Assembly: GCA_021739645.1 (NCBI GenBank)
Contig: JAIPBL010000017.1
Span: 1-64,000 of the forward strand
Direction: 5' to 3'
Source: Saprospiraceae bacterium
GTDB lineage: Bacteria > Bacteroidota > Bacteroidia > Chitinophagales > Saprospiraceae
Length of the DNA: 64,000 nt
Shown: positions 1-64,000 of the stretch, one piece after another
How positions within the stretch are numbered: the first letter of the stretch is position 1
Layout: each line of letters begins with the position of its first letter
Position numbers and translations under genes: made by a program
The notes under the pieces: generated by a model
Seen by the model: only the letters and a program-made list of their open reading frames with translations
Databases searched by the model: none
What the model was told of the DNA's origin: nothing

Positions 1-52
1 CAAAACGCTTCGTGGCCGCCCATACTTCGACCTTCCTAACCTCGGACTTCAT
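1..52 (-). CDS. Possible 5' end of a leftward gene, partial
   Basis: An open frame on the minus strand begins with ATG at 52 (or GTG at 64) and runs off the left edge. It encodes about 17 residues starting MKSEVRKVEVW. An in-frame TGA lies at 65-67, so the start must be one of these two codons. A purine-rich GGGAGGTG precedes the ATG, although this phylum rarely relies on such sites. The fragment is too short to assign a function, and the frame could be chance. Confidence 0.2.
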   Translation of the reverse strand, partial: MKSEVRKVEVWAATKRF

Positions 53-377
53 CTCACCTCCCACTCATGCACCCCGGCGCTCACACCGTCTTGGCACTGA
101 AGTTCAAGCCGCAACGCCGATGTCTTAACTGGTTCAAACTCCACTTCCGACCAGCCATCTTTCACCACCTTCCAACCAGTGCCCTTGTAATAGTTTCAGT
201 CCGGACAGTCATTAGTGGCTTAGATTTGAATTTGGGCTAGTAATTCAGCCGTGTTCAGTCCCTGTTTTGGGAACTATCGCCAAAAATTTAAGATTAAGGA
301 TTTAGCCGCTATCTTCGCAGCCTCAATTTTAAAATGTATTTACGGCATGCTAGTCGCCACTTTTTACTTGAAATTAA
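53..377. other. Intergenic region upstream of metG
   Basis: No ORF of useful length is present. The first part is pyrimidine-rich on the plus strand. The last 150 bases are AT-rich and probably hold the metG promoter and leader. I see no RNA gene or repeat here. Confidence 0.4.
221..228 (+). promoter_or_regulatory. Candidate -7 box upstream of metG
   Basis: TAGATTTG fits the Bacteroidota -7 consensus TAnnTTTG. No well-spaced TTG or TTTG -33 element is visible, and the leader to the metG ATG would be about 145 bases, so this is weak support. Confidence 0.3.
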
Positions 378-2546
378 ATGGATAAATCGAAGAAATACTG
401 CGTCACCTCCGCCCTACCCTACGCCAATGGAGCGCTCCACCTTGGACACCTCGCAGGCGCTTACTTGCCCGCTGATATTTACGTCCGCTACCTGCGTGGC
501 CTCGGCTGCGATGTGATTTTCATCTGTGGCTCTGACGAGCATGGCGCCGCCATTACCATTCGGGCAAAGAAGGATGGCATCAGCCCGAGGGAAATCATCG
601 ATAAATACCATGCGCTCAATAAAGCCACTTTTGAGCAACTGGGTATCAGCTTCGACCACTACGACCGGACGAGTGCCCCACTCCACCACGAAACGGCACA
701 GGCTTTTTTTAAAAAACTGATTGACAAAGGTGGCGAGTTAGAGGAGCGCCTTTCGGAGCAATATTTTGACGAAGAATACCAGCAATTCCTCGCTGACCGG
801 TACATCATGGGCGAGTGCCCCAACTGCGCCAACCCCGAAGCCTACGGGGACCAATGCGAGCGCTGCGGCACGACGCTTTCGCCATTGGAATTGAAAAATC
901 CAAAATCCATGCTGAGTGGCGCAACGCCGATTTTGAAAGAAACCTCCCACTGGTACTTCCGCCTCGACAAACATGGCGACTGGCTGCGGGAATGGATAAA
1001 AACGGGCAAAGTGGATGGCCAGCAGCACCACGACCCGAAGGCTTGGAAAAACCATGTGGTTGGTCAATGCCTTTCTTGGCTCGATGATGGCGAGGGCCTA
1101 CAACCCCGCTCCATCACCCGTGACCTCGATTGGGGCATCCCCGTTCCGATGCCCGGAGCCGAGGGGAAAGTGCTTTACGTCTGGTTCGATGCACCGATCG
1201 GCTACATCTCCAGCACCAAACAGTGGGCCGCCGACAATGGCAAAAACTGGGAAGACTACTGGAAAGGCGACACGGACAAGCTCCAACTCGTCCATTTTAT
1301 CGGAAAGGACAATATCGTTTTCCACTGCATCGTGTTCCCCGCCATGCTCAAGGCGCACGGTGACTACGCACTCCCCGTAAACGTGCCAGCCAACCAATTC
1401 CTCAATTTCGAGGGACGGAAGTTCAGCAAGAGCAAGGGCTGGGGCATCGAACAGCATGAGTACCTGGAGGAGTTTGCCAACTTCCCAAACAAGGAGGACG
1501 CCCTGCGCTGGGCGCTCATCCGTAACCTGCCGGAGAACAAAGACGCCGACTTCAAATGGGACGAGTTCGTGGATTTTTATGACAAGGACTTGGCGGATAA
1601 GCTGGGGAATTTCATCAATCGGGTGATTACGCTCACGAATAGTTATTACGGGGGAGTTTTGCCCCTGCCCCCCAAAGGGGAACCATATCCGTCTATTCCG
1701 AGCGAGATTGTAAATCTTGTGGCTTCGATGTCAGCTGATATTGAAGCCTACAACCTGAAAGCCGCCGCCAGCACACTCGTCGAAATCGCTTCTTGGGGAA
1801 ACCAGTACCTGCAAGATACCGCACCCTGGGCCATTCGCAAGACTGACCCGGACTCGCCCGTAATTGCCGAGTGCATTTCAACAAGCTTGCAATTGGTGAA
1901 CTTACTGGCCGTGCTTTGCGAGCCGTTCATTCCTTTTACTTCTGTGAAAATCAGGCGCTTGCTCAACCTGCCGCCCGTACAAAATGGCGACTTGGAGGAG
2001 GTCATTGCGAAGCTAAAAAACGGCGAAGCCTTACTCCCCGCCGGCCATCAAATCGGCCAGCCCGAAATCCTCTTTGCCAAAATCAATGACCGGAACGACA
2101 AGAGCCGCCTCGAAATCATCGAGCGCCAAAAAGCGAAGCTGGAAGTCATTCTTGCAAATGAAACAGCGACCCAACCAATCACCCATCACCAATCACCAGT
2201 CACTTTCCCACCCATGAAAGAAGAAATCCAATACGACGACTTCGCCAAAATGGACATCCGCACGGCGACCATCACCGCTGCCGAGCGCATTCCGAAGGCG
2301 GACAAATTGCTGAAGCTCACCGTTGACCTCGGCTTCGAGCAGCGCACGGTGGTATCGGGCATTGCGGAGCAATTCACACCAGAAGAAGTCATCGGGCAAC
2401 GGGTGCTGTTGCTGGCTAATCTTGCTCCTCGAAAGCTGCGGGGTGTGGAGTCTCAGGGCATGATTCTGATGGCGGAAAATGCAGATGGGAAGTTGAGCTT
2501 TGTGCAGGCTGGGGAGGCGTTCGGGCCGGGGCTGGGTGTAAAGTAG
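378..2546 (+). CDS. metG: Methionyl-tRNA synthetase
   Basis: Charges tRNA-Met with methionine using ATP in the cytoplasm. The class I signature is HLGH at residues 21-24. A zinc knuckle uses C147, C150, C160 and C163, and the KMSKS loop is KFSKS at 348-352. The last ~110 residues, from about EIQYDDFAKMDIRT, are the OB-fold tRNA-binding domain fused at the C-terminus, as in the long dimeric MetG type; 722 residues is normal for that type. The start gives the expected N-terminus ahead of the HIGH motif. Two oddities are in-frame low-complexity inserts: LPLPPKGEP near residue 428, and a repeat-encoded linker (TQPITHHQSPVTF) just before the OB domain. lnt follows after 30 bases, probably in the same transcript. 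Confidence 0.97.
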   Translation: MDKSKKYCVTSALPYANGALHLGHLAGAYLPADIYVRYLRGLGCDVIFICGSDEHGAAITIRAKKDGISPREIIDKYHALNKATFEQLGISFDHYDRTSAPLHHETAQAFFKKLIDKGGELEERLSEQYFDEEYQQFLADRYIMGECPNCANPEAYGDQCERCGTTLSPLELKNPKSMLSGATPILKETSHWYFRLDKHGDWLREWIKTGKVDGQQHHDPKAWKNHVVGQCLSWLDDGEGLQPRSITRDLDWGIPVPMPGAEGKVLYVWFDAPIGYISSTKQWAADNGKNWEDYWKGDTDKLQLVHFIGKDNIVFHCIVFPAMLKAHGDYALPVNVPANQFLNFEGRKFSKSKGWGIEQHEYLEEFANFPNKEDALRWALIRNLPENKDADFKWDEFVDFYDKDLADKLGNFINRVITLTNSYYGGVLPLPPKGEPYPSIPSEIVNLVASMSADIEAYNLKAAASTLVEIASWGNQYLQDTAPWAIRKTDPDSPVIAECISTSLQLVNLLAVLCEPFIPFTSVKIRRLLNLPPVQNGDLEEVIAKLKNGEALLPAGHQIGQPEILFAKINDRNDKSRLEIIERQKAKLEVILANETATQPITHHQSPVTFPPMKEEIQYDDFAKMDIRTATITAAERIPKADKLLKLTVDLGFEQRTVVSGIAEQFTPEEVIGQRVLLLANLAPRKLRGVESQGMILMAENADGKLSFVQAGEAFGPGLGVK
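1656..1687 (+). repeat. Intragenic C-run/G-run palindrome in metG
   Basis: GCCCCTGCCCCCCAAAGGGG can fold as a short C4/G4 hairpin and encodes LPLPPKGEP inside MetG. A similar sequence, CCTCCCCATTTGGGAGG, is intergenic at 9417-9433. This suggests a mobile palindrome tolerated in a loop between the catalytic core and the anticodon-binding domain. Confidence 0.45.
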
Positions 2547-2576
2547 GTTCAAATCATTTGCCAAAACAAATATTGA

Positions 2577-4397
2577 ATGAACAACAAGACTCGGCTGATA
2601 CTACTTGCCGCCACTTCCATCGCCACCCTCGCCGTTGGGTACAACATGTACAGCCTCTGGCAGGAGGAAACCCTTTGGGGGCATCGCCCACTCTTCTTTT
2701 TCGTACTGGCTTGGGCGAGCATCGTACTGCTGTTTTGGAAACGTTACACCCGCCACCCAAAGGGCCTGCGCTGGCTTGGCCTTAGTACCTTGAGTGGTGT
2801 ACTGCTGGCAGTCAGTTTTCCGCCATTCCCGACTACCATTTTGCTCTTCATTGCTTGGGTTCCACTGCTCATCGTTGAGTACGAAATCGCCAAAGAGCGG
2901 GCCGTGGAAAACCGTCAACCGTCAACCGTTAATCGTCAACCAAGACTCCTCCCATACGTTTACCACAGCTTCGTCCTTTGGAACATCCTAGTCACTTGGT
3001 GGGTCGGCAACACGGCTTTCATCGCTGGCATCGTGGCCATTTGGCTGAACTCTTGGTTCATGTTCGTGCCGTTCATCTTTTTTCATTGGACCAAAAAGTA
3101 CCTGCCCAAGACGGGCTATTTGTCCTTTGTCGTCTTTTGGATTTCGTTCGAATTCTTGCACCTGAACTGGGAAATTTCCTGGTCGTGGCTCACGCTGGGC
3201 AACGCCTTTGCGGAGTTTCCCCAAGCCGTGCAGTGGTACGAGTACACCGGCGTTTTTGGCGGGACGCTCTGGGTGTTGGCTGCCAACGTACTGACTTTTA
3301 AGCTGCTCAAAAAATGCGAATTCCGCATTTCTCCCAAACTTGTCTGGACGCAACATCGCTGGCCTCTGCTCCAAATCAAGCTGCTCGTGTTGGTGCCGAT
3401 TGCCATTTCTCTGGTTTGGTATTTCAATCAAAAAGACGTTGGGCGGGACGAGGAAGTGGTGGTGGTACAACCCAATTTTGAGCCGCACTACGAGAAATTT
3501 CGAATACCGAAACAGGAACAATTGAAGACCTTCCTGCGACTTTCCGAAGAAGCTATCACTGAAAAAACCCAATACCTCGTATGGCCGGAAACCAGCTTTG
3601 GTGCTGGGGAAACGGACGGGTTTGATTCTAACCCCACCATTCGATACGTCAATACTTTTTTGGAAAAATACCCCAAAGTAAAATTGGTGGTTGGTGTGGA
3701 CGCTTACAAGATTTTCAAGGACGGCGAGCAGCACACCAACCATACCCGTCGGGAAGAACGGGGCAACGAGGTCTTTTTCTGGGAAGCTTACAACGCCGCC
3801 ATCCAACTACAGGCCGGGGCAGACAGCATCCCGTTCTACATCAAATCCAAGCTTGTGCCGGGTGCCGAGATTCTGCCCTACCACAAATATTTGTTTTTCC
3901 TGAAACCCATCGTTGATAAACTGGATGGTTCCGTGGAGGGCCTCGGCAATCAACCAAACCGGGAAGCTTTTCCCAGCGAAAGCGGCAAGGTGGCTCCCTC
4001 TATTTGTTACGAAAGCGTCTTTGGCGACTACAACTGCGGTTATGTTCGAGCGGGAGCTGAAGCTACTTTCATCATGACCAACGACGGCTGGTGGGACAAT
4101 ACCGCTGGCCACAAACAGCACCTCGCCTTCGCACGTCTTCGGGCCATCGAGACCCGCCGAAGCATTGCCCGCTCCGCAAACACAGGCACTTCCTGCTTCA
4201 TTAACCAGCGGGGCGATGTGCAGCAGCCGACCGACTACGGCGTGGAAGCTGCCATTCTGCAGAACATCAAGTTCAACCGGGGTATTACTTTTTATGTCAA
4301 ATGGGGGGATATGATTGCGAGATTTGCGGTCTTGGTGACGGGGCTGCTGCTGTTGAACCTGTTGGTGCAAAAGCTGAAGCGACGGATGGCCAAGTAA
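2577..4397 (+). CDS. lnt: Apolipoprotein N-acyltransferase
   Basis: Adds the third acyl chain to the N-terminal cysteine of lipoproteins on the periplasmic face of the inner membrane. The N-terminal ~280 residues hold several hydrophobic helices. The nitrilase-like domain follows, with the expected Glu-Lys-Cys triad: E338 (VWPETSFG), K425 (KLVPGAE) and C477 (ICYESVFGD). The accessory Glu after each motif is also present (E431, E479). At 606 residues it is longer than the E. coli protein (about 510). Part of the excess is a repeat-derived linker, ENRQPSTVNRQPR, at 111-123, encoded by near-tandem CGTCAAC units. The gene follows metG by 30 bases. Its TAA stop is the first part of a palindromic repeat. 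Confidence 0.95.
   Translation: MNNKTRLILLAATSIATLAVGYNMYSLWQEETLWGHRPLFFFVLAWASIVLLFWKRYTRHPKGLRWLGLSTLSGVLLAVSFPPFPTTILLFIAWVPLLIVEYEIAKERAVENRQPSTVNRQPRLLPYVYHSFVLWNILVTWWVGNTAFIAGIVAIWLNSWFMFVPFIFFHWTKKYLPKTGYLSFVVFWISFEFLHLNWEISWSWLTLGNAFAEFPQAVQWYEYTGVFGGTLWVLAANVLTFKLLKKCEFRISPKLVWTQHRWPLLQIKLLVLVPIAISLVWYFNQKDVGRDEEVVVVQPNFEPHYEKFRIPKQEQLKTFLRLSEEAITEKTQYLVWPETSFGAGETDGFDSNPTIRYVNTFLEKYPKVKLVVGVDAYKIFKDGEQHTNHTRREERGNEVFFWEAYNAAIQLQAGADSIPFYIKSKLVPGAEILPYHKYLFFLKPIVDKLDGSVEGLGNQPNREAFPSESGKVAPSICYESVFGDYNCGYVRAGAEATFIMTNDGWWDNTAGHKQHLAFARLRAIETRRSIARSANTGTSCFINQRGDVQQPTDYGVEAAILQNIKFNRGITFYVKWGDMIARFAVLVTGLLLLNLLVQKLKRRMAK
2911..2942 (+). repeat. Short tandem CGTCAACC units inside lnt
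   Basis: Four near-repeats of a CGTCAACC unit (one diverged to GTTAATCG) encode the hydrophilic linker in a loop between membrane helices of Lnt. The repeats are in frame, so the gene stays open. Confidence 0.5.
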
Positions 4398-4474
4398 CAC
4401 GGTCTGCCAGACCGTGCTTCCGCACCTCACAAGCAAAGGCCGCTTGATTGGCAAACGGGAAAGCACGGACTGAA
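4394..4474 (+). repeat. REPIN-like doublet 1, right arm truncated
   Basis: The left arm begins GTAACACGG and contains the palindrome CACGGTCTGCCAGACCGTG. A spacer of about 34 bases follows, then a truncated right arm (GGGAAAGCACGGACTG then AAAA). The left arm overlaps the lnt stop codon, TAA at 4395-4397. The spacer resembles that of the next doublet, with CTCACAAGCAA shared, so the two are copies of one unit. Confidence 0.8.
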
Positions 4475-4476
4475 AA

Positions 4477-4568
4477 GTAACACGGTCTGCCAGACCGTGC
4501 TTCCACTCCTCACAAGCAACGACAGCTTTATTGGCATCGGGAAAGCACGGACTGGCAGTCCGTGTTAC
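4477..4568 (+). repeat. REPIN-like doublet 2, complete
   Basis: The left arm GTAACACGG(T)CTG... spans 4477-4504 and the inverted right arm spans 4539-4568. Each arm is itself a hairpin. The left stem uses CGGTCT/AGACCG and the right uses CGGACT/AGTCCG, which is a compensated base change. Read on the minus strand, the right arm supplies the TAA stop of the molybdopterin oxidoreductase gene (4565-4567). Confidence 0.85.
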
Positions 4569-7423
4569 AGGTAGTACGTTTCCTCCGCCGGTTTCAGCGC
4601 CCGCTTCATCCAAAGTGGACGGCGAAGGCCATCCGGCCCCGGTGCTGGCCTCGCCAATTTGAGCCAACGGCGATACACTTCCATTGACTTATTGGTGTCC
4701 ACGAAAATATCGCCGTACTGGTCGCCGGGCTGTATGTTCTCGATGCGCACCTTTTGGTGCCAGCAGTGCATCCCCGAAATTGGGTCGGGATGGACTGGGA
4801 AAGTGATGTTCTGGTGAACCCCTCCATCGCTCCAAAAGATACGGGAGGAGTCCTTGTCACCCGACTTGAACGGGGAGATACCCGCCAATTGCTTCATCTT
4901 CCAGCCGCCCTTGCCGTTGTCTTCGATGCTGACGGTGGCGGTCGCCCAACGGTTACCATTTGGGTCGTTCGGCCTGCGCCAGCGGCCAAGGTGGTGCGAG
5001 CAGGCAACGATGCCGGGCTTCATGCCCTCGGTCACCCAAACCTTGTCCACAAAATAGCCGATTTCAGTGTTGATACGGAGCAGGTCGCCCGTTTTTACCC
5101 CAAACTTGGCAGCATCAGATGGGTGCATCCAGAGCGGGTTGCGGTTGGCAATTTCATAAAGCCATTTCGCATTGCCGCTGCGAGAGTGGATGAGCGTCGG
5201 AAGACGGAAAGTCGGCACGAGCGGGAAATCGCCTTTGGAGCGGTCCATTTCGTCCTCATGGATATGGCTTTTGATGTACTGCGGAATGCTGTACTCCGGC
5301 CATTTCCAGTCCACCATCGTTTGGCTGAAAAATTCGTTTTTACCGCTCGGTGTCGGGAAGCCTTCGACAGGTTTGCCTTCGTGCATCACGCCCACCGTTT
5401 TTCCTTTTTTCAAAACACGGCCATCAGCGGCGACTTCCGTCCCATCCAATTCCTTCGTGTTGAGTGGCCGCTTGTTTACTTCGTAAACACTTTCTTCCAC
5501 CACGTAAGCGCCGTATTTCCGCATGTAATCGAGTGCTGACAAGCCCTCCTTGGCAGCCGTTTCGGGCAGGCCCTTTGTTTCTTCGAAAATATAGCGGTAA
5601 TATTCGTCCACCGTGATGCACTCGCCGGGGCGGTACGGCGACTCGAAATGCTTGCGGATACCGAGCGACCCATCGGGGTCAACCCGCCACGAAAGCTGAA
5701 TCCAGAATTCGTCTTCTTCCCAGACTTCGCCGGGGTTTACTTCGTAAGTAAACTGGAAATCTTTCCCGTCCCGTCGGGCTTTTTCCCGTAAAACAGGTTG
5801 CCGGAAGGCAATCCAAATGCCGCTGTGCGTCTCGTAACTGTTGAGGTCGTGGCGCTCGCTGGCAAGGCCCATCGGCAGCACGTAGTCAGCGAAATAGGCA
5901 GTTTCACTCCAAACCGGCGTGAGGGCGGCATGGAGGCCAAAGCATTTTTCGTCCTTGAAGGCATCCATCCAAACAAAGCCGTCGGGGTAGGTCCAAACGG
6001 GATTGAAGACCCGACTGAAATACACGTCCATGAAGCCTCGGCCTTCTTTGAGGAAGTGTGGCAACAGGAAGCTCATCTCAAAGTACGCAAGTGGGTATTC
6101 CTTCGGAAAATGGAGTTCGTTCCAGAATTTCTGTGCGGGTGGTGTGTCAAAAAAGTGCGGGTGGAACTTGTTCCAGGTGTTCGGCGAAGTGCCGCCTACC
6201 GTACCCACCGAACCGGTCAGTACATTGATGAAATGCAAGGTGCGGGCCACCGCCCAGCCGCCGAGATTACCGCTGCCAGCACTGCGCCAGTTGTGGGTGG
6301 AAAGCCGGGTGCCTGCCTCGCCGATGATGCGGGCGACTTCGAGCGTCTGGGCGACTTTGATGCCACATTCTTTTTCCGCAAATTCTGGCGTGTACTCGGC
6401 GTACACATTTATTAATGTTTCAATGAACGCCTCGAAGGTCTGCGGCTTGGTTGGATGCTCCGATTTCATGTAGGCATCCCAGTTCGTCCACTGCTCTAGG
6501 TAGGCACGGTTGTACCAGCCATTTTGCAGCAAAATACGGGCGACGGCCAGCAGCCAAGCCGCTTCCGTTCCGGGGAAGATGGGCAGCCATTCATCGGCCA
6601 TGCTGGCAGTGTTGCTCAGTCGTGGGTCAAGCACGATAAGCTTGGCGCCCTTCATCTTCGCCTCCATGATTCGTTGAGCGTGGGGATTGAAGTAATGCCC
6701 CGATTCAAGGTGCGCCGAGATGAGCAAAATGGCCTTGGCGTTTGCGTGGTCTGGAGATGGGCGGTCATGCCCGTACCAGATGGCGTAGCCAAAACGAGCA
6801 CCCGACGAGCAGATATTCGTGTGAGAATTATGACCGTCCACGCCCCAAGCTTTGAGTACCCGGTCCATGTAACCTTCGTGACCTGGCCGCCCAACGTGGT
6901 AAGCAATTTCGTTGTTCCGACCTTCAAGCAGCGCCTTGCGCATCCGTCCGGCAATATCGTCCAGCACAGAGTCCCAAGTGACCCGCTCCCATTGGCCACT
7001 GCCCCGCTCTCCTACCCGCTTCATCGGATAAAGCACCCGGTCTGGGTCGGTGATTTGGTTGATGGTGGCGGGGCCTTTGGCGCAGTTGCGGCCACGGCTG
7101 CCGGGGTGCCATGGATTTCCCTCGAACTTGCGCACCTCGTTCGTTTCCTTATCAATGTATGCCAAGAGGCCACAAGCACTCTCGCAGTTGAAGCAAGTCG
7201 TGGGAACGATTGAGTAGTTCTTCTTCTCCTTTTTAGGCCAAGTTTTGGCTTCGTACTCTGTCCAGTCGTTCCACTGTTCTGGCGGCGGGAACTTGGACAA
7301 GTCGCCCGGCTCGGTGAGACTTCCCACGGATGGAGCGTAATCCTCGTCCTTGTGCAGGTTTGGAATGAGGCCGATGCCTTCGGCCATTTTTTCGATGAAA
7401 CTTGGTTTGTGCTTGTAGCCCAT
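4565..7423 (-). CDS. soeA: Molybdopterin oxidoreductase, SoeA-like sulfite dehydrogenase catalytic subunit
   Basis: Complex iron-sulfur molybdoenzyme of the DMSO reductase superfamily, 952 residues. A 4Fe-4S site near the N-terminus uses C77, C80, C84 and C114. The likely Mo ligand is C205 in NICSSGAR. There is no twin-arginine signal, so the enzyme should face the cytoplasm. That fits SoeA of cytoplasmic sulfite dehydrogenase (about 965 residues) better than periplasmic polysulfide or thiosulfate reductases. It is the last gene of the leftward cluster with the SQR and the Fe-S/membrane subunit fusion, which makes sulfite oxidation to sulfate with electrons to quinone the best guess. Another sulfur oxyanion, or the reductive direction, is possible. 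The stop codon lies inside a palindromic repeat. Family assignment is firm; substrate is inferred from context. Confidence 0.85.
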   Translation of the reverse strand: MGYKHKPSFIEKMAEGIGLIPNLHKDEDYAPSVGSLTEPGDLSKFPPPEQWNDWTEYEAKTWPKKEKKNYSIVPTTCFNCESACGLLAYIDKETNEVRKFEGNPWHPGSRGRNCAKGPATINQITDPDRVLYPMKRVGERGSGQWERVTWDSVLDDIAGRMRKALLEGRNNEIAYHVGRPGHEGYMDRVLKAWGVDGHNSHTNICSSGARFGYAIWYGHDRPSPDHANAKAILLISAHLESGHYFNPHAQRIMEAKMKGAKLIVLDPRLSNTASMADEWLPIFPGTEAAWLLAVARILLQNGWYNRAYLEQWTNWDAYMKSEHPTKPQTFEAFIETLINVYAEYTPEFAEKECGIKVAQTLEVARIIGEAGTRLSTHNWRSAGSGNLGGWAVARTLHFINVLTGSVGTVGGTSPNTWNKFHPHFFDTPPAQKFWNELHFPKEYPLAYFEMSFLLPHFLKEGRGFMDVYFSRVFNPVWTYPDGFVWMDAFKDEKCFGLHAALTPVWSETAYFADYVLPMGLASERHDLNSYETHSGIWIAFRQPVLREKARRDGKDFQFTYEVNPGEVWEEDEFWIQLSWRVDPDGSLGIRKHFESPYRPGECITVDEYYRYIFEETKGLPETAAKEGLSALDYMRKYGAYVVEESVYEVNKRPLNTKELDGTEVAADGRVLKKGKTVGVMHEGKPVEGFPTPSGKNEFFSQTMVDWKWPEYSIPQYIKSHIHEDEMDRSKGDFPLVPTFRLPTLIHSRSGNAKWLYEIANRNPLWMHPSDAAKFGVKTGDLLRINTEIGYFVDKVWVTEGMKPGIVACSHHLGRWRRPNDPNGNRWATATVSIEDNGKGGWKMKQLAGISPFKSGDKDSSRIFWSDGGVHQNITFPVHPDPISGMHCWHQKVRIENIQPGDQYGDIFVDTNKSMEVYRRWLKLARPAPGPDGLRRPLWMKRALKPAEETYYL

Positions 7424-7444
7424 ATTCGTGGTTTTGACTGGTTC

Positions 7445-8074
7445 TCAGCCTAGATTTAATCTTTTAAAACTGCAAAAAACAAACTCCTGCACCTTCTCGC
7501 TTGGCGTCAAGTGCTTGACGGTCAGGCATTTGAGTTTTTCAAAAAACTGTTGAAGGCGTTCCTTCATAGCAGATTCAGAGTATTGCTTAATTGGCAACCC
7601 GCTGCATTTTTCCGGGCCATTTTCAGAGAAAGTACCTAGCACGAGATAGCCTCCCGGAGCAATGGATTGCTGCACGGTTTTGATATAATGCTTGATGTCT
7701 TTTTCTTTGGTAAAAAAATGGAACGCTGCCCTATCGTGCCAGAAATCATATTTTTCTTTTGGCTTGAAAGCAGCCGCGTCACAAACCACCCATTTTACCA
7801 AAGAAGCCTTCTCACCAAGTCGAGCCTTTGCCCGCTCCAAAGCTTTCTCCGAAATATCAAGCACCGTCACGTTTTCAAATCCTTCGGCCAACAGGTGGTC
7901 AACCAGCAGACTGTCGCCACCGCCCACATCAATAATGCGAGCGGATTTGGGTAGCTCGTATTTGTGCAAAAAGTCCAAGGAAATGTCCGGCCTCGCTTGA
8001 TACCAAGAGGCCTCAGTCAGCTGCTTCGTCTGATAGACATTTTCCCAATGGGATTTTCGATTGAAATCTTCCAT
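7445..8074 (-). CDS. Class I SAM-dependent methyltransferase
   Basis: A 209-residue single-domain Rossmann methyltransferase. Motif I is IIDVGGGDS at about residues 44-52, the acidic loop after strand 2 is TVLDISEKALERA, and later strands include YDFWHDRAAFHFF and GGYLVLGTFSENG. The N-terminal KSHWENVYQTKQ...SWYQ pattern is typical of small stand-alone methyltransferases. The substrate is unknown. Its position between SQR and the molybdenum subunit, 21 bases upstream of the latter, suggests a small thiol, sulfide or another sulfur-linked metabolite, but that is inference. There is no signal peptide, so it is cytoplasmic. Confidence 0.85.
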   Translation of the reverse strand: MEDFNRKSHWENVYQTKQLTEASWYQARPDISLDFLHKYELPKSARIIDVGGGDSLLVDHLLAEGFENVTVLDISEKALERAKARLGEKASLVKWVVCDAAAFKPKEKYDFWHDRAAFHFFTKEKDIKHYIKTVQQSIAPGGYLVLGTFSENGPEKCSGLPIKQYSESAMKERLQQFFEKLKCLTVKHLTPSEKVQEFVFCSFKRLNLG

Positions 8075-8092
8075 GTTTCTTCACCAATTTTG

Positions 8093-8116
8093 ACACGGAC
8101 TGGCAGTCCGTATTAC
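8093..8116 (+). repeat. Orphan right-type REP arm at the SQR stop codon
   Basis: A single arm, CACGGACTGGCAGTCCGT followed by ATTAC, with no partner nearby. Read on the minus strand it starts GTAATACGG and provides the TAA stop of the SQR gene (8113-8115). It fills most of the gap between SQR and the methyltransferase. Confidence 0.8.
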
Positions 8117-9303
8117 GCCCGACCACTCAAAATCCGGTTCCAGTACAACCAAGGCAGCACCTTCGTTTTCAGCATCCACATGCTCCAACGTTCCTTGCTC
8201 TGGTCAAATGGAAACGTCTCCATCGGGTTGTTGTCATAATCGAATTCAGCCAGCACTAACTTCCCGAATCCGGTGACCAACGGGCAAGAGCCGTAACCTG
8301 TGTATTTCGCATCGAGTTGGCCGCCATTTTTGACGTGCATCAGGTTTTGAACCAAAACTGGGGCTTGCTTTCTAACGGCTGCACCAGTTTTGGCGTTTGG
8401 CAAACTGGAAGCGTCTCCGCAACTGAAGATGTTCGGGTAGCGATTGTGCTGCGTTGTGAACTTGTCCACATCCACCCAACCAAACTCATTGTCAGGCATC
8501 GCAAGCGGTGAGTTTTTGATAAAATCCGGCGCACTCTGTGGTGGCGTCACGTGGATAAACTCGAAGGTTTCCTCCACTCGATTACCATTTTCATCCTCGA
8601 ACCAAGCCTTTTTGTTTGGGCCGTCCACTTCAACCAAGTTGTGCAAGAAGTGCGTCTGGATTTTATATCGGGCTATCACTTTATTCAGCGTGTCGGCGTA
8701 TTTTTTTACTCCGAAAATGATGCTACCACCAGAGTAGAAATGAATGTTCGATTTTGGCTGAAGGCCGTTTTTGAGAATATAGTCTCCAGCGAGGTACATG
8801 ATTTTTTGCGGAGCACCGCCGCATTTGATTGGAGTGTTGGGGTTGGTGAAAATGGCGTTCCCACCCTTGAAATTGCGGAGCAATTCCCAGGTGTAGGTGG
8901 CATATTCCACGAGATAGTTGGAAGTGACGCCATTTTTTCCAAGGGTTTCTTTCAATCCTTTCACCATGTGCCAATCGAGTTGGATGCCGGGCACTACCAC
9001 CATATAGTCGTAGGTATGCTTGTCGCCGCTTTTGCAGGTAACTTGGTTTTGTTCCGGTTGGAAGGTGGCAACTGCATCTTTAATCCAAGTTGTGCCTTTT
9101 GGAATAAAGTCTTTTTCGTTTTTGATGGTGTCATTTACATCAAAAATTCCAGCACCTACCAGTGTCCAAGCAGGCTGGTAGTAGTGCTTTTCAGAGGGTT
9201 CGACAATACCGATTTTCAGCGAACTGTCCTTGTGGAGCAGTTGCGAAGCGATGGACAGCCCTGCGTTACCGCCACCGATGATAAGAATTTGATGATGTGC
9301 CAT
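8113..9303 (-). CDS. sqr: Sulfide:quinone oxidoreductase, mitochondrial SQOR-like type
   Basis: FAD enzyme that oxidises sulfide and passes electrons to the quinone pool at the inner membrane. From the ATG at 9303 the protein is 396 residues and starts directly with the dinucleotide-binding motif ILIIGGGNAG; the longer track frame uses a GTG that lies at the edge of a repeat. The redox cysteines are C161 (PIKCGGAPQ) and C340 (GSCPLVTG). These motifs, with FPFDQSKERWSM near the C-terminus, match the human SQOR type more closely than the short bacterial type I enzymes. The gene lies between the Fe-S/membrane subunit and the methyltransferase on the same strand. Its stop codon is contributed by a palindromic repeat. 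Confidence 0.93.
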   Translation of the reverse strand: MAHHQILIIGGGNAGLSIASQLLHKDSSLKIGIVEPSEKHYYQPAWTLVGAGIFDVNDTIKNEKDFIPKGTTWIKDAVATFQPEQNQVTCKSGDKHTYDYMVVVPGIQLDWHMVKGLKETLGKNGVTSNYLVEYATYTWELLRNFKGGNAIFTNPNTPIKCGGAPQKIMYLAGDYILKNGLQPKSNIHFYSGGSIIFGVKKYADTLNKVIARYKIQTHFLHNLVEVDGPNKKAWFEDENGNRVEETFEFIHVTPPQSAPDFIKNSPLAMPDNEFGWVDVDKFTTQHNRYPNIFSCGDASSLPNAKTGAAVRKQAPVLVQNLMHVKNGGQLDAKYTGYGSCPLVTGFGKLVLAEFDYDNNPMETFPFDQSKERWSMWMLKTKVLPWLYWNRILSGRA

Positions 9304-9317
9304 GATTGCGTTGTTTT

Positions 9318-9463
9318 GCAACACGGTCTGCCAGACCGTGCGTTTATGCTTCCCAATTTCCAGTTTTTAATTCGCTGTAAAATGTGGAAAAAAAAAGTTG
9401 TTAGCATTTCAAATCCCTCCCCATTTGGGAGGAGTGAAAGCACGGACTGGCAGTCCGTGTTAC
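9318..9463 (+). repeat. REPIN-like doublet 3 with a longer spacer
   Basis: The left arm (GCAACACGG..., 9318-9341) and the inverted right arm (GAAAGCACGGACTGG..., 9436-9463) are about 95 bases apart. The spacer carries a different palindrome, CCTCCCCATTTGGGAGG. The right arm read on the minus strand supplies the stop of the Fe-S/membrane fusion gene (TAA at 9460-9462). The left arm, which faces a gene start, has CAA instead of TAA. Confidence 0.8.
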
Positions 9464-11097
9464 GAAAGCTGTATCTGCTGGGGCGCTTCCACCCAGATTT
9501 TCTCCGTGAAATAGATGCCGATGAGTGCTAGCAAGCCAGCGATTTGAACGCCGTATTCAAAGCCAGACAGCAAGAGAATCAGCGGGACTAAGTTGCCAAA
9601 AATAACCACTCCCCACCAAAACAGGCGGGAGTAGCGGCCTTTGGTTATCATATCGGCGGTCATTTTGGCCTCTTGGGTCATGTGAGCAGTGGTCAGCTCA
9701 ACGAACATAACCAGTAAGTTAACTGCAATACCAAGCCCAATCATCCATTGCAGATAGGTCATCCAACCACTGGAGGGCAGTTCAAAAAATGCCATCACAG
9801 CAAAAATGGCTGCACCTGCCAACAAGCTGTGAATAAGCATGTGCAGGGCAAGCACCGGGCTTTGCCAGAAGTCACGGCCTTTCGCTTGTGCGAAAAGGTA
9901 GGCGGTATAAACCGAGGTAACAATCGCCGAGAGTCCAGCAATTATTAAAAATATAGTGCTCAATACATCCCAAGCGAGCATGGACGACACCAACAACATG
10001 GTCAATGAGCCGCCAAAAATAGAAAGCGCATACCCACCCCGAACGAGCCAGCTTTTCCACTGTGGTCGGAGAATCACCGACAAAAAGCGTTTTGGTTGGT
10101 CAAGGTCTTTAACAAGCAATGCCGTGGTAATTCCAAGAAAAATGAGCGCCAAGATGATGCCGACGTAAAACATGCCAATTTCCTCAAGAAATCCCGTTTT
10201 GACGTTAAGTTTGCCAAGCACAAAAATAGCCAGCAGTGGCACCAGAAATGCCCCCGTTGAAATTGCCTTCGTAAAAACATACCCACTCACTTCCCAGCCC
10301 CAAAGAAGCCCCTTGTTCGGTGCATCGTAAACCCGACGAGCGCCGCCGTTCATCAACACATCCACCGATTTCTGTGGACCTGTGGTTTTCAAATCGCTTG
10401 CTTGGGTGGTATTCCCTTCGGCTAAGGCGGAAATCATATCGCCGCCATCGAAGGCGAGTTTTTCGGTTTGCTTCGCAAAATGGCCAACGCCACGAGTCTG
10501 CGCTCCCCAAAGCGTATTGGAAGGCCGCTCAGTAGCGATTGGGTTCAGTGAAGCTTCGTCCCCATCAATATAAAATAGGTTGGGTTTAGTGCCTTTGGAT
10601 TCCCGGCGTACCGTAACCGTCTCGCGGCCAAGTAGTTGTGAAATTTCAGATTCGGGGTTGTCCATGTCACCAGAGATGATGGCATGTTCTGGACAGATGT
10701 TCACGCAGGCAGGTTCAAGGCCAATGTCCACCCGATGGGCGCAGTAGTTGCACTTAGCAGCCGTGTGTGTGTCGGGGTCGATGTAGAGGGCGTCGTAGGG
10801 ACAAGCCTGCATGCAGGATTTGCATCCGATGCAGCGGTTTTTGTCAAAATCCACGATGCCATCCGGGCGAAAATACAGTGCTTCGACCGGACAAATCTCA
10901 ACACATGGAGCATCGGTGCAGTGGTTGCAGCGCATCACCGAGAACAAGCGGCGGGTATGCGGGAACTCACCCTTTTCCACCTGTTTCACCCAAGTACGAA
11001 AGACGCCAACTGGAACGTCGTGCTCGGATTTACAGGCGGTGGTGCAGGCATGGCAGCCGATGCACTTGCGGTTGTCTATTATAAAGCCGTATTTCAT
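9460..11097 (-). CDS. Fused 4Fe-4S ferredoxin and membrane anchor subunit, SoeB-SoeC-like
   Basis: A 545-residue fusion of the electron-transfer and membrane subunits of a DMSO reductase-family complex. The first ~200 residues are ferredoxin-like with four cysteine clusters, beginning C12, C15, C18, C22 (CIGCHACTTAC). Later groups are CNHC...CVEICP, CIGCKSCMQACP and CNYC...CVNICP. From about residue 270 come roughly eight hydrophobic helices of the DmsC/NrfD anchor kind. It would carry electrons between the molybdopterin subunit and quinone. In the Allochromatium Soe system SoeB and SoeC are separate, so the fusion is notable. The gene is first in the leftward cluster and has a Crp/Fnr-type palindrome about 70 bases upstream. 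Confidence 0.88.
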   Translation of the reverse strand: MKYGFIIDNRKCIGCHACTTACKSEHDVPVGVFRTWVKQVEKGEFPHTRRLFSVMRCNHCTDAPCVEICPVEALYFRPDGIVDFDKNRCIGCKSCMQACPYDALYIDPDTHTAAKCNYCAHRVDIGLEPACVNICPEHAIISGDMDNPESEISQLLGRETVTVRRESKGTKPNLFYIDGDEASLNPIATERPSNTLWGAQTRGVGHFAKQTEKLAFDGGDMISALAEGNTTQASDLKTTGPQKSVDVLMNGGARRVYDAPNKGLLWGWEVSGYVFTKAISTGAFLVPLLAIFVLGKLNVKTGFLEEIGMFYVGIILALIFLGITTALLVKDLDQPKRFLSVILRPQWKSWLVRGGYALSIFGGSLTMLLVSSMLAWDVLSTIFLIIAGLSAIVTSVYTAYLFAQAKGRDFWQSPVLALHMLIHSLLAGAAIFAVMAFFELPSSGWMTYLQWMIGLGIAVNLLVMFVELTTAHMTQEAKMTADMITKGRYSRLFWWGVVIFGNLVPLILLLSGFEYGVQIAGLLALIGIYFTEKIWVEAPQQIQLS

Positions 11098-11165
11098 GCG
11101 AATGGTTGGTTAATACGTAGTGTCATCTTGTGGCCGTAAAGCTGCGGAACTAATTGGGATATGCG

Positions 11166-11181
11166 GGTGACATTCATCACA
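11166..11181. promoter_or_regulatory. Crp/Fnr-family operator candidate
   Basis: GGTGACATTCATCACA matches the Crp-type palindrome TGTGA-N6-TCACA at nine of ten positions. It sits about 70 bases upstream of the first gene of the sulfur cluster and about 170 bases before queA, so it more likely serves the sulfur genes. I cannot say which Crp/Fnr homologue would bind. Confidence 0.5.
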
Positions 11182-11263
11182 TTTATTTCATTTCAAGAAT
11201 AATAATTGTCAATCTGGCGAATTGAAAGAATTATTGAAAAATTATGTGTGTTATTGCTGCCTA

Positions 11264-11296
11264 TTGATAAGAGATTGCCAAATTTTGTTACTTTTG
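11264..11296 (+). promoter_or_regulatory. Probable queA promoter
   Basis: TTG at 11264-11266 and TACTTTTG at 11289-11296, 22 bases apart, resemble the Bacteroidota TTTG/TAnnTTTG promoter. The ATG of queA lies 52 bases further on. Confidence 0.5.
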
Positions 11297-11348
11297 CGGG
11301 CTTTTTAAAAATGGCCATTTTTTCAATAATAAAATACCTGGAAGTTCA

Positions 11349-12413
11349 ATGAGGACTAAACTGTCGCAATTTAATTACGAACTAGATAAGAACCTGATTG
11401 CCCAACACCCCGCAACAAACCGTGATGAGTCTCGCCTCATGGTTCTGCACCGTGACACTGGCAAAATCGAGCACAAAATTTTTAAGGATTTGCTTGGCTA
11501 CTTCGACGAAGAGGATGTGATGATTTTTAACAACACTAAAGTCTTCGCAGCGAGGTTGTACGGCAAAAAGGAAAAGACTGGTGCTAAGATTGAAGTATTC
11601 CTCCTTCGTGAACTTAACTCCGAACAACGCCTTTGGGACGTGCTTGTGGACCCTGCACGAAAAATACGTGTTGGGAACAAACTGTATTTCATGGATGAAA
11701 AAGGCAACGAAATCCTCGTTGCAGAGGTCGTTGACAACACAACCTCCCGTGGAAGAACCATCCGTTTCTTATTTGATGGCACGGAAGAGGAGTTTCGTAA
11801 AAACCTCGATTACCTTGGCAATACGCCGCTTCCAAAATATATCACCCGGACTGAAGAGGTGGTTGACCGTGACCGATACCAGACTGTTTATGCCAAGGAA
11901 CTTGGCGCAGTGGCAGCGCCTACTGCTGGCCTCCATTTCAGCCAGGAGTTGATGAAAAGGCTTGAAATCAAAGGCGTGAATTTTGCCGAAGTGACACTGC
12001 ATATCGGCTTGGGAACGTTCCGAACCATCGACGTAGAAGATTTGTCGAAGCACAAAATGGATGCGGAATATTTCCGGATTGATGCCAAAGCGGCTGATAC
12101 CGTTAATAAAGGTAAACTAGCCAATAAAAAGATTTGCGCTATTGGCACTACTTCCATGCGTACCATTGAGACAGCCGTTTCGGCGGAGTCATTGCTGAAA
12201 CCAGCAGAGGGATGGACGAACCTTTTCATTTATCCTCCCTACGAGTTCAGCATTGCCAATTCAATGATTACCAACTTCCACTTGCCGAAATCCAGTTTGC
12301 TTATCATGATTTCTGCTTTCGGAGGTTACGAACTTGTAATGGAAGCCTACGAGCAGGCAATGAAAGAAAAATACCGTTTTTTCAGCTATGGAGACGCCAT
12401 GCTGATTTTGTAA
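11349..12413 (+). CDS. queA: S-adenosylmethionine:tRNA ribosyltransferase-isomerase
   Basis: Transfers and isomerises the ribosyl group of SAM onto 7-aminomethyl-7-deazaguanine in tRNA to form epoxyqueuosine, the penultimate step of queuosine synthesis. The 354-residue length is normal. Family signatures are the N-terminal [39 protein letters not shown] near residue 60, and [14 protein letters not shown] and [10 protein letters not shown] in the second half. The start places the conserved beta-strand at the N-terminus. The gene stands alone, divergent from the sulfur cluster and convergent with the RlmI-like gene, and ends at a strong terminator. Confidence 0.96.
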
Positions 12414-12439
12414 ATGACAACTTTACTCCCATTAGCAAT

Positions 12440-12479
12440 GCGGCCTTGCCACTTTATGTGACAAGGCCGCTCTCTTTTT
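12440..12479. terminator. Rho-independent terminator after queA
   Basis: Stem GCGGCCTTG / CAAGGCCGC with an inner CAC/GTG pairing and a short loop, followed by TCTCTTTTT on the plus strand. It lies between convergent queA and the RlmI-like gene. The T-run favours the queA direction. Confidence 0.85.
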
Positions 12480-12503
12480 GATACGTTTTTTGGTGAAAAA
12501 CCC

Positions 12504-13682
12504 TCACTCGACGTAAAGCACCAGTCCTTTCAAGTAGGAACCTTCTGGATGGAAAAGACTGACTGGGTGGTCGGCTGGTTGCGAGAGATGGTGCATGACA
12601 CGAACCTGCCTCCCTGCTTCTATTGCCGCTGCAACGACGGTATTGTAAAACAATTCCCTGTCCACCACCTGTGAACATGAAAAAGTGAAAAGTATGCCGC
12701 CCGGCGCCAATTTCTTGATGGCGGCTACATTCAATCGCTTATAACCTTGCACCGCATTGTGCCGTTTGCTGATATTCTTGGCAAAGGCCGGCGGGTCAAC
12801 AACCATCACATCGTAAACCGGGCATTCTTGGAGGTATTTCAGCACATCCATTGAATGACAGATATGCACCATCGGGTCAAAATCGTTCAACAACAAATTC
12901 CTTTTTGTCCAGTCAATGGCTTTTTCCGAAACATCCACAGAATGAACAAGGCTTGCTCCAGCACTCAAGGCATATACCGAGAACCCACCAGAGTAACAGA
13001 AACAGTTGAGTACAGTTTTCCCATCCACATACCGACTTAGTAACTGACGATTATCCCGTTGGTCGAGGAAAAAACCGGTCTTTTGACCTGTTTCCCAATC
13101 CACGAAAAAAGTATGGCCATTTTCCTTCACCTCCTGCCCATGCGCTTGTCCTGCCAGGTAGCCGTTGCTAATTGTGGCGGCGAAATTAGGAGGTAGTGTC
13201 TCCTTGCTTTTGTCGAAAATGGCGGTCACTACCCCACCCCCTATTTTCAGCAATGCCTCCGTAATCAATTGACGCGGCCTGTGCATTCCGACCGAGTGGC
13301 ACTGAACAACTGCCGTGCTGCCGTACACATCTATTATCAGCCCTGGCAATCCATCTCCTTCGGCATGGACTAGTCGAAAACAGGTAGTTTCAGGTTTGCC
13401 AATTAGTCCAACTTTTACCCTGTAGGCAAAGGCTTGGCCAAGTCGTTTTTCCCAAAAGTCAAGTCCGCCTTCCGTTTTTTCAAAAGAAAATAACCGGACA
13501 GCGATGCTGTTACCAGCGGAATAATGGCCGGTGGCAAGGTAGTCGCCCTTTGGACCATAGACTTCCACGGTGTCTCCATCGGCGGGTTGGCCTTCCATTT
13601 TCAGGATGGCACCGGAGAAAATCCAGGGATGGAATCGTCGGACGAATTCGTCCTTTTTTGGTTTGAGGAAGATTTTAGACAT
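12504..13682 (-). CDS. RlmI-like 23S rRNA (cytosine-C5) methyltransferase
   Basis: SAM-dependent methyltransferase of the RlmI/YccW family, 392 residues. An N-terminal PUA domain (about 1-75, with RFHPWIFSGAI and TVEVYGPKGDYLATGHY) is followed by a central domain and a Rossmann methyltransferase domain. Motif I is TVLNCFCYSGGFSVYA at about 225, the SAM-binding acidic residue is in HSVDVSEKAI, and the catalytic loop is VMVVDPPAFAKN. In E. coli the homologue makes m5C1962 of 23S rRNA; the same site here is inferred. The gene lies alone between two terminators and is probably transcribed on its own. Confidence 0.88.
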   Translation of the reverse strand: MSKIFLKPKKDEFVRRFHPWIFSGAILKMEGQPADGDTVEVYGPKGDYLATGHYSAGNSIAVRLFSFEKTEGGLDFWEKRLGQAFAYRVKVGLIGKPETTCFRLVHAEGDGLPGLIIDVYGSTAVVQCHSVGMHRPRQLITEALLKIGGGVVTAIFDKSKETLPPNFAATISNGYLAGQAHGQEVKENGHTFFVDWETGQKTGFFLDQRDNRQLLSRYVDGKTVLNCFCYSGGFSVYALSAGASLVHSVDVSEKAIDWTKRNLLLNDFDPMVHICHSMDVLKYLQECPVYDVMVVDPPAFAKNISKRHNAVQGYKRLNVAAIKKLAPGGILFTFSCSQVVDRELFYNTVVAAAIEAGRQVRVMHHLSQPADHPVSLFHPEGSYLKGLVLYVE

Positions 13683-13701
13683 ATCAAGTGAGTTTTAAAA
13701 A

Positions 13702-13743
13702 GCAAAGCGGTGGGTTAGCAACATGGCCAACCCACCGCTTTGC
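13702..13743 (-). terminator. Terminator after the nucleoside permease gene
   Basis: A perfect 15-base stem GCAAAGCGGTGGGTT / AACCCACCGCTTTGC with a 12-base loop. On the minus strand it is followed by TTTTT. It lies 13 bases past the permease stop and just upstream of the RlmI-like gene. Confidence 0.9.
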
Positions 13744-13755
13744 AATGAAAGCACA

Positions 13756-14958
13756 TCAATTTTTCACTTTGTTATCTTTGAACATAAGGGCAAAAATGAG
13801 AAGCACTGCCCCAGCAATCGCTGCGGGTACTATCCAAATATATAACCAATTGTGGGAATTTTCGCCTGTTTTGAACGCATCGGCCACAACACCAGAAATG
13901 GAATAACCAATCAGCATACCTACACCGTAAGTCGCTAATGTGATAAGGCCTTGCGCAGCACTCTTGAATTTTTCACCGGCAAAGGTGTCCGTATAAATCT
14001 GACCCGTCACGAAGAAAAAGTCATAGCAGATACCGTGCAAGAGAATCCCAAAAAGCAGCATCCAGTAATTCCCCTCATTGTCTCCCATAGCAAACATGAC
14101 ATATCGGAGCACCCAAGCTGCCATACCAACTAAAAGCATTTTCTTGACTCCCCAACGGATGAAAAGAATGGGCATGATAAGCATAAACAACACCTCTGAA
14201 ACTTGGCCGAGGCTCTGTTTCGAGGCTGCGGCTTCTACACCCAATTCATTGAGGAAAGGGTTGGCAAAAGAATAATAAAATGCCAAAGGAATACAAATGG
14301 CAACTGAGGCAATGAAGAAAGTCAAATAAGATGGATTCTTCAGCATTGAAAGGGAATCCAAGCCAATAATATCGCCAACGGTGACAGTCTGTCCTGCTTT
14401 CGGTGGTGGGGTATTCGGCAAGGTAAACGAGAAAATGCCCAGCACTACAGAAGCAATGGCGGTCATCTTAAAGGTAAGTTCAAGCGAGCCGGTTTGCTCC
14501 CAAGCTAGCCAACCAATTATTAATCCCGCCACAATCCAGCCGATTGTCCCCAAAACCCGAATACTTGGAAATTCTTTTTCGGGAGAAGTCATTTGTTTAA
14601 AGGAAATAGAGTTGACCAAAGCCAGTGTGGGCATGTAGCAAATCATGTACACCAAAAGTGCCGGGAAAAACTGGCTAAACCCAGGCGCAGTTGAAATGTA
14701 CCACATCAGTGCGGCTCCCACCAAATGAAGAAGACCAAGGATTTTTTGCGCAGCAAAAAAGCGGTCAGCAATAAGGCCGATGATGAAAGGAGCAAGAATG
14801 GCCCCCCAAGACTGGGTACCATAAGCAATGCCGATTTCTGTACCGGAGGAACTTAGCTCTTTGCCAAGGTAGGTGCCCATCGTCACGAACCATGCCCCCC
14901 AAATAAAAAAATTGAGGAACATCATCGTTGACAGCTGAATTCGAGTTGCAAGCTTCAT
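13756..14958 (-). CDS. nupG: Nucleoside:H+ symporter of the MFS, NupG-like
   Basis: A 400-residue inner-membrane transporter with about 12 hydrophobic helices. The start MKLATRIQLSTMMFLNFFIWGAWFVTMGTYL is the characteristic N-terminus of the NHS (nucleoside:proton symporter) family of the major facilitator superfamily. The middle loop (PNTPPPKAGQTVTVGDIIGLDSL) separates the two six-helix halves. It probably imports purine or pyrimidine nucleosides; specificity cannot be read from the sequence. It is a single gene with its own terminator. Confidence 0.88.
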   Translation of the reverse strand: MKLATRIQLSTMMFLNFFIWGAWFVTMGTYLGKELSSSGTEIGIAYGTQSWGAILAPFIIGLIADRFFAAQKILGLLHLVGAALMWYISTAPGFSQFFPALLVYMICYMPTLALVNSISFKQMTSPEKEFPSIRVLGTIGWIVAGLIIGWLAWEQTGSLELTFKMTAIASVVLGIFSFTLPNTPPPKAGQTVTVGDIIGLDSLSMLKNPSYLTFFIASVAICIPLAFYYSFANPFLNELGVEAAASKQSLGQVSEVLFMLIMPILFIRWGVKKMLLVGMAAWVLRYVMFAMGDNEGNYWMLLFGILLHGICYDFFFVTGQIYTDTFAGEKFKSAAQGLITLATYGVGMLIGYSISGVVADAFKTGENSHNWLYIWIVPAAIAGAVLLIFALMFKDNKVKN

Positions 14959-15047
14959 GTATTTATCGTTTTGTTAAAAATGCAGGGGCAAGGTAAGCAC
15001 CGAACTCGAAATTTTACGAAAACTACCAATCAGCAATTTGTGAAACA

Positions 15048-15083
15048 AAAAACGGGAGGCTGCATGCACAACCTCCCGTTTTT
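15048..15083. terminator. Bidirectional terminator after the VWA lipoprotein gene
   Basis: AAAAACGGGAGG pairs with CCTCCCGTTTTT around a GC-rich loop, giving U-runs on both strands. It lies 20 bases past the VWA gene, and on the other side faces the start region of the permease gene. Confidence 0.85.
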
Positions 15084-15102
15084 CAACGAAAACAATTCTA
15101 AC

Positions 15103-16152
15103 CTACAGTTGGCAACCACCAGTGAATCCAGTGGCATCAAAATTTTGTTGTAAAAATCCAACTTCGGTTCCGTCGTAGGCTTCAATGATGAGGCCGTTGT
15201 TGCTACCGTTTCGGATTGGGCTGCAATACTCAAAAAAGTAGTAGCTATTGGCTTCGTTGTTGACAACATCTGCAATTTGCTTGAAAACATTGGTCAATTG
15301 TTCTACCGATGCAGCCTGGAAAAAGCCGTTGCGGCCTATTTTCTGTAAGTCGGGCACGTTGATTTCATTGCCCACACCAAGGGTGAACCATGAAACTTCT
15401 TTGGGGGAATTAGCTACAGCATCGTAGGCAGTTTGCTTTGGATAGCGGTTTGCCCGGTCTTCACCATCCGTGAATAGCACGATGGAAGTCGCTGAGGTCA
15501 CATCGGCAGCTTGGTACACCGCCAAGATGCTATCTGCCTTTGCATCAGCTTTGATAACAGCACCGTAAAGGTCTGTGGAGTTGTCATTGCTGATATTTTG
15601 ATTAACACCATTAATTGCATTTTTCAAATCAGTCAAACTATTTGTAACCGGTTCCAATTCGTGCAGTACGTCCTCCCCATCAAACCAATAGATACCCATA
15701 GAAATGGATGGGTCTGGCAGTGGTGGTACGATTTGCGTTACAAATGCATTGGCTGCATCTTTTACTTGCTGCAGCGACTGCTGAAGTACACTACCGCTCA
15801 AGTCAAGCACAAGCAAAGTGGTATGGTTAAATACCTGCTGCCGACCCGAAATTTTACGTTTGGCTTCAAACACCGAAATTACCCGTGGGCAAGGGTCGTT
15901 GATACCTTTTTCGTAAATCACAAAATTGTCCTCTTTCAAGTAGCCGACAGGATTGTTGTTGGAGTCGGTCACTTTGAAGAAAATTGAAACCTTGGAGGGG
16001 AGGCTGATTGTTGGGCCTTCCAATAAGGTGAGTTTGAGTTGGGTTTTGTTAGGTGCCCGCCAGCAATCGCCAAACTCAGCGTCGTCGTCCTTACAGCTAT
16101 TGCCAAGGACTACAAGAGATAGGAGGCCAAAAATTAAAATCAGTTGTTTCAT
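15103..16152 (-). CDS. Secreted lipoprotein with a von Willebrand factor A domain
   Basis: From ATG 16152 the protein has 349 residues. A signal peptide MKQLILIFGLLSLVVLGNSC ends in a lipobox with C20. The upstream track start (16188) overlaps a -7 box and lacks signal logic. The VWA domain begins near LLVLDLSGSV, the MIDAS DxSxS motif, and continues to VLFTDGED; metal-dependent ligand binding is expected. The N-terminal ~100 residues look like a beta-sandwich module. The ligand is unknown. It is a single gene with a promoter and terminator of its own, likely surface- or periplasm-anchored. Confidence 0.85.
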   Translation of the reverse strand: MKQLILIFGLLSLVVLGNSCKDDDAEFGDCWRAPNKTQLKLTLLEGPTISLPSKVSIFFKVTDSNNNPVGYLKEDNFVIYEKGINDPCPRVISVFEAKRKISGRQQVFNHTTLLVLDLSGSVLQQSLQQVKDAANAFVTQIVPPLPDPSISMGIYWFDGEDVLHELEPVTNSLTDLKNAINGVNQNISNDNSTDLYGAVIKADAKADSILAVYQAADVTSATSIVLFTDGEDRANRYPKQTAYDAVANSPKEVSWFTLGVGNEINVPDLQKIGRNGFFQAASVEQLTNVFKQIADVVNNEANSYYFFEYCSPIRNGSNNGLIIEAYDGTEVGFLQQNFDATGFTGGCQL

Positions 16153-16185
16153 GGTAAATGAAAGTTGGGTGAAAGTTGTAAAAGT

Positions 16186-16193
16186 CAAAGTTA
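16186..16193 (-). promoter_or_regulatory. -7 box of the VWA lipoprotein gene
   Basis: TAACTTTG on the minus strand, 33 bases before the ATG at 16152, fits TAnnTTTG. It supports the shorter start. No clear -33 element is visible. Confidence 0.5.
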
Positions 16194-16236
16194 TTCCAAA
16201 AACGACTGGAATGCAGCCATATTCTATGAACTAACG

Positions 16237-17175
16237 TCAAACTTGTTCGATTTGCTGTCTTTGTATGGAACCGAGGCATCTTGAAGCCCAGTTCGACCAG
16301 TGGTTTTTACCGGCCACAATCCATGTGTAAGCAACCGCCGTTGCAAAAAATGCAAATAGCATTTCCGTCATGTCCACGGATTTCATTTCAAATAGCGCAG
16401 CTGTTTTCAAAGAAGATGCTTCGAATGTAACGAACAAGGAACTATAAATATTGGTCGCAGCATGAACGCCAAGTGCTAATTCCAAACTATCGTCCATCAA
16501 AGTGATGATACCAAGGAACAGGCCAGTCCCAATATAATATACCATTGTGGGAGCGACGCCAAATGCACCTACCTCTTCATTCATCATGTGCATTAGCCCA
16601 AAAAGTGCACTTGTAAACAGCAAAGAAATCCATCTGACCGGCACCAAAAGACTGCTACCTTGCATTAGATACCCCCTAAACATCAATTCTTCCCAAGATG
16701 TTTGCAATGGAAAAATCAGAAGCGATACCAAAAGGAGGCCAGGGAATTTGTCAGGCTGAAAATGTAGTTGGTAATTATCTGGGTGAATTGCATACATTAT
16801 CAATTCTGCACAAACCGTCAACAACATCCAAAGGCCGAAACTGAACAATATTTTTTTCCAATTGATACGTTCCAATGGCGTAAATAACCATCGGAACTTC
16901 TTTTTATGGATAAAAACAACGCTGAACCAAAGCCCGACTAACCCACCAACAAAGGCGAGAAGCATAAAAAATAACGTTGCGTTCTGCCCTACTCCAGCCC
17001 TCTCAAAATTCAGCGTTTCGGCCATCTCCGAAATTTCAAAATCCTTGTAACCCTTCGCCAATAAATAAAGGAAGATAGGCATTTGACCTGCTAAAACGCC
17101 CAAAGCAATTACGCCAAAGCTTAACAAATAACGCCACCAAACATTATGGCCCTGCCGGGCAATTTGTAGGAACAT
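16237..17175 (-). CDS. CPBP-family intramembrane glutamic protease
   Basis: A 312-residue membrane protein with about eight hydrophobic helices. It carries the CPBP/CAAX-protease motifs: SWEELMFRGYLMQ (EExxxR) near residue 165, then FGLMHMMNEE and HAATN as the later metal- or water-binding histidines. Family members cleave membrane-linked substrates or act in bacteriocin self-immunity; the role here is unknown. The gene lies upstream of the VWA gene on the same strand, with a short gap. Confidence 0.85.
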   Translation of the reverse strand: MFLQIARQGHNVWWRYLLSFGVIALGVLAGQMPIFLYLLAKGYKDFEISEMAETLNFERAGVGQNATLFFMLLAFVGGLVGLWFSVVFIHKKKFRWLFTPLERINWKKILFSFGLWMLLTVCAELIMYAIHPDNYQLHFQPDKFPGLLLVSLLIFPLQTSWEELMFRGYLMQGSSLLVPVRWISLLFTSALFGLMHMMNEEVGAFGVAPTMVYYIGTGLFLGIITLMDDSLELALGVHAATNIYSSLFVTFEASSLKTAALFEMKSVDMTEMLFAFFATAVAYTWIVAGKNHWSNWASRCLGSIQRQQIEQV

Positions 17176-17207
17176 GCCATTTCAGGTTTAAGAAAGCGTG
17201 AAAATAG

Positions 17208-17241
17208 AAAAGCCCACGGACTTCTAAGTCTATGGGCTTTT
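17208..17241. terminator. Terminator after the DUF1573 gene
   Basis: AAAAGCCCA...GACTT / AAGTC...TGGGCTTTT forms a stem with one small internal mismatch and A/T runs at both ends. It lies 22 bases past the DUF1573 stop and separates it from the protease gene. Confidence 0.85.
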
Positions 17242-17263
17242 ACAGAATCTTTTTCAGGATAAA

Positions 17264-17716
17264 TTATCCACCAAAGCTGCCGCTCTGGCTAGCTGGAACA
17301 CTTTCCTCAGAAGGCTTAGGATTGACCTTGCCTTTGATGGTAAGCGTATGAGTGGGGTTAGCCTCGTTGGTTGTAAGCGTCACTGTTTTTTGAAATGGGC
17401 CAAGGCGAGCTATATCGTAGCGCACTTCTATGTTGGCAGTTTTACCTGGAAGAATGGCCTCTTTAGGATAGCTAGGAACGGTACAACCGCAGCTACCTTT
17501 TGCATTGCTGATGATGAGTGGCTCGTTGCCAGTATTTGTGAATTTGAAAACACGAACAGCCTCGGTGTCGCTCTGCTTGCCTTGAAGAATGTCGCCGTAA
17601 TTGATTTCAGTTACATCAAATTTCATCTCAGGACCACCAGACGCAGGAACACCTTGAGCCACAGAAACAGTTGCGAACATTGCGAGGAAAGCGAAAATCG
17701 AAAGAAAACTTTTCAT
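17264..17716 (-). CDS. Secreted DUF1573 protein
   Basis: A 150-residue exported protein. A signal peptide (MKSFLSIFAFLAMFATVSVAQG) is followed by one DUF1573 immunoglobulin-like domain with the family pattern FKFTNTGNEPLIISNAKGSCGCTVPSYPKEAILPGKT. The CGCT motif and following beta-strands are typical. DUF1573 proteins are abundant in Bacteroidota, but no biochemical function is established. The C-terminal ~15 residues are Ser/Pro/Gly-rich. It has its own promoter box and terminator. Confidence 0.88.
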   Translation of the reverse strand: MKSFLSIFAFLAMFATVSVAQGVPASGGPEMKFDVTEINYGDILQGKQSDTEAVRVFKFTNTGNEPLIISNAKGSCGCTVPSYPKEAILPGKTANIEVRYDIARLGPFQKTVTLTTNEANPTHTLTIKGKVNPKPSEESVPASQSGSFGG

Positions 17717-17758
17717 TGGATATAAGTTTTAATGTTAGTTGATGTCTTATTGACGCTA

Positions 17759-17766
17759 CAAAAGTA
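17759..17766 (-). promoter_or_regulatory. -7 box of the DUF1573 gene
   Basis: TACTTTTG on the minus strand, 42 bases before the ATG at 17716, matches TAnnTTTG. Confidence 0.5.
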
Positions 17767-17996
17767 GTCCCTTTTTTCCCACGGTGAAATAGATAGGTAC
17801 CTTTGGGGCGGTTAACGACATGTTAAGGCAATCGCCACACCATTTGTAATTCATTTTCTGCTTCGCAATTACCTACACCATTACTGTATCTTGAATTTTA
17901 GGTTGACTAATATTCCTCCAGCCTTTTATCCAGGTAAAAATGGTTCTAAGAAAATTTGCAGCTTCCAAAATTATCCTACCCCCGCTATGTTTAAAC

Positions 17997-18224
17997 ATGC
18001 CAATCTTGCAAATCAAAATAGATACAGAAAGTAAAGCCCCACTCCACAGCAAAGTGGAGCAGATGATGAGGGCATTAATCGAACAACCCGTTTACCGCAA
18101 TGGTGAGTTTTTGCCCAAGGAAGTGGACATCGCTGAAAAGCTAGGTGTTGCACGTAACACCGCACGCCATGCCATCAGCAAGCTGGTCAACGAAGGATTG
18201 TTGGTGCGTAAAAAAGGAGTTTAA
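17997..18224 (+). CDS. Truncated GntR-type regulator, DNA-binding domain only
   Basis: From the ATG at 17997 the product is 75 residues, essentially one GntR winged helix-turn-helix (LPKEVDIAEKLGVARNTARHAISKLVNEGLLVRKKGV). GntR proteins normally continue with GT and an effector-binding domain of 150-250 residues; here TAA follows directly after RKKGV. No remnant of an effector domain is seen before the downstream terminator. It may be a decayed regulator or a minimal DNA-binding protein. The terminator directly after it supports an expressed unit. An upstream start at 17940 would add 19 unlikely residues. Confidence 0.7.
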   Translation: MPILQIKIDTESKAPLHSKVEQMMRALIEQPVYRNGEFLPKEVDIAEKLGVARNTARHAISKLVNEGLLVRKKGV

Positions 18225-18273
18225 GCTGGATTGCGATTCAGGGAATTGATTGCTGCTCGTCAAAATAACCAAA

Positions 18274-18306
18274 GGTGAATGGGGGTGAACTCCATTCACC
18301 TTTTTT
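18274..18306 (+). terminator. Terminator after the truncated GntR gene
   Basis: GGTGAATGG / CCATTCACC stem with a 9-base loop, followed directly by TTTTTT. The purL frame in the ORF track opens inside this hairpin, which argues against that long start. Confidence 0.9.
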
Positions 18307-18355
18307 GTTGGGCTAAGTTGTGGGTCAAAACCCTTCGGGAATCTCCTAAAAGGGA

Positions 18356-18363
18356 TAGCTTTG
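18356..18363 (+). promoter_or_regulatory. -7 box of purL
   Basis: TAGCTTTG fits TAnnTTTG and lies 35 bases before the ATG at 18399. It supports that start. Confidence 0.5.
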
Positions 18364-18398
18364 CCCCTTCTTTTCACAAAAGCAAACCTCGTCATACT

Positions 18399-21300
18399 AT
18401 GCTGTTGTTTTTTGGCAACCCTACCCAAAAAGTATTTGCCGTTCAGGTCGAAAAAGCCTTGCCCGCTGCCGACATCCAGAAGCTCACTTGGCTTTTTGAC
18501 GGCCAGCCGCAATTGGAAAGTGCCATAGTCACAGGCCCATTCATCGGCCCACGGGCAGCCATGGTGACCCCATGGAGCACCAATGCCGTGGAAATCACCC
18601 AGAACATGGCCATCGCCGGAATTGTCCGCATCGAAGAATTTGAGGCAGCTGGGGACGGTGGTTTTGACCCCATGCTCTCGCAAAAATTTGCCCAGCTCGA
18701 CCAGTCTATTTTTACAATAAACATCCAGCCAAGCCCCATTTTGGACATCGAGGATATTGCCGCATTCAACCAACAGGAAGGTCTGGCCCTGAGCGAGGAG
18801 GAAATTCAATACTTGGAGGGCGTCGCCCAAAAGATTGGCCGACAGCTGACCGATTCCGAGGTCTTCGGCTTCTCGCAGGTCAACAGCGAGCATTGCAGGC
18901 ACAAGATTTTCAACGGCACATTCGTGATTGACGGTGAGGAAAAGGAAACTTCGCTTTTCAAACTCATCAAAAAAACCTCGCAGACGCACCCCAACGGCAT
19001 CGTGTCCGCCTACAAGGACAACGTAGCTTTCGTGAAAGGCCCACAGCTCACGCAGTTTTCTCCGAAAAGCGCCGACAAGCCTGATTTTTATGAAAAAAAA
19101 TCCTTCGAATCGGTGCTGTCGCTGAAAGCGGAAACACACAATTTCCCCACTACCGTTGAACCGTTCAATGGGGCTGCTACGGGTTCTGGCGGCGAAATCC
19201 GGGACCGATTGGCGGGTGGAAAAGGCTCGCTGCCACTGGCGGGAACGGCTGTTTATATGACAGCATATTCTCGTTTGCAAAAAGACCGACCATGGGAAGC
19301 TGGCATGGCCGAGCGCAAATGGCTCTACCAGACCCCGCTCGATATTTTGATAAAAGCGTCCAACGGCGCTTCCGATTTTGGCAACAAATTCGGTCAGCCA
19401 CTCATCGCTGGCTCGCTGCTCACGTTCGAGCATGAGGAGGGTGGCCGAAAATTGGGCTTCGATAAAGTGATTATGCAAGCCGGTGGCATCGGCTACGGCA
19501 AGGCTGATCAGGCGCTGAAAGGCGAACCCAAAGCGGGCGATAAAATCGTGGTGATGGGCGGCGACAACTACCGCATCGGCATGGGCGGTGCTGCCGTTTC
19601 CTCAGCGGATACAGGCGAATTCAGCACGGGTATCACCCTAAATGCCGTGCAGCGCAGCAACCCTGAAATGCAAAAACGGGTGGCCAATGCCGTCCGGGGG
19701 GTGGTCGAAAGCGACGAGAACATCATCGTTTCCATCCACGACCACGGGGCGGGCGGCCACCTCAACTGCCTGTCGGAACTGGTGGAAGCCACTGGCGGAA
19801 AAATTGATTTGGACAAACTGCCCATCGGTGACCCCACGCTATCGGCCAAGGAAATCATCGGCAACGAATCGCAGGAGCGGATGGGCTTGGTCGTTTCACA
19901 AAAAAATATCGAAACGCTGCGCAAAATCGCCGAACGGGAACGGGCGCCGATGTACGAAGTGGGTGACGTGACGGGCGATATGCGCTTCACGTTCCAGTCG
20001 TCCTCGAAAGGTGACAAGCCGATGGATGTTGCGCTGGAGGACATGTTCGGCAGTTCGCCGAAAACCGTTTTGACCGATCAAAACCTGAATATAAAATACG
20101 CCGCCGTCAGCTATGATGCTTCGCAAATCCCGGCATACATCGAAGCCGTTTTGCGCCTCGAAGCCGTGGCCTGCAAGGATTGGCTGACCAACAAAGTTGA
20201 CCGCTGCGTGGGCGGCCTCGTTGCAAAGCAACAATGTGCCGGGCCGCTCCAACTCCCGCTCAACAACTGCGGCGTGATGGCGCTCGATTACGATGGAAAA
20301 AGCGGCCATGCTACGTCCATCGGGCACGCTCCATTGAGCGGTTTGATTGACCCAGTGGCAGGTTCGAGGAACGCCATTGCGGAGGCGCTGACCAACCTCG
20401 TTTGGGCGCCGCTGGAAAAGGGTCTGCGCTCTGTTTCGCTCTCCGCCAACTGGATGTGGCCCTGCAAAAACGAGGGCGAAGATGCCCGGCTTTACGAGGC
20501 CGTCGAGGCGGTTTCGGAGTTTGCGATTGCGCTCGGCATCAACATCCCAACGGGCAAGGATTCACTTTCGATGAAACAGAAATACCCCGATGGCTGCGAG
20601 GTGATATCGCCGGGCACGGTCATCATTTCTGCCGCTGGCCATTGCGACGACCGGACGGCGGTGGTCGAGCCTGTTTTGCAAAAAAATGGAGGTGAAATTT
20701 ACTACCTCGACCTCTCGAAAGATGGCTACCAACTTGGCGGTTCGTCTTTTGCGCAAGCGCAAAACAGAATTGGAGAAAGCGCTCCTTCGGTAACGGATGC
20801 CGCCTATTTCGCCAAGGCTTTTGATGCGTTGCAAAATTTGATAAAAAGCGGCCTCGTGCACGCCGGTCACGATGTTTCCGCAGGCGGACTTTTGACTTGT
20901 TTGCTGGAAATGTGCTTCGCCGACGTGGACTTGGGAGCGGAGATTGATTTGACGAATTTAGGCGAAACCGACTCCGTGAAATTGCTTTTTGCGGAAAACA
21001 GCGGGGTGGTTTTCCAATGTACTGCCGAACCCCAGTTCGGCAGAAACCACGCTGCCGAACTGGGGTTCGGCAGTACTCAAGTAGAAACGCTGCTGAACGA
21101 GGCGGGCATTTCATTTCATAAAATCGGTGTCGTCACTTCCACGCCTGTTTTGGCTGTCGCAAATGGCGCTGAAAATCTCACCTTTTCCATCCCTGAAATG
21201 CGGGATGTTTGGTACGAAACCTCTTACCTCCTCGACCGCCACCAATCCGGCGCAACGAAGGCAAAGGAGCGTTTCAATAATTACAAAAAACAGCCGCTGC

Positions 21301-22109
21301 AATATATTTTTCCTGAAAACTTCACGGGCAAACGGCCTGTGCCAGACCTCTCGAAGCCCCGCCCGAAAGCCGCCGTTCTTCGGGAAAAAGGCAGCAATTC
21401 CGAGCGGGAAATGGCGCACGCCATGTACCTCGCAGGCTTCGACGTGAAAGATGTCCACATGACCGACCTCATCAGCGGCCGGGAGACGCTGGAGGATATT
21501 CAGTTCCTCGGTGCGGTCGGCGGATTCTCCAATTCCGATGTGCTGGGTTCGGCCAAAGGATGGGCTGGTGCCTGTTTGTACAATGAAAAAGCGAAACGGG
21601 CGCTCGATAATTTCTTCAAGCGGGACGATGTGTTGTCTGTCGGCATCTGCAATGGCTGCCAGCTTTTTGTGGAGCTGAACCTGATAAATCCCGAACACGC
21701 CACGCCACCAAAAATGCTGCACAACGAGTCGCACAAGCACGAAAGCGTATTCACTTCCGTGGTGATTCCCGAAAACAATTCCGTTATGCTGTCCTCGCTG
21801 GCGGGCTGCCGCTTGGGCATCTGGGTAAGCCACGGGGAGGGCAAGTTTCACCTGCCGCTTTCCGAAGATAAATACAATATCGTGGCGAAATACGGCTACG
21901 CTGCTTACCCCGCCAACCCGAATGGCAGCGACTACAACGCCGCCATGCTCGCCAGTGCCGATGGCCGCCACCTGGCCACGATGCCGCACTTCGAGCGCTC
22001 GATGTTTAAATGGAATTGGGCGAATTATCCCACCGATAGGCAGGATGATATTTCGCCGTGGGTGGAGGCGTTTTTGAATGCGAGGCGGTGGTTTGATAAA
22101 AATGATTAG
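18399..22109 (+). CDS. purL: Phosphoribosylformylglycinamidine synthase, large single-chain type
   Basis: Fourth step of de novo purine synthesis: FGAR, ATP and glutamine to FGAM. The start MLLFFGNPTQK, 36 bases after the promoter box, gives 1236 residues, normal for the single-chain proteobacterial type (about 1290). The order is an N-terminal domain, a linker, two AIR-synthetase-like halves (QVNSEHCRHKIFNG, KAETHNFPTTVEPFNGAATGSGGEIRD, DHGAGGHLNCL) and a C-terminal class I glutaminase. The glutaminase Cys is in GICNGCQ and the HFERSMFKWNW end carries its His/Glu. An oddity is an in-frame inverted-repeat insert encoding CTAEPQFGRNHAAELGFGST near residue 880. The CotH gene follows after 34 bases. 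Confidence 0.97.
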   Translation: MLLFFGNPTQKVFAVQVEKALPAADIQKLTWLFDGQPQLESAIVTGPFIGPRAAMVTPWSTNAVEITQNMAIAGIVRIEEFEAAGDGGFDPMLSQKFAQLDQSIFTINIQPSPILDIEDIAAFNQQEGLALSEEEIQYLEGVAQKIGRQLTDSEVFGFSQVNSEHCRHKIFNGTFVIDGEEKETSLFKLIKKTSQTHPNGIVSAYKDNVAFVKGPQLTQFSPKSADKPDFYEKKSFESVLSLKAETHNFPTTVEPFNGAATGSGGEIRDRLAGGKGSLPLAGTAVYMTAYSRLQKDRPWEAGMAERKWLYQTPLDILIKASNGASDFGNKFGQPLIAGSLLTFEHEEGGRKLGFDKVIMQAGGIGYGKADQALKGEPKAGDKIVVMGGDNYRIGMGGAAVSSADTGEFSTGITLNAVQRSNPEMQKRVANAVRGVVESDENIIVSIHDHGAGGHLNCLSELVEATGGKIDLDKLPIGDPTLSAKEIIGNESQERMGLVVSQKNIETLRKIAERERAPMYEVGDVTGDMRFTFQSSSKGDKPMDVALEDMFGSSPKTVLTDQNLNIKYAAVSYDASQIPAYIEAVLRLEAVACKDWLTNKVDRCVGGLVAKQQCAGPLQLPLNNCGVMALDYDGKSGHATSIGHAPLSGLIDPVAGSRNAIAEALTNLVWAPLEKGLRSVSLSANWMWPCKNEGEDARLYEAVEAVSEFAIALGINIPTGKDSLSMKQKYPDGCEVISPGTVIISAAGHCDDRTAVVEPVLQKNGGEIYYLDLSKDGYQLGGSSFAQAQNRIGESAPSVTDAAYFAKAFDALQNLIKSGLVHAGHDVSAGGLLTCLLEMCFADVDLGAEIDLTNLGETDSVKLLFAENSGVVFQCTAEPQFGRNHAAELGFGSTQVETLLNEAGISFHKIGVVTSTPVLAVANGAENLTFSIPEMRDVWYETSYLLDRHQSGATKAKERFNNYKKQPLQYIFPENFTGKRPVPDLSKPRPKAAVLREKGSNSEREMAHAMYLAGFDVKDVHMTDLISGRETLEDIQFLGAVGGFSNSDVLGSAKGWAGACLYNEKAKRALDNFFKRDDVLSVGICNGCQLFVELNLINPEHATPPKMLHNESHKHESVFTSVVIPENNSVMLSSLAGCRLGIWVSHGEGKFHLPLSEDKYNIVAKYGYAAYPANPNGSDYNAAMLASADGRHLATMPHFERSMFKWNWANYPTDRQDDISPWVEAFLNARRWFDKND
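21019..21076 (+). repeat. In-frame inverted-repeat doublet inside purL
   Basis: Two 25-base arms (21019-21043 and 21052-21076) are perfect reverse complements separated by 8 bases. Each arm is itself a hairpin with 9-base stems CTGCCGAAC / GTTCGGCAG. The architecture matches the REPIN-like doublets near the sulfur cluster, but the sequence differs. The reading frame is kept. Confidence 0.9.
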
Positions 22110-22143
22110 GATGGGATTCGAAAACTCCCCTTAAATTTCTCGC

Positions 22144-23523
22144 ATGAAAAAATACCTTTCAAGCCTGCTTTTCCTCGCCGTACTGGTCGTTTTCAGTTGC
22201 AAACCCGATGATTCTGCCGACCCGATAATCGTATCACCGCCCGTTGAGGTGGTGGAAACCATCATTCCTGTCGGTGACGAGCGGTACCTCCACGAAGATT
22301 CAGACTATATTTTTGACCAAGACACGCTGCGTACATTCGAGCTGAATCTCCCGGCGGCGGCTTTGGCCAAACTCGATGCAGACCCCGCCGCCGAGGTGTA
22401 CGTGGAAGGTAGCCTCACATTTGAAGGTGAGACTATCAGCCCCGTTGGAATCCGGTACAAAGGCTCGATTGGCGCTTTCGTCGGCTGTTTGTCCGGCCAG
22501 GACTGGGGAAACCCCTCTGGCCACAAAACCTGCACCAAGCTTTCCATGAAAGTAAAACTCAACTGGGACGACCCCGACAGCAAGTTTTATGGGCTGAAAA
22601 AACTCCAATTCCATTCCATGAACCTCGACCCCAGCCAAATGCGTGACCGGCTCGGCTACTGGCTTTTTCGGGAAATGGGCGTGCCCGCACCCCGTGCCGT
22701 TCATGCCCAGCTTATGATAAACGGAAAATATTCAGGCCTGTATTCGCTGGTTGAAGTGATAGATGGCAGGTTCACGAAGCAGAATTTTGACGACGGCGAC
22801 GGCAATCTTTACAAAGAAGTTTGGCCGCTGAACATGTACGGGATGCCCCGCTTCGAGCAAGAATACCTGAGCCACCTCGAAACCAACGAGGAAGCAAGTC
22901 CCACTGCCAACATGATTCGGAGTTTCGCACAGGAAATCTCCAACGCTAATTCTTCCAATATTCAGGGCATCATTTCCAACTGGATGAAAATCCCGGAGAT
23001 AATGGCCTACTGCGCCGTGGACAGAACCATCCGGGTGGACGACGGCCCGTTCCACTGGTACTGCGACGGCGGTGATTGCTCCAACCACAACTATTTCTGG
23101 TACGAAGAACCCACCGCTGGCACCATGCACCTCATCCCTTGGGACATGGACAATGCCTTCGAAAACATCATTTCGAATGTCAATCCGGTCACGCCGATTG
23201 GCGACCCTTGGGGTGAAATCACCAACAATTGCCAACCTTTTAAGTATGGTCTATTCCAGTTGGAGCAACGTTCGGCGGCCTGTGACAAACTGACGGTGGG
23301 TTGGGTCAGCTTCGCAAATGAATACGAACAGGCGCTTTCGCAATTCAAAGCAGGGCCGTTCTCAGAAGCCCAGGTCAATGCCCGTTTGGATGCTTGGGAA
23401 GCGCAGGTACGGCAGGCCACGGTGCAAGCCGATCAAGCGCACAATGATGCCATCACGGTTTATGCTTGGGAAAATGCGCTGTACACTTTGAAGAACAATT
23501 TGGAATATGCGAGGAGTCAATAA
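22144..23523 (+). CDS. CotH-kinase-family lipoprotein
   Basis: A 459-residue exported lipoprotein; the signal peptide ends in a lipobox, VVFSC, with C19. The CotH domain is recognisable from TFELNLPAAALAKLD through VGIRYKGSIG, KLQFHSMNLDPSQMRDRLGYWLFREMGVPAPR, NGKYSGLYSLVEVIDGRF and the catalytic-type HLIPWDMDNAFEN. CotH is an atypical protein kinase in Bacillus spore coats; roles in Bacteroidota are unproven but often surface or carbohydrate associated. It lies 34 bases after purL, perhaps by chance co-transcription. The decayed uxuA follows. Confidence 0.85.
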   Translation: MKKYLSSLLFLAVLVVFSCKPDDSADPIIVSPPVEVVETIIPVGDERYLHEDSDYIFDQDTLRTFELNLPAAALAKLDADPAAEVYVEGSLTFEGETISPVGIRYKGSIGAFVGCLSGQDWGNPSGHKTCTKLSMKVKLNWDDPDSKFYGLKKLQFHSMNLDPSQMRDRLGYWLFREMGVPAPRAVHAQLMINGKYSGLYSLVEVIDGRFTKQNFDDGDGNLYKEVWPLNMYGMPRFEQEYLSHLETNEEASPTANMIRSFAQEISNANSSNIQGIISNWMKIPEIMAYCAVDRTIRVDDGPFHWYCDGGDCSNHNYFWYEEPTAGTMHLIPWDMDNAFENIISNVNPVTPIGDPWGEITNNCQPFKYGLFQLEQRSAACDKLTVGWVSFANEYEQALSQFKAGPFSEAQVNARLDAWEAQVRQATVQADQAHNDAITVYAWENALYTLKNNLEYARSQ

Positions 23524-23572
23524 CCCATGATGGCCCCCGCCCACCATTTCAAAGAAACCACTACATTTGGCA

Positions 23573-24240
23573 CATGATAAACCTCGGCCTTGGGTGCCAC
23601 GCATATCGTCGTGCAGTTGGTGGACTACGTGAAGGGCGGCGACAATCCAACCCTCACCCAAAACTACCTCGGCGGCTGGGGCGTCACCCGCAACGAAGGC
23701 AAACTTTGGCAACTCGACGACCTGCTCGCACTTAAAAAGCAAATCGAATCGCACGGCCTCACCTGGGCCGCCATCGAAAACTTCGACCCCGCCCATTGGT
23801 ACGCCATCCTCCTCGATGGCCCAAAAAAGCTGCAGCAATTGGAGGATTTGAAAATCATGCTCCGCAACATCGGCAAGGCGGGTATCCGCATCATGGGCTA
23901 CTATTTCAGTTTAGCCGGGGATTTGGGGCTGGACGCCCGCTCCCATTGGCCGGAGCACTGCCAATTCGGTGGTTTTCGACCAAGCGAAAATTGACCCTAA
24001 CACGCCCATTCCCAACGGCATGGTCTGGAATATGACCTACGACCCTGCGGCCTCGCCCGGCACGGTCGCCCCCGTTTCACGGGAAGAAATATGGCAGCGT
24101 TTGCAGTGGTTTTTGGGTGAAATGCTGCCCGTGGCCGAGGAGTGCGGCGTCCGACTCGTCGCCCACCCCGACGACCCGCCGCTGCCGGAGATGCGGGGAA
24201 CGCAGCCTGTTTTGTACCCTCCCCGGATCAGTCCCCGATG
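23573..24240 (+). pseudogene. uxuA: Decayed mannonate dehydratase
   Basis: Three reading frames together spell a UxuA-like protein. It begins MINLGLG, shifts after about seven codons into GATHIVVQLVDYVKGG...LTWAAIENFDPAHW...LRNIGKAGIRIMGYYF, and shifts again near 23970 into VFDQAKIDPN...LGEMLPVAEECGVRLVAHPDDPPLPEMRG. The HPDDPP motif is the metal-site signature of D-mannonate dehydratase. The C-terminal third, with the remaining metal ligands, is missing after about 24240. At least two frameshifts plus the deletion mean no active enzyme. The intact gene would act in glucuronate breakdown. Confidence 0.8.
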
Positions 24241-24625
24241 GGCTGGCCTTCGATGTTGATGGCAGCCGGAGCGTTTTGCCAGCCATGCCTTTCCGCACGG
24301 ACGAGTGGCCGGTTTCCACGGCAGGGAAGGTGTTTTTGTTTGAAGAGAATTGGTTTCGAGGAGGCTAGGCATGAAGATTAATACCTGGATTAGGCGCGCT
24401 GTGATCATTGGATAAATGACAGGATTGACCATTACCGGAAGTGTTTTAGGCCATAAGAGTTTATTATTCCTTAAAAATGGTCATCTAGATTCTCCAACTT
24501 TTCTATATTTTTGCAGCAGGATTTCAGCCCTTGCTAAAATTTTGTTCTGTTATTCCTGCGTTGTTTTGACCCAAATTTCACCCAGCCCATTTCACAAATT
24601 TGTAAGATAACCAAATTCATCCAAC
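24241..24625. other. Gap between the uxuA remnant and the E1 gene
   Basis: The first ~130 bases hold a short open frame (GLAFDVDGSRSVLPAMPFR...) that I cannot assign and that may be debris from the same deletion. The rest is AT-rich intergenic DNA with a promoter candidate. Confidence 0.35.
24506..24513 (+). promoter_or_regulatory. Candidate -7 box upstream of the E1 gene
   Basis: TATTTTTG matches TAnnTTTG, 112 bases before the ATG at 24626. No -33 element is evident. Confidence 0.3.
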
Positions 24626-27040
24626 ATGATTGAGTCGCCATTTTCAGAAATCATTGAAACTAAGAAAAGCAGTTCGATAGAGGAAAAATACAAAACGGAA
24701 GTGCTTAGTGATTTTTGGATTTGTTGTGTAAGTAGGGAAGCAAGTATCCTTGGAAGAAAAGAGGTGCTTGGTGGCAAAGCCAAATTCGGAATAGTTGGAG
24801 ATGGCAAGGAAGTGCCACAAGTTGCGATGGCCAGGGCATTCAGGAAAGGTGACTTTCGCTCGGGTTATTATCGAGACCAAACATTGATGTTTGCGCTTGG
24901 GCTGGCTACGGTCGAAGATTTTTTCGCACAACTTTACGCAGATTCCGAAAACGACCCCTGGTCGGGCGGCAGGCAAATGAACAGCCATTTTGCCTCCAAA
25001 ATGATTGACGAAAACGGCGAATGGCTTGACCACCGCTCGCTTTACAATATATCTTCCGATATTTCGAGCACGGGCGGCCAAATGGCACGGGCAGTAGGCT
25101 TGGCACTTGCCTCCAAAAAATACCGCCAAACCCCACAACTTTCCAGCTCCACTAGGTTTTCTGACAACGGTAACGAAATTTGCTTTTGCACAATTGGTGA
25201 TGCCTCTACCTCCGAAGGGATTTTTTGGGAGGCAATCAATGCAACTGGTGTACTCAAAATACCCCTGTTGGTTTCCATTTGGGACGATGGTTACGGCATC
25301 TCTGTCCCGAAGGAATACCAGACCACCAAAGGAAATATTTCCAGTATTTTAGAAGGGTTTAGGCTGAACGAAAAAGAAGAGGGGCTTGAGATTTACAATG
25401 AAAAATGCTGGAACTACCCTGCGCTTTGCGATTTATACGAAATGGCTGCTGAGAAAATGAGAAACGCTCATATTCCAGCCATCATTCATGTGGAGGATTG
25501 CACCCAACAGCTTGGACACTCGACTTCTGGCTCTCACGAACGATACAAGTCGCCGGAACGCCTGGCTTGGGAACGTGAGCACGACTGCAACAAGGTCATG
25601 GCACGTTGGATTGTGGATGCTGGACTAGCAACCGTTGAGGAAGTTGAAGGACTGGAGGCTAAAGCTAAAGCTTATGTTAAAGAATGTAAGGACAGGGCTT
25701 GGAAGGCTTACAATGAGCCTATCAAATTGGAGCGGCAGACTTTGGCAAATATTTACAACCAGGTTTTGACCGAAAACCCGCGAGACGAAAACTTGCTAGA
25801 CCTGCGCAAAAAACTAGATGACATGTTCAACCCGCACTATTCCGATATAGTGAAAAATGGGCGTCAACTCTTTTTTTACCTCAAAAAGCAATCTAACCCT
25901 GCCAAAAATGAACTAAGCGCCTGGCTGGAAAAGTCAAGGAACCTAGCCCTCAAAAGGTATCACTCGCACCTCTACAGTTCCAGCAAATATTCTGCACTCA
26001 ATGTCCCGGTCATTCCCCCGGTTTATTCACAAGATTCACCCCTGAAGAACGGGTTTGAAGTACTCAACCATTTTTTTGACCTAGCACTCGAAAAGCACCA
26101 AGACATCTTTGCCTTCGGTGAAGATGTCGGTAAAATTGGTGGTGTTAACCAAGGCTTCATGGGCATGCAGGACAAATATGGCGAGAACCGAGTTTTTGAT
26201 ACTGGCATCCGGGAATGGACTATCATGGGCCAGGCTATCGGAATGGCCATGCGTGGTTTGCGCCCCATTGCCGAAATCCAGTACATCGATTACCTTATTT
26301 ATGGGCTTGCACCGCTATCCGATGACTTGGCCACACTCCGCTACCGTAGCAACGGCATGCAGCAAGCCCCGGCAATCATTCGAACAAGGGGGCACAGGCT
26401 GGAAGGCATCTGGCACTCCGGTTCACCGATGGGCCTGATTATCAACTCCTTGCGTGGCATGTACGTGCTTACCCCACGTAATTTTGTCCAAGCAGCGGGC
26501 ATGTACAACACCATGCTGCACTCAGATGACCCAGCCTTGATAATTGAATGTTTGAACGGCTACCGTTTGAAGGAAAAAATGCCGGACAATATTGGCGAAT
26601 ACACGGTGCCCCTGGGCGTACCAGAGGTTCTGACAACTGGAACGGACGTTACCCTGGTCACTTACGGCTCCAATATCAGGGTCGCTATGGAAGGTATTGA
26701 ACTGCTAGCACCAACAGGCATTTCTGTGGAGTTGATTGATGTGCAAACCCTGCTCCCTTTTGACCTCGAACATGTAATTGTATCGTCGTTGAAAAAAACC
26801 AACCGAATAGTTTTAATGGATGAAGATATGCCTGGGGGCGCCACTGGTTTCATGTTAAGGGAGGTCTTAGAAGTGCAAGGAGGCTACCAATACCTAGACA
26901 GCCCGCCCGTCACGCTTACGGCGAAAGCGCACCGTCCACCTTTTGGTTCGGATGGCGACTATTTTTCAAAGCCCAACCCAGAGGATGTTTGTGAAGCGAT
27001 TTTCAGGGTAATGCAAGAAGCTGAACCAAGCAGATTTTGA
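24626..27040 (+). CDS. 2-oxoacid dehydrogenase E1, alpha and beta subunits fused
   Basis: Thiamine-diphosphate-dependent decarboxylating component of a 2-oxoacid dehydrogenase complex, 804 residues. The alpha-type half spans about 1-385 and carries the ThDP motif GDASTSEGIFWEAINATGV...WDDGYGISVP. The beta-type half runs from about 470 (FAFGEDVGKIGGVNQGF) to the end, with a transketolase C-terminal domain. In most bacteria the two are separate genes; the fusion is common in Bacteroidota and usually annotated as branched-chain or unspecified 2-oxoacid E1. No E2 or E3 gene is adjacent, so the substrate is open. Confidence 0.92.
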   Translation: MIESPFSEIIETKKSSSIEEKYKTEVLSDFWICCVSREASILGRKEVLGGKAKFGIVGDGKEVPQVAMARAFRKGDFRSGYYRDQTLMFALGLATVEDFFAQLYADSENDPWSGGRQMNSHFASKMIDENGEWLDHRSLYNISSDISSTGGQMARAVGLALASKKYRQTPQLSSSTRFSDNGNEICFCTIGDASTSEGIFWEAINATGVLKIPLLVSIWDDGYGISVPKEYQTTKGNISSILEGFRLNEKEEGLEIYNEKCWNYPALCDLYEMAAEKMRNAHIPAIIHVEDCTQQLGHSTSGSHERYKSPERLAWEREHDCNKVMARWIVDAGLATVEEVEGLEAKAKAYVKECKDRAWKAYNEPIKLERQTLANIYNQVLTENPRDENLLDLRKKLDDMFNPHYSDIVKNGRQLFFYLKKQSNPAKNELSAWLEKSRNLALKRYHSHLYSSSKYSALNVPVIPPVYSQDSPLKNGFEVLNHFFDLALEKHQDIFAFGEDVGKIGGVNQGFMGMQDKYGENRVFDTGIREWTIMGQAIGMAMRGLRPIAEIQYIDYLIYGLAPLSDDLATLRYRSNGMQQAPAIIRTRGHRLEGIWHSGSPMGLIINSLRGMYVLTPRNFVQAAGMYNTMLHSDDPALIIECLNGYRLKEKMPDNIGEYTVPLGVPEVLTTGTDVTLVTYGSNIRVAMEGIELLAPTGISVELIDVQTLLPFDLEHVIVSSLKKTNRIVLMDEDMPGGATGFMLREVLEVQGGYQYLDSPPVTLTAKAHRPPFGSDGDYFSKPNPEDVCEAIFRVMQEAEPSRF

Positions 27041-27074
27041 AAAATACTTCATAAAACCTTGCTTCTCTAAGCCA

Positions 27075-27094
27075 ATGTTGCAACATCGCAACAT
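27075..27094. promoter_or_regulatory. Short palindrome upstream of the acyltransferase-like gene
   Basis: ATGTTGCAACATCGCAACAT pairs ATGTTGC with GCAACAT around six bases, with an overlapping ATGTTGCAACAT palindrome. It could be an operator or chance; it sits mid-gap, about 130 bases before the next gene. Confidence 0.25.
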
Positions 27095-27221
27095 ATTTTG
27101 AAGTAATAGAACTATCACAGTCTTTCTATGTTTTCTTCGGGAATCTGCTTTTGCAGTAATTAATCAACCTGCAATTCTTCCAAAAATCATCCTCGAAGAA
27201 CCACTCAAGTCCACTTATCTG

Positions 27222-28424
27222 GTGAATAAAAAAAAGCCACTTTCCAAACAGGGTTTCGAATTTGAAATCTTCCATCAGGTGGAAGATTTACCTGCTGATT
27301 GGACAACAGCAGCACCTTCCGACAACAGCTTTTTACATCTCCCCTTCTTAAGTGCATTAGAAGAAGGCCCTCCAAATGGTATGAGGTTTTCATACCTTAT
27401 CTTTTATAGAAATGAGGAACCGATTGGCGTAGCTTATTGCCAAATTACACCATTCAGCGTCGGTGAAAGTGTCCAGTCAGTAGATGAGAAAAGCAACAAA
27501 TATCCCTGCCTGGTACGTGCATTCGGGAGAATAGTCAGGAACCTCGTCGCTGAGAAAAACCGCAACTTGCTGGTTTGTGGAAACCTTTTGCTTACCGGTG
27601 AACACGGGTTTTACTTTCCTTCTAGCATTGACAAAGCCACCGCATTCGACATCCTTGAAGAAGCCTTAATTCTTACTCAAACCGAACTGGAATCGAAAAA
27701 CATCAACATAGACGGCATTTTCATCAAGGACATCGCCGAAGACCACCGTGCACCAGTGAAAGTGCTGGTTGACCGAAAATTTAGGGAGTTCACTTTTCAC
27801 CCGAACATGGTGCTGAATCTTCGGGAAAGTTGGCAGTCGTTCGATGATTACATGAACGATATTTCCTCAAAATACAAAGTTCGGGCTAGGAAGGCGTTTA
27901 AGTCACTTGACGGCATTGAAAAAAGAGAATTAACTGATATTCAGATATTTAGTAGCCAAGACAGGCTGTTAGAACTTTACAAATCTGTGGTGGACAACCA
28001 AGATTTTAACATGGTAACACTTACCGAAAATTACCTTCCCAGCTTGAAACGAAAACTAGGAGACAACTTTAAAGTCTTCGGGTATTTTTTAGATGAAAAG
28101 CTCATCGGCTATTTCACGACCATCAAAAACCACCACGAACTGGAAGCACATTTTCTCGGCTTTGAACCGGACCTAAACCGAACCTACCAAATTTACCACA
28201 ACATGTTGTTCGATATTCTGAAAATGGGAATCGAATACGGGGTAAAACAGGTGGTGTATGCCCGTACTGCCATGGAGATCAAAAGCACGTTGGGAGCAGT
28301 AGCCTTAGAAATGCTTTGTTACATCCGGGCTAGTAACCGACTTACCAACAAGGTGCTGCCACCTATCGTTGAGTACCTAAAACCTTCCACAGAATGGGTG
28401 GCCCGAAATCCTTTCAAAGTGTAG
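27222..28424 (+). CDS. FemAB/GNAT-like acyltransferase of the peptidogalycan family
   Basis: A 400-residue cytoplasmic protein resembling the GNAT-fold peptidogalycan biosynthesis/recognition family. The N-terminal half has FLHLPFLSALEEGPP...YLIFYRNEEPIGVAY, and the second half has KYKVRARKAFKSL and GYFLDEKLIGYFTTIKNHHELEAHFLGFEPDLNR...YHNMLFDILKMGIEYGVKQV. The second half is a typical acceptor-acyltransferase half. The substrate is unknown. The track start is a GTG at 27222; no ATG gives a full N-terminal domain, so GTG is accepted. The gene converges on tyrS with a 17-base gap. Confidence 0.65.
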   Translation: MNKKKPLSKQGFEFEIFHQVEDLPADWTTAAPSDNSFLHLPFLSALEEGPPNGMRFSYLIFYRNEEPIGVAYCQITPFSVGESVQSVDEKSNKYPCLVRAFGRIVRNLVAEKNRNLLVCGNLLLTGEHGFYFPSSIDKATAFDILEEALILTQTELESKNINIDGIFIKDIAEDHRAPVKVLVDRKFREFTFHPNMVLNLRESWQSFDDYMNDISSKYKVRARKAFKSLDGIEKRELTDIQIFSSQDRLLELYKSVVDNQDFNMVTLTENYLPSLKRKLGDNFKVFGYFLDEKLIGYFTTIKNHHELEAHFLGFEPDLNRTYQIYHNMLFDILKMGIEYGVKQVVYARTAMEIKSTLGAVALEMLCYIRASNRLTNKVLPPIVEYLKPSTEWVARNPFKV

Positions 28425-28441
28425 TTCTAACAGCCTTTCGG

Positions 28442-29716
28442 CTAGTTTACCACCAGCATTACCTTGTTTTTCTTGCCGTTTTCCAGCATGATGTATTTGC
28501 CGTGTAGCAGCGATTCGTGGTTAATGACGGTGTCCAAGCTCGTGATTTTCTCTTTGTTTACTGAAACCGCCTGACCTTGAATGGCCCGCTTGGCCTCTGC
28601 CTTCGAGGGAAGCATATTGGTGACTTCCGACATCAGCTCTATGATGCCAACGCCGTTAGAAAGGACTGATTTTGGCACCTCAAAACTGGGTATTTCACCT
28701 GCAACGGTTGCCAAATCTTTTTCACCCAATTCAAACAATGTTTCCTTGCCTGCCCGGTTATTGAACAGCAGTTCCGATACGTTTAAGACTGCCTTGTAAA
28801 CTGGTTCGGAGTGAATCCGAACAGTCAATTCCTCGGCCAAAATGCGCTTTAAGGCAACTGGGTTGTTGGCATATTCAGCCTCAAGCGCCTCGACTTCCTC
28901 CCTTGTTTTTAGGGTAAAATACCGGGTCAATTTGGGCAAGTCTTTGTCATCAGAATTTATCCAGAACTGGTAAAATTTGTATGGTGAAGTATGGTCTGGG
29001 TCGAGCCAAATATTGCCGTCTTCTGATTTGCCAAACTTCTTGCCATCCGATTTGGTGAGCAAAGGGGTTGTGATTGCATGGGCTTTTTCAGACAAATTGC
29101 GCCGGATAAATTCTGTACCGGAAGTGATATTGCCCCACTGGTCGCTTCCGCCCATCTGAAGACTACAGCCATGTTCCTTGTAAAGGCACTGAAAATCGTA
29201 AGCTTGAAGCAGTTGGTAGCTGAATTCCGTGAAGGAAAGGCCGCTTTCGAGGCGGTTTTGGACACTGTCCTTGGAGAGCATGTAGTTGACAGTCAGTGTT
29301 TTGCCTACATCCCGAAGGAAAGTCAACACATCCATGTTTTTGTAAAAATCGAGGTTGTTGCGAAGAATGGCCTGATTCCCTTTGTCACCAAATTCCAGCA
29401 ATCTCATCATGTGTTCTTTTTGGCGGTTGAGGTTGCCATCGAGTTCATCGAGGGTTTTCAATTCACGCTCCTTGTCCTTGCCAGAGGGGTCTCCTACCCT
29501 ACCCGTTGCGCCACCCATCAAAACGATTGGCCGGTGCCCGGCCCGCTGGAACAAGGTCAAAATCATGATTTGGACATAATTACCAATGCCCAATGCAGGT
29601 GCGGTCGGGTCAAACCCAATATATCCGGTCCTCATGCCGGTGTTGAGGTGCGCTTCGGCACCCTCTGTGGACTGATGGAACATATTGCGCCAGCGCAATT
29701 CTTCAATAAAATTCAT
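28442..29716 (-). CDS. tyrS: Tyrosyl-tRNA synthetase with an altered HIGH motif
   Basis: Charges tRNA-Tyr; 424 residues, normal length. The Rossmann catalytic domain has GFDPTAP at 34-40, the Tyr-binding YQLLQAYDF and GGSDQWGNI, and the KMSKS-type loop KKFGKS. A C-terminal S4-like RNA-binding domain starts near LPSKAEAKRAIQGQAV. The HIGH tetrapeptide, usually HIGH or HIGN in this family, reads GIGN at 43-46. In Bacillus TyrRS the first His (H45) helps bind the ATP gamma-phosphate, and its loss slows tyrosyl-adenylate formation, so this substitution is notable. The rest of the gene looks intact, and no second tyrS is in the window. Confidence 0.93.
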   Translation of the reverse strand: MNFIEELRWRNMFHQSTEGAEAHLNTGMRTGYIGFDPTAPALGIGNYVQIMILTLFQRAGHRPIVLMGGATGRVGDPSGKDKERELKTLDELDGNLNRQKEHMMRLLEFGDKGNQAILRNNLDFYKNMDVLTFLRDVGKTLTVNYMLSKDSVQNRLESGLSFTEFSYQLLQAYDFQCLYKEHGCSLQMGGSDQWGNITSGTEFIRRNLSEKAHAITTPLLTKSDGKKFGKSEDGNIWLDPDHTSPYKFYQFWINSDDKDLPKLTRYFTLKTREEVEALEAEYANNPVALKRILAEELTVRIHSEPVYKAVLNVSELLFNNRAGKETLFELGEKDLATVAGEIPSFEVPKSVLSNGVGIIELMSEVTNMLPSKAEAKRAIQGQAVSVNKEKITSLDTVINHESLLHGKYIMLENGKKNKVMLVVN

Positions 29717-29854
29717 GTTAGGTAAAATTGTATGACTCTAAGTTTTCCGTTAAATGGGGCAAAAATAGCCAAGTAACACTAAGATTTGCCATGAAGGATA
29801 ATATTCCTAGAAATGAAGCCATGGTAAAAAATGAGGAACAATCGTCAATTCAAA

Positions 29855-29862
29855 TATCTTTG
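29855..29862 (+). promoter_or_regulatory. -7 box abutting the permease start codon
   Basis: TATCTTTG fits TAnnTTTG but ends only five bases before the ATG at 29868. If used, transcription would start at or next to the initiation codon, giving a leaderless mRNA. Confidence 0.4.
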
Positions 29863-29867
29863 CCGAC

Positions 29868-31166
29868 ATGAACCTGCCTTATTTCATCGCCAAAAAAGTT
29901 GCCCTGAACAACCGACAGTCGTTCACGGGTTTGATTGTCCGCATTGCCATTGTCGCTGTGGCATTGAGTTTGGCGGTGATGATAGTGTCCACCGCTGTCA
30001 TTTCTGGGTTCAAACACCAAATAGGAGAAAAGATTTTTGGATTTTGGGGGCATATCCACATCACAAACACACAAATTAACCGCACCACCGGAGAATCGGT
30101 TCCCATCAGCATCAACCAGCCGTTTTATCCAAGCCTCGATACGTTGGAGCCTATTGCTTACTATGAAACCAACGAAATCTTAGGCATGGAAATGCCCTGG
30201 CAAGTGGAAAGAACGACGAAAGGCGGTATCCGTCACATCCAGGTTTTTGCCCTAAAACCGGGTATCATCAAGACCAAAAAAGAAATTGAGGGCATCATCC
30301 TGAAAGGGATTGGAAAGGACTTCGACTGGTCTTTTTTCGATAAATTTCTGGTTGAAGGCAACCGCTTGGAGCTGCCCGACAGCGTTGGAGATGGAATTAT
30401 TTTATCAAAACAAACAGCAGTACGTTTGGAACTCAAGGTGGGCGATAAATTTATTTTTTATTACGTCCGGGATGGCGAGGCGCTGGCCAAAAGATTTATC
30501 GTTACGGGCATCTACAAAACCGGATTGGAGGAATACGACCGGAAATTCGCCTTGGTTGACATCCGCAACGTACAGGAACTGCTGGACTGGGCACCGGACA
30601 TGGTTGGCGGGTTTGAGGTAGCAGTGGACAATTTGCAGGACATGGAGGTATTTTCCGATTACATTTACATGGAAGTGCTTCCTGGCGAACTTTATTGCGA
30701 GAGCATACGAAAAAAATACCCTGCCATTTTTGATTGGCTGGCCTTGCAGGACATCAACGAAGTAGTCATTTTGGCCCTGATGCTGGTCGTGGGTTTGATA
30801 AACATGGTCACTGCCTTGATGATTTTGATTTTGGAACGCACGAACATGATTGGGGTGCTCAAGTCCCTTGGGCAAAAAGATTGGAGCATTCGAAAAGTGT
30901 TCTTGTACAATGCGGCCTACATCATTTTACTGGGTCTGTTTTTTGGCAATTTGGCAGGCATAGGCTTTTGTTTATTGCAAGAAAACTATGGTCTGATAAA
31001 GCTTTCCGAAGAAAACTACTACCTATCAGAAGCACCGATTGAATTAAATCTATTCTCGGTCCTAGCATTGAATGCTGTGGCCCTGGTTGTCATCCTTCTT
31101 TTCCTGATTTTCCCTTCTTGGCTGGTCACTCGTATCAGTCCGGTCAAAGCCATCCGTTTTAAGTAA
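29868..31166 (+). CDS. LolC/LolE-like ABC transporter permease
   Basis: A 432-residue FtsX-superfamily inner-membrane permease. It has one N-terminal helix (IVRIAIVAVALSLAVMIVSTAVISGF), a large periplasmic domain of about 230 residues and three C-terminal helices. It ends in the family-typical RISPVKAIRFK. The start MNLPYFIAKK is characteristic of Bacteroidota LolC/E homologues, which makes lipoprotein release from the inner membrane the likely task. No LolD ATPase is adjacent; the one at 54.6 kb belongs to another operon. The gene stands alone, divergent from tyrS. Confidence 0.88.
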   Translation: MNLPYFIAKKVALNNRQSFTGLIVRIAIVAVALSLAVMIVSTAVISGFKHQIGEKIFGFWGHIHITNTQINRTTGESVPISINQPFYPSLDTLEPIAYYETNEILGMEMPWQVERTTKGGIRHIQVFALKPGIIKTKKEIEGIILKGIGKDFDWSFFDKFLVEGNRLELPDSVGDGIILSKQTAVRLELKVGDKFIFYYVRDGEALAKRFIVTGIYKTGLEEYDRKFALVDIRNVQELLDWAPDMVGGFEVAVDNLQDMEVFSDYIYMEVLPGELYCESIRKKYPAIFDWLALQDINEVVILALMLVVGLINMVTALMILILERTNMIGVLKSLGQKDWSIRKVFLYNAAYIILLGLFFGNLAGIGFCLLQENYGLIKLSEENYYLSEAPIELNLFSVLALNAVALVVILLFLIFPSWLVTRISPVKAIRFK

Positions 31167-31277
31167 GCGCACAACATAGCTTTGGCCTTTTGGAACGAAT
31201 GCGATATTATTGGGGTTGTGTGGTTTGGCAATTGCACTTAAATGCAAGCATTTACTTAGCCCTTGCCAAATTATTCA

Positions 31278-31285
31278 TAAATTTG
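31278..31285 (+). promoter_or_regulatory. -7 box of the YkuK-like gene
   Basis: TAAATTTG, 27 bases before the ATG at 31313, fits TAnnTTTG. It supports the shorter start over the track start at 31190. Confidence 0.45.
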
Positions 31286-31312
31286 CCAAAACAGCTATCA
31301 AAATCACAACCC

Positions 31313-31786
31313 ATGGAAAATTGGAGAAAGTTGAACGGCCAAGCAATTGATGCCCCCATCAAAGAAGCAGTTGAGGCTACAATAATCAGAGAGAGAGAAG
31401 CTGGTCATCGATTGAAAATATGCATAGGCTCCGATTCCCAAGTTCGAAACGGTATTGTTGAATTTGCCACTGTCATCGTTTTTTTGAGAGAAAAAAAAGG
31501 CGGTTTCATGTTCATTCAAAACTCAAGGACTCTAAGGACAATGGGATTGAAGGAGCGCATGATTATGGAGGTCGCAAAATCTGTGGAGATTGCATACAGC
31601 CTTTGTGACCTACTTGATTTTTACCACGTTGAATTAGAGGTGCATGCTGATATTAACACCGACCCAGCCTTTCAATCAAACACTGCACTTAAGGAAGCAA
31701 TGGGATACATCCTCAGCATGGGTTTTGTTTTCAAGGCCAAGCCAGATGCCTTTGCAAGCTCCTCATGTGCCGACAAAGTTGTTTAA
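31313..31786 (+). CDS. YkuK-like RNase H-fold protein
   Basis: From ATG 31313 (MENWRKLNG) the product has 157 residues and matches the YkuK/DUF458 family, predicted to adopt an RNase H-like fold. Visible acidic residues include D in KICIGSDSQ, E in VEFATVIVF and the D/E cluster VELEVHADINTDP. Function is unknown; nuclease activity is only predicted from the fold. AT content rises from here to the AP2 gene. Confidence 0.75.
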   Translation: MENWRKLNGQAIDAPIKEAVEATIIREREAGHRLKICIGSDSQVRNGIVEFATVIVFLREKKGGFMFIQNSRTLRTMGLKERMIMEVAKSVEIAYSLCDLLDFYHVELEVHADINTDPAFQSNTALKEAMGYILSMGFVFKAKPDAFASSSCADKVV

Positions 31787-31980
31787 TAGATAATCACAAG
31801 ACACCTTTACCCCTCCGTACTGTTTTTGTTATGAGTGTTTTCACGTATTTTTTCAGACCAACAAATAGACTACAAAAATTTTGCTATTTGATTCATTGCT
31901 TTGTGGTTATAATTTTAAACATTTGCCACTGCGATACAACATAAGCAACTAATAGCCTATTAATAAGTTTTTAGAGGGAA

Positions 31981-32592
31981 GTGATAAGCTGGAAAAGTAA
32001 CAACAAACAAAAATCAGAAAGCGTGCTTTACAAAATCAAACTCAAAAATGCAGACGATACTGTCTTGCTTGATGCTGAGGTTTATGAATGGTTGACATCC
32101 GACCCGTACCTTGCCAAAGTGGATTTCATCAATAACCTTCGCAAACATTCAAGTGGCTGCGCAGTATTTCAAAAGACTTGGAAGAAAAGCGACGGCACTT
32201 TTAAAACCGAAACGCTTTATCTCCACAAAGTCATTGCTGAAAAATTTTTGATATCCACAAAGACGAAGACTGAAAACCTCGTTGGTGCCAAAAACAACAA
32301 CAAATTAGATTGTCGGCTTGAGAACATACTTTACCGCTCTAGGGCTGTAGCCAGTCGCAAGCGAAAAACTAGTAGCAAAACTGGTTATACTGGGGTTTAT
32401 CAAGAAAATCACCGCTACCGTGCCGTAATTTCTTTGAACGGCAAATCCATGCATATCGGCATGTTTGACAAACCGGAAGAAGCAGCTTTGGCGTACAATC
32501 GCAAGTCCAAGGAATTTTACGGAGACACTGGGAAACTTAATATTATCAGGCGAACAAAGGGAGACGGGACATTTGAAGATGATACGACCTGA
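31981..32592 (+). CDS. HNH-like endonuclease with an AP2 DNA-binding domain
   Basis: A 203-residue protein. The middle (LYLHKVIAEKFLI...NLVGAKNNNKLDCRLENILYRS) has the layout of degenerate HNH homing endonucleases. The C-terminal ~55 residues (TGYTGVYQENHRYRAVISLNGKSMHIGMFDKPEEAALAYNRKSKEFYG) are a clear AP2 domain, the fold known from plant ERF factors and bacterial or phage homing endonucleases. It begins with GTG at 31981; no ATG is available. The surroundings are AT-rich, which fits transfer. It is not inside another gene, so it may be a free-standing mobile gene or a retained DNA-binding protein. Confidence 0.75.
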   Translation: MISWKSNNKQKSESVLYKIKLKNADDTVLLDAEVYEWLTSDPYLAKVDFINNLRKHSSGCAVFQKTWKKSDGTFKTETLYLHKVIAEKFLISTKTKTENLVGAKNNNKLDCRLENILYRSRAVASRKRKTSSKTGYTGVYQENHRYRAVISLNGKSMHIGMFDKPEEAALAYNRKSKEFYGDTGKLNIIRRTKGDGTFEDDTT

Positions 32593-32855
32593 TACTTTTT
32601 TCAACCCTCAAAAAATAGCCTTACTACCATCACTACTGTATCATTGTTGAGGCACAGTGAACCCAATCACATGCAAATTCATAAATGCACCATGTAAGGG
32701 GTGATTTTTTTTGTACGAAAACACCATTACGTGCTTGTCAACGTAAAAATTCAGTCGCTTTTTGGTTCATTTCTCAATTAAATACTTGAATTTCGACCTT
32801 CCTGCTTTTCTTTGCACCCGCAACACCGCCACATTTTGCAAACTAATATCATCAA

Positions 32856-33737
32856 ATGGGTTGGTTCAAAAGATTAAAAGATGGCATTCAAACTGCCACC
32901 AAATACAAAAAAGAGACACCAGATGGACTTTGGTACAAGTGCAAACTCTGCAATGAGATGAGCACTATGAAGGAAGTGCGTACCAATTTTTACAAATGCC
33001 CAAAATGTGACTACCATATCCGAATAGGCTCTCACGACTATTTTGATATTATTTTTGAAGAAAAGTACGAGGTAATGTTCGATGACCTCATTTCAAGTGA
33101 CCATCTAAATTTTGTTGACTTAAAACCCTATACCAAACGTCTTCAAGATGAGCATTTGAAAACTGGCCTGACCGATGCCATCGCTGTTGCCGCTGGACAA
33201 GTTGATGGGAGAAACCTGGTCGTAGCGGCTATGGACTTCACTTTCATTGGCGGCTCTATGGGGTCAGTTGTTGGCGAAAAAATAGCACGAGCCATCAACA
33301 AAAGTATTGAACTGCACTGCCCTTTTTTAATCATCTCAAAATCTGGTGGCGCTAGAATGATGGAGTCTGCATTTTCCTTGATGCAGATGGGTAAAACATC
33401 CGCTAAACTTACCCAACTATCGAAAGCTGGACTACCTTATTTTTCATTAATGACTGACCCAACAACGGGTGGCGTAACGGCTTCATTTGCCATGCTAGGT
33501 GACATGAACTTTGCAGAACCCAATGCCCTCATCGGCTTTGCAGGCCCGAGGGTTATAAAGGAGACAATAAAAAGAGACTTACCCGATGGGTTCCAAACCT
33601 CCGAGTTTCTTATGGACCATGGGTTTTTGGATTTTATCATAAACAGGAAAGACCTTCGACAAAGACTTTCCGTCTTACTTGCACTGTTTGAGAGCAAAGG
33701 CAAAAAGCCAATTGCAAAGCAAAAAAAGACTGCCTAA
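32856..33737 (+). CDS. accD: Acetyl-CoA carboxylase carboxyltransferase subunit beta
   Basis: Carboxyltransferase half-subunit in the first committed step of fatty acid synthesis; works with AccA, which is not in the window. The 293 residues start with a four-Cys zinc ribbon (C29, C32, C48, C51). The crotonase-like core follows, with the acyl-CoA-binding stretches LIISKSGGARMMESAFSLMQM and TDPTTGGVTASFAMLGD and the family-typical NALIGFAGPRVIKETIK. The start gives the normal short N-terminus. A TTG and a TTTCTTTG box about 45-70 bases upstream could be its promoter. Confidence 0.95.
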   Translation: MGWFKRLKDGIQTATKYKKETPDGLWYKCKLCNEMSTMKEVRTNFYKCPKCDYHIRIGSHDYFDIIFEEKYEVMFDDLISSDHLNFVDLKPYTKRLQDEHLKTGLTDAIAVAAGQVDGRNLVVAAMDFTFIGGSMGSVVGEKIARAINKSIELHCPFLIISKSGGARMMESAFSLMQMGKTSAKLTQLSKAGLPYFSLMTDPTTGGVTASFAMLGDMNFAEPNALIGFAGPRVIKETIKRDLPDGFQTSEFLMDHGFLDFIINRKDLRQRLSVLLALFESKGKKPIAKQKKTA

Positions 33738-33786
33738 CTGCTCCTAAATATCCCTCATTTTTCCTTTTAAAATCATCCTTAAAAAG

Positions 33787-33817
33787 GTTGCTAGCCGCCG
33801 CATTTTTACTACTTTTG
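33787..33817 (+). promoter_or_regulatory. gyrA promoter, well-formed Bacteroidota type
   Basis: TTG at 33787-33789 and TACTTTTG at 33810-33817 with a 20-base spacer match the -33/-7 consensus closely. The ATG of gyrA is 50 bases further on. This is the best promoter in the window. Confidence 0.65.
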
Positions 33818-33867
33818 CACCGCTTTTGAATCGAACTAATTGAAACACCAAATCCAGTAAGATTTTG

Positions 33868-36408
33868 ATGAATACAGGACAAAGAATTATCCCTATCAAT
33901 ATTGAGGATGAAATGAAAACCGCGTACATTGACTATTCAATGTCGGTAATCGTTTCACGTGCACTTCCAGATGTGAGAGATGGGTTGAAGCCGGTGCACC
34001 GGAGAGTTTTGTATGGGATGAACGAGCTTGGCCTATCCTACAACAAAGCACACAAAAAATCCGCACGTATTGTGGGTGAGGTATTAGGTAAATACCACCC
34101 GCACGGTGACTCTTCCGTGTATGACACCATGGTGCGGATGGCGCAAGATTGGTCACTTAGGTACCCACTGGTGGACGGTCAAGGAAACTTCGGCTCGATG
34201 GACGGTGATAGCCCTGCTGCAATGCGTTACACCGAAGCCAGGATGCGCAGAATTACGGATGAGATACTTGCAGACATCGAGAAGGAAACCGTTGATTTTG
34301 CGTTGAACTTTGACGACACCTTGGAGGAGCCAACGGTCATGCCCACCCGTATTCCCAATCTTTTGATAAACGGGGCATCGGGTATCGCAGTTGGTATGGC
34401 CACCAACATGATGCCGCACAACCTCAGCGAGGTGGTGGATGGCGTTATGGCCACCATCGACAATCCAGAAATTACCATTGATGAACTTTGCAACTTTATC
34501 AAGGCGCCAGACTTCCCAACAGGTGGCATTATTCATGGGTATTCTGGGGTAAAGGAGGCGTTTGAAACAGGCCGTGGCAGGGTTGTGCTCCGTGGCCGTG
34601 CCAATATTGAAACTTCAGCAACTGGCAAAGAAACCATCATCATCACCGAGATTCCCTACCAAGTGAACAAAGCGATGCTGGTAGCAAAAATCGCAGAACT
34701 GGCCAATGAGAAAAGGGTGGAAGGCATCAGTGACGTTCGGGATGAGAGCGACCGTACCGGGCTTCGAATTGTGGTGGAGGTAAAGCGGGATGCAATGGCG
34801 AGCATCGTGCTTAATTTCTTGTACAAACTCACACCACTTCAGAATTCTTATGGTGTAAACAATGTGGCCCTGGTTCATGGCCGCCCCATGACCTTGAACC
34901 TCAAGGACATGATTGAGGAATTCATAACCTTCCGATTGGAGGTGATTGTCCGCCGAACCAAATACGACCTTCGAAAAGCAGAAGAGAAGGCCCACATCTT
35001 GGAGGGCTTACTCATCGCCCTCGACCATTTGGATGAGGTTATTGCATTGATTCGCAAATCAGCCACCGTGGACGATGCAAGGGAAGGCCTGATGTCCACT
35101 TTCAACCTTTCAGAAATTCAGGCAAAGGCAATTCTTGAAATGCGCCTTTCCAGGCTCACTGGACTTGAGCGGGACAAAGTGCGTAAGGAATACGAAGAGA
35201 TTTTGGAAATGATTGCGAAGTACAAAGCAATCCTTGCCGACGAAGGTATCCGCCGACAAATTATCAAAGACGAATTGACGGAAATCAGAGAACGCTTTGG
35301 CGATGAACGCCGTACCGAAATTTCTTATGAGGAAGGCGAAATCAATATGGAGGATTTTATCGCCGATGAAAATGTAGCAATTACCATTTCACATGCCGGG
35401 TACATCAAACGTACCGCAGTGTCGGAATATCGCACCCAAAGCCGAGGCGGAAGAGGAGCAAGGGGCAGTAAGACAAAGGATGAAGATTTCATTGAACACA
35501 TGTTCGTTGCCAGCAATCACAACTACCTGATGTTCTTTACGGAAATGGGCAAATGTTACTGGATGCGGGTGTTTGAAATACCAGAAGGCACTAAAAATTC
35601 AGGTGGCCGTTTCATACAAAACGTACTTTCCATTTCATCAGCCGACAAGGTCAAAGCCTACATCATTGTCCAAAACTTGAACGACAAAGAATTCTTGGAC
35701 AACAACTACATTCTCTTCTGTACCAAACAAGGGCAGGTCAAGAAAACTTCGCTTGAAGCCTACTCTCGCCCTCGTGAGGGTGGCATTATCGCCATCAGCA
35801 TAAATGAAGGTGACCAGCTGCTTGAAGCGAGACTGACAAATGGCAACAATGAAGTTTTCATTGCTTCAAAGGCTGGGAATGCTATCCACTTCATGGAGAA
35901 AAACGCTCGCCCAATGGGTAGGAATACCGCTGGGGTAAAAGGACTCAAGTTAGAAGATGAAAACGATGTTGTAGTTGGTATGGCCATTGTTGAGCCAAAC
36001 GACCTCACCCATACAATTCTTACAATTTCAGAGAAGGGCACAGGTAAACGTACGGTGGCTGGTGACTACCGCCTGACAAACCGTGGCGGCAAGGGTGTAA
36101 AAACCATGGAAGTTACTGAAAAAACAGGTAATGTTATTGCCATTAAATCAGTGGCAGAGGACGAAGACCTGATGATCACCACCAAATTGGGAATTGTCAT
36201 TCGGATGCCAGTAAACGAAATCAGGGTAATGGGTCGGGCTACACAAGGTGTACGAGTTATCCGGGTGGATGGTGATGACCAAATTGCTGACGTAACCGTA
36301 GTTCCACATGAAGAAGAAATTGAGGAAGAAGGCTTGGAAGCGCCAGTTGAAGGAACAACTGAATCACCAACGAATGACACGCCAACGAATGAAGAAGGTG
36401 ATAATTGA
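33868..36408 (+). CDS. gyrA: DNA gyrase subunit A
   Basis: Breakage-reunion subunit of gyrase. From the ATG at 33868 (one codon after the TTG in the track) the protein is 846 residues. The winged-helix catalytic core has Y121 in [10 protein letters not shown]. The quinolone pocket [10 protein letters not shown] at 77-86 carries the wild-type Ser and Asp. The coiled-coil tower follows, then a six-bladed C-terminal domain containing the GyrA-box [11 protein letters not shown], which separates it from ParC. The C-terminal tail is acidic, E/T-rich. It is a single gene with a strong promoter; gyrB is not here. Confidence 0.97.
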
Positions 36409-36559
36409 GTCTATAAAGTAGATTTAGTTTTGACTTTTATTGGAATCTTAACAATTCAATTCATGCCATTTAGTGCATTTTCTCGTCAATAATGTGATTC
36501 AAACAATTCCATGCTTGAAAACATTTGAATCGAGAACATTAAATTAAATTCACATCAAC

Positions 36560-37885
36560 ATGAAAAAAGTTGTATTCGGCCTATTGGCCATGTTTCTTGT
36601 CACAAATATTATCAACGCTCAGGATGACCCTGAGAAGGCATTGAGCAAAGCAGGCAAGGCTTTAGCAGCTTATGCCCAAAATCTCGACCCTACTAATAAT
36701 GAGGGCAAATTGAAGGAAGCAATTCAATTAATTGACTTTGCCTCTTCAGCGGATGTCAACAAGGATAAAGTGCGGACATGGCAGACCAAAGGTGAAATTT
36801 ATAACGCCTTGGCTGACAGGGACTTAATCAATATGCTTAAGAACCCAGACTTTGTTCCACAATACCCAGATGCGCCCGTTGTTGCTGCTGAGTCATTCAT
36901 GAGTGCCCTTGATGTCGCTTCCAAAAAATACGAAACCAAGGATGCGCTCAAAGGGCTGAACGAAGCAGCTGGCAAGCTGAACGACATTGGTAATAGCCAA
37001 ATAAAGCGAGATGATTATGCGGGTGCATACATATCGCTTGAGACCGTCATGAAAGTAAACGACGCAGTCAAGAAAAATGGCGGTGAGCCTGTAATTGCTG
37101 ATGCTGATATGGCCAATCACAAATACGTAGTCGCCTATTGCGCATCGGAAGCTGGAAACAAAGATTCAGCTGGTAAATTGTACAAAGAACTCTATGAGGC
37201 TGATACAGTGCAACCAGCTGTTTATGCCAAGTATTTTGACTTTTTGTACCAAGGTGGAAACACTGATGAGGCTTGGATCGTATTTGACAAGGGGCAAACT
37301 AAGTTCCCAGCCAACACTGAAATTCTTTTCGTAGGCATCAATGCCAAAATAGTCGAAAAGGACTACGACGCACTCAAGCAGATGCTCAATAAGGCGATAG
37401 ATGCTGAGCCAAATAATTCTTCCATCTATTCGGCGCTTGGCAATGTTTATATGAACCTTTTCAATGAAGAATACGCCAAAGACAATAACTCTGCCGCTGC
37501 TCAAGACTATTTTGATGAATCAATAAAATACTACAACAAGGCGATTAGTATTGATTCAAGTCAGTTTATTGCGATTTATAGCATTGGTTCACTTTACTTC
37601 AACAAAGCAGTGGAACTCATCAAAATTGCAACCGCACAACCAATGGACAAAGAAGGCCAGAAAAAGTATAAGATGCTAACTGACGAGTCCAAAGAGTTGA
37701 TGGCAACTGCCCTACCGTACTTCCAAAAAACGGAAGGCATGCAGCCAAATGACATCAACACATTAATTGCCCTCTCGGAAATTTATGCCAGACAAAGCGA
37801 ATTGGAAATTTCACAAGAATTCAAGAACCGATTGGAGAAAGTGAGGAATGGTGAAGAAATTGGTGCTTCTTATTTCAAAAAATAA
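36560..37885 (+). CDS. Exported TPR-repeat protein
   Basis: A 441-residue protein with a signal peptide (MKKVVFGLLAMFLVTNIINAQ) followed by helical repeats of TPR type across the chain. Examples are AVYAKYFDFLYQGGNTDEAWIVFDKGQTKFPAN and SSIYSALGNVYMNLFNEEYA...YFDESIKYYNKAISIDSSQF. TPR arrays mediate protein contacts in the periplasm or at the outer membrane; no catalytic domain is visible. Similar proteins are frequent in Bacteroidota without a defined function. It is a single gene with its own terminator. Confidence 0.85.
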   Translation: MKKVVFGLLAMFLVTNIINAQDDPEKALSKAGKALAAYAQNLDPTNNEGKLKEAIQLIDFASSADVNKDKVRTWQTKGEIYNALADRDLINMLKNPDFVPQYPDAPVVAAESFMSALDVASKKYETKDALKGLNEAAGKLNDIGNSQIKRDDYAGAYISLETVMKVNDAVKKNGGEPVIADADMANHKYVVAYCASEAGNKDSAGKLYKELYEADTVQPAVYAKYFDFLYQGGNTDEAWIVFDKGQTKFPANTEILFVGINAKIVEKDYDALKQMLNKAIDAEPNNSSIYSALGNVYMNLFNEEYAKDNNSAAAQDYFDESIKYYNKAISIDSSQFIAIYSIGSLYFNKAVELIKIATAQPMDKEGQKKYKMLTDESKELMATALPYFQKTEGMQPNDINTLIALSEIYARQSELEISQEFKNRLEKVRNGEEIGASYFKK

Positions 37886-37904
37886 CAAGTTTCGAAAGCA
37901 ATAA

Positions 37905-37945
37905 TTTAGGGTAGCAATGTACATTCATTGCTGCCCTAATTTTTT
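37905..37945 (+). terminator. Terminator after the TPR gene
   Basis: TTAGGGTAGCAATG / CATTGCTGCCCTAA stem with a small loop and one bulge, followed by TTTTTT, about 20 bases past the stop codon. Confidence 0.88.
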
Positions 37946-37949
37946 GCCA

Positions 37950-38336
37950 AAAACCTGAAATCCCAACAGTATGGCTAGGCCCTACGCGTTTTTGGTTGAT
38001 ATTTTATTGGAATTTGTAAACAAATAAGTTTCAAAGCCTATATTTGCAAAAGCTGGCAACACCCACCAACAAGAATTGCCGTACTTAAATTGGCTTTTTC
38101 ACCACCACTTTTTTCCACCCAACATTAGAATCTGCAATTGAACTGGAAAATCTTAGATTCAATTCGGTACGGTTATTGCGCCTGACTACTAAGCTGTTAC
38201 GCTTGATAATCAGATAAATGTTTTCGAGAAACTACACAGGGAGGCAAAATACCATTACTCGTTTTATCTTCGGGAAAGATGAAAGTGCTGGCTGCTGTTT
38301 AGTATTGCCGGTAGTTCCCGTAGCATTCAAACAGCT
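37950..38336. other. Long leader region before the exporter genes
   Basis: Apart from the promoter at 38013-38046, this stretch holds no supported gene. The only start-to-stop frame of note (38218) overlaps the exporter gene and lacks a Gly-Gly leader. I looked here for a peptide precursor and found none. Confidence 0.4.
38013..38046 (+). promoter_or_regulatory. Probable promoter of the exporter operon
   Basis: TTTG at 38013-38016 and TATATTTG at 38039-38046 with a 22-base spacer. It lies 290 bases ahead of the exporter ATG, implying a long untranslated leader. Confidence 0.45.
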
Positions 38337-40532
38337 ATGTCTAAAAAGTACCCTCATTTTAAGCAATTGCATTCCCGAGATTGTGGAATCGTCTGTCTAA
38401 GGATGATTGCCCAGTTTTATGGCAAGTTCTACAACACAGAACAACTGCGCTCCCTAGCTCACCAAAAAGCAGAAGGTGTTAGTCTGCTGAACATCAGCGA
38501 AGCTTCAGAACAAATCGGCATGCACACAGTTGGTGCAAAATTGTCTTACCGTCGCCTCATTGAGGACATTCCGTTACCCGGCATCGCTCACTGGAAAGAA
38601 AATCACTTCGTCGTCGTTTACGAGGCAAACGAAAACCAAGTAACCGTAGGCGACCCAGATGCTGACCAACTCATTACCATTTCAACACAAGAATTTCTTA
38701 ACGGATGGATAGGCAACTCCAGTGGTTATGACCAAGAAGGCATTATTTTGCTAATGGAGCCAACTGCCATTTTTTTTACAGGAGAAAACAAACCCAGCGA
38801 CCGAAACAAGTCTTTTTTCCTGTGGGAAAATCTCAAAAGTTATAAAAAACTGCTGGTTTTCCTCGCTGTGGCTATTGTTGTGGGCGCACTGCTGGCTGTC
38901 ACCTTTCCCTTTATTATCCAGCTCATAGTGGACGAAAGCATTGAACAGGAAAACGCCGACCTGTTGCCCAAGGTTCTACTCGCTTGGATTGTGCTTTTCA
39001 TCAGCCAAATAGGGCTAGATTTTCTAAGAAGGTTCTTACTGTTCCATATTGGCGCAAAGCTGAACATCAAGCTTTTGACTGATTTTATCGTCCGATTGCT
39101 GCAATTGCCTGTCACATTTTTTCAGTCCAGAATGACAGATGACGTAATGCAAACGCTTTACGACAACCCAAGGGTCCACCGATTTTTCACAAAAGATGCA
39201 GTTTCGGTCATTTATGCTTCATTTATCATCCTGTTGTTTTTGTTGGTTTTGTTGGCGTTCAACTCCAAAATATTTCTGACCGTGGCCATTTTCGCAGCAG
39301 TCCAGGTGCTTTTTGTTCGGTTTTTTATCAAAAAAAGAAAAGCGCTGAATTATAACCGACACAAATTTGGAGCGGAACGATACAGCCGACTCACCGACTT
39401 GATTCGGGGCATACGGGATATCAAGTTGGCAAATGCCGAGCAAACACAACGCTGGGCATGGGAGCGTTCGGAAGCGCAGCTCTTCAAAGTTGGGCGGTCG
39501 TATTCACTTTCGGACGAACTTTCAGTTCAAGTGCCATTCTCATTGGGTGAGCTTCGCAATATCTTGGTCATTTACTTTGCTGCTGTAGCAGTGATTGAAG
39601 GGAGCATGACAATCGGAGTTATGGTAGCGACTTTGTTCATCCTCACACAATTGAACGGCCCTATCCGACAATTGATTGAGTTCTTCCTCAGTTGGCAAGA
39701 AGCCAAACTTGGGTTGGAGCGCATGAACGAAGTATTTCATTATGACAAAGAAATGAAAGGGGAGAAAATCGACATTTTACCCCAGGAAGGCATTCTAGAA
39801 GGCGAAAATCTATCGTTCCAGTATGAAGGAGAACATTCACCTTGGGTCATCAGTAACCTCAATTTCCACATTCCCAAAGGCAAGACAACAGCAGTGGTAG
39901 GCCCGAACGGCAGTGGTAAATCTACATTCCTAAATCTATTGACCACTTTTTTACAGCCGCAAGAAGGTATCTTAAAATTTGGCCAGATTCGCCTTTCGGA
40001 TTTTCAATCTGCCACCTGGCTGGGTCACTGTGGCGTCGTTTCGCAAGACGGTCACCTATTTTATGACACCATCGCCCGAAACATCGTGCTCGGTGAGGAG
40101 TCCATTGACAGCAAGCGCATGATAGAAGCTGCCAAAATTGCCAATATTTTGCCCTTCCTCGAAAGACTGCAAAATGGGTTTTACACCATGGTGGGTGAAG
40201 GTGGCATAGGTTTGAGCAAGGCTCAACGACAGGGAATCCTGATTGCAAGGGCCATTTACAAACAGCCCGAAATTCTCCTGCTGGATGAAGCAACCAACGA
40301 CCTGGATGCACAAAACGAGACGGTGGTACTGAATCGAATTGAAGAGGCATTTAAAGGCAGAACCGTGGTTATCTTCACCAGTCGAATCAATTTGCCGATT
40401 CGAATTGACAACGTGATTCCGTTGGCAACACCAAAAGTCAAGGCTGAAACTCGTTCGCATCTGGCCAATTCAAAAGGGGGGAATGGCAATGTTGTCCCAG
40501 ATAATTTCGAGGAAGTTCTCCACGACAATTAA
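38337..40532 (+). CDS. Peptidase-containing ABC exporter (C39 type) with a degenerate nucleotide-binding domain
   Basis: A 731-residue peptidase-containing ATP-binding transporter. The C39 domain occupies about 1-140, with Q10, C16 (SRDCGIVCLRM), H90 (HWKENHFVVVYE) and D106 (VGDPD). It should cleave Gly-Gly-type leaders during export. Six membrane helices lie at about 155-430. The nucleotide-binding domain starts near 480, with an intact Walker A (GPNGSGKST) and Walker B (EILLLDEATND). The ABC signature LSGGQ is LSKAQ, and the H-loop His is replaced (VVIFTSRIN instead of the usual AHR). Such changes in a homodimer would be expected to weaken ATP hydrolysis. The HlyD-type adaptor gene follows after 38 bases. 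Confidence 0.88.
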   Translation: MSKKYPHFKQLHSRDCGIVCLRMIAQFYGKFYNTEQLRSLAHQKAEGVSLLNISEASEQIGMHTVGAKLSYRRLIEDIPLPGIAHWKENHFVVVYEANENQVTVGDPDADQLITISTQEFLNGWIGNSSGYDQEGIILLMEPTAIFFTGENKPSDRNKSFFLWENLKSYKKLLVFLAVAIVVGALLAVTFPFIIQLIVDESIEQENADLLPKVLLAWIVLFISQIGLDFLRRFLLFHIGAKLNIKLLTDFIVRLLQLPVTFFQSRMTDDVMQTLYDNPRVHRFFTKDAVSVIYASFIILLFLLVLLAFNSKIFLTVAIFAAVQVLFVRFFIKKRKALNYNRHKFGAERYSRLTDLIRGIRDIKLANAEQTQRWAWERSEAQLFKVGRSYSLSDELSVQVPFSLGELRNILVIYFAAVAVIEGSMTIGVMVATLFILTQLNGPIRQLIEFFLSWQEAKLGLERMNEVFHYDKEMKGEKIDILPQEGILEGENLSFQYEGEHSPWVISNLNFHIPKGKTTAVVGPNGSGKSTFLNLLTTFLQPQEGILKFGQIRLSDFQSATWLGHCGVVSQDGHLFYDTIARNIVLGEESIDSKRMIEAAKIANILPFLERLQNGFYTMVGEGGIGLSKAQRQGILIARAIYKQPEILLLDEATNDLDAQNETVVLNRIEEAFKGRTVVIFTSRINLPIRIDNVIPLATPKVKAETRSHLANSKGGNGNVVPDNFEEVLHDN

Positions 40533-40570
40533 GCAAGCCTTTGGTAGCTTACCGAAATTCAAAAAACAAC

Positions 40571-41857
40571 ATGCAGCAGGATAATATCGAATATTTGAGC
40601 GGGGAAGTAAAGGAAATACTGTCCTCACCTCCGTCCTGGGTAGCGACTTGGGGCATTGGCCTTTTGGTTGGAATAGTGGTGGTGATTACTGCTGTTGGCG
40701 GTCTTTTTCGTTACCCAGAAATTGTGACTGGCGATGTGAACATCACCACGGAAACCCCGCCAGTAACGGTTGTTTCTCAAAAAACGGAATACATCTCGGA
40801 GTTAAAAACTAGGGAAAATTCGGCAGTTAGCACAGGTGATATACTCCTAACATTCCCTTCAGATGCCGTGTTAAAAGATGTTTTGGAGCTTGAAAAAGAC
40901 CTTGAAACCATTGGCCAACTCGACCTGGAAAAACTTCAAAATTACAGCCCAAACCGCAACCTGAACATTGGAGAGCTTTTCCAGGCCTATTCCAGTTTTG
41001 TCACGGCTTTCGAATTGGTGCCGCTGACGGAGTCAGGCAATATTGACTACGCAACCGTTGTGGCTGTGGACAATACAAATGCCCAGTTGCAGCGGCAGTT
41101 GAAATCGCTGGAAGCATCGCTTCCAACCCTCAGACAGGAAGAGCAAGCCTTAAATACCGAACTCATAAATGCCGCTGACCAGTACGGGAAAACCACTGAC
41201 ACTTCTTACACATTGGTACTTTTCAAAATAAACTCAGAACTGAAGAACAAGCAATCGGAAATTAAAAAATTGGCGGTGAAAATTGAGGAGTTGAAAGGTG
41301 AAATCTCAAAGTCCAATGTTCGAAAACTTCAAGCACAGACCCAAGCCGAGACTGGTGCAGGTGATGCCATTTATAAGCTAAACCAAAAGCTGGACGAGCT
41401 GAAAAAGTCAGTAAAAACTTGGAAGGACAACTTTCTGGTAGTGGCTCCCGCTGATGGAATCGTCCAATTTTATTCGGACTTAAAGGCAGGGCAACTAGTG
41501 AATACAGGCGACGTACTTTTTACAATAATGCCAAAAGATGCCGGTGAAAACTATGTAGGCAAGGTGAAATTACCCGTGGATAAAAGCAGCAAAGTCAAGC
41601 CCGGGCAACCCGTGAACATCAAATTTGGTCGGTATCCATTCCGGGAATATGGCACGGTAAAGTCGAAGGTGAGCAAGGTCTATCCAGTTGCAAAGGACGA
41701 CGCTTTTTATGCCGATATTCTCATTGAAAATGGCCTGGTAACTACTTTAAACCGCAAGCTCGATTTTTACCAACAAATGAGTGGCAAGGCCGAAATTGTC
41801 ACAGATGACCGAACGTTCATCAGCAAACTTTTCGAAAAATTCACCGCCATGTTTTAA
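40571..41857 (+). CDS. HlyD-family periplasmic adaptor
   Basis: Membrane-fusion protein of type I secretion, 428 residues from ATG 40571 (the track's TTG start at 40541 is unlikely). One N-terminal membrane helix (WGIGLLVGIVVVITAVGGLF) is followed by a beta-barrel/lipoyl half, a long coiled coil at about 150-290 (LQRQLKSLEASLPTLRQEEQALNTE, KNKQSEIKKLAVKIEELKGEI) and the closing lipoyl half with APADGIVQFYSDLKAGQLV. It would connect the preceding exporter to an outer-membrane channel; no TolC-like gene is adjacent. It is probably co-transcribed with the exporter. Confidence 0.88.
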   Translation: MQQDNIEYLSGEVKEILSSPPSWVATWGIGLLVGIVVVITAVGGLFRYPEIVTGDVNITTETPPVTVVSQKTEYISELKTRENSAVSTGDILLTFPSDAVLKDVLELEKDLETIGQLDLEKLQNYSPNRNLNIGELFQAYSSFVTAFELVPLTESGNIDYATVVAVDNTNAQLQRQLKSLEASLPTLRQEEQALNTELINAADQYGKTTDTSYTLVLFKINSELKNKQSEIKKLAVKIEELKGEISKSNVRKLQAQTQAETGAGDAIYKLNQKLDELKKSVKTWKDNFLVVAPADGIVQFYSDLKAGQLVNTGDVLFTIMPKDAGENYVGKVKLPVDKSSKVKPGQPVNIKFGRYPFREYGTVKSKVSKVYPVAKDDAFYADILIENGLVTTLNRKLDFYQQMSGKAEIVTDDRTFISKLFEKFTAMF

Positions 41858-41867
41858 ATTTTCCACA

Positions 41868-42680
41868 TCACAAATCACTGTTTTTCAAACGCTTATAACT
41901 AAAAAATAGAAATAGGCTCGTGTAAATGACGGTGGCAATTCCCGCTTCCCATGGCGTGAGCAGGATTCTGAATCCATGTTGTTTCAAGAGGCTGTCCGCA
42001 AAATCCGCAACTGGCAGCGGAGCAAGGTCTTCCATGGCATTCAACGGATAAAAATTCATGGAAATATTCTTGAAAAAATAGAGGTGAACCACCCAGCGCA
42101 AGATGGTTTCAATCACCATTGAATAAGCCAAATACAAGAAAAGTGCAATCCCCGTCCGTTTTACCAGCAAGCCAATTAAAAGTCCGAAACTCATGTAGCC
42201 CATGGTCATCAACCAAAACCTTGGCACCATGTCCACATTCTTAAAAACGGTCGAAAAATAAAGCGTATCGTCAACGTGGAGCAGGCCGATAACCACGGCA
42301 CAGAAGCCGTAATACAATGTTGCGGCGCTCGCCGCAACGACCATAAACACCAGTTTGCTTTTGAAAAACTCTTCCCGCTGAAGGCCGGTGATTACATTCT
42401 GCCGCAGGGTTCGGTTCGAGTATTCGTTTGTAACCATCAGCACCGCCAGGAAGCCTAGCACGAAGAATGACATCCAATTGCCGATGTACCCGAGCCAAGC
42501 CCAAACAGTGGGAAATTGAAAGAAATCCACTTTAGGATTAAACGGCGCCCCATTTCCCACATCCATTTTTTTACCTACAAAAAGCGCCGAAGGCAATAGC
42601 ACCAAATAGGCTATCGCCAGTATTTTGAAGAGGATATAGTCTTTCTGTTTAAGCCATTCCAGCTTGAGGAGGTGAAACAT
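41868..42680 (-). CDS. ABC-2 type transporter permease
   Basis: A 270-residue inner-membrane protein with about six hydrophobic helices and the ABC-2 layout (EYSNRTLRQNVITGLQREEFFKSKLVF after helix 2). It lies just downstream of its likely ATPase on the minus strand, with a 44-base gap. The substrate is unknown; similar pairs export drugs, lipids or peptides, or act in gliding machinery. It ends 11 bases from the convergent HlyD-type gene. Confidence 0.8.
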   Translation of the reverse strand: MFHLLKLEWLKQKDYILFKILAIAYLVLLPSALFVGKKMDVGNGAPFNPKVDFFQFPTVWAWLGYIGNWMSFFVLGFLAVLMVTNEYSNRTLRQNVITGLQREEFFKSKLVFMVVAASAATLYYGFCAVVIGLLHVDDTLYFSTVFKNVDMVPRFWLMTMGYMSFGLLIGLLVKRTGIALFLYLAYSMVIETILRWVVHLYFFKNISMNFYPLNAMEDLAPLPVADFADSLLKQHGFRILLTPWEAGIATVIYTSLFLFFSYKRLKNSDL

Positions 42681-42724
42681 AATCTAAGTTGATTTGACGT
42701 TTTTGATTTGGTTTGAAATTGGCA

Positions 42725-43615
42725 TTAGATCCCAGATGTGATTTCCAAGAATTCCGATTCAAGGCTTTTGGGTTTCATGACCAAATGGCTGACAATCAAG
42801 CCTTTGTCGAATGCCAACTTGTTAAGTTCCGTGACACTCAACGCCTGGTCCACTTGAAGTTGAAGCAATTTTCCTTTCTCCGAAATACTGTTCACACCCG
42901 GAAAATTTGCCAGCACTTCCCTCAGCCTAACCAAGTCCTCGGCACCGATGTCCACTTGGCGGTCGTTGCTGAGGATGGCACCGACCTCACCACTTGCCAG
43001 TAAGTTGCCTCGCTTGATGATCGCCACATGGCTGCACACTTTTTCGACTTCATCCAGAATATGACTGGCCATGATAATGGTCTTGCCCTCCCCCGCTATG
43101 CGATGAATGATTTCTCGAACCTCTGCGATGCCCTGCGGGTCGAGTCCGTTGGTGGGTTCGTCAAAAATCAGCACCTCCGGGTCGCCGATAAGGGCAGCGG
43201 CAATGGCAAGCCGCTGTTTCATTCCGAATGAAAATGTGCTGAAAGCGGAATCACGGCGGGCGGCTAGGTTGACAAGTTCAAGGATGGTGTCAATTTTAGG
43301 GGATGCTATACGCTTGATATGCGCCGTTATTTCAAGGTTTTTTACCGGTGAGAGGTAAGGGTAAAAATTAGGAGTTTCCAATAATGAGCCGATGTGCATC
43401 CGTTCCTGGTCGCCATATTTACCGTCAAACCAGGTGAAAGTGCCGCCGTTTGGTCGGATGATACCCAGCACTGATCCCAGCGTGGTGGTCTTTCCGCTCC
43501 CGTTTGGGCCAAGAATCCCATAAACTTCTCCTGCCCCAATTTGGAGGCTCAAGTTGCTCACAGCGGTGATAGCCCCGTATCGTTTGGTCAATCCGTTAAT
43601 TTGCAAAACTGCCAT
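42725..43615 (-). CDS. ABC transporter ATP-binding protein
   Basis: From ATG 43615 (MAVLQINGLTKRYG) the protein has 296 residues; the longer track frame adds 79 residues before the normal ABC start and is rejected. Walker A is GPNGSGKTT, the signature is FSFGMKQRLAIAAAL, Walker B is VLIFDEPTNGLD and the H-loop is ASH. The C-terminal ~80 residues are the extra domain typical of ABC-2 exporter ATPases. It pairs with the permease downstream. Confidence 0.9.
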   Translation of the reverse strand: MAVLQINGLTKRYGAITAVSNLSLQIGAGEVYGILGPNGSGKTTTLGSVLGIIRPNGGTFTWFDGKYGDQERMHIGSLLETPNFYPYLSPVKNLEITAHIKRIASPKIDTILELVNLAARRDSAFSTFSFGMKQRLAIAAALIGDPEVLIFDEPTNGLDPQGIAEVREIIHRIAGEGKTIIMASHILDEVEKVCSHVAIIKRGNLLASGEVGAILSNDRQVDIGAEDLVRLREVLANFPGVNSISEKGKLLQLQVDQALSVTELNKLAFDKGLIVSHLVMKPKSLESEFLEITSGI

Positions 43616-43740
43616 GTGAAAGGTGTTTATTTTGAATTGGCTAAAGGTAAGTCGAAGTGAACGGTAAGCCAATTCTTTCTTCGACGAAAAACCCGATGTT
43701 GCAGCCCGAAAGCCTTGATTTTGGTGTGCAACTAATTTTC

Positions 43741-43748
43741 TACCTTTG
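43741..43748 (+). promoter_or_regulatory. -7 box of the following small gene
   Basis: TACCTTTG fits TAnnTTTG, 21 bases before the ATG at 43770. TTTTGG about 17 bases upstream may be the -33 element. It supports the ATG over the track's TTG start at 43746, which lies inside the box. Confidence 0.5.
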
Positions 43749-43769
43749 GCGGATGCTAAAAAAGCTACC

Positions 43770-44195
43770 ATGTTTGACAAAATAAAACACACAATCAGTA
43801 CCGCAGGAGAAGCCATAAAAGAACAGGCTACCTCCATCGGTGAAGCAGCCAAGGAAAAGGGCTTTCAAATCATTGATGGCTGGATTTCTAACCTGCCAAA
43901 ACTTGAGGCTTACGGGTTCAAGACGACCTATTTTTCCATGGCGGTTTCCATCAACCCAACGTTGGAAGTCGAAATGCAAAGCGGTTTTGAAGCATTCCCA
44001 CTTGGACGGGTAGAGGCCATTCTTGCAGAAAACAAAGGTAGCAACCCTATCAACCTGGTATTCACTACCATCAAAACCACCTTGTTATTACATGAAAAAG
44101 CGAGGATTGAGGCCACTAATCCAATGACCGTGCGCATCATAGTCCGTATTTCACCCGAAGTACGGGTCTCACTGGGCAGTCCATTGATTGCTTAG
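43770..44195 (+). CDS. Protein of unknown function
   Basis: From ATG 43770 the product has 141 residues and no signal peptide. The first ~40 residues (MFDKIKHTISTAGEAIKEQATSIGEAAKEKG) form an Ala/Glu/Lys-rich amphipathic helix. The remainder alternates beta-strands and ends in VRIIVRISPEVRVSLGSPLIA. I do not recognise the family. It lies between a divergent ABC ATPase gene and the penicillin acylase gene, 56 bases ahead of the latter, and could share a transcript with it. Codon use looks like its neighbours'. Confidence 0.6.
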   Translation: MFDKIKHTISTAGEAIKEQATSIGEAAKEKGFQIIDGWISNLPKLEAYGFKTTYFSMAVSINPTLEVEMQSGFEAFPLGRVEAILAENKGSNPINLVFTTIKTTLLLHEKARIEATNPMTVRIIVRISPEVRVSLGSPLIA

Positions 44196-44251
44196 TTTCA
44201 GCAAACTATTCTACCACTGAATTTTACCCGGCAAACTTTTTATCAAAATTT

Positions 44252-46714
44252 ATGAAAATCGTAAAATTCCTGCTATCCCTGAGTGCACTTATTGGTGCGA
44301 TTTACTTTCTCAACAATCCCATCTTGTTGAAAGAACCACTTTCGGATGACCCGACCAAATTCAAGGAAGTAACCGTGCCACCGCTTGGGTCGTTTTTTAG
44401 TCCGTTTTCCGGCTTTTGGCAAAACGCTGAGTCAGCAGGCGATTTGGTGTCTGTCAAAATTGAAGTGCCCGATATGAAGGGGAAGGTTAAAATCGTCTTC
44501 GATGAGCGCCTTGTGCCACATATTTTCGCTGAAAACATGCAGGACGCCGTTTTCGCTCAGGGCTATGTGGTGGCCAAGATGCGCCTGTTTCAAATGGATT
44601 TGATTAGCAGAGCCGCTGGTGGCCGCCTCGCTGAAATCATTGGTGAACCTGGCTTAGAGAATGATTTGCTCAAGCGGCGTCAAGGTATGGCCCATGGCGC
44701 CGAACTAGCAGTGGCAAGCTGGAAACAGGACCCTGAGGCGCTAGCATTAATGGATGCCTACAATGCCGGCGTGAACAAATACATTTCCGAATTGCAACCG
44801 AAAGACTTCCCTATCGAGTACAAACTGATGGGATTCAAACCAGAGCCTTGGAATCTTTTCAAATCGGCCCTGGTGAAGAAGTACATGGACCAAACTTTGT
44901 GCTTCGGCGAGGATGACCTTGAAGCATCCAATGCCCTGAAAATACTGGGCAATGACTTGTTCCAAAAGCTATACCCGGAGGTTGACCCAAAAGAATCACC
45001 TGTCATTCCGGCGGGAACTCCCTGGAATTTCACACCTGCCAAACCCAATGTTAAACCCGCTATCCAAGAGGCAATTGGCCTGATTCACCACAAGGTTTAC
45101 GAAAAGGAACGTGGCGTTTTGGGCAGCAATAACTGGGCTGTTTCAGGTAGTAAAACGCTGTCCGGTAAACCCATACTCGCCAACGACCCGCATTTGAAGC
45201 TCACCCTGCCTTCGATTTGGTTTGAAATACAAATCATCACCCCAGATGTTAACTTTTACGGTGTATCAGTACCGGGTATCCCAGGGGTTCTGATAGGATT
45301 CAATGAAGACATTGCTTGGGGTGAAACCAACGTTGGGCAAGATGTGAACGATTGGTACCAAATCACCTGGACAGACAAGGCCAAGACTTCTTACCAATAC
45401 GACGGTGGCGTAAAAGCTGCAAAAATTGTCATGGATTCGTTTCGGGTAAAAGGCCGAGACACGCTCGTTTACGATACCGTGCGATGGACGGAATGGGGGC
45501 CAGTCGTTTACGAGTCAAACAATGAGGCATGGCATGACTTAGCCATGCACTGGATGGGCCACCAACCACCCAACCCGAAGGAATTATTGACTTTTTTTGG
45601 ACTTGGCAAGAGCAAAAATTATGACGACTATCGGCAAGCACTCGTAAACTATGACTACCCGGCTCAAAACTTTGTGTTTGCTTCAAAAAATGGAGACATA
45701 GGCATTACGGCAAATGGCCTTCTCCCAGTCAAAAACAAGGAGCAGGGCCGTTTCCTGCAAGATGGCTCCAATTCCAACAACAATTGGTCTGGCTATATCC
45801 CAAAAGACCAAGTACCAGCTACCAAAAATCCGAAACGGGGTTTTGTGGCATCTGCCAACCAAAAATCTACCGACGAAACCTACCCGTACTATTACAACAG
45901 CCCCTACTTCGACTATTATCGGGGCCGATATTTGAATAAGCGCCTTGCTGAAATGGACAGCATCACAGCGGAGGACATGATGAAATTGCAAAACGAAAAT
46001 TACAGCATTCATGCCGCTGAGGGAATGGCTGCCCTGCTCAAACAACTAGATTCGACCCAACTGGACAATATCCAGAAAGCGGTTTTGGCCAAAATGCGCA
46101 ACTGGGATTTTAGGTTTGACAAAGACAAAGTGGAACCAGTCGTTTTTCTGACTTGGTGGGAAAAATTTTACGAAATGTCGTTTGACGAGGTGTTCATTTG
46201 GAAAGACTCTCTGCCAATGCTGATGCCGGAAAAATGGAGGGTCATTGACCTTGCTACCAACAGCCCGAACGACTTGATTTTTGACGATAAGAAAACGCCA
46301 GAAAGAGAAACTGCTAAAAATATGGCGACGGCCTCCTTCAAGGCTGCAACCAAAGCCCTTGCCGATGACCTGCTCAAACCAGATTTCAACTGGTCATCTT
46401 ACAAAAAGACCTCAATCATGCATTTGGCTCGTATTCCAGCTTTTTCAAAAATGGATTTACCGGTTGGTGGATACGGTCAGGCACTGAATGCAATTTCAGG
46501 GACCAATGGCCCTTCTTGGCGAATGGTGGTCGAACTCGGAGAGGAAGTGAAGGCGTGGGGTGTTTTTCCCGGCGGACAATCGGGAAATCCTGGCAGCCCG
46601 TTTTACACCACGGGTCTCGACAAATGGATGGCTGGCGAGTACAATGAACTGTTTTTTATGAAAAATGCAGCGGACAACCGTCAAAAACAGTTTTTCACCA
46701 TCGAAATAAACTAA
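44252..46714 (+). CDS. Penicillin acylase-family Ntn hydrolase
   Basis: An 820-residue exported protein with an N-terminal signal or anchor helix (IVKFLLSLSALIGAIYFLNN). The family layout is an alpha-type segment (PHIFAENMQDAVFAQGYVVAKMRLFQMDLISRAAGGRL), then the autoproteolytic site LGSNNWAVSG, with Ser at about residue 292 as nucleophile of the beta chain. The beta chain shows PILANDPHLKLTLPSIWFEI and GVLIGFNEDIAWGETNVGQD. Such enzymes hydrolyse amide bonds of penicillins, acyl-homoserine lactones or other N-acyl compounds; the natural substrate is unknown. Length is normal. The small membrane-protein gene follows after 6 bases. Confidence 0.9.
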   Translation: MKIVKFLLSLSALIGAIYFLNNPILLKEPLSDDPTKFKEVTVPPLGSFFSPFSGFWQNAESAGDLVSVKIEVPDMKGKVKIVFDERLVPHIFAENMQDAVFAQGYVVAKMRLFQMDLISRAAGGRLAEIIGEPGLENDLLKRRQGMAHGAELAVASWKQDPEALALMDAYNAGVNKYISELQPKDFPIEYKLMGFKPEPWNLFKSALVKKYMDQTLCFGEDDLEASNALKILGNDLFQKLYPEVDPKESPVIPAGTPWNFTPAKPNVKPAIQEAIGLIHHKVYEKERGVLGSNNWAVSGSKTLSGKPILANDPHLKLTLPSIWFEIQIITPDVNFYGVSVPGIPGVLIGFNEDIAWGETNVGQDVNDWYQITWTDKAKTSYQYDGGVKAAKIVMDSFRVKGRDTLVYDTVRWTEWGPVVYESNNEAWHDLAMHWMGHQPPNPKELLTFFGLGKSKNYDDYRQALVNYDYPAQNFVFASKNGDIGITANGLLPVKNKEQGRFLQDGSNSNNNWSGYIPKDQVPATKNPKRGFVASANQKSTDETYPYYYNSPYFDYYRGRYLNKRLAEMDSITAEDMMKLQNENYSIHAAEGMAALLKQLDSTQLDNIQKAVLAKMRNWDFRFDKDKVEPVVFLTWWEKFYEMSFDEVFIWKDSLPMLMPEKWRVIDLATNSPNDLIFDDKKTPERETAKNMATASFKAATKALADDLLKPDFNWSSYKKTSIMHLARIPAFSKMDLPVGGYGQALNAISGTNGPSWRMVVELGEEVKAWGVFPGGQSGNPGSPFYTTGLDKWMAGEYNELFFMKNAADNRQKQFFTIEIN

Positions 46715-46720
46715 GTCAAA

Positions 46721-47089
46721 ATGAAAAAATTCGGTCTTCAATTGCTCATCATACTGGTACTTGGCGCTATAGCCCAGCACTTTCTCCCATTCTGGTCCAT
46801 AACCGTAGTGGCTGCTTTGGTTGGGTTCTTCTTCAAGTATGAGAACAGCGCCGCTAGTTTTGCTGCTGGTACAGCTGCGGTTACCTTGCTTTGGAGTAGT
46901 TACGCAGGTTTTCTCAACACAGCAAATGCCGGGCAGTTGGCCGGGCAAATTGGTCAAGTATTTAAAATTGGCCAAGGTTATCTAATTCCCATTACGGGTT
47001 TGATTGGTGGGCTGTTGGGTGGTTTGGGAGCGCAGACTGGCACGCTGGCCAGAAAGTTATTCGAGAAGGAAGCTGATGTTGTAGCTTAA
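46721..47089 (+). CDS. Small membrane protein of unknown function
   Basis: A 122-residue protein that is nearly all hydrophobic: three or four helices, the last Gly-rich (GLIGGLLGGLGAQTG), ending in a short charged tail. There is no recognisable motif. It starts 6 bases after the penicillin acylase stop, so the two are surely co-transcribed. The 3' end overlaps the convergent DUF5522 gene by a few bases. Confidence 0.7.
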   Translation: MKKFGLQLLIILVLGAIAQHFLPFWSITVVAALVGFFFKYENSAASFAAGTAAVTLLWSSYAGFLNTANAGQLAGQIGQVFKIGQGYLIPITGLIGGLLGGLGAQTGTLARKLFEKEADVVA

Positions 47090-47262
47090 CGGCCTTTCAG
47101 TTTCTTGAATCCATACGGACAGTTCCGACATCCATTTTCACAGCAGTAACCTCTTTTTTTAAGGTATTGTGCCGTGAAAACATAGAAGCCGTTTTCAATG
47201 GTAAAATCCAAACCCTCAACCAGTATTTGTGGTTTTGAGGTTTCCTTGGAAGAAGATTTCAT
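47086..47262 (-). CDS. DUF5522-like small cysteine-rich protein
   Basis: A 58-residue ORF below the ORF-track cutoff. It starts with ATG at 47262 and ends with TAA at 47086-47088, overlapping the convergent gene by four bases. The C-terminal half has YLKKRGYCCENGCRNCPYGFKK. This CC-x2-GC-x2-CPYGF pattern is the hallmark of the small DUF5522-type proteins found in many bacteria. Four cysteines suggest a metal site. Function is unknown. Confidence 0.75.
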   Translation of the reverse strand: MKSSSKETSKPQILVEGLDFTIENGFYVFTAQYLKKRGYCCENGCRNCPYGFKKLKGR

Positions 47263-47276
47263 AAGCGGTGCAAATT

Positions 47277-47312
47277 AAAAAACCTGTTGAAAATTGTCTC
47301 AACAGGTTTTTT
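47277..47312. terminator. Bidirectional terminator after the DUF6580 gene
   Basis: AAAAAACCTGTTGA / TCAACAGGTTTTTT with an 8-base loop and U-runs in both directions. It sits between the DUF6580 gene stop and the DUF5522-like start, both on the minus strand. Confidence 0.9.
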
Positions 47313-47343
47313 AATTTCTTGAAAATCAAGAACTTAGATAAAA

Positions 47344-47919
47344 TTAAGCTTTCTCAAGAACGAATGATGGGTATTGTCGTTTAGCAAATTCGAACAGTCC
47401 AAACAGCACACCCGTGTAGAGCAAATCACTTGCCAGCGTATTCCAATAAAATGGAATCGCTGCCACATAACACGTAACTAGTCCGCCAATATTTTTTGGA
47501 TACAAGATAGTATTCAACCAAACATAAAAATTGGTGACGACGAAAAATATCAGCGAGGAAGAAACAGCGCCGATTGCCAGACGAGGCACAGTGATTTTTT
47601 TCAACAGTGAAGACCCCATCAGCACTATCAGCAAGAAAGCAAAGTAAACTTCAGGGTTAGCAAACCAAGAAAACCCGTCGAAATATTGAGCATAGAATAG
47701 GTTGTTTATCAACAGATTACTCACCCAGAGCGCAACAAGTGGCAGCAGATAAGCAAAGTATTTCTTACTGAAATAAGCGGCACTAAACAGTGCAATACCA
47801 CCAAGTGGAGAAAAATTAAACAAGCTGGAGGTCAAAGTATGCGGAATCAAACGACTCATCGCTACGACCAATACAATGATAGCTACAATACCCCAACGTG
47901 TGTTTACCTTATTATTCAT
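47344..47919 (-). CDS. DUF6580-family membrane protein, putative transporter component
   Basis: A 191-residue inner-membrane protein with five or six helices. The conserved pattern is MSRLIPHTLTSSLFNFSPLGGIALFSAAYF, then NFYVWLNTILYPKN and FYWNTLASDLLYTGVLFG. This fits the DUF6580 family, noted as putative transport proteins and reminiscent of ECF S-components. The substrate is unknown; no ECF module is nearby. A TAnnTTTG box lies 28 bases upstream. Confidence 0.78.
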   Translation of the reverse strand: MNNKVNTRWGIVAIIVLVVAMSRLIPHTLTSSLFNFSPLGGIALFSAAYFSKKYFAYLLPLVALWVSNLLINNLFYAQYFDGFSWFANPEVYFAFLLIVLMGSSLLKKITVPRLAIGAVSSSLIFFVVTNFYVWLNTILYPKNIGGLVTCYVAAIPFYWNTLASDLLYTGVLFGLFEFAKRQYPSFVLEKA

Positions 47920-47946
47920 GTTAATGGTTGATTTTTAAAACGGCCA

Positions 47947-47954
47947 CAAAAATA
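47947..47954 (-). promoter_or_regulatory. -7 box of the DUF6580 gene
   Basis: TATTTTTG on the minus strand, 28 bases before the ATG at 47919, matches TAnnTTTG. Confidence 0.45.
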
Positions 47955-48005
47955 GCGTTTTTCTTGGAAGTTGGATGGCTAATACTACCCAAGGTTTTAA
48001 ACAAT

Positions 48006-48034
48006 AAGACCCTCGTCGGAGAGACGAGGGTCTT
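48006..48034. terminator. Strong hairpin between the DUF6580 and 2TM genes
   Basis: AAGACCCTCGTC / GACGAGGGTCTT, a perfect 12-base stem with a 5-base loop. The U-runs are short. It probably terminates the minus-strand 2TM genes, although it lies about 165 bases beyond their stop. Confidence 0.6.
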
Positions 48035-48199
48035 TAACCCAAACAAATAAACACAAAAACTACTTTTAAAGATGTGCCAAATTTAAGCTGATTTTTTTGA
48101 CACAACAAAATTCTTATGGTATTTTAATCAAATATTTTTCAAAGACTAGGCTCCTACAGAGCTTTTCTTTAGAGGCGCGTAAATTTAGCAATATTTTCT

Positions 48200-48562
48200 T
48201 CAAACAAGATCTGAATCACGATAACTTTTTGCTGTTTCTTTCAGTTCCAGATGGTCATCAATTTGACGAGTCGGTTTTTTTCTTTTTTCCAGTTGATCAA
48301 GCTCTTTTCGATATTCTCTGTCTTCCCATTCTGAACTCAATACACCGCTTCCTGGGACACCAAACACCCGCAGATAATGAAACAATAGGCCAATTCCCCA
48401 AAAAAAAGTAACCTGAAGCGGCTCCAAAGGATGTCCCTGGAACAATCCAGTAAAAAAGAAAAAACCATTGAACACTGCGAAGAAAAAGAGGTGCTTATAA
48501 AATTTGGATTTCCTTCTTACCCGTCGTTGGGCTTCATCGTAGATATCGGGTTGTTTGTACAT
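48200..48562 (-). CDS. 2TM-domain protein, copy B
   Basis: A 120-residue membrane protein of the 2TM family common in Bacteroidota. An N-terminal basic helix (AQRRVRRKSKFYKHL) precedes two membrane helices (FFFAVFNGFFFFTGLF and VTFFWGIGLLFHYLRVFG) and a charged C-terminal tail ending LELKETAKSYRDSDLV. It shares the tail with the gene upstream. Function is unknown; in other proteins the 2TM module is attached to signalling domains. Confidence 0.8.
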   Translation of the reverse strand: MYKQPDIYDEAQRRVRRKSKFYKHLFFFAVFNGFFFFTGLFQGHPLEPLQVTFFWGIGLLFHYLRVFGVPGSGVLSSEWEDREYRKELDQLEKRKKPTRQIDDHLELKETAKSYRDSDLV

Positions 48563-48580
48563 TTTATGATTGATTATAGG

Positions 48581-48964
48581 TTAAACAAAATCTGATTCAT
48601 CATAATTATCACGTAACTCCTTTAGTTCCAAGCCCTTATCTTTTGGCGTTGATGGATGCTTGGCCGACTTTGGTGACGGCATTTGTTGACGAAATTGTCT
48701 TAGTTCCCTTTCCAACTCCTTTTCTTCCCATTCCTTACTCAAGATGTCAAAACCCGGTATCCCGAAAACCTCAACATAATGGAAGGCTAATCCAACTCCC
48801 CAACCTAACAATGGGTAAACAAACCAGAGCGTTCCCGGGGAAGTCAATAAGTTAAGGACCAGTAAAAAAAGGTTTACGATGGCATAGGACATTAAATGCT
48901 GGTAAAATGATTTTTTCGCTTTTACCCGCTTTTTTGCCCTCAAAAATTCTTCTTCCGTGTGCAT
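48581..48964 (-). CDS. 2TM-domain protein, copy A
   Basis: From ATG 48964 (MHTEEEFLRAKKRVKAKKSFYQHL) the protein has 127 residues; the track start adds an unlikely hydrophobic N-terminus. It has two membrane helices in the 2TM pattern with FHYVEVFGIPGFDILSKEWEEKE after the second, then a long charged tail ending LELKELRDNYDESDFV. It lies 18 bases upstream of its paralogue and is surely in one transcript with it. The pair arose by tandem duplication. Confidence 0.8.
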   Translation of the reverse strand: MHTEEEFLRAKKRVKAKKSFYQHLMSYAIVNLFLLVLNLLTSPGTLWFVYPLLGWGVGLAFHYVEVFGIPGFDILSKEWEEKELERELRQFRQQMPSPKSAKHPSTPKDKGLELKELRDNYDESDFV

Positions 48965-49293
48965 AATATTGGTGAAACTTATTAAAGATACTATTAGGAT
49001 AAACCAATTGAAAATCAACAAGTTGCAAAAATCCTATGAATTTTCCGGTATTTGTACTCAAGCTACTTTCTGAAATGTGCTTGTTAAACAACCAAAATTA
49101 CACCGCAATTTATTTTCAATTTATTCGGCTAAATATGCTGGAAGCATTTCAGTAGAGTATTGTTCAATTGACCAGTTGTGGGAAATATTGGACAAAAATC
49201 ATTGATTTTTTGATTTTATGCAGCAAAATAATCAAATCAGCCCCACAACTCCCACCTAAAAGCCCAACTTTGCGGCAAAAAATTAAATATAAA
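48965..49293. other. AT-rich intergenic region between divergent genes
   Basis: No gene, repeat or hairpin that I can support. It must hold the promoters of the 2TM pair and of the S9 peptidase; only a near-match CAACTTTG about 25 bases before the peptidase start is visible. Confidence 0.4.
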
Positions 49294-51234
49294 ATGAGTC
49301 AAAAGAATACAAATACTCCCCAACTACCCGGCGATGCCTCACTCCCCTCTTCCAAATCTGAAATTGCTCGACTTTACAAAAAACTCGGTGAGACCCAAAA
49401 ATATGCCGTGGAAGATTTCTTCCGGTTGCCTAAAAAATCACGTTATCAGCTTTCGCCGGACGGCAACTACTTCGCTTATCTGGGCCCATTCAAACGCCGG
49501 CTGAACATCTTTGTGCAAAAAACAAACGGCAAGCGTGCCCGCCGAGTAACGGAAGTCACTGACCGAGACATTGCTTGGTTTTTCTGGAAAGACAACAGGA
49601 TAGTATTTGGAAAAGACGAGGCAGGTGATGAAAATTTTCATATTTATTCTGTAAGTGCCGACGGTAATAATCTAACTGACCTGACGCCGTTCGCTGGGGT
49701 TAGGATTGACCTAATTGACGACCTCGAAGACATCGAAAATGAGATTATCATTTCGATGAACAAGAACAACCCACAGCTTTTTGAGCCATACCGCTTGAAC
49801 ATCACAACAGGGGAAATCCATCAACTGGCCGAGAACCCCAACCCGATAGAGCCCCTCGACGGTTGGATGACCGACCACGACGGGAAACTGCGCATTGCCA
49901 ACAAAATCTCTGGCGGCACCAACGCTACCCTACTCTACCGACCAACCGAGGACGAACCTTTCCGGCCCGTACTGACTACCGACTTCCGGGAAAGCATTTC
50001 GCCCCTGTTTTTTGATTTCGAAAATGAACACCAAGTTTATGTTGCTTCCAATCTGGGACGTGACCGCAGCGTCATCACCAAGCTTGACTTGCTGACGGGT
50101 AAGGAGGTCGGTGAACCACTTTTTACCCATGAGGAAGTGGACGTAACCCAACTCGGCTACTCACGGAAACGTCGGGTGCTTACGAGCATCGTTTACACTA
50201 CCGCCAAAAGGCAGCTGCATTTCCTCGATGATGAATCCCAACGGACCTTTCGGCGGCTAGAAAAAGAACTCGGCGACTACGAAATCTTCATCACCGGAAT
50301 GAATAAGGCCGAGGATAAAATGATGGTGAGAACGTACAGCGACCGCTCACTCGGCGCCTACTATTTCTTCGACAAAACGGCAGATTCACTGACCAAAATC
50401 GTGGAGGTAAGCCCTTGGCTCGATGAAACGGACATGGCTCCAATGAAACCAATCAGCTTCCAAACCTCCGACGGCCTGGCAATTCATGGCTACCTCACAT
50501 TGCCAAAGGACAAACCTGCCAAAAACCTACCCATCATCCTCAATCCTCACGGTGGTCCCTGGGTGCGTGACAATTGGGGTTTCAATCCTGAAATTCAGTT
50601 GTTGGCAAGCAGAGGCTATGGAGTCCTCCAACTCAACTACCGGGGCAGCACCGGCTATGGCCGAAAATTCTGGGAATGCAGCTTCAAGCAATGGGGCAAA
50701 AAAATGCAGGACGACCTCTCGGAAGGTGTTCAGTGGCTGGTAAAACAGGGCATTGCCAACCCAAAACGAGTGGCTATATATGGTGGCAGCTACGGGGGCT
50801 ACGCCACGCTAGCCGGGGTCACTTTTACCCCAGGTTTGTACGCTTGCGCAATTGACTATGTGGGCGTTTCTAACCTGTTCACGTTTATGAACACCATCCC
50901 ACCCTATTGGAAACCTTACCTCGACATGATGTACGAGATGGTGGGCAACCCAGAAAAGGACAAGGATGCCATGTACGATGCATCGCCTGTCTTTCACATT
51001 GACAAAATAAAATGCCCGCTGTTCGTGGTGCAAGGAGCCAATGACCCACGGGTGAACATTGACGAGAGCGACCAAATCGTGGCGGCGCTTCGCAAACAGG
51101 GTGTGGAGGTGCTGTACATGGTGAAGTACGACGAGGGGCACGGGTTTCACAATGAGGAAAACCGGTTCGAGATGTACAAGGCGATGCTGGGCTTTTTAGG
51201 AAAAAATTTAGGGCAAAAAGGTGAGGGGCAATAA
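49294..51234 (+). CDS. S9-family prolyl oligopeptidase-like peptidase
   Basis: From ATG 49294 ([14 protein letters not shown]) the product is 646 residues; the longer track start adds 42 implausible residues. An N-terminal beta-propeller of about 380 residues (repeats such as [14 protein letters not shown]) precedes an alpha/beta-hydrolase domain from about 390. The nucleophile is in GGSYGGYA, the Asp in GANDPRVN and the His in DEGHGFHN. This is the acylaminoacyl-peptidase-like S9C layout. There is no signal peptide, so it is likely cytoplasmic, cutting short peptides. It ends about 125 bases before the envelope operon. Confidence 0.9.
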
Positions 51235-51300
51235 ACCCAAGGTGCTAAAAGTCATCTTTTGGGACAATTGTAGTCATACGGGTTTTCTACTGTGTAGCTT

Positions 51301-51308
51301 TAACTTTG
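51301..51308 (+). promoter_or_regulatory. -7 box of the five-gene envelope operon
   Basis: TAACTTTG, 50 bases before the ATG at 51359, fits TAnnTTTG. A -33 element is not clear. Confidence 0.5.
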
Positions 51309-51358
51309 ACCGCTATTTTGAAGGCTACAGCTTCACCTACCTAATTAATCCATTGAAG

Positions 51359-52099
51359 ATGAAATACTTGCCATTATTTTTCTTGTTCGTTCTCCCCAGC
51401 ATTTCGGTTGCGCAGGATGCCCGCCAAATCATCCAAAAAGCAGATAAAAAAGTGCGGGGCAACACCTCCCAAGCCGAAATGAGCATCACCACCGTCCGCC
51501 CGAAATGGAAGCGGGAGATGAAGGTGCGGATGTGGTCGAAGGGCACGGAATACGCCATGGTGCTGGTTCTTTCACCCGCAAAGGACAAAGGCGTCACTTT
51601 TTTAAAAAGAAAAAAAGAAGTTTGGAACTGGTTGCCCAGCCTCGAACGGGTCATCAAACTGCCACCGTCCATGATGTCGCAGGCTTGGATGGGCACCGAT
51701 TTTACCAACGATGACTTCGTCAAGGAATCGTCCATGGTGGATGATTACAGCCACAAATTGTTGGGAAGCGAAACCATTGGCGACCGGGAATGCTACAAAA
51801 TTGAGATGATTCCCAAGCCAGACGCAGCAGTCGTTTGGAGCAAAATATCGGTATGGATTGACAAAAAGGACTACATGCAACTGCGCTCCGAAATGTTCGA
51901 TGATGACGGCGACCTGGTCAATACCATCACCTCCAGTGAATTCAAAGTCTTTGGCGACCGGCTCTTACCCAGCCTAATGGAGATGGTGCCAGCAGACAAA
52001 GCGGGCCACAAGACCATCATGCGATATCAGTCAATTCAGTACGACAAGCCGATTGAAGACAGCTTTTTCTCCACCGAAAACATGAAGCGATTGAAATAA
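51359..52099 (+). CDS. LolA-like outer-membrane lipoprotein-sorting protein
   Basis: From ATG 51359 a signal peptide (MKYLPLFFLFVLPSISVAQ) leads a 246-residue periplasmic protein of the COG2834 group, with an open beta-barrel fold like LolA. Typical stretches are IIQKADKKVRGNTSQAEMSITTVRP, KGVTFLKRKKEVWNWLPSLERVIKLPPSMMSQAWMGTDFTNDD and FSTENMKRLK. The MSQAWMGTDFTNDD block is the family's signature. It would carry a lipid or lipoprotein across the periplasm. It is the first gene of an operon with two permeases, an ATPase and an outer-membrane barrel. The cargo is unknown. Confidence 0.88.
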   Translation: MKYLPLFFLFVLPSISVAQDARQIIQKADKKVRGNTSQAEMSITTVRPKWKREMKVRMWSKGTEYAMVLVLSPAKDKGVTFLKRKKEVWNWLPSLERVIKLPPSMMSQAWMGTDFTNDDFVKESSMVDDYSHKLLGSETIGDRECYKIEMIPKPDAAVVWSKISVWIDKKDYMQLRSEMFDDDGDLVNTITSSEFKVFGDRLLPSLMEMVPADKAGHKTIMRYQSIQYDKPIEDSFFSTENMKRLK

Positions 52100-52132
52100 C
52101 TGATGTTCGGAATTTGCATCAAAACCTAAATT

Positions 52133-53347
52133 ATGCTCCTCCTCCTCGCATGGCGAAATCTTTGGCGAAACAAGAGCAGGTCGTTGATAACAATGGCCTC
52201 GGTATTTTGCGCCGTGGTCTTGGCGGTGCTGACCGCCGCCTTGCAACAAGGGGTTTGGGACAACCTGATAAAAAACGTAGTCGGTTATTACACGGGGTAC
52301 CTCCAAATCCACCACGAAGGCTACTGGGATGACCAAACCCTGGAAAATGCTTTCGAACCTACCGACAGCCTTCAAACCCTCCTTCAAACTACACCTGGGA
52401 TAAATACCTCCGCCGCTCGGTTGGAGTCTTTCGTACTGGCTTCTTCGGGTGAAAAAACGAGGGGCTGCATAGTGGTCGGCGTTGAACCAGCGCGAGAGGA
52501 GGGCATCATCCATCTTCGTGAAAAATTGGCAAAGGGGACTTATTTGACCCAAACCGATGACGGCGCAATGGTTGGCGAAGAGCTGGCCAAAAGGCTTTCG
52601 ATCGGTGTCGGAGATACAATTGTACTGCTGGGGCAAGGCATGTACGGCTCCATGGCCGCCGGGAAATTTGCCATTCGTGGACTGCTACATTTCGGCTCAC
52701 CAGAGTTGAACGAAAACATGCTTTTTTTGTCGCTCCCCAACGCTCAGACCCTGTTCGATGCTGCTGGCCTGGTCACTTCTATCGTTATTTCACCCACAGA
52801 TACAAGAGCACTGGACCAACTAGCAGGCACCCTCAACAACCGAGCCGGGCCGACGCACGAGGTAATGACCTGGAAGGAAATGATGCCTGAAATGGTGCAG
52901 AGCATCGCTGCCGATTCTGCTGGAATGTACATCATTCTCGGTGTGCTGTACCTCGTGATTTCCTTCGGAATTTTCAGTACGTTGCTCATGATGGTGGCCG
53001 AGCGTCAACGGGAATTCGGGATGCTGGTCGCTGTGGGTTTAAAAAAGCGAAAATTGGCGTGGATGCTGACGATTGAGTCGCTGCTGGTCACCTTAACAGG
53101 ATCGGTTATCGGCATCTTGGTAAGCATTCCGATAGCCCATTATTTAGCTAAAAACCCCATCCGTTTTTCCGGTCAAACGGCCGAGGTGTATGAACGTTTT
53201 GGGTTCGAAGCGATATTTCCTGCCTCAACTGAAACATCTATTTTTCTAACCCAAGGACTAATCGTTTTGGTCATCGGATTGGTGCTTTCTGCCTATCCGA
53301 TATTTAGCGCCTTCAAGCTGGAAGCGGTGAAAGCCATGCGGAAATAA
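52133..53347 (+). CDS. FtsX/MacB-type ABC permease 1
   Basis: A 404-residue inner-membrane permease. One N-terminal helix with the AWRNLWRNKSRSL start motif is followed by a periplasmic domain of about 240 residues, then three helices, with REFGMLVAVGLKKRKLAWML between the first two. This is LolC/E/MacB topology. It follows the LolA-like gene by 33 bases and resembles the next permease over its length, which suggests a heterodimer from an old duplication. Confidence 0.9.
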   Translation: MLLLLAWRNLWRNKSRSLITMASVFCAVVLAVLTAALQQGVWDNLIKNVVGYYTGYLQIHHEGYWDDQTLENAFEPTDSLQTLLQTTPGINTSAARLESFVLASSGEKTRGCIVVGVEPAREEGIIHLREKLAKGTYLTQTDDGAMVGEELAKRLSIGVGDTIVLLGQGMYGSMAAGKFAIRGLLHFGSPELNENMLFLSLPNAQTLFDAAGLVTSIVISPTDTRALDQLAGTLNNRAGPTHEVMTWKEMMPEMVQSIAADSAGMYIILGVLYLVISFGIFSTLLMMVAERQREFGMLVAVGLKKRKLAWMLTIESLLVTLTGSVIGILVSIPIAHYLAKNPIRFSGQTAEVYERFGFEAIFPASTETSIFLTQGLIVLVIGLVLSAYPIFSAFKLEAVKAMRK

Positions 53348-53380
53348 TTCGTTGATTGTCAAATACTTAACTTTAGACTT

Positions 53381-54592
53381 ATGCTATTGACCCTCGCTTG
53401 GCGAAACATTTGGCGGAACAAAGTCCGCAGCCTGGTCATCATTTGTTCGGTGGCAGTAGGGTTATGGGCGGGAGCGTTCATCGTCGCCGTGTACGACGGC
53501 ATGGCCAAGGATAGAATTCGCACGGTAATTCAAGAAGAGGTTTCTCACCTTCAAATCCATCATCCCGCTTTCAAGGAAGATTTCGAACCAAAATTCGTTG
53601 CCGGTGACGTGGACAGTTTGACGGCAAAAATCGTCGCTGTGCCAGGCGTCAAATCGATAACCGCAAGGAGCATCACCCGAGGGATGATGGCCAATGCGAG
53701 CAACAGCTCAGGCGTTACTGTTATTGGAATTGAGCCAGCCTCAGAAAATAAAACCACGGGCTTGCAGGGTAGAATCATTGCGGGGGATTTTTTCCCGGAA
53801 GGAAAACGTAACCCCATCTTGGTTGGGAACAAACTTGCCGAAAAACTCAACATAAAATCCGGCAACAAGGTCGTGCTAACTTTCACCAACACTCACAACA
53901 ACCTGACCTCCGGTGCATTCAAGGTCGTGGGCATTTACCAATCAATAAACTCCAAGTTGGATGGGACGAATGTGTACGTTTTGCGACAGAACCTGAACGC
54001 CCTGTTGACCACGCCGGGCAAAGCGCACGAGTGCGCTATTTTGCTGAACAACGACGATTTGGTTGATAGTGTAAAACTTCAATTGCAGGCAATTTTCCCG
54101 GACTTGAAAGTTGAAACCTGGCGGCAGGTCTCGCCGGAAAGCGACCTTATCGCCACCTATACTACCCAATCGGCCATCATCATGGTGGTCATTATCATGA
54201 TTGCGTTGGCGTTCGGAATCGTAAACACGATGTTGATGGCCGTTCTGGAGCGCACCCGTGAAATCGGGATGCTGATGGCCCTTGGCCTGAAAAAAGGAAA
54301 GCTATTGACTATGATTATTTTTGAAACCTTTTTGCTCACTTTAGTTGGAGCGCCATTTGGCTTATTGGTGGCCTGGGCCACCGTAGCGCTTACCCAAGAT
54401 GGAATTGACATCTCGGCTTTTGCCGACAAGGGGTTGTCGGAGTATGGTTTCAGCGCCATTTTATACCCCATACTTTCTTGGGACAGTGTTTATCAAATCA
54501 TCGTCATCGTTGTTTGCGCCGCCTTGTTTTCTGCGATTTTCCCAGCAATAAAAGCCATTCGCCTGAAACCCGTCGAGGCAATTCGGCAATAA
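53381..54592 (+). CDS. FtsX/MacB-type ABC permease 2
   Basis: A 403-residue paralogue of the preceding protein: N-terminal LAWRNIWRNKVRSLVI, helix 1, a periplasmic domain with LQIHHPAFKEDFEPKF, then three helices with TREIGMLMALGLKKGKLLTMI and the C-terminal RLKPVEAIRQ. It likely forms the transmembrane heterodimer with permease 1, energised by the ATPase encoded 28 bases downstream. Confidence 0.9.
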   Translation: MLLTLAWRNIWRNKVRSLVIICSVAVGLWAGAFIVAVYDGMAKDRIRTVIQEEVSHLQIHHPAFKEDFEPKFVAGDVDSLTAKIVAVPGVKSITARSITRGMMANASNSSGVTVIGIEPASENKTTGLQGRIIAGDFFPEGKRNPILVGNKLAEKLNIKSGNKVVLTFTNTHNNLTSGAFKVVGIYQSINSKLDGTNVYVLRQNLNALLTTPGKAHECAILLNNDDLVDSVKLQLQAIFPDLKVETWRQVSPESDLIATYTTQSAIIMVVIIMIALAFGIVNTMLMAVLERTREIGMLMALGLKKGKLLTMIIFETFLLTLVGAPFGLLVAWATVALTQDGIDISAFADKGLSEYGFSAILYPILSWDSVYQIIVIVVCAALFSAIFPAIKAIRLKPVEAIRQ

Positions 54593-54620
54593 ATTGAATT
54601 GTTGTTTGAAAAAATAGAAC

Positions 54621-55322
54621 ATGGAAATAGTAATTGATGCCCATAATGTAAGCAAAGTTTACAACCCCGAAACGATTCCCGTTCATGCAGTGAACAACGT
54701 ACACTTGCATGTGGAACGTGGTGAATTTACGGCGCTGGTCGGGCCATCTGGCTCCGGCAAAACCACCCTGCTGAACCTGCTTGGTGGGCTGGACAGACCC
54801 AATGAAGGCAAAATCGTCATCAACGGAACGGACATCACCGACATGAAAGAAAACCAACTGATTGACTTCCGGCTGAACAATATCGGTTTCGTTTTTCAAT
54901 CTTTCAACCTGATACCGGTACTCACAGCCAAGGAAAACATCGAGTTTATCATGCTGTTGCAGGGTGCTTCCAAAAAGCAACGGGACGAGCGGGTGCAGAC
55001 CTTACTCAAAGAAATCGGCCTTTCCGACAAAACGAACACCATGCCCTCGCAGCTCTCCGGCGGCCAGCAGCAACGGGTGGCCGTGGCAAGGGCGCTGGCC
55101 TCCAAACCCCAGTTCATTCTGGCAGATGAACCCACTGCCAACCTCGATTCAAAATCTGCCTCCGACCTCCTCGACATCATGGCAAAGCTCAACAAGGAAG
55201 AAAACATGACCTTCATTTTTTCCACCCACGACAGTCGGGTCATTGAGCGGGCACGCCGGGTCGTCACGCTGGTGGATGGGAGAATTACTTCCGACACAGC
55301 CACTTTTCAAATCTCACACTGA
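54621..55322 (+). CDS. LolD/MacB-type ABC ATPase
   Basis: A 233-residue ATP-binding subunit. Walker A is GPSGSGKTT, the Q-loop is FVFQSFNLIPVLTAKENIEF, the signature is LSGGQQQRVAVARAL, Walker B is FILADEPTANLD and the H-loop is STHD. The NLIPVLTAKENIE stretch is typical of the LolD/MacB/FtsE group, which works by mechanotransmission across the inner membrane. It lies between permease 2 and the barrel gene with gaps under 30 bases. Confidence 0.93.
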   Translation: MEIVIDAHNVSKVYNPETIPVHAVNNVHLHVERGEFTALVGPSGSGKTTLLNLLGGLDRPNEGKIVINGTDITDMKENQLIDFRLNNIGFVFQSFNLIPVLTAKENIEFIMLLQGASKKQRDERVQTLLKEIGLSDKTNTMPSQLSGGQQQRVAVARALASKPQFILADEPTANLDSKSASDLLDIMAKLNKEENMTFIFSTHDSRVIERARRVVTLVDGRITSDTATFQISH

Positions 55323-55351
55323 GGCCGCAGTGTATCCAAAATTGCTTTTGC

Positions 55352-56524
55352 ATGAAATTCACCAAGAAAATTTGGATGGTTTTAATGGCCTGTACTTCGG
55401 TAGCGCCGCTGTTCTCCCAATCGGAAGAAAACAGCCCAAAATGGCAGCTCGGTGGCTATCTAAAAAACCTCCAAACCTTGACCAACCTACCCGAAACTGA
55501 CCTCAACCTCACTGACGGTCAATTTCATAACCGCCTGAATTTCAAGTGGTTCCCTTCTAATAAATTCACTTTCGACGCCGAATTGCGCACTCGCTTTTTT
55601 TATGGTGAAACCATCAAATACACGCCTGGCTTCACCGAGCAATTGGAAAAAGACCCCGGGCTGGTTGACCTTTCTTGGGTCATCGCAAAATCAAATGGAA
55701 CTGCCCTACACACGACCCTTGACCGCCTTTATATGGATTGGCATCAAGAACATTTGAGCATCCGAGCGGGCAGGCAGCGCATCAACTGGGGCATCGCCAC
55801 CAGTTGGAACCCGAACGACCTCTTCAACGCTTTCAACTTCCTCGACTTCGATTACGAGGAGCGCCCTGGCTCCGATGCAATTCGGGTGCAGTATTCAACC
55901 AGTGGGTTTTCGGGTTTTGACCTCGCCATCAATCCCGCTGATTCGTTGGAGGGTTCGGTGGCAGCAGCAAAATACTTTTTCAACACCAAGCAATTCGACG
56001 TTCAGGTATTGGGCGGCTATTTCAAAAGCGACCTGGTCTTGGGCATGGGCTGGGCCGGCAATCTCGGTGATACTGGATTCAAAGGTGAAGCTTCGTGGTT
56101 TCATGCCCCCGACGAATGGAAAGACACCAGCGCCGTTTTCGCCATCACAGCCCAAGCTGACCGGACTTTTGAAGGTGATTGGTACCTCAACGGTTCGGCA
56201 CTTTTCAACAGCGGTGGCCAGTCCAAAGCGGTCAGTTTGGAGCAACTGCTTCAGTTTCGCCTTTCCCCAAAAAACCTGATGCCCGGTAAGGTTACGTTGA
56301 GTTTGCAAGGTTCAAAAGGCATTTCGCCTTTGCTTACCGTGGGCAGTTCGGTGATTTATTCGCCCCAAATCAACCTCCTGCTCATCCTCCCCAACCTCAG
56401 CTACTCCATCAGCGACAACTGGAATCTCGACCTGATTGGACAGGTATTTTTTGCGGAAAACAACAAGGGGAAAATAGCCAACCTCGGCAATTTGGGGTTC
56501 ATTCGGCTGAAGTGGAGTTACTGA
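55352..56524 (+). CDS. Outer-membrane beta-barrel protein, DUF1302-like
   Basis: A 390-residue exported protein. A signal peptide (MKFTKKIWMVLMACTSVAPLFSQ) is followed by alternating amphipathic strands and an aromatic C-terminus (IRLKWSY) usual for barrel insertion. The stretch RAGRQRINWGIATSWNPNDLFNAFNFLDFDYEERPG resembles the DUF1302 signature of outer-membrane proteins that pair with LolA/DUF1329-like partners and RND transporters in Proteobacteria. Here it closes an operon with an FtsX-type ABC exporter. It is the likely outer-membrane receiver or exit. Confidence 0.78.
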   Translation: MKFTKKIWMVLMACTSVAPLFSQSEENSPKWQLGGYLKNLQTLTNLPETDLNLTDGQFHNRLNFKWFPSNKFTFDAELRTRFFYGETIKYTPGFTEQLEKDPGLVDLSWVIAKSNGTALHTTLDRLYMDWHQEHLSIRAGRQRINWGIATSWNPNDLFNAFNFLDFDYEERPGSDAIRVQYSTSGFSGFDLAINPADSLEGSVAAAKYFFNTKQFDVQVLGGYFKSDLVLGMGWAGNLGDTGFKGEASWFHAPDEWKDTSAVFAITAQADRTFEGDWYLNGSALFNSGGQSKAVSLEQLLQFRLSPKNLMPGKVTLSLQGSKGISPLLTVGSSVIYSPQINLLLILPNLSYSISDNWNLDLIGQVFFAENNKGKIANLGNLGFIRLKWSY

Positions 56525-56600
56525 AAACCGGATTGCGGCCACACTTTTCAGCTATATTTGGCCATCTATAGTTCTTTGATTTACAGAATGAGTTTTGATG

Positions 56601-56708
56601 TTTGCGGTTTTGCCGCAAAGTTGCTCCCGCAGATTACGCAGATTACGCAGATTTTTCCTTCGGAAAAATCAAAAAACCATCTGCGTAAATCTGCAAAATC
56701 TGCGGGAG
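56601..56708. repeat. GCAGATTACG-type repeat and palindrome
   Basis: A small hairpin (TTTGCGG/CCGCAAA, 56601-56619) is followed by CTCCCGCAGATT with tandem ACGCAGATT units. These pair at distance with ATCTGCGTAAATCTGC...AATCTGCGGGAG, ending at 56708. The inner part has a further hairpin, TTTTTCC/GGAAAAA. It resembles REP-type intergenic repeats and lies between the barrel gene and the GNAT gene, outside any gene. Confidence 0.75.
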
Positions 56709-56754
56709 GAAAAATACTCAATCAGTTTGTCAATTTACTATAAAATCCTGTTTC

Positions 56755-57774
56755 ATGCAAACCCTGTTCGCCCCCTTTCCAAGCCTGACCACCGAACGCC
56801 TCCTGCTCCGACCACTCAAGTTGGAAGATGCACCAGAAATGCTCGTTCAACGCTCCGATGAGCGCATTCTCCGATTTACAGAGGCCAAAAAAGCAGCTGA
56901 CTTGGCTGATGCGACGGCGTTTATCGAAAAGATTCAAGCGGCAGTATCTGCCTATTGGGCCATTTGCCCGCTGGGGGAAGACAAACTCATCGGCACCATC
57001 TGCCTCTGGAATTTGAACACAGAAAAGCAGGTAGCCGAACTTGGCTACACGTTGCACCCCGACCACTGGGGCAAGGGTCTGGCCAGCGAAGCCGTGACCG
57101 CAGTAATTGATTTTGGCTTCGCAAAAATGGGTGCCACCTACCTCGAAGCGGGCTGCATGACTGGCAACGAGGCTTCCATTCGCTTGCTGAAAAAACAGGG
57201 TTTTGTAAAAACGGGCGTCGAGGATAAGTACGAGATTTTCGCCCTTTGCCGCCCTCCACTTGGCCAGTTTTTACTCGAAACCGAACGGCTGTCACTCCGT
57301 GAAATCACCCCCGACGACGCCCCATTCATCCTCGAACTGCTGAACACCCCCGACTGGATTGCCAACATCGGCGACCGGCAAGTGCGCAACCTCGATGATG
57401 CACGCAAGTACATCATCCATCGGCTGTTTTCAGCCTACCGCAAATTTGGCTTCGGCTTCTGGCTGATGGAAAGGAAAACGGATGGCATTCCTGTCGGCAT
57501 TGCTGGCTTGGTGAAACGAGACTTTCTCGACGACGTGGACATCGGGTATGCGCTGATGCCCAGTTTTCATGGACATGGGTACGCAGTTGAGGCCGCCAAA
57601 GCTGTGCTGAATATTGCGAAGCGAAAACTGGCGCTGCCCCGTCTCGCAGCCATCACCATCGAAAGCAACAAGCCATCACAGCAGGTCTTGGAGAAAATCG
57701 GGCTTCGCTTCGAACGGATAATTACCGTACCGGGGGATGAGGAGGAATTGATGTTGTGGGGGATAGATTTATGA
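56755..57774 (+). CDS. Tandem GNAT acetyltransferase
   Basis: A 339-residue protein with two complete RimJ/RimL-type GNAT domains. Domain 1 (about 10-165) begins LTTERLLLRPLKLEDAPEML and has the acetyl-CoA loop HWGKGLASEAV. Domain 2 (about 175-335) begins LETERLSLREITPDDAPFIL and has SFHGHGYAVEAAKAVL. Each keeps the G-x-G/A type acetyl-CoA loop, so both may be active. Substrates are unknown; relatives acetylate ribosomal protein N-termini or antibiotics. It is a single gene downstream of a repeat. Confidence 0.88.
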   Translation: MQTLFAPFPSLTTERLLLRPLKLEDAPEMLVQRSDERILRFTEAKKAADLADATAFIEKIQAAVSAYWAICPLGEDKLIGTICLWNLNTEKQVAELGYTLHPDHWGKGLASEAVTAVIDFGFAKMGATYLEAGCMTGNEASIRLLKKQGFVKTGVEDKYEIFALCRPPLGQFLLETERLSLREITPDDAPFILELLNTPDWIANIGDRQVRNLDDARKYIIHRLFSAYRKFGFGFWLMERKTDGIPVGIAGLVKRDFLDDVDIGYALMPSFHGHGYAVEAAKAVLNIAKRKLALPRLAAITIESNKPSQQVLEKIGLRFERIITVPGDEEELMLWGIDL

Positions 57775-57783
57775 CTCAGCCTA

Positions 57784-58545
57784 TCAATGCTGCACCATGA
57801 TTGTTTCATAAACCAAGCGCCCACCTTGCAATTCAATTTGCAAGAAATAAGTGCCATTCGGCAAGTCGCCCACAGCGATTTGCGGCTTGGTTTGCTGTTG
57901 TGAGGTCGTTACAATGCGGCCCATAATGTTAAACATCCGAGTCGAAACGATTGGCTTCGATGCAGCTACCTGAATGCTTTCACTGGCAGGGTTTGGCGAA
58001 ACCAATAATTGGTCTTCCACCACCACTATATTTTGCGCCGAAACAAAGCAACTGGAATCCACCATGGCGATGTCGTAGGTCACGACTTCCAGAATATTGT
58101 CGGGTTCATCGGCCATTGAAAACAAAACCTGTACTGTGCAGCAGCCTTTTACTTGTTGGGGAAAAACTGCAAGCTCAAAAGTGTTTCCACCCACCCAATC
58201 AGGGCCAAGTGGCATTGGAGAACTGAAAGGGCTTAATGTATCAAGATTTGTGGTTGTCCCAACAGGCCAATAATGCAATTGGGTGTCAGCAATATATAAA
58301 CGCCAAGCGGCAGGGCAATCTGAAGGAACAACAAGCTGCCATTTCAGATAAATAGTCTCTTCCTCATTATAGATAAAATCGCTTATTGCATGATAAACAT
58401 TGTATGGGTCAACTAATGTATCATTAGGCGCTGGGGTAACATAGTGATAATCTGGCTCCAGGCCGAACAATTCCTGACCTATAGCTCTGCTGTTCAGCAG
58501 CAGAAAGACCACTATGAAGGAAACATTATAGAAAGCTATTTTCAT
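57784..58545 (-). CDS. Secreted protein with a T9SS type A C-terminal sorting domain
   Basis: From ATG 58545 (MKIAFYNVSFIVVFLLLNSRAIGQ, a signal peptide) the protein has 253 residues; the longer track frame is unlikely. The last ~75 residues, LLVSPNPASESIQVAAS...MFNIMGRIV...DLPNGTYFLQIELQGGRLVYETIMVQH, are a type A sorting domain recognised by the type IX secretion system. The N-terminal part has no recognised domain, with an odd CC pair (VKGCCTVQVLFSM). It is exported to the surface or medium. It shows that the organism has a T9SS. Confidence 0.87.
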   Translation of the reverse strand: MKIAFYNVSFIVVFLLLNSRAIGQELFGLEPDYHYVTPAPNDTLVDPYNVYHAISDFIYNEEETIYLKWQLVVPSDCPAAWRLYIADTQLHYWPVGTTTNLDTLSPFSSPMPLGPDWVGGNTFELAVFPQQVKGCCTVQVLFSMADEPDNILEVVTYDIAMVDSSCFVSAQNIVVVEDQLLVSPNPASESIQVAASKPIVSTRMFNIMGRIVTTSQQQTKPQIAVGDLPNGTYFLQIELQGGRLVYETIMVQH

Positions 58546-58704
58546 AAAAGTTATTTTGTGCAGCAAATATGGCCAAATAACATGAGTATCAGATTTGATC
58601 CAGTAAAATACTTCTATTGCCACAAACAAGAAGCTTTTCTTTGGCCATGTCAATGATTCCACTTCCTTGCCCAAACCTGGAACGCCAAACCCAGAACCCT
58701 TTTC

Positions 58705-58712
58705 TATCTTTG
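58705..58712 (+). promoter_or_regulatory. -7 box of mutS
   Basis: TATCTTTG fits TAnnTTTG, 33 bases before the ATG at 58746. It lies inside the 5' extension of the track ORF, so the true start is downstream of it. Confidence 0.55.
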
Positions 58713-58745
58713 CCCAAAACGAAAACACAAGTGGCAAGAACCAGC

Positions 58746-61436
58746 ATGACCGTCGTCGGCGGCCAAAAAAAGGAAAAGTCGGAGAAAGTGACGCCGCTGA
58801 TGGCGCAGTATTTCAAGATGAAAGCGAAGCATCCGGAGGCCATCATGCTCTTTCGGGTCGGCGATTTTTATGAAACTTTCGGAGAAGACGCCGTGAAGGC
58901 TTCCCGTGCGCTCGGCATTACCCTCACCAGCCGCAACAACGGCGGAAACGACATCGAACTGGCCGGGTTCCCCTACCACAGCATGGACGTTTACCTGCCC
59001 CGGCTAGTGCGGGCGGGCTACCGGGTGGCTGTTTGCGAGCAATTGGAAAAACCCTCGCCCGAAAACAAAATCGTGCGGCGGGGCATCGTGGAGGTCGTCA
59101 CGCCTGGCGTCACGACCGACGAAAAACTCCTCGACCACAAAACGAACAACTTCCTCGCTTCCATTTTCTTCGGTAAAAAAGACCAAGCAGGCATTGCATT
59201 CCTCGACATCAGCACGGGCGAATTCATGGTGGCGGAGGGCGACCTGGCTTACATGGACAAGCTGCTCCAGGGCTTCAACCCCTCCGAGGTGATCTTCGCA
59301 AAAAGCCGGGCCAAGGATTTTGAGCAGGAGTTTGGCGACCGATTTTACACTTACACCATTGACGACTGGGCGTTTACCCACGATTTTACGCAAGAAAAAA
59401 TAAAGGAACATTTTGAGGTCGCCTCGCTCAAAGGTTTCGGCATTGACACGTTGGAGCTGGCGCAAATCGCCGCCGGGGCGGCCCTCCACTACCTCGCCAC
59501 CACCGAGAACAAGAACCTCAAGCACATCACCACCATCAGCCGGATACATCAGGAAAAGTACGTCTGGCTCGACCGCTTCACCGTCCGCAACCTCGAACTG
59601 TTGTTCAGTCCGCACGAAGGCGGCACGCCGCTCATCACCGTCCTCGACCAGACCGTGTCGCCGATGGGTGGACGGTTGCTGAAAAAATGGGTCGTGCTGC
59701 CGCTGACTTCCCTCAAGGAAATCGAGGCACGGCACGAGGTGGTCTCGTTTTTTTTACAAAACCCAAACCTCGCCGAGGAGGTGAGCGGCTACATCCGCCA
59801 GATGGGCGATTTGGAGCGCCTGATTTCACGGGTGCCTTTGGGCAAAATACAACCACGGGAAGTGGTGCAGCTCCGCAAAGCGCTCGAAGTCACCGAGCCG
59901 TTGAAGGTGGTTTTGGCTGCCTCCGGCAATGTGTTTTTCGAGAAATTGGCCGAAGGGCTCAACCCCTGCAAGACCCTTCAAAATGACATCAAGCGGCAAA
60001 TCGTGGACGAACCGCCCTCCCAGGTGACCAAAGGCGGCGTGGTGGCCGATGGTTTCCACGACGAGCTCGACGATTTGCGAAGCACCGTAAAAAACAGCCA
60101 GGCGTTGCTGGTCGGCATCCAGCAAACGGAGGCGGAGCGAACGGGCATCGACAACCTGAAAATTGGCTTCAACAACGTGTTCGGGTATTACCTCGAAGTA
60201 ACGAACCGCCACAAGGACAAGGGCCTGGTGCCAGACAACTGGGTGCGCAAGCAAACGCTCACCAACTGCGAGCGCTACATCACCGACGAACTGAAAAAGC
60301 TGGAATCCAAGATTCTCGGCGCCGAGGAACGGATGCAGGAACTGGAGGTGCAAATCTTCGAAGCGCTGGTACTCTCGCTCAACGAGTACATACAGCCCGT
60401 GCAGCACAACGCCAGCATCGTCGCCCGGTTAGACTGCCTGTTGAGCTTCGCAAAAGTGGCCGAAAAGCACAGCTATACCCGCCCCACGCTCGACAACAGC
60501 CAAGTGATTGACATTCGGAATGGCCGCCACCCGGTCATCGAGCAGCACCTGCCGTTGGGCGAGAGCTTCGTGCCAAACGATGTCTTCCTCGACAACGAGG
60601 AGCAGCAAATCATCGTCATCACCGGCCCGAACATGAGCGGTAAGTCGGCGCTGCTGCGGCAAACGGCGCTCATCAGCCTGATGGCACAGATGGGCAGCTT
60701 CGTGCCCGCCCAAAGCGCCCGCCTCGGCCTGATAGACAAGGTCTTCACCCGTGTCGGGGCCAGCGACAACCTTTCCGGCGGCGAGTCCACGTTCATGGTA
60801 GAGATGACGGAGACGGCCAGCATCATGAACAATATCAGCGAGCGCAGCCTCATCATCCTCGACGAAATCGGGCGGGGAACCAGTACCTACGACGGCATCA
60901 GCATCGCCTGGAGCATTGCCGAGTACCTGCACTCGCACAACGACCTGCGGCCCAAGACGCTCTTCGCCACCCACTACCACGAGCTGAACGAACTGGCCAA
61001 CAAGTTCCCCCGCATCAAGAACTTCAACGTGGCGGTGAAGGAACTGGGCCAAAAAGTGATTTTCCTTCGGAAACTACTGCCCGGCGGCAGCCAGCACAGC
61101 TTCGGTATCCATGTGGCGAAGATGGCCGGGATGCCCCGCAGCATCGTGGAGCGGGCGAACGATATTCTGGTGCAATTGGAGCAGCAGCATATAGAGGGCG
61201 GCGAAAGTGACCGGGTGACTTCAAGTCACCCGGTCACTACCGGCCAGCCAAAGGCCAAAAAAGCCGCCACCAACGATATTTCAGCCCCGACTTTTCAATT
61301 GAGCATTTTCGAAACCTATGACCCGAAGGTGGGGAGGATAAAGGAAATCCTGCTAGAAATGGACGTGAATACGATGACGCCGGTGGAGTGTTTGATGCGG
61401 TTGAATGAGTTGAAAAGGTTGGCGGAGGAGGGGTAA
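58746..61436 (+). CDS. mutS: DNA mismatch repair protein MutS
   Basis: Recognises mispaired bases and starts repair with MutL. The start at 58746 (MTVVGGQKKEKSEKV) is chosen because a promoter box lies at 58705 within the longer frame. It gives 896 residues, usual for Bacteroidota MutS1. Domain I has the mismatch-reading GDFYETF. The connector, lever and clamp domains follow (ENLKIGFNNVFGYYLEVTNRH). The ATPase has Walker A (GPNMSGKS), the signature DEIGRGTSTYDGIS and FATHYHEL. The C-terminal linker contains a palindrome encoding SDRVTSSHPVTTGQP. The last ~125 bases are duplicated downstream at 61982-62107. Confidence 0.96.
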   Translation: MTVVGGQKKEKSEKVTPLMAQYFKMKAKHPEAIMLFRVGDFYETFGEDAVKASRALGITLTSRNNGGNDIELAGFPYHSMDVYLPRLVRAGYRVAVCEQLEKPSPENKIVRRGIVEVVTPGVTTDEKLLDHKTNNFLASIFFGKKDQAGIAFLDISTGEFMVAEGDLAYMDKLLQGFNPSEVIFAKSRAKDFEQEFGDRFYTYTIDDWAFTHDFTQEKIKEHFEVASLKGFGIDTLELAQIAAGAALHYLATTENKNLKHITTISRIHQEKYVWLDRFTVRNLELLFSPHEGGTPLITVLDQTVSPMGGRLLKKWVVLPLTSLKEIEARHEVVSFFLQNPNLAEEVSGYIRQMGDLERLISRVPLGKIQPREVVQLRKALEVTEPLKVVLAASGNVFFEKLAEGLNPCKTLQNDIKRQIVDEPPSQVTKGGVVADGFHDELDDLRSTVKNSQALLVGIQQTEAERTGIDNLKIGFNNVFGYYLEVTNRHKDKGLVPDNWVRKQTLTNCERYITDELKKLESKILGAEERMQELEVQIFEALVLSLNEYIQPVQHNASIVARLDCLLSFAKVAEKHSYTRPTLDNSQVIDIRNGRHPVIEQHLPLGESFVPNDVFLDNEEQQIIVITGPNMSGKSALLRQTALISLMAQMGSFVPAQSARLGLIDKVFTRVGASDNLSGGESTFMVEMTETASIMNNISERSLIILDEIGRGTSTYDGISIAWSIAEYLHSHNDLRPKTLFATHYHELNELANKFPRIKNFNVAVKELGQKVIFLRKLLPGGSQHSFGIHVAKMAGMPRSIVERANDILVQLEQQHIEGGESDRVTSSHPVTTGQPKAKKAATNDISAPTFQLSIFETYDPKVGRIKEILLEMDVNTMTPVECLMRLNELKRLAEEG
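61206..61238 (+). repeat. In-frame perfect palindrome inside mutS
   Basis: AGTGACCGGGTGACTT and its reverse complement flank a single C, giving 16-base perfect arms. It encodes part of the linker before the C-terminal domain, where extra residues are harmless. Confidence 0.88.
61305..61430 (+). repeat. Direct repeat, native copy (3' end of mutS)
   Basis: The last ~126 bases of mutS, encoding IFETYDPKVGRIKEILLEM...LNELKRLAEE. They recur at 61982-62107 without gaps; by hand count about 12 positions differ, mostly in the first half. The repeat pair brackets the lipoprotein gene. Confidence 0.92.
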
Positions 61437-61454
61437 TTGACTTATTTTATCGTC

Positions 61455-61976
61455 ATGAAGAAAAATCAAAATAAAATTAGTTTGCTTTTGGTGACAATTG
61501 CGGTTTTCACAACCATCCTTTTTGTTGGTTGTGTTTCTAAACACTCGTATCTAAGAACTTCTCAATGCTCTAATAAATTTCGAGCAATGGAGGTAGTTGA
61601 GAAACAACTTGAAACGCAAATAACTTTAGAATATCTGTCAGCAAATACGAGGACTCATTATTTTCCATGTACAGATTTTAAAGTCCCTTATGACAAGCTT
61701 GAGCAACAACGTTGTGGTGATGAATCCTTTATAAAGTACATAGATGCCAATTTAAACATTATAACTGATTCATGTAATTCAAGGGGAACTATAATTATTG
61801 AGTTTGACGTGAGGAAAGATGGCAATATTGGTAATGTTTGCCTTACACAAGACATTGGCAACGGCTGTGGTGATACTATAACAAATATTTTAAAAAGAAT
61901 GCCTGTCTGGACACTTGACATTCCTCGGCATAGGCAATTCTTTGAGGATTACAAATTGTATGTGGAATTTAAGTGA
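61455..61976 (+). CDS. Lipoprotein with a TonB-like C-terminal pattern
   Basis: From ATG 61455 (MKKNQNKISLLLV) a lipobox ILFVGC gives a 173-residue lipoprotein. The last ~70 residues (GTIIIEFDVRKDGNIGNVCLTQDIGNGCGDTITNILKRMPVW) resemble the TonB C-terminal domain used in many Bacteroidota envelope proteins. There is no N-terminal TonB membrane anchor or Pro-rich linker. The gene is clearly more AT-rich than its neighbours and lies exactly between two copies of the mutS 3' end, which suggests insertion. Exact function is unknown. Confidence 0.7.
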   Translation: MKKNQNKISLLLVTIAVFTTILFVGCVSKHSYLRTSQCSNKFRAMEVVEKQLETQITLEYLSANTRTHYFPCTDFKVPYDKLEQQRCGDESFIKYIDANLNIITDSCNSRGTIIIEFDVRKDGNIGNVCLTQDIGNGCGDTITNILKRMPVWTLDIPRHRQFFEDYKLYVEFK

Positions 61977-61981
61977 AATTG

Positions 61982-62107
61982 ATTTTCGAGACGTTCGACT
62001 CAAAGGTGTGGCGGATAAAGGAAATCCTGCTAGAAATGGACGTGAATACGAGGACGCCCATGGAGTGCTTGATGCGGTTGAATGAGTTGAAAAGGTTGGC
62101 GGAGGAG
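61982..62107 (+). repeat. Direct repeat, second copy of the mutS 3' end
   Basis: Encodes IFETFDSKVWRIKEILLEM...LNELKRLAEE followed by TAG, in a fragment with no start. The distance to the first copy is 677 bases throughout. The 3' ~45 bases are identical between copies. It is a gene fragment, not a functional gene. Confidence 0.9.
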
Positions 62108-62162
62108 TAGTCAATTCCAATGATTTACCCATTTTTGCCCTCCTAAAACAAACTCCGCTTTT

Positions 62163-63029
62163 ATGGTTGACTACAATCCGAAATCCTGGTGGAAGCTCAT
62201 TTTCGTTTTTCACCGCAGCGATACATTCCGTCAATTGCTTCCGGCCATGCTGGGGGTTGCTGCTTACACCATTTTGGTGGCTTATCTGGAAGTGGAAGTG
62301 CTGAAGGTCTCATTCAAAAACTCCACGCTGGTGCACTCGCTGGTGGGTTTTGTGCTGTCCTTGCTGCTCGTTTTTCGAACGAATACCGCCTACGACCGCT
62401 GGTGGGAAGGTCGGAAGATTTGGGGCGCTGTCGTCAACAATTCGAGGAACCTGGCGCTGAAACTGAGTGCCCTCGTGGAGGATGAAACTACCCGTCAGCG
62501 TTTTCGGGCACTGATTTCCAACCAGGTGATGGCCATGAAGTGGCACCTACGGAAAGATTTCAACCCCGATGACTTTGAAGAAACCGACCGCTATGCCGTC
62601 GCCGGGTTTCAAGCAAAAGCCCACTTGCCCAATGCCGTCATGCAGGCCCTGTACCTAGAAGTGAACGAACTCTACAACACGAAGCAAATATCCGGGGAGC
62701 AACTGCTGTACATCAACGCTGAGTTGCAGTCTTTCACCAACAACATTGGCGCTTGCGAACGCATCCAAAACACCCCGATTCCTTACGCTTACAGCCTTTT
62801 CCTCAAAAAAATTATTTTCCTCTATATTTTCACAATGCCCATTGGATTTGTGAACGAATTCGGGTATTGGGCAGCACTGATTATCCCTTTGGTTTTTTAC
62901 ACTTTCGCTGGTTTAGAGATCATCGCCGAGGAAATAGAAGACCCGTTCGGTCAGGATGCCAACGACCTGCCATTGAACCGCATCAGCAACAACATCAGAG
63001 CAAACTTGAAGGAGATTTTTGAGCAATAA
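62163..63029 (+). CDS. Bestrophin-like chloride channel
   Basis: A 288-residue inner-membrane protein of the bacterial bestrophin family (UPF0187). Helices and signatures include LVGFVLSLLLVFRTNTAYDRWWEGRKIWGAVVNNSRNLA, where the R-x-N-x-A-Y-x-R-W-x-E motif is diagnostic, and later FGYWAALIIPLVFYTFAGLEIIAEEIEDPFGQDANDLPLN. That last stretch is the conserved acidic DPFG region. Family members are pentameric anion or cation channels. It stands alone downstream of the mutS repeat. Confidence 0.9.
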   Translation: MVDYNPKSWWKLIFVFHRSDTFRQLLPAMLGVAAYTILVAYLEVEVLKVSFKNSTLVHSLVGFVLSLLLVFRTNTAYDRWWEGRKIWGAVVNNSRNLALKLSALVEDETTRQRFRALISNQVMAMKWHLRKDFNPDDFEETDRYAVAGFQAKAHLPNAVMQALYLEVNELYNTKQISGEQLLYINAELQSFTNNIGACERIQNTPIPYAYSLFLKKIIFLYIFTMPIGFVNEFGYWAALIIPLVFYTFAGLEIIAEEIEDPFGQDANDLPLNRISNNIRANLKEIFEQ

Positions 63030-63040
63030 GGCCACACAGC

Positions 63041-63331
63041 CTACCGATAGCTCATCCTGTCACGGATAGTACCGTCCGCCCGATGAATGATGACATCGGC
63101 ACCGTAGTTTTTGGCAATATCCTTTGCACGGTCAATGGCTTCATCTTGGTAGTCATAAACGGCAGTATATCGCTCGTTTCCTTCGCCCTTTACCGCCCAT
63201 CCCTCCGGGTGTGGCACCACATGCTGGTTGTTGGTCGGCGGGCTGGTCCGAACGCCACTGTTCTTCAGCAGAATTTTCAGGATTTTCCTAAGAAGATTGG
63301 ACCAAAAACTGGAAGATTGGATATCTGACAT
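63041..63331 (-). CDS. DUF2188 protein
   Basis: From ATG 63331 (MSDIQSSSFWSNLLRKILK) the product has 96 residues. The C-terminal ~60 residues carry the DUF2188 pattern HVVPHPEGWAVKGEGNERYTAVYDYQDEAIDRAKDIAKNYGADVIIHRADGTIRDRMSYR. The ~35-residue N-terminal extension is basic and amphipathic. Function is unknown; the family is common in bacteria and small. It converges on the bestrophin gene with an 11-base gap. Confidence 0.85.
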   Translation of the reverse strand: MSDIQSSSFWSNLLRKILKILLKNSGVRTSPPTNNQHVVPHPEGWAVKGEGNERYTAVYDYQDEAIDRAKDIAKNYGADVIIHRADGTIRDRMSYR

Positions 63332-63470
63332 GCCAAACAAATTTTTAGATTTTATTGTCTGAAGGATGGTTTTGGGATACGGGAGGTTTTCAATTTCAGT
63401 TTTAAAAATGAAACTAAGTCGGGGGATTTCAATGATAAACGGGCGCTGTTAATGGAGGGTTCATTACTAC

Positions 63471-64000
63471 TTACCGCCTATCCCAGACCGTCACCACCTT
63501 GTCTTTTTTCTGGCTCACGAACACATAAAAAAGCGTCTCAAATTCCTTTGCTGCAGCAAGGGAGGTAATGGGTAGCGCAGGCAGGCTCTCCTCCCAAAGC
63601 TCATCCACATCGGACAGGTCTTCCACGGTGTAATACAGGGTGTTCAAGAAAAAATCCAGGCCATCGCCATCTGGGGCGAGACGGTTGAAGAGCGATTTTG
63701 AGCCATAGCCAAGGAAAGCGCAATAGTCGCTGCCAGCACAGGGCCAGTACCAATTTTGGTGGGTAAAAATCGGCGGTGTGGTTCGCTCTAAATCATCGGT
63801 GATTTCTCCCGCTTTTTTAGACACAGCTTTGACAGACTTGTCTGGCTTTCGCTCTTGCAACTGCCGCTGAAGTTCTTCAATATCACCCTCACCTGCGTAG
63901 GTGTCCACATCTCGTAGCTTACCAGCAAGCAAGCACTCCTCACAAATGGCGGTTATAGGTTCGCTTCCCTGAAAGGCTTTGCCATCAAAGCAATGTTTTT
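63471..64000 (-). CDS. CbrC-like (UPF0167) protein, partial
   Basis: The frame runs off the right edge, so the true N-terminus is outside; the track's start at 63932 is internal. Upstream codons read HCFDGKAFQGSEPITAICEECLLAGKL. The CEECL...AG stretch resembles the CPWCIADGSAA motif of the CbrC/UPF0167 family. RTTPPIFTHQNWYWPCAGSDYCAFLGY matches the family's RTPGY...WQ..W..HC.d.CaFlG block. E. coli CbrC affects colicin E2 tolerance; the biochemical role is unclear. The C-terminal ~90 residues do not match the short family and look lineage-specific. Confidence 0.5.
   Translation of the reverse strand, partial: KHCFDGKAFQGSEPITAICEECLLAGKLRDVDTYAGEGDIEELQRQLQERKPDKSVKAVSKKAGEITDDLERTTPPIFTHQNWYWPCAGSDYCAFLGYGSKSLFNRLAPDGDGLDFFLNTLYYTVEDLSDVDELWEESLPALPITSLAAAKEFETLFYVFVSQKKDKVVTVWDRR

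Follow-up and report, generated by a model that had tools for sequence, protein, structure and literature searches.

In many bacteria, REP sequences are found close to the 3' ends of genes, and the available part of one report places the GTAG and CGTC REP superfamilies mostly between convergent or co-directional genes, often <20 bp from 3' ends, with some copies inside genes (PMC3733652). In several systems, RAYT proteins recognise the tag GTAG (PMC8266576). Part of the E. coli REPs are located within 15 nt of a stop codon and were reported to stall ribosomes (PMC12306157). Selection, RNA function and targeting have each been invoked for REP clustering at gene ends, but a clean test has been lacking. 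Such clustering is already known, and an exact overlap of tag and stop codon is, as far as could be found, apparently undescribed: no account of REPs overlapping stop codons was found in the open-access papers.

In the window (the whole stretch of 64,000 nucleotides analyzed, from a Saprospiraceae bacterium, hereafter the host), the palindrome CACGGWCTGSCAGWCCGTG occurred in six copies, at 4398, 4481, 4546, 8094 (one mismatch), 9322 and 9441, versus 0.01 matches expected in shuffled sequence. A chance origin of the copies was rejected by these shuffles, by the copies found genome-wide and by tests of stop position. The unit has the layout GTAA + CACGGWCTGSCAGWCCGTG + CTT. The first (4394..4421, plus strand; hairpin of -11.9 kcal/mol) closes lnt (2577..4397, plus strand; apolipoprotein N-acyltransferase-like, a name taken over as given from the sequence-only reading), the stop codon of which is TAA 4395-4397. 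In the gap between lnt and the SoeA-like gene, a second, internal unit (4477..4504, plus strand) and an inverted unit (4541..4568, minus strand) form the REPIN 4477-4568, which folds over 92 nt with -49.9 kcal/mol (z -8.6); TAA 4567-4565 of the inverted unit serves as stop codon for the SoeA-like molybdopterin oxidoreductase gene (4565..7423, minus strand). A single unit reading GTAATACGG... (8089..8116, minus strand) carries in TAA 8115-8113 the stop of the sulfide:quinone reductase-like gene (SQR; 8113..9303, minus strand). Finally, the REPIN 9318-9463 joins a unit at 9436..9463 (minus strand), whose TAA 9462-9460 ends the Fe-S/membrane fusion gene (9460..11097, minus strand), to a far-end unit at 9318..9345 (plus strand), which lies 15 nt upstream of the SQR ATG (9303). 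The sequence-only reading had noted that the tag TAA is the in-frame stop of all four genes, each time preceded by G, and that the copy at 9318, which faces a gene start, differs in having GCAA instead of GTAA; both observations were confirmed. Protein names that have no search behind them were read from the sequence.

The palindrome is a REP/REPIN-type repeat. The host genome contains ~47 elements of this GTAA-tagged family, mostly as inverted pairs; at least 8 of them are inside ORFs, and the family is mostly extragenic. The units are paired in inverted orientation across spacers of tens of nt and at times form arrays, which is the REPIN layout. A covariance search detected the family in several genus mates as well as throughout the host genome, but in none of the other genera of the same order that were searched. 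Five close Saprospiraceae relatives, from a group of uncultured bacteria, also carry it, and when 84,980 species genomes were scanned for the exact motif, matches were restricted to Saprospiraceae/Bacteroidetes MAGs of this group. Each base of GTAA was present in >90% of outward ends overall, and at ends coinciding with stop codons the values were G 97%, T 100%, A 98% and A 95%. The tag GTAG, by which the GTAG REP superfamily is recognised, is here a minority variant. Features typical of REP/REPIN elements were found, including a copy number in the tens, inverted pairs, a conserved tetranucleotide at the 5' foot and, in G003 and G006, a RAYT flanked by the repeats. The best reading is a new GTAA-tagged REPIN family that is filtered, and perhaps also directed, to stop codons. 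A known RNA family was rejected, as the search returned only sub-threshold miRNA noise, and so was an intrinsic transcription terminator, since the hairpin is followed by CTTTC or TTAC and a U-tract is absent. In one element on host contig C18 (L046 4304-4340), CTTGTCCCTTTGGGGC enlarges a hairpin loop; similar strings at L185 and L144 perhaps belong to another repeat family. The genomes compared, mostly fragmented assemblies, are related as ((G003,(G000,G013)),(G006,(G005,G011)),(G008,G012)).

Two relatives contain a REPtron. On G003 C35 (L150 3322-3963) and G006 C1 (L151 about 3801-4442), a RAYT of 213 aa is flanked by the same REPs, and its own stop is a REP tag. It matched the NCBIfam profile REP_Tyr_transpos with E 4e-17 and 62 bits, which is below the curated 80. 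In both genomes the gene is located between SQR (or a methyltransferase behind SQR) and the SoeA-like gene, that is, in the cluster orthologous to the window, and in G010 a 58% homologue is also found between an Fe-S gene and a SoeA-like start. The host cluster has no RAYT; there, one hairpin and a methyltransferase gene come after SQR. The G003/G006 protein has no close counterpart in the host, where the best match had 42% identity and no flanking REPs, and host RAYTs were rejected as partners, as none of seven Y1_Tnp matches is REP-flanked. Neither was such a RAYT found in the REP-rich G005 and G011, which are incomplete MAGs. Given the host cluster without a RAYT, the host copies may be relics or may be served in trans.

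To place the copies relative to genes, we called genes with our own hexamer model in stretches of ~12 kb around the copies and took the background from the same stretches; gene starts and some gene ends thus rest on this predictor. Of the 35 host tags that point outward to a gene 3' end no more than 170 nt away, 27 are the actual in-frame stop codon, and the other eight lie at +3, +4, +10, +78, +100, +107, +113 and +168. Relatives added 15 (G003), 16 (G006) and 7 (G011) ends at offset 0, 65 over the four genomes, although these sites are partly shared and not fully independent. Native GTAA in the same stretches was found at 39 stops, at 66 same-strand positions within 100 nt downstream and at 560 positions in all intergenic DNA. 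In the host alone, the excess at stops had p = 6e-7 against native same-strand GTAA positions and odds of 24.6 against all intergenic GTAA; p values pooled over genomes overstate the effect because some sites are common to several genomes. Thus, the genome-wide search, in which a lack of enrichment would have spoken against the sequence-only reading, did show enrichment of in-frame TAA stops, and its proposal of a mobile-type repeat standing in a non-random relation to stop codons, with the tag TAA as the stop, extends to the whole genome. Slippage between TAA repeats was rejected, since it would leave the native preceding base in place, yet G was present in 97%; only 30% of other TAA stops have G before them. 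This G comes either from the repeat or from the chosen site. Separately, at two host sites (L053 6768-6793 on C48 and L038 6292-6317 on C70) a single hairpin bounds two convergent genes, with a stop at each foot, and in REP-less relatives other short tandem repeats often start directly after the stop (L181, L182, L173, L081).

The sequence-only reading held that the repeat supplies the stop codon. This is correct in that the TAA of the tag is the stop, but the repeat does not impose a new gene end at most sites, where REP-less orthologues end identically. Orthologous protein ends in relatives were read for 27 sites, and most proteins had the same last residue with or without the repeat, e.g., MoaD with its Gly-Gly (...SGG), lipoyl synthase (...AERHL), M23 peptidase (...VDFK) and the Fe-S gene (QIQLS). 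The stop thus has the same position in orthologues free of the repeat, and the tag lies over a native stop codon. A minority of about seven proteins was shorter than in relatives, by a few codons at C34, C19, C70, C137 and window position 4543, and probably also at C133 and C110, with a larger shortening at C110. In REP-less relatives, the stop is TAA, TGA or TAG with any base before it. At repeat-bearing sites the foot stop may likewise be TAA, TAG or TGA and varies between species at one site, while ends facing gene starts drift to GCAA or GTTG, so that a constraint from reading evidently keeps the foot a stop codon. Occupancy is patchy: the lipoyl synthase stop carries the repeat in G000, G003, G006 and G008 and none in G013, G005, G011 and G012. 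Such a pattern on the tree implies that copies were gained or lost more than once at one stop. Far ends facing gene starts (L051, L170, L171, L083, L085, L084) often read TTACNTTTG; this string resembles the Bacteroidota -7 promoter box, TAnnTTTG.

Copies inside ORFs are subject to a frame filter. Among sense copies, 0 of 20 were in the stop phase and all were in the two open phases, and those within genes are found in hypervariable loops, which in relatives contain other repeats. The sequence-only reading had suggested that insertions are retained if they close the frame immediately. As a filter this is supported, but on its own it does not explain the scarcity of copies just downstream of stops, where no protein would be affected. 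Several copies are translated. In four species, REPINs within an NRPS/PKS-like megasynthase (host C65, L059 2798-14677; L212, L219, L238) share one KS linker (TEAVTRTASPC...CYIGSVKTNIGHL); A-domain-like stretches hold REPINs too. A GltD-like protein likewise has a translated REPIN in one of its loops (L213 2940-3025 in G003, L233 3034-3119 in G011), and this loop has other repetitive sequence in G005 and G006. In G008 C78 (L265), a different palindrome, GTTGCAAGTCACAGACTTGCAAC, is found in a protein loop that holds the present REP in relatives, the same loop as at host C50:2985.

We consider it fairly probable that a GTAA-tagged REP/REPIN family spread by a RAYT persists mainly at stop codons, with the native 3' DNA often replaced. 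The repeat would have been moved by a RAYT (HUH/Y1 transposase), present in the REPtron of sister species; its absence from the host, and from G005 and G011, speaks against this reading. A copy would persist only where the protein stays intact: in loops, between genes and, most of all, right after an ORF. There, the TAA of the tag would fall on the native stop codon or take over from it, and the tag would make the unit self-terminating in one of three frames. Native 3' untranslated DNA would then often be replaced or eroded, with the REPIN filling most of the gap from the stop to the next gene, and the hairpin may serve as the new 3' end. The filter alone leaves the excess of stops over other GTAA sites unexplained, and it is possible that GTAA or the stop codon itself is a preferred landing or annealing point. 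A further-reaching version, in which a mobile repeat whose tag doubles as a stop is directed to native stops and replaces the native 3' end, so that the stop codon becomes an almost cost-free safe harbour, can be offered only tentatively.

An alternative that we regard as rather unlikely is that, as in IS200/IS605, the element inserts just 3' of a native GTAA. The stop would then be wholly native, G-TAA gene ends would be the safest sites, and only the opposite TTAC end would belong to the element. The Fe-S gene is in favor of this model, as CTAAC-CTGAC in G003 corresponds to GTAAC[...CCGTGTTAC]CTGAC in G011, which fits a clean insertion behind TAAC. Also consistent are the 65 ends at stop codons versus 12 at +3..+12 nt in the four genomes pooled, a ratio near that of native GTAA (39 at stops, with about 11 expected over the following 12 nt), and the intragenic sites in KS and A domains, which end on TAC codons that are native in such domains. 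However, in G003 C23 a 27-nt REP with GTAA stands in place of 27 nt of native coding sequence that lack GTAA; moreover, positions +13..+100 are used far too rarely, and the use of stops exceeds that of other intergenic GTAA 25-fold. Repeat-bearing sites often lack the native 3' sequence, but only 13 of 18 comparisons had a native residue shorter than at every empty site, a point against the preferred reading. An insertion placed one base ahead of the stop, which would push the native stop behind the element, was rejected: a displaced native stop behind the far end was found in 5 of 49 cases, about chance. All these comparisons are between species.

Positive selection for a hairpin right behind the stop, which might act in mRNA 3' protection, termination or tuning of translation, is in our view unlikely. 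The hairpins are stable by folding, and in the window REPs take up the whole lnt/SoeA gap between the two stop codons, replacing a GC-rich hairpin common to the sister species G013 and G008, which have 66-75 nt there; the reported stalling of ribosomes by E. coli REPs close to stops (PMC12306157) would also agree. On the other hand, sister G013 has lost or degraded most copies, and the missing U-tract argues against termination. Neutral landing followed by purifying selection only, with GTAA copies landing anywhere and surviving where harmless, is improbable and was already disfavoured: it accommodates the empty stop phase and the hypervariable loops inside ORFs, yet the few nt downstream of a stop should be equally harmless, and with 27 of 35 nearby ends exactly at the stop a uniform-position null gives p about 1e-23.

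That the tag TAA is the exact stop at dozens of genes suggests that parasitic repeats sit where harm to proteins is small, and shows a mobile element joining the reading frame of a gene with the protein unchanged. Because the tag is the stop codon, each copy can be placed to the exact base and scored for frame, and orthologues that carry a copy can be set against those that lack one, so that this system helps to separate targeting from filtering. In 250 kb of E. coli, TAG was the stop at 0 of 55 gene-facing GTAG ends, a weak control because TAG stops are rare there (8 of about 213). Rickettsia palindromic elements (RPE) are palindromes in frame inside ORFs (PMC3733652, available part), like the NRPS/PKS and GltD-like copies described here, but their niche is the ORF interior, whereas the main niche here is the stop codon. 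The GTAG/CGTC superfamilies share the location at gene ends, and the available part of the same paper mentions neither a GTAA family nor a stop overlap. The closest likeness is to REP/BIME/REPIN elements with a RAYT (REPtron), with which the family shares a 20-30 nt palindrome, a 5' tetranucleotide tag, inverted pairs, arrays, many copies and a RAYT flanked by repeats (here in G003 and G006); the tag there is GTAG/GTGG, whereas here it is GTAA, the TAA of which is an in-frame stop at most gene-end copies.

Follow-up and report, generated by a model that had tools for sequence, protein, structure and literature searches.

A Saprospiraceae tyrosyl-tRNA synthetase with a GIGN signature motif: distribution of TyrRSs that lack the first signature histidine and their association with Asn48

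The tyrS gene and its active-site residues

The window, the whole 64,000-nucleotide stretch of Saprospiraceae DNA that was analyzed, encodes a tyrosyl-tRNA synthetase (TyrRS) in a complete minus-strand open reading frame with an ATG start and the stop codon included. The product scores 350 bits against the tyrS equivalog model TIGR00234 (cut-off, 113.8), aligning to profile positions 5 to 403 of 406, and combines the catalytic PF00579 domain with the SYY C-terminal domain PF22421. The best PDB matches of its predicted structure (mean pLDDT of 86, with residues ∼71 to 90 and ∼131 to 170 less well modelled) are TyrRSs, with TM scores of about 0.84 to 0.87, and its sequence is 51% identical to the 2ts1 TyrRS structure over the aligned catalytic part. 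Two other genes of the window are on the plus strand. The first (24626 to 27040) codes for a single 804-residue chain in which the E1 alpha and E1 beta components of a 2-oxo acid dehydrogenase are fused; Pfam matches both halves, and all NCBIfam matches are below the cut-off. The second (27222 to 28424), which adjoins tyrS, codes for a 400-residue protein whose only similarity, to FemAB-like and GNAT acyltransferase families, is below threshold. The features of the tyrS gene, assigned by alignment with the TyrRS of Bacillus stearothermophilus (Bst), are as follows.

28442 to 29716, minus strand: tyrS, tyrosine--tRNA ligase, 424 amino acids (TIGR00234, PF00579, and PF22421 matches), with no other tyrS found in the genome
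29594 to 29614, minus strand: FDPTAPA, residues 35 to 41, with Asp36 and Thr38 (Bst Asp38 and Thr40)
29579 to 29590, minus strand: class I signature Gly43-Ile44-Gly45-Asn46, codons GGC ATT GGT AAT (from the translation and the alignment)
29564 to 29578, minus strand: residues 47 to 51, Tyr-Val-Gln-Ile-Met, directly after GIGN
29456 to 29494, minus strand: GDPSGKDKERELK, residues 75 to 87, retaining Asp76, Lys80, and Arg84 (Bst Asp78, Lys82, and Arg86)
29021 to 29047, minus strand: DGKKFGKSE, residues 224 to 232, retaining the KMSKS equivalent Lys227-Phe-Gly-Lys230-Ser (Bst Lys230 and Lys233)

The window protein matches TyrRSs of the B. stearothermophilus/E. coli type (TIGR00234, class Ic) over its full length and shares with them the catalytic and tyrosine-binding residues, the KFGKS loop, and the C-terminal domain, but it has Gly and Asn where they have His at the first and fourth signature positions. 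In the context DPTAPAL-GIGN-YVQIM, Gly43 (codon GGC at 29590 to 29588) aligns with His45 and Asn46 aligns with His48 of the Bst His45-Ile46-Gly47-His48 motif, so that both histidines of the canonical HIGH signature are absent. An earlier reading, made from the sequence alone, had described just these two replacements, which the translation and the alignment bear out, and had correctly placed the GGC codon two base changes away from a His codon. The PROSITE class I signature permits Thr at position 1 and Asn at position 4 and is not known to permit Gly at position 1. His45 of the Bacillus enzyme is the textbook case of a residue whose stabilizing effect is on the transition state and not on the ground state; in the protein engineering studies of Fersht and colleagues, the transition-state gamma-phosphate is reportedly bound by this His and Thr40, and replacement of the His by Gly is said to be costly. 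Bst numbering is used below.

The two signature histidines are the only established catalytic residues that are changed. The tyrosine-binding Tyr34, Asp78, Asn123, Tyr169, Gln173, and Asp176 are all present, as are Thr40, Lys82, Arg86, and the KMSKS-equivalent lysines 230 and 233. Comparison of the gene with its TIGN-encoding relatives L034 to L036 (80 to 83% identical) gives dN/dS values of about 0.02 to 0.07, with synonymous sites near saturation, indicating that purifying selection acts on the gene. A search of the whole assembly (99.7% complete, 147 contigs) with the tyrS model, of the kind suggested in the sequence-only reading, detected no second tyrS: a single gene was above the cut-off, and the weak second match was trpS. 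What had been noted as the only tyrS in view is therefore the only one found genome-wide.

Distribution of the first-His-less signatures

The first comparison set included 80 public relatives and 130 more Saprospiraceae TyrRSs taken from genomes (30 and 100 loci). Among the public relatives, the Saprospiraceae members almost all have T-x-G-N signatures; GIGN is found in L033, GLGN in L089 and L095, and QLGN in L083. The first His is missing from 166 of 215 distinct relatives, all of them on the Saprospiraceae side, with the signatures TIGN (150 sequences), TLGN (6), GLGN (4), GIGN (3), GVGN (2), and QLGN (1); four Saprospiraceae in the same set have HIGN. Thr40 is retained in all 166. Residues that are invariant among the first-His-less TyrRSs include Asp38, Thr40, Gly47, Asp78, Arg86, Tyr169, Gln173, Asp176, Asp194, Gln195, Lys230, and Lys233, and position 82 is occupied by either Lys or Arg.

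Sampling of signature position 1 was confined to Bacteroidota. Across 396 evenly sampled genomes of the phylum, a DNA pattern designed to detect non-His residues at this position matched only in the six sampled Saprospiraceae; codons with C as the first base, and TyrRSs whose flanking residues diverge, escape this pattern. Sampling across the order revealed GIGN or GVGN in seven families (f57, f59, f63, f68, f69, f73, and f75) and TIGN or TVGN in three (f67, f71, and f74). His is found in families f2, f56, f58, f60 to f62, and f64 to f66, as well as in some members of f57, f59, f67, and f73. Judging from these sequences, TyrRSs of the Saprospiraceae, and of several sister families in the order, as a rule lack the first His. 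The GIGN motif had initially been taken for an individual anomaly, which it is not, given that the first His is missing from almost every sampled Saprospiraceae TyrRS and that Gly recurs in the sister families. The alternative considered at that time, that GIGN might be standard in a broad clade with normal activity, largely holds with respect to distribution.

Two observations in these data concern other genomes. The HIGN-containing TyrRS L003, from family f8 of the same class, groups with the Saprospiraceae-side TyrRSs on the tree, possibly owing to transfer or weak resolution. The Saprospiraceae genome G436 has, beside a full tyrS match, a partial one above the cut-off (query positions 5 to 241), which may represent contamination or a gene fragment; the two matches are at G436:C10:201786-202490 and G436:C13:748-2001.

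Association of position 45 with Asn48

In an alignment of 259 TyrRSs, position 48 is Asn in all 193 sequences that lack the first His, versus 11 of the 66 that have it. The residue pairs at positions 45 and 48 are Thr/Asn (167 sequences), Gly/Asn (25), Gln/Asn (1), His/His (34), His/Ser (20), His/Asn (11), and His/Gly (1). Asn at the fourth position is thus also found in His-bearing relatives, with the signatures HIGN, HVGN, and HLGN, and its presence does not entail replacement of the first His, since four Saprospiraceae have HIGN.

The phylogeny comes from a quick search that used no mixture model, on an alignment with the motif columns removed, and support is weak on some of its deep branches. 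Parsimony requires a minimum of 7 switches between His and non-His states and 13 residue changes at position 45. Gly at this position arises in about five separate Saprospiraceae lineages, and in the window protein it most likely replaced Thr, rather than His directly, because the nearest relatives on the tree carry Thr. With the loss of the first His and Asn48 treated as two binary traits, a likelihood test, which rests on this one quick tree and on few independent events, favors dependence between them (LRT of 24.0, 4 df, p = 8e-5). The sister-pair test yielded only four independent pairs on well supported branches and falls short of significance because independent losses are few.

Compensation within the active site, singled out in the sequence-only reading as the informative question, has indeed turned out to be so, with both histidines changed and no second tyrS as a backup. 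Other residues show weaker associations. Coupling of Pro42 with the loss of the first His (p = 0.02) is weaker than that of Asn48, and coupling of Gln51, which occupies the position of Bst Thr51, is borderline (p = 0.05); Gln51 is frequent among the first-His-less TyrRSs, and neither residue is universal. Arg75, considered as a substitute positive charge, shows no coupling (p = 0.65): it is common in the Saprospiraceae and occurs in HIGN TyrRSs, but the GVGN and GIGN TyrRSs from other families lack it. As compensators, Pro42, Phe126, and Tyr49 proved to be clade markers and not requirements. Among the residues examined (Arg75, Gln51, Pro42, Phe126, and Tyr49), no universal candidate compensator was found beyond Asn48.

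Related class I synthetases and competing explanations

The sister class Ic enzyme of E. coli, TrpRS, has a TIGN signature and naturally functions with no His at position 1 and with Asn at position 4 (PMC10201369). Its T-I-G-N-Y letters are identical to the Saprospiraceae TyrRS consensus; the two enzymes differ in their amino acid substrate, and in the window TyrRS the Thr is further replaced by Gly, so that it has G-x-G-N in place of the T-x-G-N found in most Saprospiraceae TyrRSs. The TrpRSs of the order keep the first His, with H-x-G-N or H-x-G-T in 31 of 31 sequences, and the TrpRS from the same genome as the window (L002:1213-2223, minus strand, on contig C96 of G000) has HYGN. The TyrRS motif was therefore not acquired from the TrpRSs of these genomes, and the same-genome TrpRS is ruled out as its donor. 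The resulting pattern in the sister enzymes is reciprocal: in this order the TrpRSs keep the first His (HxGN, or HLGT) and the TyrRSs often lose it, whereas in E. coli it is TrpRS that has Thr. One Saprospiraceae genome, G158, has two full-length trpS matches ∼94 kb apart (C11:428513-429481 and 522875-523858).

The nearest known loss of the first His is that in IleRS2, a natural class I lineage with Gly or Ala at signature position 1, like the Gly of the window TyrRS, and a G/A-x-H-H motif (PMC10485003). IleRS2, however, carries its catalytic His at position 3, where every aligned TyrRS has Gly. No His has been gained in the TyrRS motif, which rules out an IleRS2-like His swap. A partial search of the open-licence literature returned no earlier report of a TyrRS that lacks the first His.

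The window protein is quite probably the working, essential housekeeping TyrRS of its genome and the only one there, representing a variant type that is spread across the clade, and we infer that its activity would be near normal. It appears to be a natural working variant and not a broken enzyme, because most of its relatives in the order lack this His as well, always with Asn three positions on. In a large group of TyrRSs in the order, the first signature His has been replaced, most often by Thr, repeatedly by Gly, and once by Gln; the pyrophosphate/gamma-phosphate side of the activation transition state would be held by Thr40, Lys82, Arg86, and the lysines of KFGKS. The lost His45 could be offset by Asn48, which would still be able to donate a hydrogen bond, possibly with local changes such as Gln51, in a manner comparable to the TIGN motif of E. 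coli TrpRS. In the Asn48 background, the first His might become dispensable, with Thr preferred and Gly tolerated. The assignment of Asn48 as the compensating residue is tentative. The broader proposal is that tyrosine activation by the TyrRSs of this order proceeds at normal rates although the first His is absent, through an Asn48-based transition-state arrangement and local changes that were reached several times and permit even Gly45; it has a slightly less than even chance of being correct.

If this proposal is true, the classic contribution of His45 is contingent on lineage and is not a general requirement of TyrRSs. A large natural group of conserved, sole-copy TyrRSs manages without His45, always with Asn at position 4, and the essentiality of the first His thereby becomes a testable question of epistasis between His, Gly, or Thr at position 45 and His or Asn at position 48. 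These TyrRSs also caution that the signature alone is insufficient to call synthetase variants defective.

Counting against normal rates is the ∼10^3-fold cost of replacing the first His in several class I synthetases (PMC10485003). The same cost speaks for a genuinely slower TyrRS that is tolerated through slow growth or higher expression, in which position 45 would be drifting among Thr, Gly, and Gln since His is not needed at those translation rates. This explanation is unlikely but deserves some weight, as it would also account for the repeated shifts at this position and the lack of an obvious universal compensator other than Asn48. Plain relaxation, however, would not be expected to produce the strict coupling with Asn48, and the strong predominance of Thr at position 45, the unchanging Gly47, and the strong purifying selection on the gene all argue against it.

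Selection of the altered signature by natural inhibitors that mimic tyrosyl-adenylate is considerably less probable. It has a precedent among class I synthetases in IleRS2, whose G/A-x-H-H signature confers hyper-resistance to mupirocin (PMC10485003), and in the inhibitor pocket the signature is found on the nucleotide side. Nevertheless, IleRS2 retains its catalytic His by a shift to position 3, with no such gain in TyrRS; no second, sensitive tyrS was found in the genome; and the variant is not patchy but tracks the lineages of the order.

The loss of a catalytic residue might also mark a decaying or repurposed paralogue without charging activity, which is very improbable for a full-length protein above the tyrS equivalog cut-off that is encoded by the only tyrS in its genome, has all other catalytic and tyrosine-binding residues, and evolves at dN/dS well below 0.1. 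Finally, despite the fragmentation of the source assembly into 147 contigs, a sequencing or assembly error can be practically dismissed, because L033 (93% identical) encodes the same GIGN residues with different synonymous codons, and Gly or Thr occupies signature position 1 in many independent genomes.
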